Shown piece by piece: positions 1 to 64,000 of a stretch of DNA of 64,000 nt. The translations under genes were made by a program, and so were the position numbers. How positions within the stretch are numbered: the stretch's first letter is position 1; each line of letters opens with the position of its first letter. The notes beneath the pieces are model-generated. The model was not told the origin of the DNA. It worked only from the letters and a program-made list of their open reading frames with translations, and did no database searches. This DNA is from Arabidopsis thaliana (Eukaryota > Streptophyta > Magnoliopsida > Brassicales > Brassicaceae): contig NC_003074.8 in NCBI RefSeq assembly GCF_000001735.4, positions 12,338,101 through 12,402,100 of the forward strand, given 5' to 3'.

Positions 1-1789
1 TTTCTAACACAGTTTCAGAATGTTTTTTAGAGTCTTTCTAGTCTTTTCGTATGTTTTGAGTCATTTCAGGTACACTCACACATTTGGGAACTATGGAGCA
101 CAAAAAGGAATTTTGGAAGCTTTTCAGCAATAAAGATCTTGAAGGACGTTTTTCAAAAGCTGGTGTCGATCGACACTCTTATCGCTGCCAAGAGAATATT
201 CGTTTTTCACCAAGTCTTTGAAAAGCCCTAAAGTCTTCCTTATTTGCAAAATAATCCCTGCACGTTTTTAGGGTTATATACCTAATTGTTTGGTCATTGT
301 TAGACCTAGGCCTTGAATGGCTGCAGTTTTTGGCATAGTTTTTGGATTTTGATTTTGCAAAAACCAAATATTATCCAATCATGATTCTACAAAAAGTAGA
401 TTTCCTAAAAACTAGGAAAACCTGATTTTAAAAGATTTTGCCTATTTGTTCATAGAATCTAAAAACCCAATTTTATGGGGTTTTCTAACAATTTACGTCA
501 CATTTTTTTCAAGTTCTTAAATATTATTTTAAATATGCTATTTTCACCATTTACCATTCATTAAATGTATACATTGGTTTTATTTACCAAACCTATGTTT
601 ATATGCAACTAGATTAGGACTTTTAAGTTTTTTAAATAAAATTAGATTTAGCAAAAAGATACATTAAAATTTTATAGGGAGTAGAAACTTTATATAATAA
701 AATATACCTATGTTTTTGTTATTCTGCATATTTAATTTTTATTATCATTATTTTTGTAATTTTAAAACACAAAATAAAAACTAAAAATTAAATTTGATAA
801 CTTAAAAAGTTTTAAAATAATAGTTATGTAGAAAAAACTAAAAACTAAACAAATTATCATTCAAGATATTTCAAAAACAAAATCTACATCAAAAAATCAT
901 AAACTACAAAAATCAAAAACCAAAAATCAAAATTCAAAAACCAGAAACTAAAAACCAATAATAAACTACAAAACATTCAGGGCCCTAGTTTTTGTTCTTG
1001 AGCTTTTGTTACACTTTAGAGAAAAGAATCCAATCCCTAAAGTGAGGATTTTGAACTCTTTTGCTATTATTCTTAATTCATCAATGAAAACTATTCAGAT
1101 TATGATTTGTGTTTCTATTGTCATGTCTGAGTAATCACCTTGTTGGGTCTAGGAAGTCTCAATAGGGATTTAGATGGATTAGTAGATCGAAAACCCCTTA
1201 GGATTACTCTTAAAGTTCTTCATCTTGATTATTCTTAATGCTAGTTTTAGATTGATCACCTAGAACTTGATATTAGATAATAGGTATTCCCGCCATAGGT
1301 ATTTGTTATTTGAACCATCATATATGATCCTAGGCATTTAAGAAAAAACAGGTAGGCTCATAGAAGGGCTCTGGTTTAGATACTAGGTGAACTAATCAAG
1401 CTTATTAACAATGCATGCTTTAGCATAGGATTTCTCGGCTTCTCCAGGTATCTTAGTTGTAAGTATAGAGAGTTTCGCGGAACGCCACCGGTTACTCTAG
1501 AATTATATTTTGAGTTTGAGAACGGTGCGATAACAATCCTGATATTAGCTAGATCTACAATTTATCTATCTCCCGAGACAATTCCTTAGACCTGACGCTT
1601 TAATCACTTAACTCTACAACTCATTTACTTGCTTATTAGTTTTAAATATTCAATTACTTCATTTAGCTTAGTAAACAACATCATAAGTCTATTGTGTGAA
1701 CATCGAGAGCTCAGTGGAATTCGACCCTTAAGTGCTAACGACGATCTCTTATTTGAGGGAGTAAGCTTAAGGCAATTTGAGCTATATCA
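1..1789 (+). repeat. 5' LTR (partial, left end outside window)
   Basis: This block shares order and wording with 2,697-3,448 and ends in ATATCA at 1,784-1,789, the inverse of the TGATAT that opens the other LTR. It includes the AT-rich stretch 480-960, where I see no gene. A palindromic tgtcgatcgaca-type motif lies near 163-176. Confidence 0.65.
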
Positions 1790-2696
1790 GGGACAGTGAC
1801 CTTTAAGTCAGGGGGAGGCGTTTACTAACTACGTTTTTCTTTTTGATTCTTATTTTTACTTTTTGAGTCATTTTATTGAGTCAAAATTTAGTTAGGAATT
1901 AGGATCTATATTCTTTAGATTATTGCCTAGTTGATTATTGTTGCAGGTTCAACTCAATCTGACTATTGGCAAATCCAGATGGCAAACGAACAAACTTGAG
2001 AATATCCTAGTTTCCAACACAATTCATTAAGGCTGGAGCTAATCTCACTGATCTTCCTTTTACCTCATCAAAACAGTTAGTATTCATAGAACTTGACTCC
2101 TTACAAACCTGATATTGAGACCAATGTGAAAAAGAAAAATATTCCTCTCCCCTTATTATAAATAAATAAAAACAAAGAACAGAGATTGATATGATTTTCG
2201 GTAGTGTATAGGGGTAAGAATGTTTCTCATGACCCTACTATTATACATTATTAGGAATGATCAATTACAAAGGTTAGAACTTGCCGAGGATGTCAATCCA
2301 GTATGCGAGTACTCCTTTGTTTACTTTTCAAAAAGAATAAGCATAGGGGAGAGAAAGAATGCTAAAAAGAATAAAGAATGGTCAATTTATCATGGTATAG
2401 TACATGAATGATTCTAGAAGGTTCTTGAATATTAGCTTGCTTGATGAGACCTAGCGATGAAAGACTGGTGGATATAGTTAAGGAACTAAGGTATGGAATC
2501 AAGAATGTTGTGTAAGCTTGCGGAGATGTACATGTTGTTTAGGATTTGATTACACTTCCTAGGCATATGGATTTGGTTAGAATAACCACGGCAATAGACT
2601 AGAGAATGTTGGGAGTTCCTGCGTTTTCAAACCTCTTCCACGAGTTCGGCTTTTGTGTTTTGCTTGAGGGCAAGCAAAAGCTAAGTCTAGGAGAGT

Positions 2697-3448
2697 TGAT
2701 ATACCTCAATTTTCACTGTTTTTAGCTATGATTTGGGTATAGATTTTAGAATCTTTTGTTATTTGTAGAGTTTTTCTAGTCTTTTTTAGGTCTTTACATA
2801 TGTGGGATGCATTTGGAGATTATGGAGCATTCTGGATCAAAACAGACAACTTAAGCTGCAGAAGCAATCCAGAGACAAAAATCTACGTATGTGTCGATCA
2901 ACACCACCCCTGGTGTCGAGCGACACCAATATCTGACGGCAATTCGATTGCGCAACTTATTCAATTTTTGAAGATTTTCAAATTCGGCCCAGAACGTTTC
3001 TAGGAACTTAAGTATCAATTTTTAAGGTCAATGTTTAGACCTAACACTTATTATCTATTCTTTACTAGGGAGCAAAACCCTGTTGAGACTCCCTTTAGAG
3101 AAGATCTTTCTAACTCTATTCTCTTCTTAATTTTATTACTGCTTTCTTATTCAAACATGTTTTGCTCTTTTATAATCATGTGTGAGTAGTTCTCTTGTTA
3201 GGTTTTCGATCTACTAATTCATCTAAATCCCTGTTAGGATAATATATTTAGAATTCTTCATCTTTGTTTGTTCTTAATGCTAGTTCTAGAGTAATTAACT
3301 AGAACTTGATTTTAATATAACATGTATACCCGCCATAGGTATCTATTACTAGAACTACCTTATATGAGCCTAGTATTTAGATGCGGACTAGCGTCGATTT
3401 AGATACTTAGGTAAACTTATCAAACTGGATTAGAATGTTTGCTTACTT
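2697..3448 (+). repeat. 3' LTR (partial)
   Basis: It starts TGATATACC directly after a purine-rich tract at about 2,680-2,696, the expected position of a polypurine tract. It repeats the first LTR's sequence, including palindromic tgtcgagcgacacc near 2,912-2,926, and stops at about 3,448 where CACTA transposase sequence takes over. Confidence 0.65.
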
Positions 3449-4338
3449 CTAGGGATTATATGTTGAACGATGTATTTAATTTTAACGTGGGGTTTGATGA
3501 TAACTATCATAAGAATGGTAGTTATCAGAATGTGGAAGAACTGGTCCGTAACCATTCAAATAAATTCTACGACTTGTTAGAAGGTGCAAATAATCAATTG
3601 TACAATGGTTGTCGTGAAAGGCAGTTGCAATTATCCTTAGCGGCTCGGGTCATGCAAAACAAGGCTGAGTAGAATATGAGTGAAAAGTTGGTGGACTGAG
3701 TTTGCCAAATGTTTAAAGTTTTTTTTACCAAAAGGAAACAAGGCTACCACTTCACATTAATAGACCAAAAAGGTGATGCGCTATTAGGACTTCCATATCA
3801 TACGATTGATGTTTGTAAGAACAATTGTATGCTCTTTTGGAAAGAAGACAAAAAAGAAGATCAATGTCGAATTTGTGGCGCACAAAGATGGAAGCCTAAA
3901 GACAACCGTCGAAGAACCAAAGTACAATATATTCGTATGTGGTATCTACCTATTGGTGACCGATTGAAGAGAATGTATCAAAGCCACTAGATAGCTGCGA
4001 CAATGCGATGGCATGCTGAGCACCAATAAAAGGAGGGAGAAATGAATCATCCTTTATATGCGGCAAAGTGGAGATATTTCCAAGAGTTTAAATCCCCGGT
4101 TTGCTCAAGAACCCCGTAACATTTATCTAGGGTTGTGTACTGATGGGTTCAATCCATTTGGCATGTCTCGTAATCATTCGTTGTGGCATGTGATCCTGAC
4201 TCTATATAATTTACCCCCTGGTATGTGCATGAATACAAAGTACTTATTTCTTACAATTCTAAATTATGGGCCAAATCATCCTCGAGCTAGTCTTGATGTC
4301 TTCCTCCAACCCCTTATTGAGGAGCTAAAAGAGTGGTG
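3449..4338 (+). pseudogene. CACTA (En/Spm) TNP2-like transposase fragment
   Basis: Translated pieces match the TNP2-like gene of the CACTA element at 35,965-43,668: NVGFDDNYHKNGSYQNVEE, RNHSNKFYDLLEGA, LPYHTIDVCKNNCMLFWKED, then RMWYLPIGDRLKRMYQS and RASLDVFLQPLIEELKE. This is the N-terminal and central part of a Transposase_21-type protein (DDE transposase of plant CACTA elements). Both ends are missing: Gypsy LTR abuts at the left and an Athila-like LTR starts at 4,339. Several stops and frame changes make it a dead fragment. It keeps about 330 bp around 3,940-4,265 that the longer copy near 37,350 lacks. It is the same family as that copy, but diverged. Confidence 0.85.
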
Positions 4339-6045
4339 TGATAACACTGTATTTTACTCATTTTAGGCATGTATTTATCATCATTTCGCTTAGTGATCAC
4401 TCATTGTTTCATATCATTTTGCATCACATTTAGCTTATTTTGCACACTTAGGCATTTAGGATCATCTTGCATACATATTGTATGTTTTGGGGTGTTTTCA
4501 GGTGCAGAAGGAGCTTACAAGGATTCTACTCGGCCCTCTACTCTATCCAACCAGTAGGGAAGCAGCAGAGGATTCTACTCGACCAGTTAACTCAATCCAG
4601 GCAGCCACAGAGGAGGCAGCAATTCACTCGACCCACTTACTCGATCAAGGCAGCCTCACAAGAAGCAGCAGATCGATCTACTCGCCCCTCCTACTCGATC
4701 CTCTACTCGACCCACTTACTCGAACTAGGGCGACCTACTCTACAAGACTTGTTGATCTATTAAAGCGTCTTCGGATCCTCCTCATTCCCCACTCAACCAG
4801 ACATCTGAGCATACAGATAGGAGAGGAAGATGCATCTACTCGACCAATTGATCACTCGGAGCATAGACACAAAGGCGCGGATTTTGCAGCACCCTCTTTA
4901 CTCGATCCCCAAGATCGAGCACTCGCCCAAACCGCCTCAAGTCTCTTGTCTTCTAGTGAATCTAGGGTTTTCAACATTTTAGTATAAATAGATCACTTTG
5001 GGATTTGTCCGAAGGATCTAGCTTTTATCCTTTAGTTTTACTTTGTGTTCTTGAATCTTCAAAACTTAATTACTCTTAATCTATTTCGTTTTTGCACTTA
5101 ATTCTTTCAGTAAAGCTGTTTAGCTTGTTTAGATCTACATTTTGATATGATTTCAGTAATTTATGGGTTTGTGTTCTTAGTTATGTTGCTTGAGTAGTGA
5201 TTAGGTTTCTTGAGGATGGATTAGATTAGGGTAATCTCTAGGTTAGTTAGGTGGTTAAGATTAGGTTAGATCCCTTCTGGATTCGTTGGCCCCTATGCGG
5301 TTTTTGCAGGCTAATGTGAAGATTCGACCATAGAAGTCCAGCGTCTAAAAGACGTTCAAATGGATGTCTGATCTTACGAATTCCAGAGATTTGTAGACTT
5401 GATCAAGAGATTAGCTAGTCTGTTTATTGGCTTTGGTAGATTGTTGTTTAAACCGTGCTCTGCTATGTTTCATCAACGAGAGTTGAGATTAGGAAGTGGT
5501 AGAGTTATGGGGGTCTCTGTCACGGGAGTGGATTGACCCGGTTTTTGAATCTATCGTCTAGGGTTTCTACCTTTTACCTGTTAGCCACCTGATGAACCCT
5601 AGAGTTGCCCTTATCAATGAATCCATCCTTAGGACTTCTATTCTTCTTAGATTTATTTGTATTCACCCCCTGATTGCACTTGTATTTACCTGTTACTTGT
5701 ATCCCCTGTTGATTGCATTTTAGTTCTTAAAATTATCACATGTTGGTTCTACTTGACCAAATGATCGAGTGGGGCTCTTAAGTTCTCATTTTTACCTGTT
5801 TGAATCATAACCTAGGCATTTACGGCTCTGTATCTGTTCAATTATAAATGAGTTGTGTTGTAATAATTCATGAGACTTAATCATGTCGTTTTATTTTTGC
5901 AGAATCCTAGTATTCAAACTTCTTCTCCGTTTCATCTTATCTGTGTAAGATAACAATCCTACCTTGTTATTTATTTGTGTTTATGTTGTTTTATGCGAGT
6001 GAATAAACTATCTATCTTAGTGTCTGATTATTGAACTTATTATCA
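4339..6045 (+). mobile_element. Athila-like Gypsy LTR, lone copy
   Basis: The block opens TGATAA and closes TTATCA, matching inverted LTR tips, and is about 1.7 kb long. Its U3 carries many ctcgac/gtcgag words (4,530-4,930), a TATA-like 'agtataaataga' at about 4,980, and a long leader. The same sequence family recurs in minus orientation at 44,961-35,441 and in plus at 63,303-64,000; the minus copy is followed by a tRNA-Asp-type primer site, which supports the LTR call. No interior follows here: CACTA sequence begins after it. I could not find a convincing 5-bp target duplication. It contains no ORF that I would call a gene. Confidence 0.75.
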
Positions 6046-6092
6046 CAAATGTATGAATAATTTGTGGTGGGACTCTTGTGTCGAGTTGGTGT

Positions 6093-8719
6093 AAAATGGA
6101 CAAGGCATGGGCTTGGCTGCCAAGGTATGCATCTGTCAGATATTTTCATAGATAGTTTTACTTATCGTGATATTGAATGTGTTGTTGTTTTATATTATCT
6201 TAGGAATAGCCTTGAGTATGAGATTGGAGCAAAGAATTTTGTCTCTGGAGCATCAATTAGTTTGGGGAATCATACTGAGATGTTCTGTCCCTGCGTTGAT
6301 TGTAGAAATGTCTGCCATCAGCTGATAGAGACAGTATTGGATCATCTAGTGATCAGAGGTATGGATTTGAAGTATAAGAGGAATCCATGTTGGAGTAAGC
6401 ATGGGGACAAGAGAGACTGAACATTTGTTGATGTTCCCACTTCAGAAGAAGAGGCTTATGAGTTGCTTAGGACAACGTATTTTGACTCTTAAGTTAGTGA
6501 TGAACAACCATCTGATAAGTGTCAAACTGTAGAAGAATCCGATTTTAGTAATAAGTTAGAGGATGTTGAAACTCCACTCTACTCAACATGTTAGAAGTAC
6601 AACAAGGTTTCTGCAATAACAGTCCTTTACCACTTTAAAGTTAAGAGTGGGATGACAGAAAACTTCTTTGATCAGGTATTGACGACAGTAAAAGACATGT
6701 TGCCCGAAGATAATGTGCTTCCAAAGTCCACTACGGAGATGAAAAAGTTCTTGAAGGTCTTTGGGTTTGGTTACGATCTCATTCACGCATGCAAGAACGA
6801 ATGTATACTTTATCGGAAGTAGTATGCTCAGATGGAAAGCTGCCCAAGATGTAGTGCGTCAAAATGGGAGTTGGATAAACGCAGTGGTGAGGAAAAGAAG
6901 GGGATTCCTGCAAAGGTCCTTCGGTATTTTCCAATCAAAGACAGACTGAAACTGATGTTTAGATCAAAAAGAATGGGTGAGGATCTGCGATGGCATTTCA
7001 GCAATGGTAGTGAAGATGGTATAATGCGACATCCAGTGGACTTTGTTACTTGGGCACGGGTGAATAATAAATGGCCTGAGTTCGATGCAGATCCGAGAAA
7101 CCTTCGTCTTGGTCTTTCTACAGATGGAATGAACCCTTTCTCGATGCAGAATACCAAATACACTACATGGCCAGTCTTATTAGTGAATTACAACATGGCT
7201 CCAACCAAGTGTATGAAGGCTGATAACATCATGTTGACTATGTTGATCCCTGGTTCAACTGCACCAAGCAACAACATCGATGTTTATCTAGCACCGCTGA
7301 TAGAGGATTTGCTGGATATGTGGATTGAAGGTATAAAGGTTTATGACTCATTTATGAAAGAGAAATTTACACTAAGAGCTATGTTGTTGTGGAGTATCAG
7401 TGACTATCCAGGCTTAGGCACATTGTTTGGATGTAAGGTTAAAGGGAAACAAGGCTGTAACGTTTGTGGAAAGGACACACCTAGTAGATGGTTGAAGTAT
7501 AGTAAAAAATATGTCTATTTGGGCAATAGGAAGCGTCTCAGGAATGGACATCCGTACAGGCGCCAAAAGAGTTGGTTTGACAACACTATCGAGAATGGGA
7601 CAGCAAATAGAATTCAAACTAGTGCAGAGATTGCTGAGATACTTAAAGTTTACAAAAATTACTTTGGAAGACCTTTGGAAAAGGTAACTAAGAGGAAAAG
7701 ATCTGAAGTTATTTTAGAGGAAGTCTATGGAGAAGACAGTGATTAATGGAGGTGGAAGAAATTGTTTTATACTCTTCTTATTACCTTACTGGAAGGTTAG
7801 CATTTGGTTTTGTTTAATAGCAAAAATGAGTAAAACTATTGTAAACATTATGTGTAGCCTGAAACTAGTTTTTATTTTGACTTAGGATCTGCCGGTTCGT
7901 CACAACATATATGTCATGCACGTGGAGAAGAAAGTGTCTGACGCTATGTTGTCCACTCTAATTCACAATGCTAAATCGAAAGATGGCTTGAAGGCAAGAA
8001 AAGATTTGGAAGATATGGGAATACGAAGCCACTTGCATACAGAATCACGGGGTAAGAAAACATATTTGCCTCCAGCAGCTTAGGATGTAGAAAGAGGAGA
8101 AGAAGAGATTTTGCCTGAGGTTATCTAAGTTCAGAGGTCCTGATGGGTATTGTGCAAACATCGCTAATTGTGTGTCAGTGAATCCTCCTGGTATTGGTAG
8201 TTTTAAGTCAGACGATCATCATATGCTCATGCAAAATCTATTACTTGTGGCTTTGAGAGGGTTGCTACCAAAAGGGCCTAGGATTGTTGTGACCCGAGTA
8301 TGCAACTTTTTCCATAGATTATGCCAGCGTTCCCTTGACTCTGAGATGTTATTATCATTGGAGACTGAGATAGTCGAGACAATGTGCCAAATGGAGCGGT
8401 TCTTCCCTCCATCATTATTTGACATCATGTTTCATCTTCCTCAGCATCTAGCATCTTCCTCCAGACAGCGTTTCTTCGAGATACATACATACTGCCATCA
8501 CAAGCTAAACAAGTGTTTTACTCAAGAGAAGATGAATCCTCTCCATGGTATGTAGTCATGAGGGCGCCACCAAGAGGATATCATGAGCTAGATACTGAGG
8601 AAGAGTATGTAGCAACACCATTGTTTGAGGAGCAAGTTGAAGATATGGGGAATCAGTTGTCTGACGATGAGAGTTACTATGTTAGAGATGACTATGATGG
8701 AGTTCTAGTGGAAGATTAA
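6093..8719 (+). pseudogene. CACTA TNP2-like transposase gene, broken
   Basis: The likely start reads MDKAWAWLPR, followed after a probable small intron by the transposase-associated N-terminal domain (CPCVDC at about 6,290-6,307, NPCWSKHGD). The Transposase_21 core follows: ACKNECILYRK, CPRCSASKW, KVLRYFPIKDRLKLMF, LRLGLSTDGMNPFSM, and the 304-codon open stretch 6,832-7,746. After a probable intron (7,747-7,887) come HNIYVMHVEKKVSD and a DUF4218-like part (VCNFFHRLCQRSLDSEM) at 8,172-8,555. The C-terminal tail (SSPWYVVMRAPPRGYHEL ... DESYYVRDDYDGVLVED) ends at 8,719 in another frame, so a middle part near 8,510 is lost. In-frame stops lie near 6,418, 6,490, 6,590 and 6,822. The protein would cut and paste the CACTA element; this copy is dead. 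Confidence 0.88.
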
Positions 8720-8790
8720 TGTGGAATATAAACTGGATTATGTAATGCTAATGTGGGATATTTATTGTTGGTTTTGTTTCAGGCTCAGTC

Positions 8791-10537
8791 ATGGCAATTA
8801 CTAGAGGAGGAGGAAATCTACGCCGTAGTAACCGTCAGGAAGGAAAAGGTGTGAGTCCTGTCATTGCAAAGAAACTTTCCAAGAAGTCTAAAAGAAGAGA
8901 AGTTCCACTTAACAGAATAAAATGTCTAAAAGATATTGTTGGAACATAAGAGAATGAGAAAGAGCTGTTTGACAGAGAATTACAAGTTAATGAGCATGAA
9001 ATGGTTGAAGGTGAAAAGGCAGATGAAGAAGAAAATGTTGAAGCTGATGCAGATGGAGATGAAAATGGTGAAGCTGATGCAGAAGATGATCTAGAGGCAA
9101 AAAATGGTGAAGCTGATGCAAAAGATGAGCTAGAGGCAGAAAATGGTGAAGCTCATGTAGAAGATGAGCTAGAGGCGGAAAATTGTGAAGAACCTGATCA
9201 GCCTGCTGACCGTGAGACTTTTGATGATTCTATTGGAGGTGTAGAAACTGACCAGCCTGCTGACTGTGGGAATATGGATGCTTCCACTTGAGCTGGAGAA
9301 CCTAACCAGCCTGCTGAATGTGAAAATATGGATGCTTCCATTGGAGGATAAAACTGGGAGAGTTAGTCAAGTGTTGGGGAAGGATAAACCTAGGAGAGTT
9401 AGGGGTTTAGGCAGAGGGATTACGGCTACCAAACTAGCATTCCTTCAGGCTAGAGACACACACGTGCAAAAGCTAGAAGAAACACAAGCCGAATTGCTTA
9501 GCCATATTCTAGACTTGAAAAATGTGGTCACTGACTTAGCTAGAAAAGAGGTAAGTGATGTTAGCAGAGGGGTTAGGTGTCAGCTGCTAGAATGGGGTTC
9601 ATCAAAAGATGTTGTTGTCGATGAAGGAGAATTCTGCTCGTCTGATCCTTTGTACCTGATTGGTCGCATTAGACTTGGTCCTAACGCAGCAGCTGTTGTA
9701 GTCACATCTATAATTGATAGTGATTCGCCACTATGGAGGCCTACCCCAACCATGTTCACACTTGGGGAAGCTTTGGGACTCAAAATTCATTGGCAAGCGG
9801 ATAAAGTTATTTTGGACAACTTATCAAAATCTCCAATTAGAAGTTCTTATTCAAAGGTAACCCAGGTCTCAGGAGTTTACTTACTTTATTCTCAATACTT
9901 GCAAGCTAAATTTCATATGCTAATATTTGTGAATCACTTATAGGGTACAATATTAGATGAGTCAGTTACAAGATGCAAAGTTTATGATTGGAATTCTCAT
10001 GGTGATGTTATTGCTGAGGGTATTTTGTGTTCCACTAATCCGGACCAAATGATCGATAACATTCCTTTGGGAAAAAATGCAGCCATTGTGAAGATTGTCA
10101 ATGTTCTGAAGGAGGCGGCTTATGTGTGGAGGCCAACACTTGACATATTTGTGATCCCTGACGCAGTAGATCATGAAATCCCATGGCCAATTAAAAGCTT
10201 AGAAATCATCATTCATACTGCAGAGAATTCAACAATGATAAGATCGCCTAGGGTAAGTTTTGATGTTGCAATGACGTGTAATTTAAATTTAGTATTTGAG
10301 ATTTTGATGAGTTTGTTTTTGATGCGTTAGACTACAAGTACCAACTCTGGTTCCAGCAGCAAAGGAAAAAAGCATACGAAGTGCATCCTCTTGGATTGTT
10401 ACAATTCTGGTAAAACTGTTGCAGAGGGCCGAGTTTGCTCGACGGATCCTGCAACTCTTCTACATTTCAAACCCATAGGTCCCAAAGCTAGCAAGGTCTT
10501 CTTAGGTGACAATATGATTCACACAACAAGAAGATAA
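8791..10537 (+). pseudogene. CACTA second gene with DUF8039-like repeats
   Basis: Translation from 8,791 (MAITRGGGNLRRSNRQEG) gives a basic N-terminus, then an acidic repeat region at 9,001-9,180 built on units like ENGEADAEDDLEA, a predicted coiled coil (HVQKLEETQAELLSHIL), and three related segments of the form 'C.L..W.S...VAEG...S.DP...IGPNAA.V': about 9,580-9,800, 9,945-10,250 and 10,330-10,537. I associate these with the DUF8039 domain found in plant CACTA-linked proteins. Introns with gt...ag edges separate the last segments (after 9,855 and 10,254). An in-frame TAA near 8,948 and a frame change near 9,290-9,350 show decay. It lies 70 bp after the transposase gene, as in other CACTA elements. 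Exact biochemical role is not known to me. Confidence 0.7.
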
Positions 10538-10740
10538 GTGTACATGTCTTCTTAGGTGACAATATGAGATACAATGATATTCATTTCAAGAATAAAAACG
10601 TTTCAAAATATTTTTAAATAATTTCTAAAAATCTGCAATTATGTAAACATAATAAATTTGTCAATATATATTTTTTTTTTCATAAAAAATTTGAAAATGG
10701 CATGTAAAAAACATTCTTATGCCTTCATGAAATAGCCAAT
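10538..10740. other. Spacer with short direct duplication
   Basis: The words 'gtcttcttaggtgacaatatga' occur at about 10,496 and again at about 10,545, so the end of the second CACTA gene is duplicated in tandem with a 49-bp period. The rest, to 10,740, is AT-rich with a T-run at 10,667-10,680. No gene seen. Confidence 0.6.
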
Positions 10741-10750
10741 TAGAATGTTT

Positions 10751-10885
10751 CACTCGGATTGATGTCGTGGCGAAATCTCAGCCTTTCCTCATGCCATCTT
10801 AAATAAATGTCCAAGCTTGCCAAAACGATCCAATCACCATATATCACTCGGATACATGACGTGGCGAGATATTGGCCTTTGATTT
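10751..10885 (+). promoter_or_regulatory. Duplicated upstream segment of QQS with ACGT core
   Basis: Two related stretches start at 10,751 and 10,845, each beginning cactcggat, continuing gt..tggcga, and ending in gcctt, a 94-bp period. The second copy contains TGACGTGG (10,857-10,864), an ACGT-core word of the kind bound by plant bZIP factors; the first has a diverged version. Position 470-600 bp before the QQS start suggests promoter sequence. Regulatory function is inference. Confidence 0.4.
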
Positions 10886-10950
10886 GTCTGTTTCGTCTCC
10901 TTTTCGATAATTTATTCACTTCTTTCGATCCAAAAAATTAGAACATCTCA

Positions 10951-11069
10951 GAAGAAGCCTCCTTTCGATCTGTCAGCCATTGAAGAAACCTCCTTTCGAT
11001 CTGTCAGCCATTGAAGATCAGAAGAAACAAGACTCACACGGTCAGCCATTGAAGAAGCCTCCTCTCATT
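10951..11069 (+). repeat. 31-bp tandem repeats in QQS upstream region
   Basis: Two nearly identical 31-bp units, 10,951-10,981 and 10,982-11,012, differ at one base (gaagaagcc versus gaagaaacc; both continue tcctttcgatctgtcagcc). A third, stretched unit (11,013-11,050) keeps the 'gtcagccatt' end, and a fourth partial unit starts at 11,051. I recall that QQS has tandem repeats at its 5' side whose DNA methylation varies naturally and tracks with expression; these are the obvious candidates. Confidence 0.85.
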
Positions 11070-11217
11070 ACCTCTCATCAAACATCTAGATCTGTACCCA
11101 AACCTTATCCCTTTTTCCTTATTTCTCGCTTTGTCTATTCTTAATCTGATTAATACTTGTTGTTGTTCCAGGTTATAGAAGATCTGGGTTGTGTTATATG
11201 CTTCATTTTCTCCACAG

Positions 11218-11331
11218 GTAATATTCTTTTCATCCTTTCAAAAATAATTTCCGATTCGTCAGAGTGATATTGATAAGATGCGAGTACCATTGATTTTCTT
11301 TTGTGTATATTGAATGATTCTTATATTTCAG
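11218..11331 (+). other. QQS: Probable 5'-UTR intron of QQS
   Basis: Sequence reads ccacag|gtaatattc at 11,218 and ttatatttcag ends at 11,331, with a pyrimidine-rich approach to the acceptor. Removing it joins leader sequence to the segment just before the QQS ATG at 11,361. Splicing is inferred from signals only. Confidence 0.5.
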
Positions 11332-11360
11332 CGACCAGTTGGTGTTTGGTTCTTAGATTC

Positions 11361-11626
11361 ATGAAGACCAATAGAGAGGTAAACGATTAGCCATTAGTAA
11401 CTTATTTGTAATTCAAACGACTAACTTTCTTTAGTTTACTGAGATTAAATCTTTCGTTTTGTAGCAGGAAATTTACGTTGAAAGAAGCTTCAAACCAAAC
11501 AATTCAACAATTCAGAATTTGATGGACATTGAAAGGTTCATTTTGCCTCACACTTCTACATCAGGTGTCGCAAGGCTCAAAATGAGGGTCATATCATGGG
11601 TCGGGCTTCAGTTCTACAACTACTGA
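11361..11626 (+). CDS. QQS: QQS (QUA-QUINE STARCH) orphan gene, two coding exons
   Basis: Coding exons 11,361-11,378 and 11,465-11,626 join to give 59 codons plus TGA. The translation begins MKTNREQEIYVERSFKP and ends VISWVGLQFYNY, which agrees with the QQS protein as I remember it (At3g30720). The intron has gt at 11,379 and ends tag at 11,464. No domain, signal peptide or membrane segment is visible. QQS is known as a species-restricted gene without recognisable relatives that shifts carbon and nitrogen allocation (less leaf starch, more protein) and whose product binds the transcription factor subunit NF-YC4. Its expression varies epigenetically between lines. Here it lies between the second gene and right terminus of a dead CACTA element, with tandem repeats upstream. 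Identification rests on recalled sequence and on GDU6 as next gene. Confidence 0.93.
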
Positions 11627-11769
11627 TATTGGGCCTTATCACAAATTAGTTATAGGGCCATTGTATCCAATATTTAATATCTCTGTAAACTTGTTTAATG
11701 GTTATTTTGTTCTAATGCCCATTACAACTAGACTTAATATCAATATAAATACTTTGTAAAATACTTTTT

Positions 11770-12273
11770 TTTTGTTAAAGAGTCACCAAATAGTATAAAA
11801 TAAGGCATAAAATACAGTAATTATATGGATACTCTAAATACAGTATCCAACGACTAAATACAGTAATTATACGGTATAAATTACAATATAAAATATGGTA
11901 TAAAAAACAGTATAAATTACAGTATTAAAATACAATATCCAGCGCTTAAATACAGTAATTATACGGATACTCTAAGAAAGCTATTGTTCAGCAACCCTTA
12001 AACTATCAATTATTACATAATTTAAATGCTATTATAAATTTAAAGTACTGCTATAGTTACGCAATTTAATAGCAAATAGTAATTGCTATTGTAAAATTAA
12101 CAATAACACACAACAAAACGCTATATTAGTTGAAATTTTTATAGCAGAACCCAAACCGCTATATAAAGTGTTCGACCTACTATAACAAGCGCATACATAG
12201 TGTTTACTACAACGCTATAATATCTTATAATATTGTTTTTCCTGTGCTATTGATACTCACAATTCCTGTAGTG
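11770..12273 (+). repeat. CACTA right subterminal repeats and terminal inverted repeat
   Basis: From 11,800 to 11,970 a degenerate repeat on 'acagtaattatacggatactctaa' occurs (near 11,813 and 11,951). From 12,000 to 12,250 short words of the form gctata/tatagc recur in both orientations. The end, reverse complemented, starts CACTACAGGAATTGTGAG. Such arrays normally bind the TnpA-like protein. QQS transcription may run toward this region. Confidence 0.7.
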
Positions 12274-12880
12274 AATTCTTTGTCGCATAGTCTCATTCCG
12301 AATCTAGAACTTGACTGTCGTTTCATTGACTGCAAAAACATCGATCAGACTTGTTTTGTCTCCCAATCTCCATATTTTATTCACAATCATGTGAATGTTA
12401 CCCACATGTGGAGCCTTTGTATTGAGAAATTTGCCAATCACAAAATCTTTCCATAACGGTTTAGCTCCTACAAAAACCTCTTTTGGGACAACAACTCTCC
12501 CTTGACCATCTACTTCATCAACCACAAACTTTTGTTTAGTAAAAACATGTTTTTGAGCTGCTTGAACGTATGACTTTTTGACTGTTGGACCCACCACCCT
12601 TTGAGTCTACGGAGATTCTCGTTGGCTAGATGCATGCCTCCATTGTGAAGTTTGATCATTGAGATCGATGGCCATGTTCTTTGAGATCCTCCTTCTGACT
12701 TACCTGAATCCATGTAGTTTGTATGCCTTTAACCTCTGTCGCCGGAGCTTCCTCCAGCTGCTCTGGAGAAGCCGACAGCTGCAGCATACATGCTGAAACT
12801 ACAAAAACCCTAATCGAGTTAAGCTTTGTTCATCTTTCCACGTCTACAAAGCTTTTCAGTCTTACTAATCGAGTTAACAA
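12274..12880 (-). pseudogene. LINE (L1-type) ORF1 fragment with DUF4283-like domain
   Basis: On the minus strand, MDSGKSEGGSQRTWPSIS starts at 12,713 and the second frame reads FVVDEVDGQGRVVVPKEVF, GAKPLWKDFVIGKFL, HVGNIHMIVNKIWRLGDK and DVFAVNETTVKF (12,304-12,597). This is the nucleic-acid-binding N-terminal domain (DUF4283 type) of plant L1 ORF1 proteins. The two parts lie in different frames, so one small indel separates them near 12,590. The downstream part of the LINE is absent: the CACTA right end abuts at 12,273. Upstream minus-strand leader sequence reaches about 12,880. Confidence 0.8.
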
Positions 12881-13494
12881 TATCATATTTGGGTTCAGAC
12901 TTTCGGGTGACAAGTAATAGTATAACAAACAAAACCAAACCAAACCGTTTGGTTTGAGACAAAGGTTAACAAAACGATTGAACATATATTTTTTGGTTGG
13001 TTCATTTCCCTACTTTTAATAAAAATTAAATGACAGTCCCATTCACGACTTCCCTTTTGTGGACAAAAGCAAATATGAAATTTACTCGATGCTTCTATGT
13101 CCCGCTTAAAAAATGAACATAACTAAATGAAATCAAAGTCCCTAAATCCCAAAAGTTATAAAGACGACATTGCATGTTTTCTGTTTTTACTCAAACTACC
13201 AAACATAATGTCGTTTGGTTCCGTTGAATCATATGAATTAACGGTTGACTAACATCTGTTATATAAACTTATTTTTACACATAATTTAAAAAGTTAAGAA
13301 ATCTATTTTTTAAAATTAGTCGTTAAGATAAAAAAGACATCAAATATTTTAGGGGAATTGACAAAAATAGCAATGAACAAGTTTTTCTTTCAGAAATAGA
13401 ATATCTTTTGAAAACTTCCACAAAGAGCACTATTAACTTTAATTAAATATTAAATATAAAATAACTAATTTAATTAAAATAAATAAATAAAAGA
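12881..13494. other. Gene-free AT-rich stretch
   Basis: Low-complexity 'aaaccaaaccaaaccgtttggttt' words near 12,925-12,955 form a small palindrome. At about 13,351 'ggggaattgacaaaaatagc' resembles the terminal repeat start of some Arabidopsis Mutator-like elements, but I found no partner end. No coding sequence recognised. Confidence 0.4.
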
Positions 13495-13805
13495 AAATAT
13501 TTCCCCCGCAAAAAAAAAATTGTCAAATTTTCTCACCAAAAAATTTAGGAAGGTAACTACGAAATTCGGGAAGGATTTCACAAAATTTAGGAAAGATTCT
13601 ACAAAATTCAGGAAAGATTTTAGAAAATTCAGAAAAGGCTACACAAAAATAAAAATTATGAATATTGTGAAAACCTTCCTTAATTGCTTAGAATCTTTCC
13701 TAATTTTGTAAATCATGAATTTTTTTTTTTTGGTGGAAAAAGTTTGACAAAAAAAATTTCCCCGAAAACATTTTGGCGGGAAAGTTTTTTTGGAAATTCT
13801 TTTTT
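13495..13805. repeat. Foldback repeat with internal 21-bp tandem array
   Basis: Five 21-bp units run from 13,541 to 13,645 with consensus aaattcaggaaagattctaca. They happen to encode KFRKDFT-like heptads but are not a convincing gene. The outer parts are inverted: 'ttttctcaccaaaaaattt' and 'ccgcaaaaaaaaaattgtcaaa' at the left reappear as their complements at about 13,718-13,770 (ttttttggtgg..., tttgacaaaaaaaatttcccc). The right inner arm also has 'agaatctttcctaatttt', the complement of the tandem unit. This looks like a foldback/MITE-like element. Terminal duplication was not resolved. Confidence 0.6.
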
Positions 13806-14328
13806 GATAAAGATACTTTATTATCTAATTTTATTTTTTGGCACTACAACTAAATAGTGTAGAAGTAATAATGTTTTTTTCGCTAAATACCTTTAACATT
13901 TACAAGTTTTTTTTATATATTTAGAACTAATGCTAAGCTTTACTTTAAGATATTGGAAATAATTATTTTTCATAATGTTTTAAACTCAAAACATTCATAT
14001 ATACCTAAATGAACTTTCACATATTTATGTTAATTTATAATAACGAAAAAATAACATTTGCATGCATGTATACCGTTTTTATATCTTGGTTCATGCACAC
14101 CATTGTTTCCATTTCCAAGTGTCGGAAAAAATAAGTAAGAAGAACTAATGTAATGTCGTCATGACATGACACATGAACAATAAACAACAACAGATATAGT
14201 TAATAAAAGAAAAGAATATCTGAACGCACAAGGAATCTTCCTACTTCACTTTAAACTAAAATACGCCTACACTTCTTAGTGATCAATTAATTTAAAAATT
14301 ATATATCAATTTTGTACAAACCTTCTAC
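13806..14328. other. Upstream region of GDU6
   Basis: AT-rich intergenic sequence without a recognised gene or transposon end. It should include the GDU6 promoter; no specific element beyond the TATA box was identified. Confidence 0.4.
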
Positions 14329-14335
14329 TATAAAT
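14329..14335 (+). promoter_or_regulatory. TATA box of GDU6
   Basis: TATAAAT lies 80 bp before the ATG at 14,409. A start of transcription about 30 bp downstream would give a short leader that skips the ATG at 14,342 and keeps the ORF's own ATG as first in the mRNA. Confidence 0.6.
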
Positions 14336-14408
14336 TCCTTAATGCCCATAACTAAAATTCCATAGCTGCACTTACAACACAAGAAAAAAGAGACTACTAA
14401 AAATCATA

Positions 14409-14744
14409 ATGAGGCCGACACCAAAAGTAGAAATCTGGAAGTCACCAGTACCATATCTCTTTGGTGGTCTCTTTTTGCTTGTTTTGCTTATAGCTTTGGC
14501 ATTACTCTCATTGGTCTGCACACACCAAAAACCTTCTTCCTCTAGCAATAACAATCATATGGATGAAGAAGACGATGTCGGTGACAAGGACGCTAAGCCT
14601 ATTACAAGAGAGTACTTACCTAAGATCGTGGTGATTTTGGCCGGAGACAATAAACCTACTTGCTTGGCTGTTCCGGTCGTGGTTCCTCCACCCACTTCCA
14701 TTTTTCGTTGTAACTGTGACAATGTTACTGTCATCTCAACCTAA
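14409..14744 (+). CDS. GDU6: GLUTAMINE DUMPER family protein, best match GDU6
   Basis: A single-exon ORF of 111 residues. Residues about 10-20 read WKSPVPYLFGG, the family signature leading into one transmembrane helix (about 16-37, LFLLVLLIALALLSLV). A hydrophilic acidic stretch (about 43-62, SSSSNNNHMDEEDD) follows. Residues 73-89 read IVVILAGDNKPTCLAVP, corresponding to the family's VIMAG motif, here VILAG. GDU proteins are small plant membrane proteins; overexpression of GDU1 raises amino-acid export, and the VIMAG region is needed for contact with the ubiquitin ligase LOG2. I assign GDU6 (At3g30725) because QQS is the upstream neighbour and the sequence fits what I recall. The serine-rich tail is short compared with GDU1. 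The gene is intact and sits in a small TE-poor gap. Confidence 0.9.
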   Translation: MRPTPKVEIWKSPVPYLFGGLFLLVLLIALALLSLVCTHQKPSSSSNNNHMDEEDDVGDKDAKPITREYLPKIVVILAGDNKPTCLAVPVVVPPPTSIFRCNCDNVTVIST

Positions 14745-15017
14745 CCATTAACATCTTTTTCTTCTTTTGCCGACAGAAAGATTAAGAGATTTCGACTTTT
14801 GTAATAATCAGCGGCAATTTTGTAACAGTCGATAATTTTTGTGGCAATGTTAGTATAGATTAAGTTTTGTGTTATTGCTTTTGTTTGTTGAGTTTGTTTT
14901 TGGAACAGCTTATGAATTATTGTTCTCTTTTTTTAGTACAATGTTTAAATTTAAAGATATATTAATTTGTCATACGAATTTTATTTTTCAAACATCATTT
15001 TTAGATCTTTACTTACA
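14745..15017. other. 3' flank of GDU6
   Basis: Probable 3' UTR and intergenic sequence, with T-rich stretches and an 'aataatc' near 14,803 that could serve as a plant near-upstream polyadenylation signal. No other feature seen. Confidence 0.4.
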
Positions 15018-15324
15018 AAGTAGATGAGCATACTTTTTTTTTTTTTTGTCAACCGATATAAATTAGAACTCAAAAGAGTCAATCTCGAGGGATATTGTTT
15101 ACATACGTGACATGATGCGGTACGGTACGAATCTTTCGTGCCAACTTATCCGCTTTTACATTTGCACTACGAGAAATTAAAGATAAAGAGAAATTTGTGA
15201 ATTCTTCCCTATCACTTTGCAACTCCTCCAAATACACTGAAAACGCCGGCCATTCGGTTGGAGAAGACACCATCTTCACCAAGTCTGAACAGTTTGTAAA
15301 GAAAGCTAAGTAGATGAGCATACT
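15018..15324 (-). mobile_element. Short 5'-truncated LINE insertion with 17-bp target duplication
   Basis: The same 17 bases, aagtagatgagcatact, flank the insert at 15,018-15,034 and 15,308-15,324. On the minus strand the insert encodes the last part of a LINE ORF2 RNase H domain (FTNFSLSLISRSANVKADKL ... ARKIRTVPHH) and ends in a poly(A) tail, seen as the T-run at about 15,035-15,047. Length about 270 bp, severe 5' truncation, tail and perfect target duplication are all hallmarks of target-primed reverse transcription. The intact duplication suggests a fairly young event. Confidence 0.93.
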
Positions 15325-16964
15325 TTGGGTTCGGAAATTGCAAATCTTTGATAAAAATTTTTAACTCATCGTAGAATGATTATATTGAAACGTCATCAAT
15401 ATCACTATGGAATTAATGTACCGATTGAAAAAATTATTATTAACAATATTTAGGGTTTGAACATGATAAATAATTCACAACAACAATACTAGTATACTCT
15501 AATTAATAGTAGAAGTAATGTGCATTAATAATGATAAAAGTATGTAAAATTTTAATGTGGGCTTTTCTAATTTCATTCACATAATGATAACTTTCACATT
15601 GATTGGCAGCTATTGGTGGACGCCGCGGCTTGAAAACGCAAAGAATTGGACGGTCCAAAGTGTGATCTTTTACTTTTGGACTATGTGGCTCTCAAGTGGT
15701 CGCCATCTTTTCTCGTGTGATCACTTTATTTGTGCGCTTATGCATATATACTAGATTTTAAAATAAAATATTTAATTTGTTTAATAAATTAAAAATAAAT
15801 ATAATTTATGTTTTATATTATCTAAATATACAATTTTTATATTTATATATATTTTTACTATAAAATTGCTATGTTTGATTTTTACTGTTTAAAAATATTA
15901 GAATAATAACATACTGTTTATTAAGTTAAAATCTAAATTATAAAAATAATTTAAATTTAAATTATTTTATTTTTTGATATTCTTTATTTTGTTTAGGGTT
16001 TAAGATAATATAATTTTATTTTGATTGTTATATCTAAAATTTTACCTGTGATATACCGTCTCGTATTACTATTCACTCAAACCCGTCCTACCATCTAATC
16101 TCGTTCAGTGAAATTAAACAATCTAATTAATTTCACCTGTAGTATATTCTCTCGTATTACTATCGACCCAAACCTGTCATACCATTTAACCCCCGTTCAA
16201 TGAAATTAAACATTATTTTGTTATTTTTCTTTTAATAATATTTTAATTTAAAAGATATATAATTCAAATCAATCTAAAAATATATAATTCAAAATTCTCA
16301 TATTATAGACATGTGAATGAAACCGTGCAAATTTTTGAAGAGATTTTTAGAAACGTTTGTTGAGCGCAATATAAAATATTTAAATTTTCAAATATGAATA
16401 ATTAATACCAACTGATATATTGAGAGATTTTTGGCAACTATTGTTGAACGTAATATCTTGTATATAATTATCAACATTTGAAATTTAATGTCAATGACAT
16501 TGTCTTGTAAATAAGTCTCTACTTCAGGATTTATTTTACTAAATGGCTGCAAAAATGTATATGTAGATATATATAGGTTTTTTGTTTTGAAACATTAAAT
16601 ATATTTATTTATTTACTATTATTATGATTCAAAGATATTTGTATTTTATGTTTCACTTTGGGTTTGATGTTATAAAAACATAAAAAATGTTTTGTTATTT
16701 TGAAAAGATAATAAATACAAATTTATTTTTTTAACTTCCGACTTTCTTATATTGTAAACGGATAATACAAATAGTTTAAAAGCAATTCCGGTGGTACAGT
16801 AAAAGTTTGATAAAAATTAGATATTGAAGCTTCAAATCATGAAAGTTTGTCTATAGTTGTGTTCTACTTGTAATTACACATGTAGAAATCTCATAGGTTC
16901 TACTTTGGACAAAGCTATTGTCAAAATTACATTTAAAATATCCCTCTGGGGTGGACTCCATTTT
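15325..16964. other. Gene-free AT-rich stretch
   Basis: No gene recognised. A 65-codon ORF at 15,557-15,754 has no feature that supports it. A 92-bp tandem duplication lies at 16,043-16,225. Sequence after 15,750 is extremely AT-rich. Confidence 0.5.
16043..16225. repeat. 92-bp tandem duplication
   Basis: Two diverged units start acctgtgatata (16,043) and acctgtagtata (16,135), and both contain tctcgtattactat and end in tgaaattaaacaat/tgaaattaaacatt. Origin unknown. Confidence 0.6.
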
Positions 16965-18746
16965 TTATTACTCTATATATCGCATCGGTCTAGCTTGTGA
17001 CTGACTAATACTCTGTATGAACTCTGTAGTATCTTGTGTAGATTCAATCCACTCAGAAGCTTCTTGTACACCTTTCTGAGCCACCTTCCATGGAAAACAA
17101 ATTATCTTTTGAAAGAGAAACTCGACTTTCATATACGCCACATTATCCAAAAACGCAGAAGACCATTAGAAAGGGGAAGATATTGTTGTTTTTGGAGCTG
17201 CAGAGAAACTGAATATTATCCTCACGGTTGTCAGAGAAAGTTGCTTGGCTGCTTCCAAGTATATTTGCACTTCTCCACACAACCTACAAATGACAAGTGG
17301 AAAGTAAATGATTAATCGTCTCTTCCTCATAACAGCATCTTAGACTGATCGGATCCGCCATAATATTTCTTGTTCTTAGCTAAGTTGTTGTGGATAAAGC
17401 CCCCTAATAAACATCGCCATAAGAAATGTTGGATCTTTGGAGATATTTTAAGTCACCATATATCTTTTTTAAGTTCTAGGTCTCCCGCAGGTGGTTGAAT
17501 AACTTCGTCCTCTAGAAGGTCTACATTAGTGGCGACCCAATATCCCAATCTTACTGTGTGTTGAATTTTGCAAGTATAGGCCCACTCATAAGAGTCCCTT
17601 TCCTTTTGGAGAGCTACAACTCCTTAGCCAATGGTTGATCCTCCAGATTAAGCACGCCTTCGAAAACAATAAGATCTCGTTTTCACTTACCATCTTTCCA
17701 AAGATCTGCGACTTTCATATTATTATCCAAAACTGGTCCACTGGCAGGCCTTAGAGGTAATGTAGGAAGCCAATGATCTTCCCAAATTTTGGTATTTTGC
17801 CCATTACCTAATCGGACCCGTAAGCCTTGTTGTAGTAAAAGTTTGCCTTCTTGTATTGACTTCCAACCATATGATGCTTGTCCACCATTCTACGCTTTTA
17901 AAAATGTATAATTAGAGTAAGACAAACCTTTTTAAAGTCGAGCCATAAGGCATCGTGGGTTAGTAAGAATGCGTCAAGCTTATTTCGCAAGAAGTGCCTT
18001 ATTAAATTGATGTAAATCTTTATAAAACCGAGAGTGCCTTCTTTTTTAGGAAGAGTCATTTTTTTCCATGCAACCCAAGGGATCTTCGTTCTGCCATTGT
18101 ATTGTCCCCACCAGAATGTAAAATTGTAGCTCTACAAAAGCACATGGAATCATTTGCGAATAGAAGATGAGATATTGAAGGGCAATCTGTTGTTAACTTC
18201 ATCCCATGTATCCGCTTATCATTCTCTGCTTTCCGAAGCATATTATTCAAAACTTACGCACAAAAGAGGAATAGATAAAGGCATAGTGAATCACCTTGCC
18301 GGAAACCTCTAGATGGAATAATATTGCCATAAGGTGATCCATTGATAAGCACTTCATACGAAACTGATGTTACACATGTCATGATCCATTTGACCCACTA
18401 AGAAGCAAATCCCATCTAAAGCATAACCTTTTCCAAAAAATTACACTCAACTCAGTTTTATGCTTTACTTATATCCCTCTTTACTGCTAAGTAATCGCTT
18501 TGACAGCCTCTTCGTGGTTTTAAGAAATGGCGGAGTTCATGAGACAACAATACATTATCTGATATATTGCGTCCTGGAACAAAGGCTAAGTCTGATATCA
18601 CAAATCCAAGGCACTATTTTAATCTCATAATCATTACCTTTGAGATAATCTTATAGCTAACTATGCAGGGACTTATAGGTCGATAGTCCGACATATGTTT
18701 GGTGTCATGGATCTTAGGAATGAGACAGATCTTAGTTTTGTTGATA
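16965..18746 (-). pseudogene. LINE ORF2, 3' half (RT and C-terminal part)
   Basis: Reading from 18,746 downward gives NKTKICLIPKIHDTKHMSDY, RPISPCIVSYKIISKV, then LAFVPGRNISDNVLLSHELR and HLLFANDSMCFCRA (about 18,130-18,180). These are blocks 1 to 5 of an L1-type reverse transcriptase; the catalytic FADD motif is FAND here. A C-terminal piece (VAYMKVEFLFQK ... SEWIESTQDTTEF) ends at 16,968. Many stops and frame changes. The other half of the same gene is at 33,268-34,690; the Helitron 18,747-33,267 separates them. The LINE 3' end is not clear and I see no poly(A) tail. Confidence 0.88.
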
Positions 18747-18758
18747 CTAGGGGATAAT

Positions 18759-18773
18759 CCGGGCTACGCCCGG
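18759..18773 (-). terminator. Helitron 3' terminal hairpin
   Basis: CCGGGCGTAGCCCGG forms a 6-bp stem with a 3-base loop, 8 bases before the terminal CTAG. This is the replication-termination structure of Helitrons. Confidence 0.9.
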
Positions 18774-19080
18774 TGTATTTGGAAATTTATTTTATTTTTT
18801 ATTTAATTTAATTTTCTAATTTCCTAATTACTCTGCATATTTCAATTAATTATCAACTTTATCGAGAAGTTTGCTCCGCCGCGCAAGATCCTCGATGTGA
18901 CGCTTTGGTTAGGCCGACTTATAAAGCAAGTTCTAGCTTCTATAGCTAACTAAATACCTTATCTTTCCCCGCAAGAAAGCACATCAAAATTATTTTGTTT
19001 ATGGGAGGGTTTTGTTTTTATTTGAAATATTTTCTAGGAAAGTTGAGAAGACATTTGAATTTCTCATATTGTTGATTTGA
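18774..19080. other. Helitron 3' region, non-coding
   Basis: AT-rich DNA next to the Helitron terminus. No coding sequence recognised. Confidence 0.5.
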
Positions 19081-19846
19081 TTATTTTTTTGTTTTAAAAT
19101 TAATAGTTACTCTTGAAAGTAGTTTGTATCTGCTGTATATTAAAAAAAAAAAAAAATTATTTTGCCAAAAGTCGATTAATTGTAACTTATTTTGTGTAAG
19201 CCACATAGCCTCACAAGCATACAAATAACGACAAATCAATATAGATACTCTAGTCTTGAATTTCATTCCTTTCCTTTACAACCCTTGTTGTATCTTCAAT
19301 CTTCACTATTGGAGGTGGTGTTTGTGCCTTTCTCGATGAATATTGCAGATTTGTTCACTCCTTTTGTAACATATTTGAAGAGATATTTGATAGCATTTGA
19401 AGAGTTACACCATTCCACTTTATTGAGCTTGTAAATGGAGTTGTACTTTAGATCCTCTTGGTATGGGAATATCCGATTTGCAGAAATGAATCCTTCCATT
19501 GGGTTTGACTGTTGGATGAATGATTAATTTAGATTCATGTTGGGTTTGTATATTAAGCATATAATAGACATACCTGGGAGTAGATGAACAGTAATTCAAA
19601 ACCCATCAATATGTTGCCTTTTTTGATATTCCGGGCTTCCCAGATATAAATTAGTCGGAGTAAGACTTCTTTTTGACAGAAATCTCCATCAATATCATCA
19701 AAATTCTGAAAGGTGTATGGCTGGAGAGACTGTTGAGCTTTATGTGGTGCCATGTTTGGATTGTAATGAGAAGTCTGTTTTTTTTTATCCTCTGGAAGAT
19801 TTGGTTTTATAGTGAAACCTAAATAGATGGGAATGGTAGTGGCCAT
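19081..19846 (-). pseudogene. Chimeric RPA-like/Rep remnant inside Helitron
   Basis: From 19,846 the minus strand reads MATTIPIYLGFTIKP ... QQSLQPYTFQNFDDIDGDF ... EARNIKKGNILMGFELL, the start of the Helitron's RPA1-like protein (compare 32,817-32,377). The next exon-like piece (19,499-19,296) begins MEGFISANRIFPYQEDLKYN but switches after YKLNK into VEWCNSSNAIKYLFKYVTKG, which belongs to the Rep domain (compare near 26,120). A further Rep piece near 19,250-19,190 (RYLYACEAMW) continues it. An internal join between two Helitron genes therefore made a fused ORF. It also shows that a second Helitron copy or internal duplication contributed to this end. Confidence 0.8.
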
Positions 19847-20622
19847 TATTTTTTTTTAATGTGAATTGAACGTGAATATGGGGGAGTGAAGATGAGGTAG
19901 TGGAGTAGTTTCGGTAACAGTGGCGTTTTGGTTTTTATTTATTGGAGTAATCTGAAGCGATACAACTAAAAAAGATAGAGATGATGGTAAGGGATGGGAC
20001 GACTTAGGGTTCAGGTTTTAGTATAGTAGGCCCGTCTTATCTAATTTTATGTAGATTTGGGCTTACAGTTTTTGTTATAGATGTGGGTTTGTTTTTTATT
20101 TGTACCAGTGTTTTTAATTAGTAATTGGGCCATTGTAGCTGCTGAAGTTTATGATAATTTAATAATAATTTAATTTTTCGTTTTGGCATTTGTCTATGCA
20201 GAATATTAATTGAATATAATAATTTTGACCTTCAATTAATGTTTTTTTTTTGTCAGTTTTTGTTAATTATTAAAGAATTGTATAGGAATGTATTATATTT
20301 TGTTTTAGTTAGATTTTAAAATATTTGGAACTTCGTACACTCTATATATTAGCATTTGAGGTTTATTTTTTTCTAAAGATTGATAAGTCTGGTTTATTAT
20401 ATGGGATAATGGGTGGTAAATTTTTTTAACTGAATTGGTGGGGGGTTTTATATATATTTTTAGCATTTTTGTTTTTGTTTAGATGGTAAATATTCTGTAA
20501 TTATTTTGGTTTTTTTATTTAAGAAATTTAAAGTTAGTATGAAAAGTATATTATATCTGCGGTTATAATTATTTTCTGTAATTATGAAAATGATTGTGGT
20601 ATTTTAAATATTTTAGTTTGTA
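19847..20622. other. Helitron interior, upstream region of the RPA remnant
   Basis: 19,847-20,000 resembles 32,818-32,960, the leader of the longer RPA-like gene. The rest to 20,622 is AT-rich with no gene. Confidence 0.5.
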
Positions 20623-21424
20623 CTAGATGAGTACCCGCACTACGTGCGGATTTATGTATTACTATTTACAAATTATTTTATATAATGTTTGTTCATATAA
20701 AATAAAGTTGAATGCATCGGTTTTGAAACATAAATATAATTTGTAATTGTTTTTGAAAAGTCCAACTATATTAGTTCATCTGAAAAACGAATGTGTTTGA
20801 GTTGTTTTTATTGTTGTTTTAGATTCTCAATTTGTTTTTTAATTTATATATCCTTGTTTTTTTGGTTATATGTTTAGATTGTGAGACGGTAAAATTTTTA
20901 AAAAATTATTTTGTACACGAAAAATATAACATGTCTTTATTAACCATGTCTCTGCATATTCAATATATCTAAACATATTCAACTTGATGGTCTTGAAAAG
21001 TTTAGTTAAGTTCTTGTCATAATCTTATATCTTACGTATTAGTTATAAGGATAACTCCTTAAACATCTTTCAAAATTACTTGTTTTCTTAACATAAATCT
21101 CGAAAAGCTTAGATATATTTAATCTGCATATTCATTTAGTTTCTTTCATAATAATGTGTAATTTTTAGACAAGGAATATGTGTTGGATTTTATGATCACT
21201 TTAGCCACTTAAGTAGATCTCAAAATTAAAGAGAATATATTGAATTAAAAAATGTAGAAAGAGTGATAGTTCAAGTTCTGATTAATTATATCCTCCTATT
21301 TTAGTTGTTATGTTGAATTAATTACTAATTATGTGTTACTTATTTTATGAAGTTTAGGTGGCAAGCTCTCATGTGCTGATGTGTCAAGTTGTGGAAGAGA
21401 CTTAGCCTCCTTTCGTATATATGA
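20623..21424 (-). mobile_element. Small non-autonomous Helitron nested in the large one
   Basis: On the minus strand it opens TCATATATACGAAAGGAGGC (21,424 downward) and ends CTAG at 20,623-20,626, with hairpin CCGCACTACGTGCGG at 20,635-20,649. Flanking bases are A and T. A second copy of the same family at 45,726-46,957 has the same 5' and 3' ends at an unrelated site, which supports treating this as an independent insertion. Length 802 bp, no ORF. Confidence 0.85.
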
Positions 21425-21716
21425 TTATTATTTGATGTTTTTTTTTTGTTGGTTGTAGTAGTTACATGTATTTGCTGACTATTGTTTGGCCCACTTTTTT
21501 TTCGAAATACGGTAGTTTGTTTTATGATTTTTGATTGGTTGGGTCTTCAGTATGAATTTTGTTTATAGCGGTTTACGATTACATTGTTGGGCCTTTATTA
21601 TTATTATTTTTTTCTTTCTAATTTGGTTAATACTGAAGGTTGTGGATGCATGTCTTGAAGAAAATGTAGACGTTGAATTTTTTTTTTATATTGATTTTGG
21701 ATTTATTGTTGTGAAG
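21425..21716. other. Helitron interior 3' of RING gene
   Basis: T-rich non-coding sequence, no feature. Confidence 0.4.
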
Positions 21717-22283
21717 CTAAACCTCGGTTGTCCTACATATTGGACAATTTTTCTTTGCATATAACCAAGTGACTATACAGTCATGGTGGTAGATGTGGTT
21801 ACATGCTAGATTGTTGATATCATCTCGTCCTTTGAATGTTTGTAGACAAATGGCGCAATCTTCATTTTCCTCCGATGTAGTTGGTACTCTTTTGGCAGTT
21901 TCGAGATGGGCAATGAGTACGTCGGTGTCAATCCTAGAATCAGCTTGAAAGTTGTAATCTGTAACCTTGAAGTATATAAGAATCGCCTTATCTCTTTTAC
22001 TTTGTGTTGATATGTGCACGGCCTTGAGAAAGTGCAGGAACATTGACGTCATTCTTGTTGCATCACTCTCTTGTATTTGATGATATGTTAGAAGGTAGTG
22101 GAGGTTGCTTCTCAGTGTTGGCCATGTTGGTACTTCGCCGTTTGGAGTGTAGGGGATTTGAACGACGATGTCACTTTAATCTGTGCGTGGCCTTCTGATA
22201 ATAAAGACGATTTGACTGGAGGTGTGAAAGTTAGAGGTAATTTGATAAGAGAAAGATAAATCTAGATTTTGGGTATCTCCCAT
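21717..22283 (-). pseudogene. RING-H2 finger protein gene carried by Helitron, one in-frame stop
   Basis: A single-exon frame of 188 codons runs from ATG at 22,281-22,283 (MGDTQNLDLSFSYQITS) to the stop at 21,717. It is open except for a TAA at 22,176-22,178 (codon 36), so the currently open part starts at an internal Met (22,052, MTSMFLHFLK). The C-terminus is a clear RING-H2 domain: CAICL, then an 11-residue spacing, then C.H.YH.DC (NLACNHIYHHDCIVTWL) and CPIC. Such domains bind E2 enzymes in ubiquitin ligases. No transposon role is known to me, so this is most likely a host gene copied by the Helitron. The shorter form starting at 22,052 keeps the whole RING and may still be expressible. 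Confidence 0.85.
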
Positions 22284-23524
22284 GTTTTCTTGTATTTTGG
22301 TTTATTTTTTTGTTGATTGGGTAAGGAATAAATAGTGTGCCTTGGTCCTTTTAGATTCTTCTTTTAGATTCATCTCCTCTTCAATTTTTGTCGTTAATGG
22401 ACTCTCTTTAGTGTTAATATTAAATTAGTTTTAAGGTAATGTGATAGTAGGCAATTTAATATAGAATTAATTATATTTTATTCTTATCTCGCTATGAAGA
22501 TACGTAGCCGATACATACATTTGATACGTTAGTTTTTTGTTGGGCGGTTATTAAACCCAAAGTTTAGTTAATAGGCCGAAGCCCATGTAAATTGTGTGAG
22601 CCCATTTGCATTTTACGAATATTTGTTTAACACAATTGTTTTTTTTTTTGGTTGAGTTAGAATCAGACCTGCATTCATCGGTTCGTTTTTGTCTGTAGTT
22701 TTGTTTTTTATTTCTCTATTGAGCGCTTAATTAGTTTTGTTGCCGTTAATTATTTTAGCAGAAATTAACGTTTTTTGGTTTTCTGTTTTCTGCATCTATT
22801 GGAGAGAGTAGATGGAGAGGAGTGAGTGATTTGGTGCTCCAATTATACCAAGCGCAACGAAGTAGAAGCGATAATGATTCTTCCGGCGGACTCTTACATT
22901 GGTACTGAAAGAATAGGTTGGTTTTTCCTTTAACTTAATTTTTTGGACAGTAATTCAGACTTGTATATGTTTTTAATTTGTCGAATTTGGAACTTCTATG
23001 TATGAGGAATTTGTTGCCTCGCGCTTCTTTTAAACCATTTGGTAATGTCGCTATTTGGGTTATGTGAATCAAGGTAGGCGTTTGTTGTGTTTATTTTGGT
23101 GTATGTGTATTTTCTTTGAGTAATTTGGTAATTGATTTTATTATTTCTTCGATATTTCGACATGAGAAATTGGGGTAATTGGGTTTGTTCAGAGATTTTG
23201 TTGAACTCTCTTATGGCTAAATTTGGTTAGGCTGTTGATTCCTGTTGTAAGTAAATTGAAAAGTGTATGTGTTGAACTAAAGTAGTTTAAGAGTTGGTAA
23301 AAAGTCTAACATTGTTGCGAGAAAAAGAAAACATATTCGGGGTAATTTTTTCTTTCTTCTCTATGACTTGATGATTGACATCTTGAATGTTTCCATAGCT
23401 CCTGGTAAGTGATGCTGTTAATGAAAGAGTATGAATATTAGTTTGGTGTGAAAGTAGATATAAATTTTCATTGGAATTTGTATTTTTATTTTGGTTGAGT
23501 ATCGTAATATGTATTTGGAATAAC
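22284..23524. other. Helitron interior between RING gene and Rep-helicase
   Basis: No coding sequence recognised. The stretch 22,780-22,910 has leader-like composition on the plus strand (agagagtagatggagaggag, then a gt-type boundary near 22,915) and could be the 5' part of another captured gene, but I cannot name it. Confidence 0.35.
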
Positions 23525-26500
23525 TTACGATTGGATGATTTCAGGCTGTAGGAGCGCTATATAGCTCCATAACCATTGAAGTATTACCTGAACCATTTTA
23601 TAAAGAAAGTAAGCACATATAGTTTGTTTGGAATTTAGGGTAAGTAGTTTACCTGTTTCTTTTGGGAGGTCATTGTAGATTTCCTTGTAGACTATATTTT
23701 TAACTCCATTAGGCTTTTTGTCCTCTCCTTGTAGGATGGTTAGTCCTGTAGGTGATGTAACTCTAGAAAGAGCCACGTAGAGTTTTCCATGGCTGAAAAC
23801 TGGATTTGGTAGATAAAGCACGACTGATTTCAAACTTTGACCTTGACTTTTGTTTATGGTCATGGCGTAGCATATTCTTACATGAAATTGCCGTCTTCGA
23901 AGCGTAAAAGGGTGCTCTGATTGGGGTGGCGATAAGATAATCCTCGGTATGGAAACATTTTTACCAGCATGTGTGCCTGTTACTATTTGTCCTTCTATCA
24001 CTCGTTCCCCCAAATTAGTGACAATTAGTCTTGTACCGTTGCACAAACCTTCCTTTTGGTTCAGATTTCTTAGTAGCATAATCGGAACTCCTCTTTTTAA
24101 GGTTATTTTGTGCTTTGGCAAGCCTGCAAATTCTAAAGAGTTTAAATACTCAATAGGGTAGAGTGCTTCATAATCTGCTCCAACTGTGTCTGCTTTTCCA
24201 ATGCTATCTGAGCTTAAATATTCTTTTGAATCCCCTCCAACTTGAGATAACATGTATTCATTAATCTCATCAACATACTCATTCCGGGGAGTAAGAATTG
24301 CTCGTTCTGCCAAGTATTGGAAGTTGGGCTGGGAGACACTGTATAGCGCATATGCTGCCTATGTGACTTGGTGGAGGGGGTTCCCATTGTGTTCCAAAAA
24401 GAAATTTGACTCCACTTTGACGACTTCACCATCATCTTTATCAGTTGCATCATCTGTTTCGCATGTTGTAGCATTTCCATTTCCTACACTTAGTAGCCAA
24501 GCTGCAAACTTTGTTTTTGAGTGGTGGAGTCTCATGTTTTTTTCCAAAACAAAGACATTGCATGCATCCCATAAATAGGACTGACTTATAGCGGCAAGTA
24601 CAGTGTCTGCTCGTGTTCCATGTGGTATAACTGGTAGTATTTGCCTAAAATCTCCTCCAAGTAGAATAGTTTTCCCTCCAAATGGTTTTTCGCTTGCCAA
24701 AGAGTCCAAGTCTCTTAGTGTTCTATCAAGTGTCTCGAACGTGTGTCGATGCGACATTGATGCTTCATTCCATATAATCAAATCAGTCTTGATTAGTAAC
24801 TCAGCTAGCATTGTCCCTTTCTTAATATCACAAATGGAATCTTCTGTAACATTCAAAGGTATCTTGAATCTTGAATGTGCTGTTCTGCCCCCAGGCAAAA
24901 GCAACGCTGCGATGCCTGATGAAGCCACTGGTAGGACAATTCGTTTTTCTGATCTTAGTTTGGAGATTATGGTCTTGTAAACAAATGTCTTCCCCGTTCC
25001 TCCAGGGCCGTAAAGAAAGAAGAGTTTTCCCATATTGTTGTAGACTGATTCCAAAACTGAATCGTAGACTTTGTTTTGCTCGATATTTAGACTGCTAAAA
25101 AGATTCTCGTATTCTTCTCTCTCTTGTTTTTCATTGTACTGAAGCTCCTGTCTTTACAGACTATTCCCTAATTGTTTTAGAACGTTTGAATCAGGCTTAG
25201 GCATATCTTTGAACTCCGTGAGTGTTTTTTCATGTTGATGCAAGAGTAGCTCAATCTCAATCAAAGTATAATGATGCAGCTCATGTCTTTGAATTTCATT
25301 CTTTGATTCCCAAAAGGGCGTCGTTGCTTTGCAGGTATGTCTTCTGACATTGATTTCCAAGAGTGTTCCCACAACCGTGATGAGTTTGCTACTTCACAAT
25401 AGATTAGTAGAAGGACAAACAGATGCCGTAGTTGAATCGGGGTTGCCCATTGATTTGCTTCATCCATCCCATGATGCCACTCTTTATCGTCGTCTAGCAA
25501 CCCTCTAGCATGACATGATGCCTTAAAACTGTCTTTTATTTCTCCGTGAACTGTTTTTAACTCATCGTAGCTTTGTGGCCCTGTAACAACATTGAGCAGG
25601 ATCCGAAGGTAGTATAGCTCCCCAGAGGTTGGGTGGATATTGACAATTCTACCAATTGAGAAACCCCGTTGTCTTTTACGCCACACTTTGCCGTCATTGT
25701 CCCAGACAAAGTGGATTGGAAATTCGATATAGGTGTACTTTCGAGCTTCTTCACAATGTTTATTCATCTCCATCCATGTAGTGAACATTGTCCTCTTGAT
25801 ATTAGCTCTAGACAAGACATATCTCAAATTGTCTGACTTTTTGTAAGCCACCAATTGTTGTCCTTCTAGATGGATAATCAATTTTTGAACTGATGGTTTC
25901 CTTTTGTGGATTTTGAATGCAAAAGTACGCCACATAGCTTCACAAGCAGACAAATAACGGCAATCTAGATACTCTTGAATTTCATTCCTTTCCTTTACAA
26001 CCCTTGTTGTATCTTCAGTATCGAAGGTGGTGGTTGTACCTTTCTCGATCAAAATGGTTGCTTTATCTACTCCTTTTGTAACATATTTGAATAGATATTT
26101 GATAGCATTTGAAGTGTTGCACCATTCCACATTTATGTGCGCTTGATATTTCTTCAAGATTGGCAGATTATGCGGGATAACAAATTGATTATCTAACCTT
26201 GTTCCTCCTTTGACGACGAAGTTGTCTTGGTCTGGCCGACGACGGTAGACAAAATGTCCAGATTTCTCAACAGATGTGAAAGCATTGTATGAGCGTGGGT
26301 ACTTTTTAGTGCAAACCTTATTAGCCATGCAAGGAGATGATGGTCTATCTGTTCCACAAGGACCATGCATCATGTGTTTTTCTACAAGCTCAAATCCGAG
26401 TGGGTCTGTGATTTTGTTGGGTAGTTCAGCAGAGATGATTGCATTTATTTCAGCAGCGGTTGGGATTTTAGATGTCTTCTCTAGCCACATAAGTATATGT

Positions 26501-29177
26501 GCGTGAGGCAGTCCGCGTTTCTGGAACTCAATTGTGTGTAGCACTGTAAAAAATTTTAAAATATTTTAATAACAAACTTCTTGAAGACAGTAATTGGTGG
26601 ACTTACAAAAACTTGGTGGACTTACCAGCAATAGATGGACTGAAGAATGTGCCTTTCTCGAGGTCTATAAGCAATTCGTCAAGTTTCATCTTGAAGACAC
26701 GGCATTCAATATCAAGTCTCTCATTAGCTGAGGTGCCACCATAGGTTGCCAAATGTTCCTTTATTTCTGGTCAATTAGTGTTTGCAGTCATTGTGATGAA
26801 CAAAGTAGGATTACCATATGCACGACATATTGCCATTGCATCATGATATTTCTCTATCATGTATCTTGGTCCTCCTGTAAAAGTTGATGGTAAAATTATT
26901 CTTTTCCCCACTTTTATGCCTTCGGTGTCACCTTTACTGACTGCATCGAATACGTTGTTCCTGATTGTCTTTTGCCCAGCGAAGTCGCTCTTGTTCGATG
27001 ATAGTGTATACATCAACAACATATTGGTGGAATAAGCGTCCTGCCTTTATGAATGTCATTCCTTCTGCTAGCCTAGTCTGGATTTGGTAAGAATAGAAGT
27101 CTCGTATACTAAGATAAGTTCTTTTCCTTTCGCCGGCTGTGGTGACTGCATGTGGTATTTCTGTATAAAATCCATATTCACCATAAGGGAACAACAAAGG
27201 ATATTGCAAGCTCATGAACAAAGGATGATCATCTCTAATTTCTTGTAAGTGGCGTGACTGCAATTCCAAAACTACATCTCTGTGACCAGAAGTAGTTGTT
27301 ATATCCCCTACAATTAAGCCTGCAACTTCATTGACTTGGGGTAGATCATATTGCTTACCCTTACCTTTTTGGTCTACCAATCTCATTGTTAAGTCTTGAA
27401 CTTCATTTGCTTTGTAGCGATCTCTAGCTTTCCGAAAGAACATACACAAGCAATTATGGTCATCTAACATCTTAAACAAACCCACAACTATATCTTCTTG
27501 AATTTCGTTTGCTGAGTTTTTGCGCGGCATTGTCATCATTCGATTGGAGATTTCATTTTCTGTATCGTAGATATACATCTGAAGAAATTTTGGTGACTGT
27601 CCTGGCAGTGGTAGCAATGATCCAATGCGATGGTAGTTTTGGCCATGTATTCTGAAACATGGTGGTCCTCTGCCAGATGTGACACTGTGATCTATTTTTG
27701 CTCCCATAGATGTGAATGCCAACATCGAATTGTAGACACGTATGTTAAGACGAAATGTGAGACTGTTTTGTAGTAGTTTGTCGAGAAAATCTGGAGTGTT
27801 TCTGATTGGTGGAAGTTTGACACGTCCTTGCTGGCAACATATTGTGAAGATTGGTTCTCCTGTTTTGCTATCATCCCCTGTATTTTCTGAATACCATACC
27901 AATGTGTTGCAATGAGGGCATTGTAGTATTGGGTTTTCTTTGGCCATGGATTCTGAAGTGTAATAAGAAATGATTTGTTGCATTATTTTTTTTTTTTGAA
28001 TTTCTTATTGTTTGAAATTGAAATATTGAGTGTGGATACTAACCTTTAAGTTTTTTTCTTGCTTGTCTGGATAATGGTTGGGGTGTCGTTGAGGACTCAC
28101 CTGTAAGAAGATATTAAAAATGCGTTAGTTTATTCAATTTTTAGCAGTTATTTTATCTTATTATTGAAGTTCTCCCTGATTAGATACTCACCTTGGTGTT
28201 TCTTTGAAAATCTTTTAGATAAGATTTGAGCCCGTCTCATTGTTCGTGCATTTTTTTGCAACACTATAATGTGTATTTGTGGAGTGTTAGTTAATGATAT
28301 AGGGATGAAATAACATGATTGATGTAGATCTTACCATATTCAAAACATCTTTCGCATCCACCTATATTTTGTAATTTGATTTGTTATTAGGTGATAAAAT
28401 TATATACGATTTTATGCACTTGATGTGGCGTAGGTTATAGATGGAAGTAGAGAACTAACTTACAGTCATAGTAGCTGGGTGTCGGTGGTTTTGCTTTCTT
28501 CTTGATGTAGGTTCCTTGAACTAAAGGTTTAGCTGAGTATGTTAAGTATAAGTATGTTTAAGTATTTGTAACTATGAACTGACTGAAGATGTATACCTTT
28601 TCTATTTCTGGAAGTTGATGCTTCGTGGTTATTGTTGATGCTGTTTTTTTTTCGCTTTTTGATAAATTGTTGTTTTCCAGACCCTGATTTTGTGTCTCGT
28701 GCCCTCCATATTTTTGACAGAAGGATTGCTTTTCGCCTACACCTTGCTTCTCTACAACGGACTGTGAAATAACATACGATATGATTAAAATGGTAATTCT
28801 ACAATTTGATATTGAAAATTGCAGGGTAGAGATACTTGCCGTAGATGGAGCATGTGTGACAACCACCTATAAGGAGAAATTAAATTTCAATGTTAGATGT
28901 CTATTTTCTTACTCCCAGTTTGTTAATTTGAGGTAGGTATGTACACTTTAATATTTAGTAGGGTTTGACAGTAACTTACAATTATAATAGTTGATTGTGG
29001 GGATTGCTATATTTTCACTTGTTTGTCCTGTTGGTGAAGAAGAAGATGTTCAAATGTCTTGAGAGAGAGTAAAAGTATGTATACTAACACTTTGTGTAAT
29101 GTATTGTATAAGAAAGTTTTTGGAGATGTACCTTCATCGGCTGGAAGTTTTATTTTTCTTTGTTTCTTTTCTCTCAT
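23525..29177 (-). pseudogene. Helitron Rep-helicase (RepHel) gene, multi-exon, broken
   Basis: The first exon starts MREKKQRKIKLPADE at 29,177 and short basic exons follow (28,560-28,866; ARTMRRAQILSKRFSKKH near 28,240; QPLSRQARKKLK near 28,070). The large body starts at 27,983 with a zinc-finger-like CPHCNTLVWYSENTG. The Rep part has FTGGPRYMIEKYHDAMAICR (26,880), the HUH-type block VLHTIEFQKRGLPHAHILMW (26,540) and RYLSACEAMWRTF with its tyrosine (25,940). The PIF1-type helicase has Walker A GPGGTGKT (25,020), Walker B-like LIIWNEASM, and C-terminal motifs including [12 protein letters not shown] and LYVALSRV. A gt-ag intron joins the Rep blocks at 26,545-26,625. Defects include stops at 26,771-26,773 and 24,359-24,361, a stop before 25,154, and frame changes near 27,000 and 25,310. 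The enzyme would nick, roll and re-join Helitron DNA. Confidence 0.93.
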
Positions 29178-29808
29178 TAATTGAGTTTGGATTTGTTATC
29201 TGTCTGATCCTTAGGTAAAACGATCTGCAATAGTAAGAAGGGATTTATAGCGATTTTTTTTTCTGCTTCTTTAAGATATTAGCCGTGAAGATGTAGTTTT
29301 GTTAGTGGAGAGCTATGGTTTCTGATTTGATTAAAAGAAATAGAGAGGAGGTGGAGAGTTACATGTAAACGTTTGTGGATATCGAATATTAATTTGGATT
29401 TCTTTGGTCAATGGTTTAATATGCCAGTTTCTATTAGTGGAGAAGTGAAAGGTTGCTTGATTGAGATTCTGAGTTTTCCGATTTTACTTTTTTTTGTGAA
29501 TCCTTCTCTGTTATTCCAATGTACAGGCCGGTGTCTCATGAATAATCCATAATAACATTGGTGAAGGTGCATCGTTGGCAACATATTCGGGGTGAAATAT
29601 GTTTTACCAGTCATCATGTATCTGGTTTTAAAATATAATTTGATTTGATGTTTGACTTTTTGAATTTAGTAAATTTATTTTCGCAGACAATTTATCATGT
29701 TTAAGTAAAGCTTGGAAATGGATTTGTTTAGCGATTGATGTTAGATTAGTGTTGGAGTTTGTATTGTCTTTGTGCTTAAATCGTTGGTCTATTGTTTGAT
29801 GGTAAACC
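29178..29808. other. Helitron interior upstream of RepHel
   Basis: Probable leader and promoter of the minus-strand Rep-helicase gene plus sequence that may be an intron of the plus-strand RPS25 copy. Small ORFs at 29,408-29,617 and 29,628-29,858 have no support. Confidence 0.4.
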
Positions 29809-29952
29809 AAAAAACAGAAGTGGAGCAAGGGAAAGGCAAAGGAGAAGCTGAACAACATGGTGTTGTTTGATCAAGCTACTTATGAGAAGCTTCTCATTGA
29901 AGCTCCCAAGTTTAAGCTCATTACCCCTTCCATTCTCTCTGACCGTATGAGG
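29809..29952 (+). pseudogene. RPS25C: Ribosomal protein S25 exon captured by Helitron
   Basis: The plus strand encodes [13 protein letters not shown], then [20 protein letters not shown], then [12 protein letters not shown], closely matching the middle of plant eS25 (40S subunit protein), and ends at a gt donor (29,953). Neither the upstream lysine-rich N-terminal exon nor the C-terminal exon (LARRAIRELM-type) is seen within the next kilobase. The piece lies antisense to the Helitron genes. I recall that Arabidopsis RPS25C (At3g30740) is annotated at this place; if so, that locus is a Helitron-borne gene fragment. Function as a ribosomal protein is very unlikely. Confidence 0.88.
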
Positions 29953-31169
29953 GTATATATCTGTATCTATCTACTTATTTCTTACTCTAGAAATGACAGT
30001 TATATCATCTGGCAGTGAATTGGTTTGAGCTTCTATTGAATCCAAGTAGTAAATATTGTTGTGTGTTTATACATGATTTACTCTAGCTAAGAACTGCATG
30101 AAATCCTTGTTCATGAGATAGTTCTTTGCTTCCTCATTGGCTCAAATGTTATAGCAGTGCTATCTAAGTATATAATCATGTGTAATTGGTTGTCACTTTG
30201 GCTCTGGTCTAGAGCTTGACACTTTTTTTATAACCAAGGCTTTGACCTTGAAGAAGAATAAGACTAAGTTGTAACCTTGATTCCAAATAATAAAAATTCG
30301 GTTCTTTTTCTTTTATTGGATTTGAGTCTTTCACATTTGACATTGATGTTTCAAGATGTTTAGAGATTGATTCATTTGAACATCATTCTGAAATAGTTGT
30401 AGAGACCTACAATTATGTTTGATTTCTCAGAAAATGTGATTTCTCAGAATTTGTGGTTGAGACTCATTGTTTTTGCTTCAATGCTAACACTGAGTTTCTA
30501 AAGATTAGAACCTGCAGTTTATTTCAGTAGAAAACTTGAAATTAAGTCCACAGTTTGTGATAGAAACTGCAACTCTCTTTGCAAAATATAAACGATCAAG
30601 TAATAGTGTTGGGATGGTAGAAGTGAATTAATACTGCATCAAGATCCATTGGTTCGGTTTAATATTCTGAAAATTTGGAAAAGAAATTATATTAAACCTG
30701 CAGTTTGGTTTTAAGACCTGCAACGGCTTTGACCAACAATTGGCTGTAATATTTGCAATTGTTTATTGTCAATATCATTACGTCTTTGGAAAACAATTAA
30801 CGTGAAGTGAATGAAAGTTGCAGTTTTTGTTTGTTTGCAAATAATAATAATCAAGTATTCAGCTGCGGTTTACTCGATTGAGTTTCATGAAAGTCAAAGT
30901 CAGTTTATGACTTTATGATCACTGAATTCATATGAACGAATATGATAAAAAGATAAGGCCTGCAACCCATGTGGCCAGTTTCTCTATAAGAGTGGAGGCT
31001 GTTTTTTAAATGTAAAAGAACGCAACATCTCTTAGTTTTAAGTAAAAGAAAGCAACAAAGTTTATTTTATTTTGGCCTTACATTATGGAAACTCCATTAA
31101 CAAATTTAAAACATGATAAACATCATGAGAAAGAGACTATTTTAAAAGGTAGACATAAGTAGTGACTGT
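29953..31169. other. Helitron interior, possible RPS25 intron and unassigned DNA
   Basis: The start may be the intron that followed the captured exon. From 30,500 to 30,960 the word 'ctgcag' or 'tgcagttt' recurs several times. No coding sequence recognised. Confidence 0.4.
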
Positions 31170-32817
31170 TTAGTTGTCGATACGGAACGTTTGTCCTTGT
31201 TTCCATTTGATGCGGCTGATTTGGTTGTTTCTGGTTTGCGTGCATTTTTTCCCTTGTTGCAGTAACCTTACATTCAACATCCCCATCTTTGGAGTTTTCT
31301 TCACCTGATTCACTAAGAGAGGCGATTTGGGTATCAATGATCCGGGAGATGGTGATAGTTTGGCGAGAAGTGTTGAAGTTGTATTTTGTGAGTTTGATCT
31401 GGAATTTGCAGGAGCAGCCAATGATATGCTTTAAACATTCTGGAATTGTGGTCTTTATTCCTTCGCAATTATCTTTACCCGCAGCCTGAGAGTGAGTGAA
31501 TATAATTGAAGTTGTATGTGTGAGTTTTTAAAAGGAAGAAAAGTAGTAAAGAGAAGTATACCTCAATGCATTCATTTAAAACATCACGAGCATTTTTTCC
31601 AGCTATTTTGGTGGCTTCACCGTTGAGGACAACAAAAGTTCCGACGTCTCCGTTTCTATCACGTAATCTCATTTCGAAACGGTAGCTATGAAATCAATGA
31701 TTTGGTTAAAGTCTGTGTAATTTATTATGAGCATATATTTTGATGACGGAGGGTCAGAGTTCCCAAACCTGATGAGCCCCACGTTGTTATACTCTTTGCA
31801 CTTGTTACAGTACATAGATGTGTCTGCTTGTTGAAGTTTGTTGTTGGAGATGCTGCAGGAGATGTAGTACCATCCATGTTGTGGTTTGTATGTCCACAAC
31901 TGTAGCAAAGCAGGTGAAGCTAACTTCCTACAATTATTAATGTTTGGTTTTTTAAGCAGTAAAAAATTGTGGTAAAGATGAAATTAGAATAGAGAGAGGA
32001 TACTTTGAATATAACCTGTGATTTTCATTATGTAGAAACTGGTGTATTTCATTAATTGTGACTGTCTCCAGTTTTGTTACAGCAGAAGAGGAGCTTGCGA
32101 TAGTTGGTGTTTTTAAACCACTATCCCCTAACCTGTTGGTGGGAAGTTAGTTAGTTTGGTATGTGAAATGTTGGAGGTGTTTGATTTAGTATTTCAAAGC
32201 ATACCAAGTAAGGAACTGTTTGGTTTCATGGATGTCGGTGTCAAAACCACGAAATCTAAACTTCTGTTCATCAATTTGATTGTCTCCAGTATGCACGAGT
32301 ATCATTGACGTTTTCTCGTTGAAGAAGATTCCGTTTTTTTGATCAGTGACTTTGTAAACTTTTTTGCAGGGGGTGATCATAAATTTACTGAGCTTGTAAA
32401 TGGAGTTGCGCTTAAGAGCCTCTTCATAGCGGAATAGCCGGTTTGCATATAAGAATCCTTGCACTGCATTAGACTGAAGGATGAATGATTAGGATTTGTG
32501 TAGAGGTTTGTATATATTGAGTTAAAAGATAGAATTACTTGGGAGTTGATGAGCAGTAATTCAAGGCCCATCAGTATGTTGCCTTTTTTGAAATTCCTAG
32601 CTTCCCAGTAATGAATTAGTCGTACTAAGACATCATCAAAAATCTGAAAGGTGAATGGTTGGGGAGACTGTTGAGCTTTATTTGGTGCCAGATTTTGAGT
32701 GTAGTAACAGGTCGTTTTTGTTTTGGTTTCTCGGTGTGGTGATGGTGATTTGGATTTATAGTGAAAAATAAAGCTATGGTATTGAAGATAGTGGCCATTA
32801 GTTTCTTTTAATGTCAA
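31170..32817 (-). pseudogene. RPA1-like (replication protein A large-subunit-like) gene of Helitron
   Basis: Minus-strand exons at about 32,817-32,540 (QQSPQPFTFQIFDD, EARNFKKGNILMGLELLLIN), 32,464-32,186 (MQGFLYANRLFRYEEALKRN, with GDNQIDEQKFRFRGFD), 31,908-31,669 (QPHGWYYISC-like start HGWYYISCSISNNK, zinc-ribbon YCNKCKEY), 31,672-31,475 (MRLRDRNGDVGTFVVLNGEA) and 31,421-31,170 (ending KWKQGQTFRIDN). The order is that of plant RPA1-type proteins with OB folds (DUF223 type and the C-terminal Rep-A zinc domain). Many plant Helitrons carry such a gene, thought to protect single-stranded DNA during rolling-circle transfer. The first exon seems frame-disturbed relative to the ATG at 32,796-32,798. 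Confidence 0.82.
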
Positions 32818-33267
32818 TTGAAATGAATGTATGGGGGATTGAAGATGAGGGAGTGGAGATTTGATAAGACGTTTTCAGTTTTTGTTTTTGAAGAATCTGA
32901 ATCGCTAGAATTTGAGAGAAAGAAGACGACGGTGAAAGGTGGTGATGGCGAAGGTTTTTTATTGGGGCTAATTTTTGTTTTGTTAAATTAGTAGTGGTAT
33001 GGGCTTTCTTTTTTGAAGTGTTTTTTTTTGGGCCTTGTAATGTTTTATTTTGTTTCAATTAGTTGTAGATTAGAGTTTACATTATGGATTAAATTTGTTT
33101 GGGCCTGCGTTTTTTATAGTAATTGGTCTAAAGCTGCGTTGATTTTTGTAGCTTTGTTTTTTCTGTCTTGAGAAAGATGTTGACGTGTCCATTAAAGAGA
33201 GTGTTTTTGAGAATGCATATGTGGCTAGGCTGAGAAGCCTCAAACTGTTGCTTTTATTAGTAGTAGA
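32818..33267 (-). promoter_or_regulatory. Helitron 5' terminal region and leader of RPA-like gene
   Basis: Non-coding stretch between the element's TC terminus (33,267) and the RPA-like gene. It begins TCTACTACTAATAAAAGC and continues with GGCTTCTCAGCC, which can form a small hairpin near the tip. It should hold the promoter. Confidence 0.6.
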
Positions 33268-34950
33268 TTCATAACCATGTCATCCGATTCAAAGAAGTGG
33301 TGCACCATTGAGCAGACATCATTCCCTATCAAGTCCCAAAATTGTTGGTAGAAGGCAGCCGTGAAACTGTCAAAATTTGGAGCTCTATTTGCCTAAATCG
33401 AAAGGACTGCATCCTTTATTTCCTGATCTAATAATGACTATAATAACTCTCGATTCATCTGATCTGTTACTTTGGGTACAACTTTAGAAATAACTTCCGT
33501 CAAACCAGTATTCTACGATGTAGAAAAAAGATCATTAAAGTCTGTTTCAGCCACTTTCCCAATAGCATCGTCGCGGAACTGTTCCATTCCTTGGTCATCA
33601 GTGATTGCCTTAGTTCGATTTCGAGACTTTCAAATCTTAGTGGATGCATTGAAAAACTTTGTATTACGAAGTCCCAGTCTCATCCATTTGTTTCTACTTT
33701 TTAGATGTTAGTAAAGTTCTTCATCTCTATAAACATGGTTCAGATTGTGTCTAAGTTGATTAACTGTTAGTTGGGATGTCGAGCAGTTTCTCTCAGCAGC
33801 ATCTAACCGGTGTTTCAGAGCCTGAATCTTCTCAACTGAATTTTTCTTTGTTCTTTTCTTCTAATTTGCTTTTTCTTTTTTACACATTCGAAGCTTATCT
33901 TGATATCCATTTCGTGCATCAATTCGTCCCCTTTGCCAACACATTTGCAATGTGTCAACCAAGTCTTCAGAGTGAACATGTCATATATAATATCTGAATT
34001 GGCCCTGTTTAGTGCAAATCTCATTTGCAATATCTATTATTACAGGGGCATGATCCGATCCAACAATCGTAAGAACTCTATTTTAGAAGTTGGAAAAGAG
34101 GCTTGCAAGTCAGCATTATGAAAACTCTCTCCAAACATGACTATATAGTCTTTTTCTCTCTCTTGCCTACCCAACCGAAAGGGTTCCCTTTAAATTTCAG
34201 ATCCTTCATATTGCAGCAATTGATTGTACTTGTGAAGTCTTGTAGGATGCCAATACTTTGACGGCCAATACTTTGACGGCTACCACATAATCCAAGCATC
34301 TGTTTGGTTTGCTGACAATCTTTGAAGTTTTTCCCAGAGGTGATGTTTTTCACTTGGTATTGGATGCCCATAGATGCAAGGCAAGTAGAAATTAAAATTT
34401 TTGTATTCAGCATAAAGATCTACAAGCCTTACATCATGAGAAATAACTTAAAGTGAAAGATGCTTTTTATAATATACACTACTAAAACCCCCAATTAAAC
34501 CTCTAGGAGAAACAATACACATATCTTCAAATCCCAACTTGACTCCTAAATCCTTTGTGTATTTGTCTTGTTTTTCTGTTTCAATCAATAGCAACATATC
34601 CAGAAAGTACACCTGTTGTATTGCCTCTAGGGGTCGAATTGTCAAAGATCGTCCAAATCCTTGACAGTTCCAAAATCCAACTCTCATAGAGGTTTTGGTG
34701 TTACAGGCCCCACCGCGGCTCTATCCTGACTCTTATTATTGATGTTATCCTCTGAACCCATTGACTCCTCTGAATGTTGAACCTCATTTTAATTTCTGAC
34801 GCCACCCTTCTCCTTCGATAAGATCCGGATGCTTCTCCTATCTCATAAGTTTGTTATCTTTTGCGCAGCTCGAGTGCTAGTACTTCTACCGGTCCTGGGA
34901 GATCACCTATTGCTTTAGCAAATGAAGGGATTGGGTTATAAAGAAAACCT
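33268..34950 (-). pseudogene. LINE endonuclease and start of RT (5' half of the split LINE)
   Basis: ORF2 starts MRVGFWNCQGFGRSLTIRPL at 34,687, an apurinic-type endonuclease start. Downstream are YVCPCIYG-like and FKGNPFGWVGKRE (the catalytic 'F.W' region), and at the end NFDSFTAAFYQQFWDLIGND and FFESDDMVM reaching 33,268. The next codons continue at 18,746 on the other side of the Helitron. Multiple stops and frame changes are present. ORF1 sequence upstream (34,700-34,950) is weak; the 5' boundary with LTR-retroelement interior is uncertain between 34,950 and 35,250. Confidence 0.85.
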
Positions 34951-35440
34951 TAATCACCTGTCAATTCCGCTCAAAACATATCGCGGTCATTGTCAGGGGA
35001 GTTCTCCTCCAAGGCATTATGATTTGGGTCAATGTCAGAGAGTTGCGTCTCCGCTTTGTTAACATTAGCAGCAACTGGACTTGGGACAATTTCTTTCCTC
35101 TGACGGTGATTCCTTGGTGCATCTCAGCACCAATGTTTGCGGGTCCATTTTCTTGATTTGGTTCATCAGCCATTTCGAGTAGTTGCTTGTGTTGTACAAG
35201 GTCGACTGTGTTTCTCCTTCCTATAGTTCCTGAGCTATGCGATTGATGTTATCGTTGTAAAGGAGGTTCTGGATACCGTTTGATTGAGTTTGCATACAGC
35301 AGAGGTGTACCTGGATCAAAAAGACAACAAGCAAAACACACAGTTAGTACCTGAAGTGAAAATTGAAAAGGAACTTGATCTAAGCTAGTCTGAAATCTTA
35401 AATGTAACAAATAAACACCCAATGGGCAACTGCGCCAAAT
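34951..35440 (-). mobile_element. Interior start of Athila-like Gypsy element with tRNA-Asp-type primer site
   Basis: Immediately inside the LTR (35,440 downward) the minus strand reads TTTGGCGCAGTTGCC, close to the TGGCGCCGTTGCC primer-binding site complementary to the tRNA-Asp 3' end used by Athila-class elements. A leader follows and then a frame starting MADEPNQENGPANIG at 35,173, which may be the gag start or the end of the neighbouring LINE ORF1; I cannot decide. The element is broken, with no other coding part in the window. Confidence 0.6.
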
Positions 35441-35964
35441 TGATAATAGGATTTTATGATCAATTAATCCTAAAGCACTATCATGTCGTTGTAGTACTAA
35501 AGGTTGTCAATCCAAATTGGGTGTGATGCTAGCAATCAAGATGCAATCAAAGTTCACAGAGTCAAGCCAAGCAATAACAGGTTTTGAGTTTCAACAGTCC
35601 TAAGGCAACATGTAGGAAATAGAAATTCAAGCAGAAACAGTTAAAATACTCGACCAACACAACTTGTTGCCAAGCACTGGGTGTGGTTGAGTAAAGAGCA
35701 GAGACAGTAACAAAGATACTCGACTGCACATTCTGTTACCAGACAACTAGGTGTGGTCGAGTATATGAGTGATAACATCTATGAAATGCAAAAGCTAAGC
35801 AACATGTAACAATATGCGCTAAACAATAGCAGAGTAAACAAAGAAATCAATTGGATGAGAAATTCCCGAGGATGGGGGTAATTGAGTAGTTAAGTCTCCT
35901 CGATCTACAAGTGATTGACATGCTCAATAGACTATCCCTAGACAACAAGTTCGATAACCAAATT

Positions 35965-36400
35965 ATATACAAGAAAATAGCTAACTACCGACTACAACCG
36001 GCGACTAAATAAATAGTCGCTATATTTAGTGACTATTCCGCTACTATTGTACGACTAATATACAACTAATAGGTTTATAGTCGCTTATTAGTCGCCAAAG
36101 TACCACTACACAGACGAGACGCCGTATTAGTCGCTAAATAGTGACTATTATATGACTAATATTGTGTGTCGCCAGAGTTAGTCGTATATTAGTCGCTATT
36201 TAGCGACTACATGAACAACCCGCCGTAGTAGTCGCTAAAAAGCGACTATAATACGACTATTTCGGCGTGTCATTAACCATAGTCGAAAAATAGACGTAAT
36301 GATCAATTTAAAAATCACATGTGTTTCGTTTTCTAAGTTGTTGTACCGGCTTTAGACGACTACAATATTTAGTCGTGTTTTAGTCACTTAAAAATTGCCT
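35965..36400. repeat. CACTA left subterminal repeat array
   Basis: Words gcgacta and its complement tagtcgc (with gtgacta, acgacta variants) occur many times between 36,000 and 36,380 in both orientations. This is the expected binding platform for the element's TnpA-like protein. Confidence 0.85.
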
Positions 36401-36480
36401 ATATAATGAAAATTTCACGTACACAAAATTCATTCACAACACAAACACTTTTAAGGAAAAAAAAAGTAACAAAATTTTAA

Positions 36481-39400
36481 TGGCGGGAAACTATAATTAT
36501 ACGAGTAGCGGTGGTTTTAATCGAGAGTGGATGTACAAGAGGTTCGATGAAATGACGGGGAATTTGACAGCAGAATACGTCGCATGAGTGGAGGAGTTCT
36601 TGACATTTTCTAATAGGCAGCCTATAGTACAAAGTTGTCGAGGTAAATTCCACTGTCCTTGTGTTGTGTGCAAGAATAACAACATATCGTCTCGGGTAGA
36701 AAAGTTAGTAGTCATTTGTTTAGTCAAGGATTTATGTCTGATTATTATGTTTGGTATAAGCATGGAGAAGATTTCAACATGAATGTAGGAACGAGTAATT
36801 ATGTTGATAGGACGTATCTAAGAGAGAATTATGAAAGTGTGGGTAATGTTGTAGAAGATCCATATGTGGATATGATGAACGATGCATTTCGTTATAACGT
36901 GGGGTTTGATGATAACTATCATCAAGATGGTACTTATCAGAATGTGGAGGAACAGGTACGTAACCATTCTAAGAAATTCTACGACTTGTTAGAAGGTGCC
37001 CAAAATCCTTTGTACGATGGTTGTTGTGAAGGCCAGTCACAATTATAGTTAGCAGCTTGAGTCATGCAGAACAAGGCGGATCATAATATGAGTGAAAGAT
37101 GTGTGGATTCGGTATGTCAAATGTTGACAGATTTTTTACTAGAAGGAAACCAAGCTACTGATTCGCATTACAAGACAGAAAAATTGATGCGCAGTTTAGG
37201 CCTTCCTTATTATACAATCGATGTTTGTATTAACAATTGTATGCTTTTCTGGAAAGAAGACGAAAAGGAAGATCAATGTCGGTTATTGTGGTGGTCAAAG
37301 ATGGAAGCCTATGGATCATGACTACCGTCGAAGAACCAAAGTGCCATATAGTCGTATGTGGTATTTACAATTCTGAATTCTAGGCCAAATCACCTGCGAG
37401 ATAGTCTCGATGTCTTCCTCCAACCTCTTATTGAGGAGCTAAAAGAGTTATGGTCTACTGGAATTGATGCATATGATATGTCTTTGAATCAAAATTTTAA
37501 TCTAAAAGGAGTGTTGCTGTGGACGATAAGCGACTTTCCGGCGTACAGCATGTTATCAGAATGGACAACCCACGATAAACTGTCTTGTCCAATTTGCATG
37601 GAAAGTACTAAGTCTTTTTATCTACCTAATGGAAGGAAGACGTGCTGGTTTGATTGTCACCAAAGATTTCTTCCTCATAGTCATCCATTACGGAAGAATG
37701 CTTCTACCGAGTATCCACCTGAGTCTTTAACCAGTGAGCAAATTTATTACGAGCGGTTGTATGGTGTAAATCCACCAAGAACCAAGGATGTTGGTGGCAA
37801 CAATCACGAAAAGAAGATGCCAGGCTATGGGAAGGAACATAACTGGCACAAGGAAAGCATATTATGGGAGCTTCCATATTGGAAAGATCTAAATCTCCGA
37901 CATTGTATTGATGTGATGCATACAAAGAAGAATTTTTTGGATAACATAATGAATACTCTTATGAGCGTGAAGGGTAAATCAAAGGACAACATAATGTCAA
38001 GAATGGATATAGAACGATTATGTTCTCGGCTTGACTTACATATTGATAGTAAGAGAAAAGCTCCATTTCCAGCTTATACATTGACAAATGAAGCCAAAAT
38101 GAGTTTATTGCAATGTGTGAAACATGCAATCAAATTCCCAGATGGTTATTCGACTGATTTGGGTAGTTGTGTTGATATGGAGAATGAGAAATTGTCAGGT
38201 ATGAAGAGTCACGATTGCCATGTTTTTATGGACCGGTTACTTCCATTTATCTTTGCAGAACTCCTCGACCAGAACGTTCACCTTGCATTATCAGGTAAAA
38301 TAAGAATAAAATTTACTCTTTATATCATATATGCACTTGAGATGATGCAATTTGTATTTTTTTGTAGGGGTTGGCGCATTTTTTAGGGATTTATGTTCGA
38401 GAACTTTGCAGAAAAGTCGCGTTCAAATTCTCAAGCAGAATATTGTTTTGATCATATGCAACTTAGAAAAGATCTTTCCACTATCATTTTTGATGTTATG
38501 GAGCATCTGCCTATACATCTCCCTTACGAAGCAGAATTGGGCGGTCCTGTCCAATATAGGTGGATATATCCTTTTGAGAGGGTTTTCAAAAAATTGAAAG
38601 GAAAAGCAAAAAAAAAAAAAAGATATGCGGTCGGATCAATTGTTGAGTCTTATATCAATGGCGAGATTTCTTATTTCTCAGAGCACTACTTTGTTGATAA
38701 TATACAAACAAAATCAAGGTAAATAATAGTAATTAAATATCTTTACAAAAGCAAGTTTTCAATGCGCAAAACTAACCATGAATTACCTCATTTGGATCAG
38801 GTTAACAATATTCAATGAGGGTGAAGTTCATGTATATCATGTTCCTGAAGTACCTAATATATTTACTTTCGTCGGTCGTGAAGTATGGCTATCAGAGGAA
38901 GACTATCAATGCGCACATGGATATGTTTTTTGAAATTTTGATTATTTTCAAGTAATTGAGAGGTATATAACAAATTAAATACTTCCATTTTAAGTTTTTA
39001 ATTATAAATGTTGGTTTAATAACCCCTATATGTTGTTTTTGTATATATTTTCTTTCTATTCAATATCCAGGATTGAACGAAAAAGAAATCTTCTTGAAAA
39101 GAGGCGAAGAATATCATGTGTGGGTGAAAGATTATTATGTCTAAATAATTTATCTATATATTTGCATTTCTTTATTGTTCTTCATATCTACAATGATGTG
39201 TATTTCTAAATTTGCATACATGTTACATATTGGAACACCAGTAATTCATTTCCAACTTGGGTTCAAGAGATAGTCCATGGACCTTTGCACAAAGTCAAAA
39301 CCTGGCCAATTTATTTTAGAAGAGGTTATTTGTTTTATATGCAGAGTCATGGAGCTGGACGTAAGACTTGTAACTATGGGGTATGTGTGAAAGGTGAAAA

Positions 39401-39974
39401 TTATACGGATGCATCTGACGCCATAGATTTTTACGGAAACTTTACTGATATCATAGAACTTGAGTATGGGGGGTGCTCAGTTTGAAAATCACACTTTTTA
39501 AATGTTTGTGGTATGGCCCCAAGCACTCGGAGGAGCAATAGTGGTGTTGTCGACGTTCTTTCATCGAGAAAATACAACAAATACGAACCATTTATTTTAG
39601 GTATGTACGGTATATATGGTCATTGGCAAACAACATCTCAAGCGGAACAAGTGTGTTTTATTCCTTATCCATACACGAAAAAATCAAAGCAGGAGTGGCT
39701 CAATGTTTTAAAAGTAAATCTAATGGGAAACATATTAGGAGAATATGAAAATAAAGACCAGATGTTGCAAACAGAAAATGATGATTTTGTTTTAATGACT
39801 ACAATAGAAGATCTTGTACTCGACAATTTGACAGAAAATCGCAACCCTATAAACCTCAATCTAGATGTCGGAGATGCCCAGAAGATGGATTCCGATGTAA
39901 TTTATCGTCTTCTGAAGATGAAGAACAAGAAGACGAAGAAAAATATTAGTTTTATGTTTATGATATTTACTTAA
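36481..39974 (+). pseudogene. CACTA TNP2-like transposase gene, broken
   Basis: Starts MAGNYNYTSSGGFNREWMY at 36,481 and shows the N-terminal transposase-associated domain (KFHCPCVVCKN), then the Transposase_21 core: DAFRYNVGFDDNYHQDG, LPYYTIDVCINNCMLFWKED, and the long open stretch 37,358-38,294 (LLWTISDFPAYSMLSEW, CPICMESTKSFYLPNGRK, LRHCIDVMHTKKNFLDNIM). A gt...ag intron at 38,295-38,368 leads to VGAFFRDLCSRTL and a DUF4218-like part (VMEHLPIHLPYEAELGGP). The C-terminal DUF4216-like part is at 39,360-39,974 (GVCVKGENYTDASDAIDFYG, YPYTKKSKQEWLNVLKV). Stops at about 36,584, 37,047 and 37,057, a roughly 330-bp loss near 37,355 (the fragment at 3,449-4,338 retains it) and a frame change near 38,480 make it inactive. 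Confidence 0.92.
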
Positions 39975-40611
39975 GTTATTATGTTTAAATATGCAAACAT
40001 TTTAAATTATTTTGAAAAATTATATTTGACTAAGTATGTTTACTATGTTTAATTATATTTTTATGTATAATTCTGAATATCACCAGGCCCAAAAACACCA
40101 AGCCCAAACCCAATTATAAGAATTTAAATATGCGACTTATTGTTGACATTTTAGCGACTGTAACAATACTATTGGGCCATAAAAACTCGAGGCCCAAACC
40201 CGGTGACTAATTGCTGACATTTTTACGACTACAACAATACTATTGGGCCAAAAAACTCAGAGCCCAAACCTGGTGACTAATTTGGGACATTTTAGCGACT
40301 AAACTTTAAAGAAACCTGAAACCTTTAAGGCCTAAACCCTTAAGGCCCAAACAAAACCCTTATGATCTTTTGTTCTTCGAAACCTTCGCAGTCTTCTTCT
40401 TCCATTTCTTATGCAATCGATCTTTCCTCTTCGATTTCCTCTTAAATCGATATTTCTTCTTCGATTTCCAACTCTATCTCTCTGATTTCAAACCATAGCA
40501 GCTCTCTTCGATTTCAAAACCCTAGCTTGTCCTTCGATTTCTTCGATTTCTTCGATTTCTTTGATTTCTTCAATTTCAACCTCCGTCTCATCTCGATCTC
40601 TCCTTCACACG
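39975..40611 (+). promoter_or_regulatory. Spacer between CACTA genes with about 71-bp repeats
   Basis: Between 40,081 and 40,320 three diverged units occur, each with 'actattgggcc', 'gcccaaacc.ggtgactaat' and 'gacattttagcgact'; the clear period is about 70 bp (40,161 to 40,231). Then a pyrimidine-rich leader with a ttcgattt-type microsatellite (40,500-40,580) precedes the ATG at 40,612. It includes the subterminal word gcgact, so it may be an internal binding site for TnpA that controls the second gene. Confidence 0.55.
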
Positions 40612-42990
40612 ATGTTTGGGCGAGGAAAAAAGAGGCGTACCACTCCTAACCTTGATGAGAGAGCCACCGGATCCACGGCTGGTGGACAACCTAGTTCTCT
40701 TCTGGCTCAGTACGACTTCACGCCGGCAGCACAACGGCCTACTCAGCTATAGACGCCTACAACAGAAGACCCCGTTCCTCCATTACAGTCATCGACAGCT
40801 CATGTCCGGAACTACCCGCCGCCTCAACAATTATTCTAGCACTCCGGCAGTCGACAACCTGAAGTGCAAAGGACTGCTTCCGTAGAAGTCTAGAACAATC
40901 CCCCGACTCAAGCGACAACGACTCTGGAGCTTGTCCCTCCGACTCCTCAGCAAGACCCTTCGCCTTCTCCAGTTCAAGAGTCTCGGGCTCACAGTCACCC
41001 ATCCTCTCAAGGCAACAACTTCGAAGAATATCCACCTCTGTCGCCGGATCTCTAGGAGGACACACTTCAGTCTCTAAATGATCTGCTTATGTTGACGGAG
41101 AGGGATAAGTTCGTTACCATCCTCTCTTCCATTCCTCGACCGAATACGACATGGAATGATCTTCTTTTCTCTTGTTTGTGATCCCATGTTGTGTTCAATG
41201 TCGTTTTTGTTGGGTAATGAGCTTTGTGAGGCCGATTAGATTTAGAAAATGTCAGAATTGTTTCTTGTTTATGTCACGGATGCATTTAAAGAGTCGTGTT
41301 GTGTTGGTCTTTGTTTAAGTTTATGTCTGATATTTAGATGATACTTTGCAGCCATAATCTATGTTTTGCTAGATATGATCTATTTGTATGAACTTCTTAT
41401 TCTGTTGTTTGCGAGAAAAAGTAGTTTAAGTTATGTGTTGTGATCTTAGGGTTCTGTTGGGTAATGAGCATTGTGAGGCCAAGTAGTTTAAGTAATTGTC
41501 TGAATTGATTCTTGTTTGTCACGGATGCATTTGAAGAGTTGTGTGTTATTGGTCTTTGTTTAAGTTTAGTTGTAGATGATACTTTGTAGCCACAATCTAT
41601 GTTTTGCTAGATATGATCTGTTTGTATGATACTTTGCAGCCACAGTCTATGTTTTGCTAGTTTAGGTCTAATATTTAGATATTATCTGTCATATAACAAC
41701 TGCTTGTTTTTCTTGTGTATGGAGGTTTACTCGGGACACAAACTCGCTACTTGTTAGGAATATTACTCGAGTGTTTACAAACAAATTTGATGGTCCCTAC
41801 TACAGCTGAACATGTGTGCCTCAAGAGAAATACTTCCTTGAGTTTTCTTTTAAGTGTTCTTTCAGCCCTTCTTATATATATAATTACGCTTCTTTTTTTT
41901 ACTGACATTACCTTTTGTATTTGTAGAAAACACACCATTGGGATCCTTTGATAACATGGACTATCCAGTATTATTTCAATGAGATCTGTTTAAGGCGAAT
42001 GAAAGGCATGGTTAGCACCGCAAGAACTAGACGAAATAAACCTTAATGGATTGGAAAAACTCTATGGAAAACAATGACTGTGTACTGGGACACTGATGAA
42101 GCTCAAGAAAGAAGTCAAATATATTCAAATGCCCGTCTGTCTGACCGTAACGGTCTAGGTCCTCACATACATTTCTCAAGGTCGAAGTCATATCAGCAAA
42201 TCCAAGACAAATTAGTGAGTCTTCTCTCTGTTTACTCCTTTGCAACTTTAATCTGATGTTTCTCTATTTATCTATTACTTGTTTTTTTTTCATTACAAGA
42301 AGAGCAATTGGGCAGAGCTGTCAGTATTGGTGACGTTTTGATCAAAACACATACAAAACCTGATGGGACGTATGTTGATCGAAAGGCGGAGAAGATTGTA
42401 GAGTTATATCAAAAGAATTTGCAATTGAGGCAGTCTGAGCTCAAGGCAGAAACTTCTGCTGTTTCAGATGGCACTTCGCGGGAACGGGAGCTCACAGCTG
42501 AGGAATGTACAACCATATTTCTTCAGGTAACGTTTTATGTTTCCCAATTTAGTGTTTTCGAGTTCAATTTTCATTCTCTATTCTCAGCTTTTATCATACT
42601 TTGCAGTCCACTGAGAGGGATTCGAGAGGCGTTCCTTATAGAGTAGGAAGCCTCATAGAGTCTCTTGTCAATGCCAAGCGGAAGCAAGCAGGTGACTCAA
42701 CTTCTTTTGTGGCTTTGCAAGAACAATTATTGGAAGCTCAACGCAAGATAGAAGAGCAGGCCTCTTACAATCAGAGGCGTGAATATGAGATTGCTTTGCG
42801 TGAAGCTGAGAAATCCGTAGTTGCTGATGAGAAGAAGAAGAAGATTGAGCACTTGTCCTTATTGGAGAAGTTTTTGCGCGAAACTGATCTTTGGTTCCTG
42901 AATTTCCTCGAATCTCATTCAGCTAAGGAGACAACCACAGATCCTATCTCACCCTCTCCAGCTGCCTCTCCATTTTCATCTGCTTCATAG
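40612..42990 (+). pseudogene. CACTA second gene, Transposase_24 (Ptta/En/Spm) type
   Basis: Starts MFGRGKKRRTTPNLDERATG; a proline/glutamine-rich N-terminus follows (PPTPQQDPSPSPVQESRAHS). After a roughly 540-bp intron containing a tandem duplication comes VYSGHKLATC and then the conserved domain at 41,930-42,230: WTIQYYFNEICLRRMKGMVS, LWKTMTVYWDTDEAQERSQI, GPHIHFSRSKSYQQIQDKL. Exon 42,300-42,525 has LGRAVSIGDVLIKTHTKPDG, and the last exon (42,607-42,990) is a long coiled coil (QEQLLEAQRKIEEQASYNQR). This is the TnpA-like DNA-binding partner that bridges CACTA subterminal repeats. Stops near 40,750, 40,838, 40,887 and 41,053, among others, show decay; the last two exons are still open. Confidence 0.85.
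41205..41695 (+). repeat. About 245-bp tandem duplication in intron of CACTA second gene
   Basis: 'gttgggtaatgag' starts units at about 41,208 and 41,456; both units continue with 'ttgtgaggcc', 'tcacggatgcattt', 'ggtctttgtttaagttta' and 'tctatgttttgctag'. A third partial unit starts near 41,630. Confidence 0.75.
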
Positions 42991-43259
42991 GTCTATGTCT
43001 TAACTCCTTCCTCAAGACTCAATATCACTTTTCAAAGTTTTTCTATATGTGTACTTGTGTTGCTTGTACTTGTGCTAAACAAAGTTCTTAGTTGTAGTGA
43101 ATCAAACATGTTTTTGTAATTTGGGTTTTGTTACTTTTCTGAAATGACAATAAATTTGTGTTCATGATTATTGTATTGTGTTTATGATTCTTGTAATTTA
43201 TGTTTTGTTTTCTCAGCAAGGTTTCCATCTTTAGAACATTCATATTTGTATTCTGATAA

Positions 43260-43668
43260 CAACAATAGTCGCAATTTAGTCATCAAAAATGTCATCAAGT
43301 AGTCGGTTCTTGATGACAATTTAGTCACTAAATTTTCCGACTAAATGACATTTCAGTCGCAACTCAGTCTTAAATATAGTGACAACATAGTCGTAAATTT
43401 TAACGACTAATTACCTACAACGAGTACAGAACCCTTAAGTTAATCGTTAGTTTGTCGTCTAATAGTCGCTATATTGTATGGCTATATGGTCACTATAAAG
43501 CGATTACTTAAACTTAGTTGCTTTTTAGCGACTAAAACTACGACTATAGTATTTACCGACTCTCGATTAGCGACTACCTTTAATAGTTGTTTATTTGTCG
43601 TAAAGAGGTATTTAACGACTAAACAGTGACTAATACTGAAGTCGGTAAATGTCAATTTTTTTGTAGTA
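43260..43668. repeat. CACTA right subterminal repeat array and terminus
   Basis: Dense gcgacta/tagtcgc/acgacta words from 43,266 to 43,640, then 'gtcggtaaatgtcaa' and the T-run leading to the terminal ...ttgtagta. The gap 42,991-43,259 is the 3' UTR of the second gene, T-rich, with nothing else seen. Confidence 0.85.
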
Positions 43669-44961
43669 GTCTAAGTGCCACCGCAACAAAGACCCTCAAG
43701 TTAAACTAGTCCCGGACTCAATCACCTCTGACGAGAGCTTACCTAACATGCATTACGAAACAACAAGTTAAAGCTAAAACGCTCCCTATAACCAATACCT
43801 TGGTACAGAGCCAAGAATCTCTAGAATTAGTGATTCTGACATTTCGTCGAACACCTTTTGGGTGCAGAAATATCTGGGCTCAAATTCTAGTTAATCAGAA
43901 AGCAATAGGCATTAGGAACAACTAATCCAAAAGGGATCTATAATCAAACTCCACCACCTAACAGACCGAGGATTCTAAACTACTCTAACCCATCCTCAGA
44001 AACCTAGTCACTACTCAGACTTTATTGCAGAAAACATAAACGATAAAATGAATGAAAACATCATAGCAAAATAATGATAACAGAACAATAACAGGATGAA
44101 CAACTTAGCAATGAAAAGTGAAATACTATATAGATTAAGAGAAATCCTATTACAAAAGCGAAGAACACACAAACTGTCTGCAGAATAAAACTTAGTCTCG
44201 AAAATGTAAAGTACATGTTACTTATAGCGAAATATTCTGAAACCCTAATACTCAAAACGACACAGTATTGGGACGGATTAAAAACGGTACTCGACCCTGG
44301 TGGTCGAGTAATGGGTCGAGTGATGAGCCAAAGTCTTCTTCTCTTCCTGATGCTCGAATGTCTGGTTGAGTGCGGAATTGAGAAGACTCTTAAGCTGGCA
44401 GTCGAGTAGGGATATCGAGTTGTAGATGAAGGTGGACTCGACTTGGTGGCAGAGTGATGAAACGAGTGAATGATGATGGTGGTACTCGACCATGGGGTCG
44501 AGTGGTAGTGATCAAGTGATTGACAAAAGGTGGCGATGGTGTTGCTCGATCAGGGGCTCGAGTGAATGGCGAGGGATTGTGATGGATGTGCTCGACCAAT
44601 TGGTCGAGTGGTGGTGAGAAACGGTGATGTCAGCTACTCGAGCTCGTGGTCGAGTGGTGGATAGAGTCTCGCGGTCAAGTGATTTGATGTAGAGGTTGTG
44701 GCCGAGTACTTCAGGAAGTCCAGGATGACGGTACTCGAGCTCGTGGTCGAGTATGTTGATTTGATCAGGTCCGCTTCTTCCAATTAGCTCACCAGCAGCT
44801 CCAAATCACATGAAAACAACACAAATATGCAATATGCATGCATAACTATCCTAAGCATGCAAAGTGATGACAAATGATGACAAATGGTATAAAACAGTGG
44901 TGATATGATGCTAAAGTGATGACAAATGGATGCTCAAAACAAGAAAAATGTACACTTATTA

Positions 44962-45026
44962 GTTAGCGACTAGACAAAAGACGTAAGCAAATACTTCGCA
45001 ATTTTAGGACGTAAAAAAACAGTCAT
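44962..45026. other. Short flank between two LTRs
   Basis: 65 bp separating the Athila-like LTR from the solo LTR. The last five bases (gtcat, 45,022-45,026) are one copy of the solo LTR's target duplication. Confidence 0.6.
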
Positions 45027-45534
45027 TGTTGGAGCTGGATTCTCCTCCAGGAATCCACCTGCGAAAATACCAAGCCAGCCCACAAAGCCCACCAAGTAGA
45101 GGACCTACGCAACTGATGAGCCCACATACGCGAATGGGTACTTGGGCCAGATAAGCCGGGTCACCTGATGAAGGGAGATAAGCGAATAATAACCTAGGAA
45201 CTGATGAGGAGATATTCACGGAGCAGACCTGATATCTCGGAACTGACCTGCCGAATATTCAGGAGGATCTCCGCAGATCCCGGACGGAGCTACCACGTGC
45301 GTAGACCTATATAAGGGAGCAAGGACGACTTGGAAGAGACGTTCAATTCAGCTTACATTCACACACATACTTTTACACTTGTAATCTCCTTTCACATTGT
45401 AAAAGCTTTTTCATAATCAATACAAAAAGTCCATTCGTTCTTAGCAATATAACTCTCAAGGTTTCAGTGAAGTTCTAGCCCTCCTTTCTCATAATCTCAA
45501 TTACAAATCTCTAGTGTGGATTTCAGAACCCACA
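45027..45534 (+). mobile_element. Solo LTR with perfect 5-bp target duplication
   Basis: The block begins TGTTGGAGC and ends ACCCACA, 508 bp, flanked on both sides by gtcat (45,022-45,026 and 45,535-45,539). It contains 'ctatataagggag' (TATA box, about 45,309) and a T-rich 3' part with 'cataatcaatacaaa' that suits a polyadenylation region. No interior is present, so it arose by recombination between two LTRs. It looks whole as an LTR and fairly young. Family not assigned; Gypsy or Copia cannot be told from the LTR alone. Confidence 0.93.
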
Positions 45535-45725
45535 GTCATAATATAGTCTCTATTTCACTACTTCATTCCGACTCAATTCTGTCTATAAAACGAAGGTCGC
45601 AATTTACGATTATTGTCGAACCTATTTGATACTCGTGATTTTTATGTATATATATACATTGATTGAATAAACTCAATCATTATAAGTTTCTCAAAGCTTT
45701 AAATCACACTATTTGAACACAATAA
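45535..45725 (+). repeat. Partial unit of the about 395-bp repeat array
   Basis: Its second half (ttgatactcg, tcaatcattataagttt, tcaaagctttaaatcac, tttgaacacaata) matches the ends of the units after 46,958. The small Helitron interrupts the array exactly at 45,725/46,958. Confidence 0.75.
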
Positions 45726-46957
45726 TCATATATATATGAAAGGAGGCTAACTCTCTTCCACAACTTGACACATAAGCACATGAGAACTTGCCACCTAGAC
45801 TTCATAAGTTAAGTAATACATAATTAGTAATTAATTTAACATAACAACTAAAATAGGAGGATATAATTAATCAGAACTTGAACCATCACTCTTTTATATT
45901 TTTTTAATTCAATATATCCTCTTTAATGTTGAGATCCACTTAAGTGGCTAAAGTGATCATAAAATCCAAACATGCTACACAGATTCCTTGCAATCTAAAT
46001 TTTCTAAACTTTTCTAAAATTTCATAGTCTCACAATCTAAACATATAACAAAAAAACAAGAATATATAAAATAAAAACAAAACTAAGAATCTAGAACAAC
46101 AATAAAAAACAACTCAAGCACATTCGTTTTTCAGATGAACTAATATAGTTGGACTTTTCAAAAACAATTACAAATCATAATTATGTTTCAAAACCGATGC
46201 ATTCAACTTTACTTTATATGAACAGACATTATATAAAACTGTTGGGAATGTCCTGAAATCAGTTATACTTATTCTAATGAAATAAAGTGGTAATGTCGAG
46301 GTTTGACATTTGTATAATATTAGGTGGTTATAATGTTTTGCTAGAGACAGCTTATAATCTATGAGTGAGAACTCATTGCTAATATTATACAAACCTACAA
46401 GGTCACACACCTAAGCAAACTGCATCAATGTTTATTATACTATATATGTTATATATGATATATATACATATATTTATGTACATGAATTTCAAAAAGGGAA
46501 AAAAAGAGTTATTGGGATTTGGCCCATTATAAATCCTAATTAGTTAGGGTTAAACGGTTGGCTATATATATGATATATTCGAAACTTTTGTAATATATAC
46601 TTTTGATCATAAAACCCTAAAATAGAGAGATAAATAGTTTATCTGAGTTTTGAGATTAGATCTCAAAGGAACTAGCATTCCAGATCTGATTCAGTTTGTG
46701 TGCGTGTGGATACCGGTAGAGGCACAACATTTGGGGTGCTAAAACAACCTCGAAACAATATGATTCATCTTTTCGCTGCAGATTATCCAGGTATATTCAA
46801 AACCTATTATCTAGATTTGATTCTTTATTTACACAGTTCCTGGCAATTGAATTCGTTATTAGGATTTATAAATCGTTATAAAGAGGTACAAATTCCTACA
46901 AAAATAATTTGTAAATTGTAATACATAAACCCACACGTAATGCAGGTACTCATCTAG
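45726..46957 (+). mobile_element. Small non-autonomous Helitron interrupted by Copia LTR
   Basis: It opens TCATATATATATGAAAGGAGGC with host A before it, and ends tactcatCTAG (46,954-46,957) with host T after it; a decayed hairpin precedes the end. It is a second member of the family at 20,623-21,424. Without the inserted LTR it is about 0.57 kb, with about 0.23 kb of middle sequence absent relative to the other copy. Confidence 0.88.
46240..46900 (+). mobile_element. Copia solo LTR (copy A)
   Basis: It begins TGTTGGGAATGTCC and ends TTCCTACA, about 661 bp, with flanking aaaac (46,235-46,239) and aaaat (46,901-46,905), a near-perfect 5-bp duplication. The same LTR is at 59,534-60,188, there preceded by Copia coding sequence. 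The two LTRs differ by roughly one base in twenty in the part I compared by eye. Confidence 0.9.
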
Positions 46958-47956
46958 TATCATTAATTCTAAATCATTCTTAAGTTTAACATGTTGGTTT
47001 AAATACTTGTAAATTTCAAATTGGGAATCTCGATGTAATTCTAAATCATTAACATTTTTGTAAATTTCAAAACAAAGTTATTAAATCAATGTTTTAAGAT
47101 CTTATACTAATATGGATACTCTAGAATACAGTTATGCTTGTTTTTTAGTGATTGGTATCAATAGTTTTGATCACTAATGCCTAGAATCCAAAAAAACAAT
47201 TTATGACTTAAACCTTAGATTCACAAAACAATAACAATATGTGACTATATTTGGACTCATTTAATACTTGCAATTTTTTGAAATCGGAAAATCACCTTAG
47301 AGAATTGATATATACATACATATAGATGAGTGAACAAAACTCAATCATTATAAGTTTTTCAAAGCTTTAAATCATATTGTTTGAACACAATAATATCATT
47401 AATTCTAAATCATTCTTAAGTTTAACATGTTGGGTTAGAAGAAGGATTTCAGTTTTTGTAAATTTCCAAACAAAGTTATCAAATCAATGTTTTAAACTCT
47501 TATACTAATAGGGATACTCTAGAGTATAGTTATGCTTGGTTTTTAGTGATTGGTATCAATAGTTTTGATCTGTAATGCCTAGAACCCAAAAAAATAATAT
47601 GTGACTTAAATCTTAGAGTCACAAGACTAACAATTTGCGACTATATTCGGACTTATTTAATACTCGCTATTTTTTGTATTCGAAAATCACCTTAGAGAAT
47701 GTTATATATACATATATACTTTGAGTGAATAAAAATCAATCATTATAAGCTTTTAGCTTTAAATCATATTGTTTGAACACAATAATATCATTAATTCCAA
47801 ATCATTCTTAAATTTAACATTTTGGTTTAGAAGAAGGATTGGATTTTTCAAAAACATTTAAATACAAAGTAATCAAATAAATGTTTTAAACTTTTATACT
47901 AATAGGGATACTCTAGAATACAGTTGTGATTGTTTTTAGTGATTGGCATCAATAGT
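46958..47956 (+). repeat. Tandem array of about 395-bp units (copy A)
   Basis: Units start at 46,958, about 47,391 and about 47,786, each with 'cattaattctaaatcatt', 'tttaacat.ttggttt', 'ggatactctaga', 'tgattggtatcaatagttt' and ending 'ttgaacacaata'. The third unit is interrupted by a LINE at 47,956 and resumes at 53,810-53,996. Because it leads into a CACTA second gene, the array may be the intergenic region of an old CACTA element; that is inference. Confidence 0.8.
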
Positions 47957-47976
47957 GAGAAGGAAAGTTATCCCAT

Positions 47977-49675
47977 TTGGAGAAGGAAAGCTGTCCCTTT
48001 TCCCCTGAGAACCAAATGATCAAGCTTGGGCGGGTTCCTTTGTCGGAGAGTGTTGAAGCAGCTCCTCCTCAAGAAGCTCAAACTAGGCGAGGAAGGTCGC
48101 CCCCATATTGGTGGCGGGGTAGCCCCACTCGATATGCTGCAAAAGCAAAGCATAAGGTTACTGCTAGTAAGCGGGTTGAAGTTTCTTCTTCTAAAGCAAA
48201 GAGATCCTATGGTCCCCGTGTGGGTAATGAGGATTTGCAGAGAAAATAGGGGAGTGCAAAGGACAAACCCTTGCTTATTAGAGAACCACCTCTCAATAGA
48301 GCTCATCACACTTCGCAGTAGCGCAGGCTCTCTTGTGGAGATTTAAACCACAAATCAAGGGGTAACATCTTTCCCCGAACAAGGGAGACTGTATTAGAAG
48401 GAAATGCTTCCTTCAGGAAGCGACGTTTTGAAGAAGCTGCCTCGTCAGACCACCAAGGACGGGATTCAAGCAGGGGCAGGTCTACAAAGTCCCGTCAGAC
48501 TCTAGAATCTAATCTTGTTTCTTCTGCAAAAGCTCTCATTCAATCCCCTCTTGTGGATTCTCAATTGACTATTTCAGAACCTCTTCTAGCCGTAGTTAAG
48601 GCTAAGCAAGGTTTTGGTTCTCCAGCCCTAACGAGAGAGCGCCCTTTTCGTCTACAGCTCAATAAAAAGTCTAACGTTGTCACAATGTCAAAAGGAAAGG
48701 AGAAAGAAGGAGATTTGGAGCTTTCCGGTGATTCCTCAGATTTTGGAAGTGCAGCAAAAAAGAGTTTAAACTTTGATGTGTTGGTTCCTGCAGCTTCGAA
48801 TATGTTATCAATTGTCCAAACTCCTTTGCCAGCTCAAAGCCTGATCGATTGCAACCTTAACTCCAATTCTTGGTATGATCAAACGGTTGAAGAAGAGGAA
48901 GAAGAAGCTGCAAAACTCAAGGCTTAAGCTGTGGAGATTATTGTTCCAATCCGGAATTCGATTTCGTGTATTCCATCTGTCGAACGATATGTCGCAATTC
49001 CCAATTCGATTCCGCTTGTTTTTGATGCATTCGACCCATTGCTTGAATCAACTATGAATGGCCTGCAGTTAGACGACGGTAATGAGAACAGTATGGATTG
49101 GGATCTACCTTTGGAAAAGGAGGATGGGGTGGATCTAGAATTGGGAGAGGATGATGAACAAGCTTATCGAGATTCAGAGTATCCCATGGAGGAGGGAGAA
49201 GGTGATCCCGCGACGAGAGACTATCTCTTTGAAGAGGTCCCGGAGGATTCGACTACGAGAACGATGATTTATTGGGTGATGAGTATTATGAAAAGGAATC
49301 AATTCCGGTGATGGAGGATCGTGAGTCTGAGCCGTTAGTAGTTGCTGATCAAATTGTTGATTCTTCACTCTCTCTTCCTATTGGGCCTAGAGTGTGGAGA
49401 AAAAAGGGAAGGCCCACTCAAGGAAGAAGGTGGAACAGAAACTCAAAGGCCCATCTGGGTCATCTGCTTTTATTGGGGCTGCGTCGAAGAAGCTCAGTAA
49501 GGCGTCCTCGAAGAAGCGGCCCTCCGACATGAAAACTGGTCCAACCAAAACAAGGAATACCAGAAAAGCTGCAGCAAGCCCGAGTAGTTATGTTTTCCCA
49601 TCGTCAAAGAACAAGACATCTTTGGTTATTTTGAGTAAGGCGGGATCGTCTGATCTCCCCGATTCCAAGATATGA
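47977..49675 (+). pseudogene. LINE ORF1 C-terminal part
   Basis: Serine-, lysine- and acid-rich low-complexity protein spread over several frames (RRGRSPPYWWRGSPTRYAAK; TVEEEEEEAAKLKA; KEDGVDLELGEDDEQAYRDS; KGRPTQGRR). This is the variable tail found after the zinc knuckle in plant L1 ORF1. The DUF4283 and zinc-knuckle domains are missing, which fits 5' truncation. Frame changes lie near 48,250-48,550, 48,927 and 49,310. Its stop overlaps the ORF2 start (ATGA at 49,672-49,675). Confidence 0.7.
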
Positions 49676-52600
49676 GGATTCTAGCATGGAACTATCAAGG
49701 GGCGGGTGCAGATCTCACAACTCGTCGACTGGAGGAAATGTGTCGTTTGTATTCTCCAGGTTTTCTTTTTTTATCGGAAACTAAAAAAGACCGTATGCAT
49801 CTTCAGAATATGCAAGTGCCTTTAGGCTTTGATTCTCTCCAGACTGTTGAACCGATTGGTAACAGTGGTGGTCTTGCTCTTTTTTATTCGAAAGACTATC
49901 CGGTTAAGTTTGTTTTTCTTAATGATCGGCTTATTGATATTGAAACTATTATTGATGGAAATCGATATTACTTTTGTTATGGCGATCCGGTAGTTCAATA
50001 CCGTGAATTAGTGTGGGAGCGTTTGACTCGTATTGGTATCGAGCGTTCAGATCCATGGTTTATGATTGGGGATTTTAACGAAATTACCGGAAACCATGAG
50101 AAAAAGGGTGGTAAACGTCGATCTGAATCCTCTTTTCTTCCCTTTCGTTGTATGATTGAGGACTGTGGGATGATCGAGATCCCTTCACATGGTAATTTAT
50201 TCTCATGGGTGGGTCGGCGTAGTTGTAGGGTTGCGGGTCGTAGATTTCGACAACTTATTAAATACATATTAGATAGAGCTTTGGGAAATGAAGAATGGCA
50301 TACAATTTTTTCCCACACAAATGTGGAGTACTTAAAACTATGGGGTTCCGATCATAGACCCCTCCTAGCTTCGATCCAGAATAGTCCTCATCGGTTTAAT
50401 AAATCCTTCATCTTTGATAGAAGATGGATTGATAAACCGGGATTCAAACAATCGGTCCTCGAAGGCTGGGCTTTCCCTTCGAATGAAGGTGTTCTTTTTT
50501 TACAAAAAGTTAAAAATTGTAGGAGAACTATCTCTATTTGGAAGAAATCAAATTCTACAAATTCTGAAAAGTTGATTGTAGAGCTGCAAGATAAAATTAA
50601 CTTAGCCCAAGAAGATGAGTCTTTGTCCTCAGAAGATCTTTTAGCTTTAAAATGGCAGTTATGCGACGCTTATAGGGAAGAAGAGATTTTTTGGAAATCG
50701 AAGAGCAGGGAATTGTCGTTTAAACTCGGGGATAAGAACACAAAATACTTTCATGCTATTACTAAGCAAAGAAGAGCAAAAAATAAGATTATTGGTTTAT
50801 TGAACCAAGATGGTTTGTGGGTGGATAAGGAGGTGGATATTGAAAGTCTAGCGGTGGATTATTTTAAATATATTTTTACCTCCTCGGATCCACGAGAATT
50901 CCATTCCGTTCTTAGGGATGTGCCAGTTATAATTTCGGAAGCTATGAATCAGAAACATATAAAGGAATTCTCCCCAGAGGAAGTTAGACGAGCTCTGTTT
51001 TCGCTTAATCCAGATAAAGCCCCAGGTCCGGATGGGATGACTGCCCTTTTTTATCAACATTTCTGGGACTTGACAGGGCCAGATTTAATCAAATTTGTTC
51101 AAGATTTCCATGCCACAGGTTCCTTCGATAAAAAGTTAAATGCGAAAAATATTTGTTTGATTCCGTAAACAAATAGGCCTAGGAAAATGGCGGAATTTCG
51201 ACCAATAAGTTTGTGTAATGTGGGTTACAAAGTTATTTCCAAGGTACTTAGTGCCCGATTGAAAAAACTTCTTCTGGAATTAATTTCGGAGACTCAATCC
51301 GCCTTTGTGTCCGGGAGACTCATAACGGATAATATTCTTATAGCTCAAGAAAATTTTCATGCTCTTCGAACAAACCCGGCATGTAGAAAGAAGTTCATGG
51401 CTATAAAGACTGACATGAGTAATGCCTATGATCGTGTCGAATGATCCTTTCTACAAGCTCTTATGGTGAAGATGGGTTTCGCTCAGAAATGGGTAGACTT
51501 GATCATTTTTTGTATCTCTTCGGTGTCATATAAAGTCCTTTTAAAAGGTTCCCCGGGAGGATTCATTAAGCCTTCTAGAGGAATTCGACAAGGTGATCCC
51601 ATTTCACCTTTTCTGTTTATATTATGCACTGAAGCCTTGGTGGCAAATCTTAGAGATGCAGAGTGGCATGGTCGTATTCAAGGTCACCAGATTTCAAGAG
51701 CAAGCCCTTCTACCTCGCATCTCTTGTTCGTAAATGATAGTTTATTTTTCTCCAAAGCAGACCCCATCCAAGGTGAGGAAATCATCAAGATTCTCCGCAT
51801 TTATGGCGAGGCTTCGGGACAACAGTTAAATGCTTCTAAGTCTTCAGTGATGTTTGGACATGATGTTGATAATATTAAGCGAAATGCTATTAAGGCGACT
51901 TTGGGAATCCATAAGTACGGGGGCATGGGTTCCTATCTGGGATTACCAGAGAAAATTCATGGATCCAAAGTTCAAGTCTTTTCGTTTGTGAGAGATAGAC
52001 TTCAAAAATGTCTTAATACTTGGCCAGCTAAATTCTTGTCTAAAGGAGGCAAAAAGGTCCTTATAAAGTCTTGCTCAGGCTCTTCCGACATATGTTATGT
52101 CGTGTTTTCTTCTTCCTAAGGCTATACGCTCAAAACTAAGTAGTGCTATTGCTAATTTTTGGTGGAAAACTAATGAAAATAGTAATGGTATTCACTGGGT
52201 AGGGTAGGATAAGTTGTGTACCCCACACTTTGAAGGCGGCTTGGGTTTTATAACACTAGAATAATTTAATCTTGCTTTACTAGCAAAACAATTATGGCGC
52301 CTTATTAGATATCCAAACTCCCTTCTGAGTAGGGTTTTGAGAGGCAGATATTTCTGTTTTAGTGATCCTCTGCATATAGGATCTTCTAATCGTCCCTCTT
52401 TTGGATGGAGAAGTATTATGGGTTCTAAACCGTTACTAGTTTTAGGCCTTCGAAGAACAATAGGTTCAGGTATGCTGACCCGAGTTTGGGAAGATCCGTG
52501 GATCCCCACAATTCCAGCAAGACCTGCCAAGAGTGTCATTGACATAAGAGACCCTCATCTCTATGTTAATGACCTAATTGATCAATCCACACAGATGTGG

Positions 52601-53722
52601 AAATTGGATCGCCTTCAGGCTTTGATAGATCTCGTTGATACTTCGCTCATTTTAGGGATTTGACCAAGCCGTACCTACTTGAGTGATGGATTTAGTTGGT
52701 CGTATACTAAATCAGGTAACTATACTGTTAAATCAGGCTATTGGGTCGCGCAAAATTTATCTTGCCCTACTTGTGACCCCCCTTTTCAGGGACCAGGTTT
52801 TTTGGCACTTCAGGCACAAGTATGGAAGCTAAAACTTACGCGGAAGCTTATGCATTTCGCGTGGCAATGTATCTTTGGTTATCTTGCCACTTGCCAAAGA
52901 TAGACTTATTGTCATATGGGAACAAATAAAAGATGTCCCCGTTGTGGAGAAGCAGATGAGACAATTAACCATCTTCTTTTCCATTGTCCACCCTCGAAAC
53001 AAATTTGAGCATTATCGCCTATTCCTTGCTCAGGGAATGTCTTCCCTAGAAATTCCCTCTTCTATAATTTCGATTTTCTCTTTTGGCGTGGCTGAGAATT
53101 TGGAATAGGAGAAGAGGTGCTAGAACTCTTTCCATGGATACTTTGATATATCTAGAAAAGTATGAACCGTTTTGTTTTTGAAAACATAAGGGAACCTCCT
53201 CCTGAAACTTTAGCTTTGGCACTTCAAGAGGCAGCTGTTTGGAAACAAGCATCTCAAAAAGAAGATGATCCCATTCGTCCTACCCCGTTCGTAGGTTCTT
53301 CTCAACTCCCTCCCTCTTTGCTGTCTGAATGTCAACTTGATGCTTCCTGGCATGTAGATGACACTATGAGCAAGCATGGTTGGGTCCTTGTTCGTCAAGA
53401 CTTGGTCATCCAGCTTGGACAGAGGAGCACTCGTCGAAGTTTATCACCGCTTCATGCGGAGTTTGACTCCCTGTTATGGGCAATGGAATGCATGATCTCT
53501 ATTGGTGATACTTCTAGTAATTTTGCTTCGGATTGCTTGGATTTGATTGGTATCCTTGATAACCAAGACAATTGGCCGACTTTTCCTGCAGAATTGGCTT
53601 CTTTTGGTTCTTTAGTTTGTTTTTTTCCTTCTTTTCTGATTAGATTTCTTCCTCGTAGTTCTAATACTCGAGCAGATTGTTTAGCTAAGAAAGCTCGGAC
53701 TCGTAATAGCTTTTTTCCCATG
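49672..53722 (+). pseudogene. LINE ORF2: endonuclease, reverse transcriptase, RNase H
   Basis: The 498-codon open stretch (49,672-51,168) begins MRILAWNYQGAGADLTTRRL and carries endonuclease motifs SETKKD, MIGDFNEI, NLFSWVG and SDHRPLL. RT begins with EVRRALFSLNPDKAPGPDGM, FRPISLCNVGYKVISKVLS, QSAFVSGRLITDNILIAQE and RGIRQGDPISPFLF. The catalytic box reads FVND (51,727-51,738) where the family has FADD. A zinc-knuckle-like CPRCGEADETINHLLFHC follows at about 52,930-52,985, and RNase H at 53,162-53,722 (LDASWHVDDTMSKHGW, SSNTRADCLAKKAR). Stops include TAA at 51,166-51,168 and TGA at 51,442-51,444 (Trp in relatives). Inactive. Confidence 0.93.
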
Positions 53723-53809
53723 TAAGCAAATCGGTTCCTGAATGGCTCTCTCTAGCTGAGAGTCTCTTTCCGATAACTTAATATAAATGGTGTTTAATGA
53801 AAAATAAAA

Positions 53810-54759
53810 ACTAATAGGGATACTCTAGAATACAGTTATGATTGTTTTTAGTGATTGGTATCGATAGTTTTGATCTGTAATGCCTAGAATTTTTGAAAAA
53901 AAAAAACAATTTGTGACTTAAACGTAACAGTCATAAGAAAGTAACAATTTGCCACTATATTCAGACTCATTTGATACTCGCGATCTTTGGATGGTGAATT
54001 TTGGGCTTTTATTTTGGGCGGTGAGTTTTGCCCCTTTTTATATATGTATTTTTAATGGATTTGGGCTTTGGTTTGGACAGTGAATTTTGCCTCCAATTTT
54101 GTTTTTGTTGTGACTCGTTTGCGACCGATTAAGGACTCCTCCGTATTAATTACTATGTAAACACTTAGTCGATTTTTCATTATGCGGGACTTCTCTTTCT
54201 GGATTTTGGGTTTTACTCTCAAAACCTCTGAACTCTCTTCTCTTCTCAAATCGATTTCTCTCGTCAATCTCTCCTCCGTCTCTTCTGAATCTCTCCTCAA
54301 TCTCTTCTCAATATCGCCTCGATCTAATGGTACTAAAGGGAAATTCTACACGAGGTCGCAGTGGCAAATCTCAATCAGGTTCGAGGGTCTTCACTAGTCC
54401 GGATACGAAGCCAAGTGCTAGTAGGACTTAGAGGGTGAATCGTCCGAATCCTCTGAAACCAACCATTGGTAGGCGTAAAAGGCATATCCTTTGAATCCAA
54501 GCAGAGGCTTGAGTCCAAATCCTCCGGATCCAGCGCTGGTTTGATTAACCCTCCATTGAATCCAAGTGTGAGTCGGACTATGAATAATAGTCGCGGAGGT
54601 GGAAGCAGAGGAGGAATGAGTGGTATCGGAGTGTCTTCTCACTCCTCTAGTCCATCAGAGACACAATCTATGACCCAATCACATAGAAGTCTTCCATCCC
54701 AGTACCAGTAGAGGACACAACCTCTTCCTGCTCCTCAACCACCGTCTCATGTTATTCAA
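53810..54759 (+). repeat. End of repeat array and start of CACTA second-gene remnant (copy A)
   Basis: 53,810-53,996 completes the third array unit. 54,000-54,759 matches 61,340-62,108: a promoter-like 'ggcggtgaattttgcc', a pyrimidine-rich leader (54,215-54,325), then coding remnants (STRGRSGKSQSGSRVFTSPD; NNSRGGGSRGGMSGIGVSSH) as in copy B. The match stops after 'ttattcaa' (54,752-54,759), the duplication junction. Confidence 0.8.
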
Positions 54760-57700
54760 TTAGGATAATTCTTTAGATCCTAATTTGATTAGGATAAACT
54801 CGATTATATTATGTTCTATTCTGATTAGATCTATAAATTTAATAAGATTAACTTTCTAGATAACTAATAATTTTAATTTGATTAAGATTAATTAAATTAT
54901 TTATAATTCAATTAGATATATATTGGATATATATTAGTTATATTTTATTTATATTGGATATAATTTTTTAAATATAAACTAGAGTTATAAAATTAATTCC
55001 TCAACTAATATCAAGTAAATTGATGTCTTCCCTGATTTTATCAACTGTTAAAACTTAAATTTTTGTATGGCGGGTCTGCCAAAGCAGCGGTCTGCAATTG
55101 TTTAAGATTGAGACACATAGTAACGGTTACTATATAAAATAAAATTGGTTTACTTGACTAAGCTATCAAAACGGTTTGGGGCTTAGAGACATAAGATTGT
55201 ATAAGATATTAGATGTCATCCACAACCAAGAATTATATTGGATATAATTAGCAAGAAGTTGCTTACCTAAATAACTAGATATTCAGGGGTGGAGCCAAAG
55301 CTCACTTGGATTCTAGTGAAATATGGATCTTGGATCATTGTACTCATTAGAGAATATTTGTTTTGAGTATAGTGTTAGTTTTCTTAATTGTTAAGAATTC
55401 TAAACTTATGAACATCATATTAATTTCTGCTTTTCTTTTTCGATAGTTATGTCAAACCCTCAAAGTTCCTATTCAGTTCGAGATGTCCTTAAGAAGGACA
55501 AATTGAATGGATCAAACCCTCCTGAATTCTTGGAAGATCTGGAGAAGAAGAAAACATTCAAGATTTCTTCTTCGGGTATCTATGTTATAGATGTAAATGT
55601 TACTACTTCTGGTTTTACTCCTTGGGTATTGGATACCGGTTGTAGTGCTCACATTTGTGTAAATGTGCATGGCCTAAACAACAGTAGAACTTTGGAGGAA
55701 GGACAAGTGGACCTACGTGTGACTAATGGAGAAAAAGTCTCTGCATTGGCCGTGGGAACATATTCGTTGTCTTTGCCTTCAGGCATGGTTTTGGAGGTTA
55801 AGAACTGCTACTATGTTCTTGCAATAAACAAGAATATCATCTCCGTTTCATGTTTGGACATGGAAGGTCATCACTTTTCGAGATGATACGTTTTATGGTA
55901 GCGCTCCATTAGAGAATGGGCTCTATGTTCTAAACCAAAGCATGCCAATTTATAACATTCATACCAAGAGATTTAAGTCTAATGGCTTGAATCCAACGTT
56001 TTTCTGGCATTGTCGTTTGGGCCATATAAACGAGAAACGCATTCAAAAGCTTCATAGTGATGGAATTTTAAACTCATTTGATTATGAATCTTATGAGACA
56101 TATGAATCTTGTTTGTTGGGAAAAAATGACTAAAGCCCCATTTACCGGACAAAGTGAGAGGGCTAGTGACTTATTGGGCTTTATACATACAGATGTACTG
56201 TATGTGGGCCAACGAGTACAAATGCTAGAGGAAACTATCAGTATTTCATTACATTTACTAATGACTTTAGTAGATATGGTTATGTTTATGTAATGAAACA
56301 TAAATCGGAATCCTTTGAAAAGTTCAAGGAGTTCCAGAATGAAGTACAAAATCAACTTGGGAAATCAATTAAAGTTCTTCGATCAGATCAAGGAGGAGAA
56401 TATTTGAGCCAAGTTTTTAGTGATCATCTCAGAGAGTGTGGAATTGTTTCACAGCTCACTCCTCCAGGAATACCACAATGGAATGGTGTATCTGAAAGGA
56501 GAAATCAAACTTTATTGGATATGGTTCGATCGATGATGAATCACACAGATCTTCCATCATCCTTTTGGGGATATGCTTTAGAAATATCTGCGTTTATGCT
56601 CAACAGATGTCCATAAAAATCAGTTGAGAAGACACCATATGAGATATGGACTGGAAAGGTTCCTAATTTGTCTTTTCTGAAAATTTGGGGTTGTGAAGCT
56701 TATGTCAAACGATTGATTACTGATAAGCTTGGACCCAAATATGATAAGTGCTATTTCGTAGGTTATCCAAAAGAGACCAACGATTATTACTTTTACCACC
56801 CTACTGACAACAAAGAGTTTGTTGCTCGAAATGGTGCCTTTTTGGAAAGAGAGTTTCTTTCAAAAGGAACTAGTGGGAGTAAAGTATTACTCGAAGAAGT
56901 TCGAGAACCACATGGTGATGTTCCAACTTCTCAGGAAGAACATATGTTTGGATCTACGAAGAGTCGTAGAACCTATACATGTGGAACCTGAGGTACGTAG
57001 GTCCGAAAGGAGCCGTCACGAACCCGATAGATTTGGAGATTGGGTGACGGATGATCATGCTCTATTTCTTATAGAGAGTGATGAACCTATGTCTTACGAA
57101 GAAGCGCTGATGGGCCCCGATTCCGATAAGTGGTTAGAGGCCGCAAAATCCGAAATGGAATCCATGTCACAAAACGAAGTATGAACTTTGGTTGATTTAC
57201 CTGATGGTGTAAAAGCCATAAAGTGTAAATGGATTTTTAAGAAGAAAATTGACATGGATGGTAATATATAGATATACAAAGCTAGACTATGATGAAACCT
57301 ATTCTCTAGTCGTAATGCTTAAGTCCATTCAGATTCTCCTAGCAACTGCTGCTCATTATGATTATGAGATTTGGCAAATGGATGTGAAAACAACTTTCCT
57401 TAATGGAAATCACGAAGAGGATGTGTACATGACACAACCTGAAGGTTTCACTATTCTTGAGGCTGCTAGGAAGGTATGCAGGCTTCATGGTTTCATTTAT
57501 GGATTAAAGCAAGCATCTCGGAGTTTGAATCTTCGTTTTAATGAGGCAATCAAAGAGTTTGATTTCATTAGAAACGAAGAAGAACCTTGTGTTTACAAGA
57601 AGACTAGTGAGAGCACAGTCGCATTTCTGGTATTGTATGTAGATGACATACTGCTCCTTGGAGATGACATTCCTTTGCTTCAGTCTGTAAAGACTTGGCT

Positions 57701-60188
57701 TGGAAGTTGTTTCTCGATGAAAGACATGGGTGAAGCTGCCTATATTCTTGGATAAGAATCTATAGAGATAGATTAAACAAAATAATTGGACTAAGTCAAG
57801 ATACTTATATAGATAAGGTCTTGCACATGTTCAATATGCATGATTCTAAGAAAGGCTTTATACAATGTCTCATGGTATAACTCTTAGCAAGACTTAGTGT
57901 CCTTCGACGCATGATGAGCGAGAGCGGATGAGTAAGATTTCATATGCTTCTGCTATAGGATCTATCATGTATGCTATGCTCTGCACTCGCCCAGATGTTG
58001 CATGTGCTTTGAGCATGACGAGCAGATACCAATCTGATCCAGGTGAAAGTCACTGGATAGTAGTCAAGACCATCCTTAAGTACTTGAGAAGAACTAAGGA
58101 TAAGTTTTTGGTCTATGGAGGAAGTGAGGAACTTGTTGTGAGTGGTTCTACTGATGCCAGCTTTCAAACAGACAAAGATGTTTTCCGATCGAAATCACGA
58201 TTTGTCTTTTGTCTAAACGGAGGAGAAGTGAGTTGGAAGAGTTCCAAACAGAGCACTGTGGCAGACTCTACAACTGAAGCTGAGTATATAGCTGCTTCTG
58301 AAGCGGCTAAGGAGGCTGTTTGGATTAGGAAGTTCATTACTGAACTTGGTGTGGTTCCTAGTATTTCTGGCCCCATTGATCTTTACTGTGATAACAATGG
58401 TGTCATAACGCAAGCAAAAAAACCTAGATCACACCAGAAATCCAAACACATACAAAGGCGATATCACCTCATTCGTGAGATTAATGATAGAGGTGATGTG
58501 AAGATTAGCAGAGTTTCAATGAATGCAAATGTTGCTGATCCTTTTACTTAACCTCTTCCACAGCCGAAGCATGAGAGTCATATTGCTGCGATTGGCATTA
58601 GATTTATAAAGATGTGATCTTATTTCTAGTGTGAAGTTTTTCTTTTATGATATGATGTTCATGTTAAAAGAAATTTGGATTTATTTTTAAATTAATGAAA
58701 TTTGTTTCAGTATTATTTATTTATTTGATAATTAAATAATAGTCCCAAATAATTTATATCATTCTTATAGGTCATCAAGTACGTGACTTGATCATGAAAC
58801 CCTGTAAGTGAAAAATGACATTAAAAAATTGATTATAGAGTCAGAATCGTTTATCACTTAAGATAATGAGTTCTGAGTTATAATGATTCCTGAACTGATA
58901 TGTAGAAACTTCAACTTCTTATTAAGTCCCTAGTCAAGGTTATTAAAATGGGACATTAATAACTAAGAATGACTAGTATGTGAGGTGACTGATGACTAAG
59001 TTTCATGGAGTCATTAATATGTGGTATTAAAGTCAATCACATAGATATGTGTTCGAGAACACAGTATTGGACTGACCCGTTATGAGAACTCTACAAGATT
59101 GTTATATGAGTGTCATAAGAGTTTCTCATCACAACTATAGAGTATAGTTCTTTGACCTGAGTTCGTCATGATTTCTTACTCATGGATTAGTTCGCTTTGA
59201 CTCTGTCAAACATCAGCCGAAAAGGTGATTATAAAGACAAGTGATTGGGCGCGTTATGAATTGTATAAGGAACAGGCATGGAACAAGATGGGATTTGTCC
59301 CTCCCATATAACGGGAGATAAATATCTTTGGGCCTATCGAAGATTTGATACTGAGAAATGCGTGGCCGCGCTCAAACGAGGTAAATGTCAGTCGTTTGTT
59401 TTATCAGTAAAAATCAGAGTTCGATAAACATAGTCTAGCTGAATAAGGATCATAATTTCTTGCCTTATGCTCAGATCGAGATATAGAGACAAAGGGATTA
59501 TGGGAATAGATGATTCCAGTACAAGTGAGAGATTGTTGGGAATGTCCTGAAATCAGTTGTATTTTATTCTATTTAAAGTGGTAATGTCGAGGTTTGACAT
59601 TTGTATAGTATTAGGTGGTTATTATGTTTTGCTAGAGACCGCTTATAATCTATGAGTGAGAACTCATTGCTAATATTATACAAACCTACATGATCACACA
59701 CCTAAGCAAACTGCATCAATGTTTATTATACTATATATGTTATATATGATATACATATATTTATGTACATGAATTTCAAAACGGGAATAAAAAGAGTTAT
59801 TGGACTTTGGCCCATTATTAATCCTAATTAATTAGGGTTAAACGGTTAGCTATATATATGATATATTAGCAACTTTTGTGATATGTACTTTTGATCGTAA
59901 AACCCTAAAATAAAGAGACAAATAGTTTGTCTAAGTTTTGAGATTAGGTCTCAAAGGAACTAGCATTCCAGATCTGATCCAGTTTGTGTGCGTGTGGATA
60001 CCGGTAGAGGCACAACACTTGGGGTGCTAAAACAACCTCGAAACAATATGGTTCATCTTTGCGTTGCAGAATATCCAGGTATATTCAAACCCTATTATCT
60101 AGATATAATTCTTTATTTACACAGTTCCTGGTAATTGAATTCGTTATTAGGATTTATAAATCGTTATAAAGAGGTACGAATTCCTACA
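54760..60188 (+). mobile_element. Copia retroelement fossil: interior plus 3' LTR
   Basis: Parts in order: a start like MSNPQSSYSVRDVLKKDKLN (55,449), protease (WVLDTGCSAHIC, 55,625-55,660), GAG-pre-integrase and integrase (HCRLGHINEKRI; SDQGGEYLSQVF; PPGIPQWNGVSERRNQTLLD), reverse transcriptase (YVDDILLLGDD at about 57,635-57,667) and RNase H (STDASFQTDKD; ADSTTEAEYIAASEAAKEAV). The order integrase before RT is diagnostic for Copia. A polypurine tract (acaagtgagaga) precedes the 3' LTR at 59,534. The element is broken, with multiple breaks. No LTR adjoins at the left; instead the duplicated flank does (see 54,759). The interior 54,760-55,440 and 58,556-59,533 shows no coding sequence. Confidence 0.92.
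59534..60188 (+). repeat. Copia 3' LTR (copy B)
   Basis: TGTTGGGAATGTCC...TTCCTACA, 655 bp, the same family as 46,240-46,900. It is followed by aaaat and then 53 bp of the small Helitron's 3' end to CTAG at 60,242-60,245, so the right flank is identical in kind to that of copy A. Confidence 0.92.
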
Positions 60189-61335
60189 AAAATAATTTGT
60201 AAATAGTAATACATAAACCCACACGTTGTGCGGGTACTCATCTAGTATCATTAATTCTAAATCATTCTTAAGTTTAACCTGTTGGTTTAAAAGAAGAATT
60301 TGATTTTTTGTAAATTTCAAAACAAAGTTATCAAATCAATGTTTTAAATTCTTATACTAATAGGGATACTTTAAAGACAGTTATGCTTGTTTTTTAGTGA
60401 TTGGTATCAATAGTTTTGATCTATAATGCCTAGAATCCAAAAAAACATTTATGACTTAAAACTTAGAGTCACAAAACAGTAACAATATGCGACTATATTT
60501 GGACTCATTTAATACTTGCGATTTTTTTAAATCGGAAAATCTCCTTAGACAATTGATATATATATACATATAGATTGAGTGAACAAAACTCAATCATTAT
60601 AAGTTTTTCAAAGCTTTAAATCACATTCTTTGAACACAATAATATTATTAATTCTAAATCATTCTTAAGTTTAACATGTTGGGTTAGAAGAAGGATTTGA
60701 TTTCTTGTAAATTTCCAAACAAAGTTATCAAATCAATGTTTTAAACTCGTATACTAATAGGGATACTCTAGAGTATAGTTATGTTTGGTTTTTAGTGATT
60801 GGTATCAATAGTTTTGATCTGTAATGCCTAGAATCCAAAAAAACAATTTGTGACTTAAATCTTAGAGTCATAAGACAGTAACAATTTGTGACTATATTCG
60901 GACTTATTTAATATTCGCTATTTTTTGTATTCGAAAAATCACCTTAGAGAATGTTATATATACATATATACTTTGATTGAATAAAAATCAATCATTATAA
61001 GCTTTTAGCTTTAAATCATATTGTTTGAACACAATAATATCATTAATTACAAATCATTTTTAAATTTTACATTTTGGTTTAGAAGAAAGATTGGATTTTT
61101 CAAAAACATTTAAATACAAAGTAATCAAATCAATGTTTTAAACTCTTATACTAATAGGTATCAATAGGGATACTCTAGAATACAGTTATGATTGTTTTTT
61201 AGTGATTGGTATCAATAGTTTTGATCTGTAATGCCTAGAATTTTTGAAAAAAAAACAATTTGTGACTTAAACCTAACAGTCATAAGACAGTAACAATTTG
61301 CCACTATATTCAAACTCATTCGATACTCGCGATTT
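60189..61335 (+). repeat. Helitron 3' stub and tandem array (copy B)
   Basis: 60,189-60,245 is the small Helitron's end (hairpin cccacacgttgtgcggg). Array units then start at 60,246, about 60,646 and about 61,041, colinear with copy A but without a LINE. Near 61,150 'taggtatcaata' is a local 12-bp-scale duplication not seen in copy A. Confidence 0.85.
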
Positions 61336-63302
61336 TTGGATGGTGAATTTTGGGCTTTTATTTTGGGGGGTGAGTTTTGCCCCTTTTTATATATGTATTT
61401 TTAATGGATTTGGGCTTTGGTTTGGGCGGTGAATTTTGCCTCCAATTTTGTTTTTGTTGTGACTCGTTTGCGACCTATTAAGGACTCCTTCTCGTTAATT
61501 ACTATGTAAACACTTAGTCGATTTTTCATTATGCGGGACTTCTCTTTCTGGATTTTGGGTTTCACTCTCAAAACCTCTCAACTCTCTTCTCTTCTCAAAT
61601 CGATTTCTCTCCTCAATCTCTCCTCAGTCTCTTCTGAATCTCTCCTCGATCTCTTCTCAATCTCTCCTCGATCTAACGGCGACAAAGGGTAATTCTACAC
61701 GGGGTCGCAGTGGCAAATCTCAATCAGGTTCGAGGGTCTTCACTAGTCCGGATACGAAGCCAAGCGCTAGTAAGTCTTAGAGGGTGAATCGTCCGAATCC
61801 TCTGAATCCAACCAATGGTAGGCGTAAAAGGCTGATCCTTTGAACCCAAGCAGAGGCTTGAGTCAAAATCCTCCGTATCCAGCGGTGGTTTGATTAACCC
61901 TCCATTGAATCCAAGTGTGAGTCGGACTATGAATAATAGTCGCGGAGGTGGGAGCAGAGGAGGAAGGAGTGGTGTCGGAGTGTCTTCTCACTCCTCTAGT
62001 CAATCAGAGACACAATCTATGATCCAATCACATAGAAGTCTTCCATCCCAGTACCTGCCGAGGACACAACCTCTTCCTGCTCCTCAACCACCGTCTCCTG
62101 TTATTCAACAACCGCCTTTTGCTCCTCAAAATGACAAAGAGGAAGATGACGAAGAAACAGATGATGACGACAACGACATACCAATCCAAGAAGATGATGA
62201 AGAAGAAGAAAATCCAGACCAAGACTACCAAGAGCTGTTAGATTGTTTGCTTAATCTTCAAGGCCGCCAACATTTACTTTTTCTGTCCAAGGTTCCTATC
62301 CCAGGCGTTGAAACTCTCTGGTAATTTCGCTCTCTCTCATTCTCTCGCTCTCCTTTTCTTCCTATTGTTGATGTGTTTAGAGCACTGCTAGAGATTGATT
62401 TGTGATTTATGATTGTGATTGTGCTAGAGTTTAGAGCACTCTCTAGTTACACTAGTTCTTGTGATTTTTTATTGTGATTGTGCAAGAGTTTAGATCACTC
62501 TCTAGTTCCTTTAGTTCTTGTATTTGTGATTGAGCACAGCTAGAGATGGATCTTTTTCTTGTATTTGTGATTGAGCACTGCTATAGTTTGTCTTTATAGA
62601 GACTAGTTCTCTATTTTTAATATAGGTTTAACATGCATAAATATAAACTACCTCGGGCGATTGCTGAAGTATTTAGGAGGAAATTTGATGGTCCATACTT
62701 CAATTGGAAGGTTACTATTTTTAGCATCCAAGAGAGATATTTCAGGAGTTTCGCGGTAACAATTTCACTTTTATCTTTCAAATTCTTATTGTTACTCATT
62801 TACTAATTATCCGTGCTAACTTATCTCTTTAATTTGTACCATGTAGAGGATGTTCTATTTGGATCATGGGCTTACTGAGGCTGTTAGAGAGGGGTTCAAA
62901 ATGTTAGCCCAAAAGCGTATGAAGGGCATTGTTAGTGAAGTTAAGAGGAGTGGTGTACAACCTCTTTGGATTCGTGGTAAACTTTGGGATCTGATGTGGG
63001 TTCATTGGAACACCAGTCGTGTAGTGGTGAGGAGTGAAAGTGCTTCACAATGAAGAAAATCCAATTGTGGCGATCTTGGTCTCTACAGATATGCATCCGA
63101 CAGAAATCGTTTGTGCAAGTTTACGAAGAATTGGTAACATTCCTCTGATTTTTATCCAAACAATTCACTATTCTTATATATTAATTACATGATTTTAATG
63201 TGTTTCAATTTCATTGTAGGAGGACATATATGGGCGCCCTGTATAAATTGGGGAAGTGTTTATGAAAACACATACTCGGGAAGTGTTTATGAAAACACAT
63301 AC
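61336..63302 (+). pseudogene. CACTA second-gene remnant, Transposase_24 type (copy B)
   Basis: After a pyrimidine-rich leader (61,560-61,680) the reading frame 61,890-62,324 encodes a serine/glycine-rich then acidic segment (GGGSRGGRSGVGVSSHSSSQ; EEDDEETDDDDNDIPIQEDD) ending VPIPGVETLW at a probable intron. Later exons: MHKYKLPRAIAEVFRRKFDG (62,635), MFYLDHGLTEAVREGFKMLA with MKGIVSEVKRSGVQPLWIRG (62,850-63,053), CGDLGLYRYASDRNRLCKF and EDIYGRPV-IGEVFMKTHTR (63,220-63,300). The domain matches that of the gene at 41,930-42,500. Stops occur at 61,780 and 63,244, with a frame change near 63,050. The C-terminal coiled coil is missing because an LTR starts at 63,303. Confidence 0.85.
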
Positions 63303-63305
63303 TCG
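63252..63305 (+). repeat. 27-bp in-frame tandem duplication
   Basis: 'gggaagtgtttatgaaaaca' starts at 63,251/63,252 and again 27 bases later, duplicating nine codons (GEVFMKTHT region) at the end of the CACTA remnant. Confidence 0.85.
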
Positions 63306-64000
63306 AAGCGGACCTGATCATGTCAAACCACTCGACCCCCTGGTCGAGTAGACGCTTCACGACCTCAATAGACCACTCGACCCCCTGGTCGAGTAGAAGA
63401 CTTCACTACTTCACTTCACCACTCGACCGCCTGGCCGAGTACCACCATGAGAGTCACTCGATCACTTCACTCGACCACCTGGTCGAGTATCATCACCTCC
63501 ACCACTTGACCATCCCTCGATCACGCCACTCTACCACAAAGTCGAGTATCACCATCACCATCACTCGACTACATACTCGATTGCCAGCTTCAGAGTCTTC
63601 TCCATTCCGCACTCAACCAGACACTCGAGCACAAGGAAGAAAAGAAGACTCCAGCTTATCACTCGACCGCTCACTCGACCACCTGGGTCGAGTACCGTTC
63701 TTAATCCGTCCCACTACTGCGTCGTTTTGAGTGTTAGGGTTTTGGAATATTTCGCTATAAGTAGCATGTATTTTACATTTTCGTTTATCTAAGTTTTATT
63801 CCGCAGACACTTTGTTCTTCACATTTTGTAATCCGGATTTCTTTTAATCTATTCAGTATTCAACATTTTGCTTTTGATTTCGTTTACTTTTGTTCATCCT
63901 GTTATCATCATGCTATTACTTTGTTGTTATCATGTTTTCATTCTATTCAACGTTTATGTTCTCTACAATGATGTCTGAGTAGTGAATAGGTTTCTGAGGA
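63303..64000 (+). mobile_element. Athila-like Gypsy LTR (partial, runs out of window)
   Basis: Begins in the middle of the LTR at 'aagcggacctgatca', matched in the minus copy at about 44,770. The U3 holds at least five near-perfect palindromes of the form ctcgaccNNctggtcgagta (63,330-63,490 and 63,673-63,693), followed by 'gctataagtagc' (63,755, TATA-like) and a leader. Same family as 4,339-6,045 and 44,961-35,441. The first 200 bp or so of the LTR are not present at the left. Confidence 0.8.

Follow-up and report, generated by a model that had tools for sequence, protein, structure and literature searches.

Silveira et al. (2013; PMC3623765) presented QQS (At3g30720) as a de novo gene of 59 aa in a stretch rich in transposable elements (TEs), with 5' tandem repeats carrying DNA methylation, and the locus analyzed here agrees in its 59-aa product, TE-rich setting, and 5' tandem repeats. 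The absence of QQS from GenBank is a further claim of PMC3623765, and the setting in a "TE-rich region" is repeated in PMC5821449. In the accessible passages of PMC3623765, CACTA elements are never named and the borders between transposon and unique DNA are unmapped, whereas these borders were mapped in the present analysis. No description of a CACTA break around QQS was found in the literature passages on QQS, orphan genes, and de novo genes, a body of text from which most subscription papers are absent. In the accessible part of PMC3049755, AT3G30720.1 belongs to a set of nine genes that are restricted to A. thaliana, are supported by expression evidence, and show polymorphism either for an internal stop or for absence of the stop codon.

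Autonomous CACTA (En/Spm) elements of A. thaliana (ATENSPM) have tnp2 and TNP1-like genes, a CACTA terminus, and subterminal repeats in common with the locus of QQS. However, the element at this locus is decayed, is without a left end, has unique DNA in place of its 3' part, and shows at most 73% identity to its relatives. Pack-CACTA elements, as presented in the accessible passages of PMC8903248 and PMC13317346, also contain non-transposon DNA between CACTA parts. In contrast to a mobile Pack element, the structure around QQS does not have both termini around captured DNA, the left one being absent; it is single copy, and neither a donor locus nor a donor gene is identifiable, the block that holds QQS matching only itself at E <= 10.

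We analyzed a stretch of 64 kb (the window, C3:12338101-12402100), in which QQS occupies C3:12349461-12349726. The coding exons of QQS (11361-11378 and 11465-11626 of the window) give a spliced product of 59 aa and a stop. In the 119.66-Mb genome of seven contigs, the gene is single copy both as DNA and, at E <= 10, as protein; no homologue was found elsewhere in its own genome at either level, or in Pfam. QQS interrupts the remains of a CACTA element, and the features of the interrupted region are collected in Table 1.

Table 1. Features in and around the interrupted CACTA remains (window coordinates).
Feature	Position	Strand	Basis or remark
CACTA body remains, truncated at both ends	6000..10497	+	Pfam PF02992, PF13960, PF03017; identity to relatives; homology limits
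Unique block	10498..11979	+	at the position of about 360 bp of element in relatives
Left junction repeat, exact 22 nt, filler-like	10496-10517 and 10546-10567 (10496..10567)	+	50-bp offset
Promoter-like motif, two copies	starts 10751 and 10845 (10751..10865)	+	
31-nt tandem repeat 5' of the QQS coding region	10951-11017; related further copy 11041-11066	+	repeat search
QQS coding region	11361..11626	+	two exons with an intron between; translation, single copy
Two near-identical 28-nt units in AT-rich DNA 3' of QQS	11810-11837, 11948-11975	+	
Right end of CACTA, with GCTAT/ATAGC motifs in its subterminal part	11980..12273	+	terminus, profile match, motif clustering

The CACTA body lies to the left of QQS. 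A tnp2-type transposase gene, a mark of membership in the CACTA (En/Spm) group, was identified by a Transposase_21/tnp2 domain at 6832-7746 (PF02992, E 5.9e-74), and DUF4218 (PF13960, E 8e-11) was found within the same gene at 8223-8555. The second gene had been labeled DUF8039-like in the initial annotation. Pfam gives no DUF8039 for it; instead, positions 9278-9943 correspond to Transposase_23 (TNP1/En/Spm; PF03017, 23.7 bits vs a cut-off of 21), and the gene is TNP1-like. Its last exon reaches 10497. The peptide of this exon matches no Pfam family, and the last TNP1 exon of a relative, L017, scores as Transposase_23 with 26.1 bits. The reading frames of the body are interrupted by stops, and its transposase region is 67.9-73.0% identical to 14 relatives. 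Homology to relatives begins at about 6000-6013 and not at 6046, the first position of the region given in the initial annotation. When a left-end profile built from 14 relatives was run over the whole 64 kb, its sole matches were the right end in inverted orientation and, inside the right end, one position without significance (E 0.96); no left CACTA terminus was found. Because homology starts at 6000-6013 and the profile finds no left terminus, the left part of the element is taken to be lost, and the remains, with no left terminus to match the right one, constitute a truncated relic.

Within the TNP1-like gene, positions 9019-9346 contain acidic tandem repeats of 30, 39, and 54 nt, all of in-frame length. 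Farther upstream, an LTR-like repeat at 4339-5816 has at least 37 other genomic matches of 1.2 kb or more and is presumably the LTR of a retrotransposon. A gap of about 200 bp separates the end of this repeat (about 5816) from the first CACTA homology.

On the right side, both a CACTA terminus and subterminal repeats are present. The terminus AATTCCTGTAGTG is matched exactly at 12261-12273, a right-end profile of 10 relatives matches 12066-12273 (E 5.3e-38), and the subterminal part, starting at about 11980, contains 10 GCTAT/ATAGC motifs up to 12273, a number that averaged 1.5 and never exceeded 6 when the sequence was shuffled 2000 times. The right end is 57.6-69.3% identical to 16 relatives, and with these values and those of the transposase region the element stands isolated. 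These results bear out the initial annotation in placing QQS between the CACTA transposase and second gene on one side and a right end with subterminal repeats on the other. Abutting the right end, positions 12274-12640 hold a piece of another dispersed family, which occurs at 10 other places with 73-81% identity over more than 200 bp; an ORF in this piece has no Pfam match. An empty target site was sought through this family and rejected, as its upstream half was not found left of the element. As to a 3-bp target-site duplication, the left end of the element is lost, and the right-flank family has no counterpart on the left.

QQS, the 3'-truncated body, and the right end, the latter two of the same broad family, lie on one strand. 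In the body tree, the window was split together with relatives K, M, and O from the rest with support 67 (89 for the K/M/O group itself), and K and M are its nearest relatives by body. In the right-end tree, the window grouped with O with support 60; without O, its position was not separated, and by plain identity O ranked fifth of the 16 relatives at 67.0% (best, 69.3%). A separate left CACTA end between body and right end was looked for in 10,498-11,979 by mismatch search and by profile, and none was found. CACTACAGGAATT is absent on either strand at up to 2 mismatches, and CACTACAAGAA has near-matches only at 10522 (CACAACAAGAA, 1 mismatch) and 10582 (CATTTCAAGAA, 2 mismatches), neither with the CACTA core; the profile of 14 relatives gave no signal. 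The same relatives, weakly, accompany both parts in the trees, the parts have the order and strand to be expected of a single element, and no left terminus lies between them; body and right end are therefore more likely to come from one broken element. The interpretation in the initial annotation, made on the condition that all parts belong to one element, is partly supported; the block between body and right end does not appear to be CACTA-derived.

As the main alternative, two neighboring CACTA remnants with complementary deletions, the left one minus its 3' end and the right one minus all but its right terminus, could have trapped older chromosomal DNA holding QQS. This arrangement would exactly fit a 3'-truncated body, unique DNA, and a lone right end; it is the published scheme for the birth of Pack-CACTA elements in the accessible passages of PMC13317346, and local insertions in one orientation are described in those of PMC8903248. 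Nevertheless, we consider it rather unlikely: strand and order are those of one element, the trees are weakly congruent, no second left-end remnant was found, and the left remnant, too, is without a left terminus, so that the two would form no mobile hybrid at present.

The block between the break of the TNP1 exon (~10,497) and the resumption of right-end sequence (~11,980) is about 1.48 kb long and contains QQS, its promoter, and its 5' repeats. By its GC content, the block is gene-like DNA flanked by AT-rich shoulders, with 37.9% in the part 5' of the coding region (10741-11360) and 36.1% in the coding region and intron, but 23.5% at 10498-10740 and 24.7% at 11627-11978. As judged from similarity searches, it is not recognizable as CACTA sequence. 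Positions 10506-12065 have no second copy in the genome, matching only themselves at E <= 10, and when the block was compared by blastn with 72 loci outside the QQS locus, no matches appeared other than short, AT-rich, or motif ones (best E 0.007). Neither the 31-nt tandem repeat nor the 28-nt units have another genomic site at up to 3 mismatches. The exact 22-nt repeat at the left junction was reproduced in none of 50 shuffles. Duplications of this kind at junctions are a typical product of template switching in end joining, which may also have caused the repeat found here.

The 3' side was followed in 13 related elements of the same genome. In all eight relatives with both parts complete (L017, L020, L052, L062, L063, L064, L067, and L068), the last TNP1 exon is joined to the right terminus within 427-556 bp, and these 3' parts contain no QQS-type DNA; L017, L020, and L052 had contributed to the right-end profile, and the other five had not. 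L070 and L071 also possess both parts, with the right end cut at the edge of the fetched sequence. The right-end loci L014, L015, L018, L019, and L021-L024 stand outside this count as having no TNP1 protein match at E <= 1e-6; among them, L014 and L019 resemble derivatives that have been shortened, and about 570 bp of the 3' part of L018 is shared with L052. In the window, similarity of the exon to relatives extends through GCTAGCAAGGT, whose last letter is 10497, and breaks off there; the terminus follows after 1,776 bp. In L017, the corresponding distance to the terminus is 580 bp, with the first clustered subterminal motif at 357 bp. No close relative shows an intact join, because K and M have no recognizable right end and O (L081) is without the TNP1 gene, its tnp2 gene joining the right end in about 444 bp.

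An origin of QQS from CACTA sequence, which had been raised as a possibility in the initial annotation, is not supported by these sequence comparisons, because relatives join exon and right end without QQS DNA and the block has no second copy; the check on relatives that was proposed there, made within the plant's own genome, speaks against a birth of QQS in the element. A version of this idea in which QQS arose from the element's own 3' DNA, or from promoter-like DNA that it had long carried, diverged beyond recognition and with a reading frame gained, seems improbable to us. The rare QQS promoter motif does recur in the same orientation in K and M, both of which the body tree places with the window, at some 830-870 bp 3' of their TNP1 gene. 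However, apart from the motif, the block shows no alignment with K and M, the 427-556 bp of the eight complete relatives hold no such DNA, and the motif is found near other genes too.

The motif, CACTCGGATNNATGNCGTGGC, was found at seven genomic places at up to 2 mismatches, and its reversed control at none. Two of these places are in QQS and one, at C1:7179358, is exact; the two-mismatch places are C1:17976563, C4:10368640, K, and M. Judged from base composition, chance would yield about 1.1 sites when up to 2 mismatches are allowed and 0.0005 when none is, and therefore the exact site stands out, the two-mismatch sites only slightly. Those in K and M are copies of one ancestor and lie 872 and 829 bp, respectively, 3' of the last aligned TNP1 residue, in the orientation of QQS, a placement for which an after-the-fact estimate gives a chance in the region of 1 in 2000. 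Flanks around the motif exceeded z 3 in three of 20 tests, one of them with K and two with L077, which is unrelated; no test with M did so. For K and M together, this was one test of eight (K, 3.87), with all four tests of M below 0.2, and L077 reached 4.00 and 3.56. K and M were rejected as carriers of QQS DNA, having the motif in common but not the flanks. The motif common to the window, K, and M hints at older common DNA. That the QQS promoter came from promoter-like DNA carried by this CACTA subfamily 3' of the TNP1 gene, with QQS born within the transposon lineage, we nevertheless hold to be highly doubtful.

Additionally, the promoter-like motif of QQS occurs near other genes, in L072 at 1501-1521 (C1:7179358, exact), L075 at 1501, and L077 at 1501. 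Three motif-bearing promoter loci reached z of about 2.6-3.5 over the shuffle mean, none above the best of 60 shuffles and one equal to it. C1:7179358, which we take to lie between HMG-box genes, had a whole-segment score of 182.9, above all 40 shuffles (mean 153, maximum 177.6). It was rejected as a promoter donor, with about 26 nt shared and unrelated loci reaching 174.8. We read CACTCGGATNNATGNCGTGGC as a general promoter element, and its occurrence near other genes may reflect a general cis-element.

Transduplication, in which a CACTA element copies a gene fragment as in Pack-type elements, or a nested transposon carrying QQS might also account for the block. Arabidopsis CACTA-like elements are known to take up genomic DNA, according to the accessible passages of PMC8903248, but the genome contains no donor and no second copy, and without a left terminus the present structure is immobile. 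The nested form would place a transposon with terminal inverted repeats around QQS; this candidate was rejected, since 7 of 30 shuffles contained an inverted pair at least as good as the only one around QQS, of 16 nt (10561-10576/11659-11674). We regard both forms as having little probability. As to the proposed capture of QQS by CACTA, no donor survives for a copy taken from elsewhere, and the trapping of neighboring DNA keeps the low likelihood given above.

With regard to the epigenetic switching of QQS, the accessible passages of PMC3623765 report that the gene is derepressed in met1, ddm1, rdr2, and similar methylation or small-RNA mutants. They also report that the TEs adjacent to QQS carried methylation consistently across the tested accessions while QQS varied, and that methylation of QQS was reduced by a T-DNA located 153 bp upstream of the start site, with neighboring TEs unaffected. 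The state of QQS is described there as not determined by flanking TEs, with the promoter and 5'UTR most likely in control. The repeats 5' of QQS fall in the unique, non-CACTA block. Of the suggested tie between QQS switching and transposon silencing, the part concerning silencing machinery common to QQS and transposons agrees with the mutants, whereas control of QQS by the CACTA element is not supported.

Taken together, the direct join in eight of eight relatives, the single-copy block, the 22-nt junction repeat, the position of body and right end beside K, M, and O, and the autonomous epigenetic control of QQS lead us to favor, at a probability of about 60%, the insertion of the unique QQS block into one old, decayed CACTA element during break repair, with the element as landing site and not as parent. 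We infer the following order of events from the sequence. A break would have arisen in the dead element between the last exon of the TNP1-like gene and the right terminus. Its repair with other DNA would have replaced about 360 bp by the block at ~10,498-11,979 and left the filler-like duplication at the left junction. QQS would then be expressed from the promoter and 5'UTR of the block itself, and the short repeats of this promoter and 5'UTR, rather than the CACTA element, would attract the silencing machinery.

Among orphan genes, QQS is a flagship case, and the literature passages covered here describe it only as a de novo gene in a TE-rich region. With borders at about 10,497/10,498 and 11,979/11,980, the question of its origin reduces to a simple comparison. 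In addition, these results indicate that a position inside transposon remains need not mean derivation from, or control by, that transposon.
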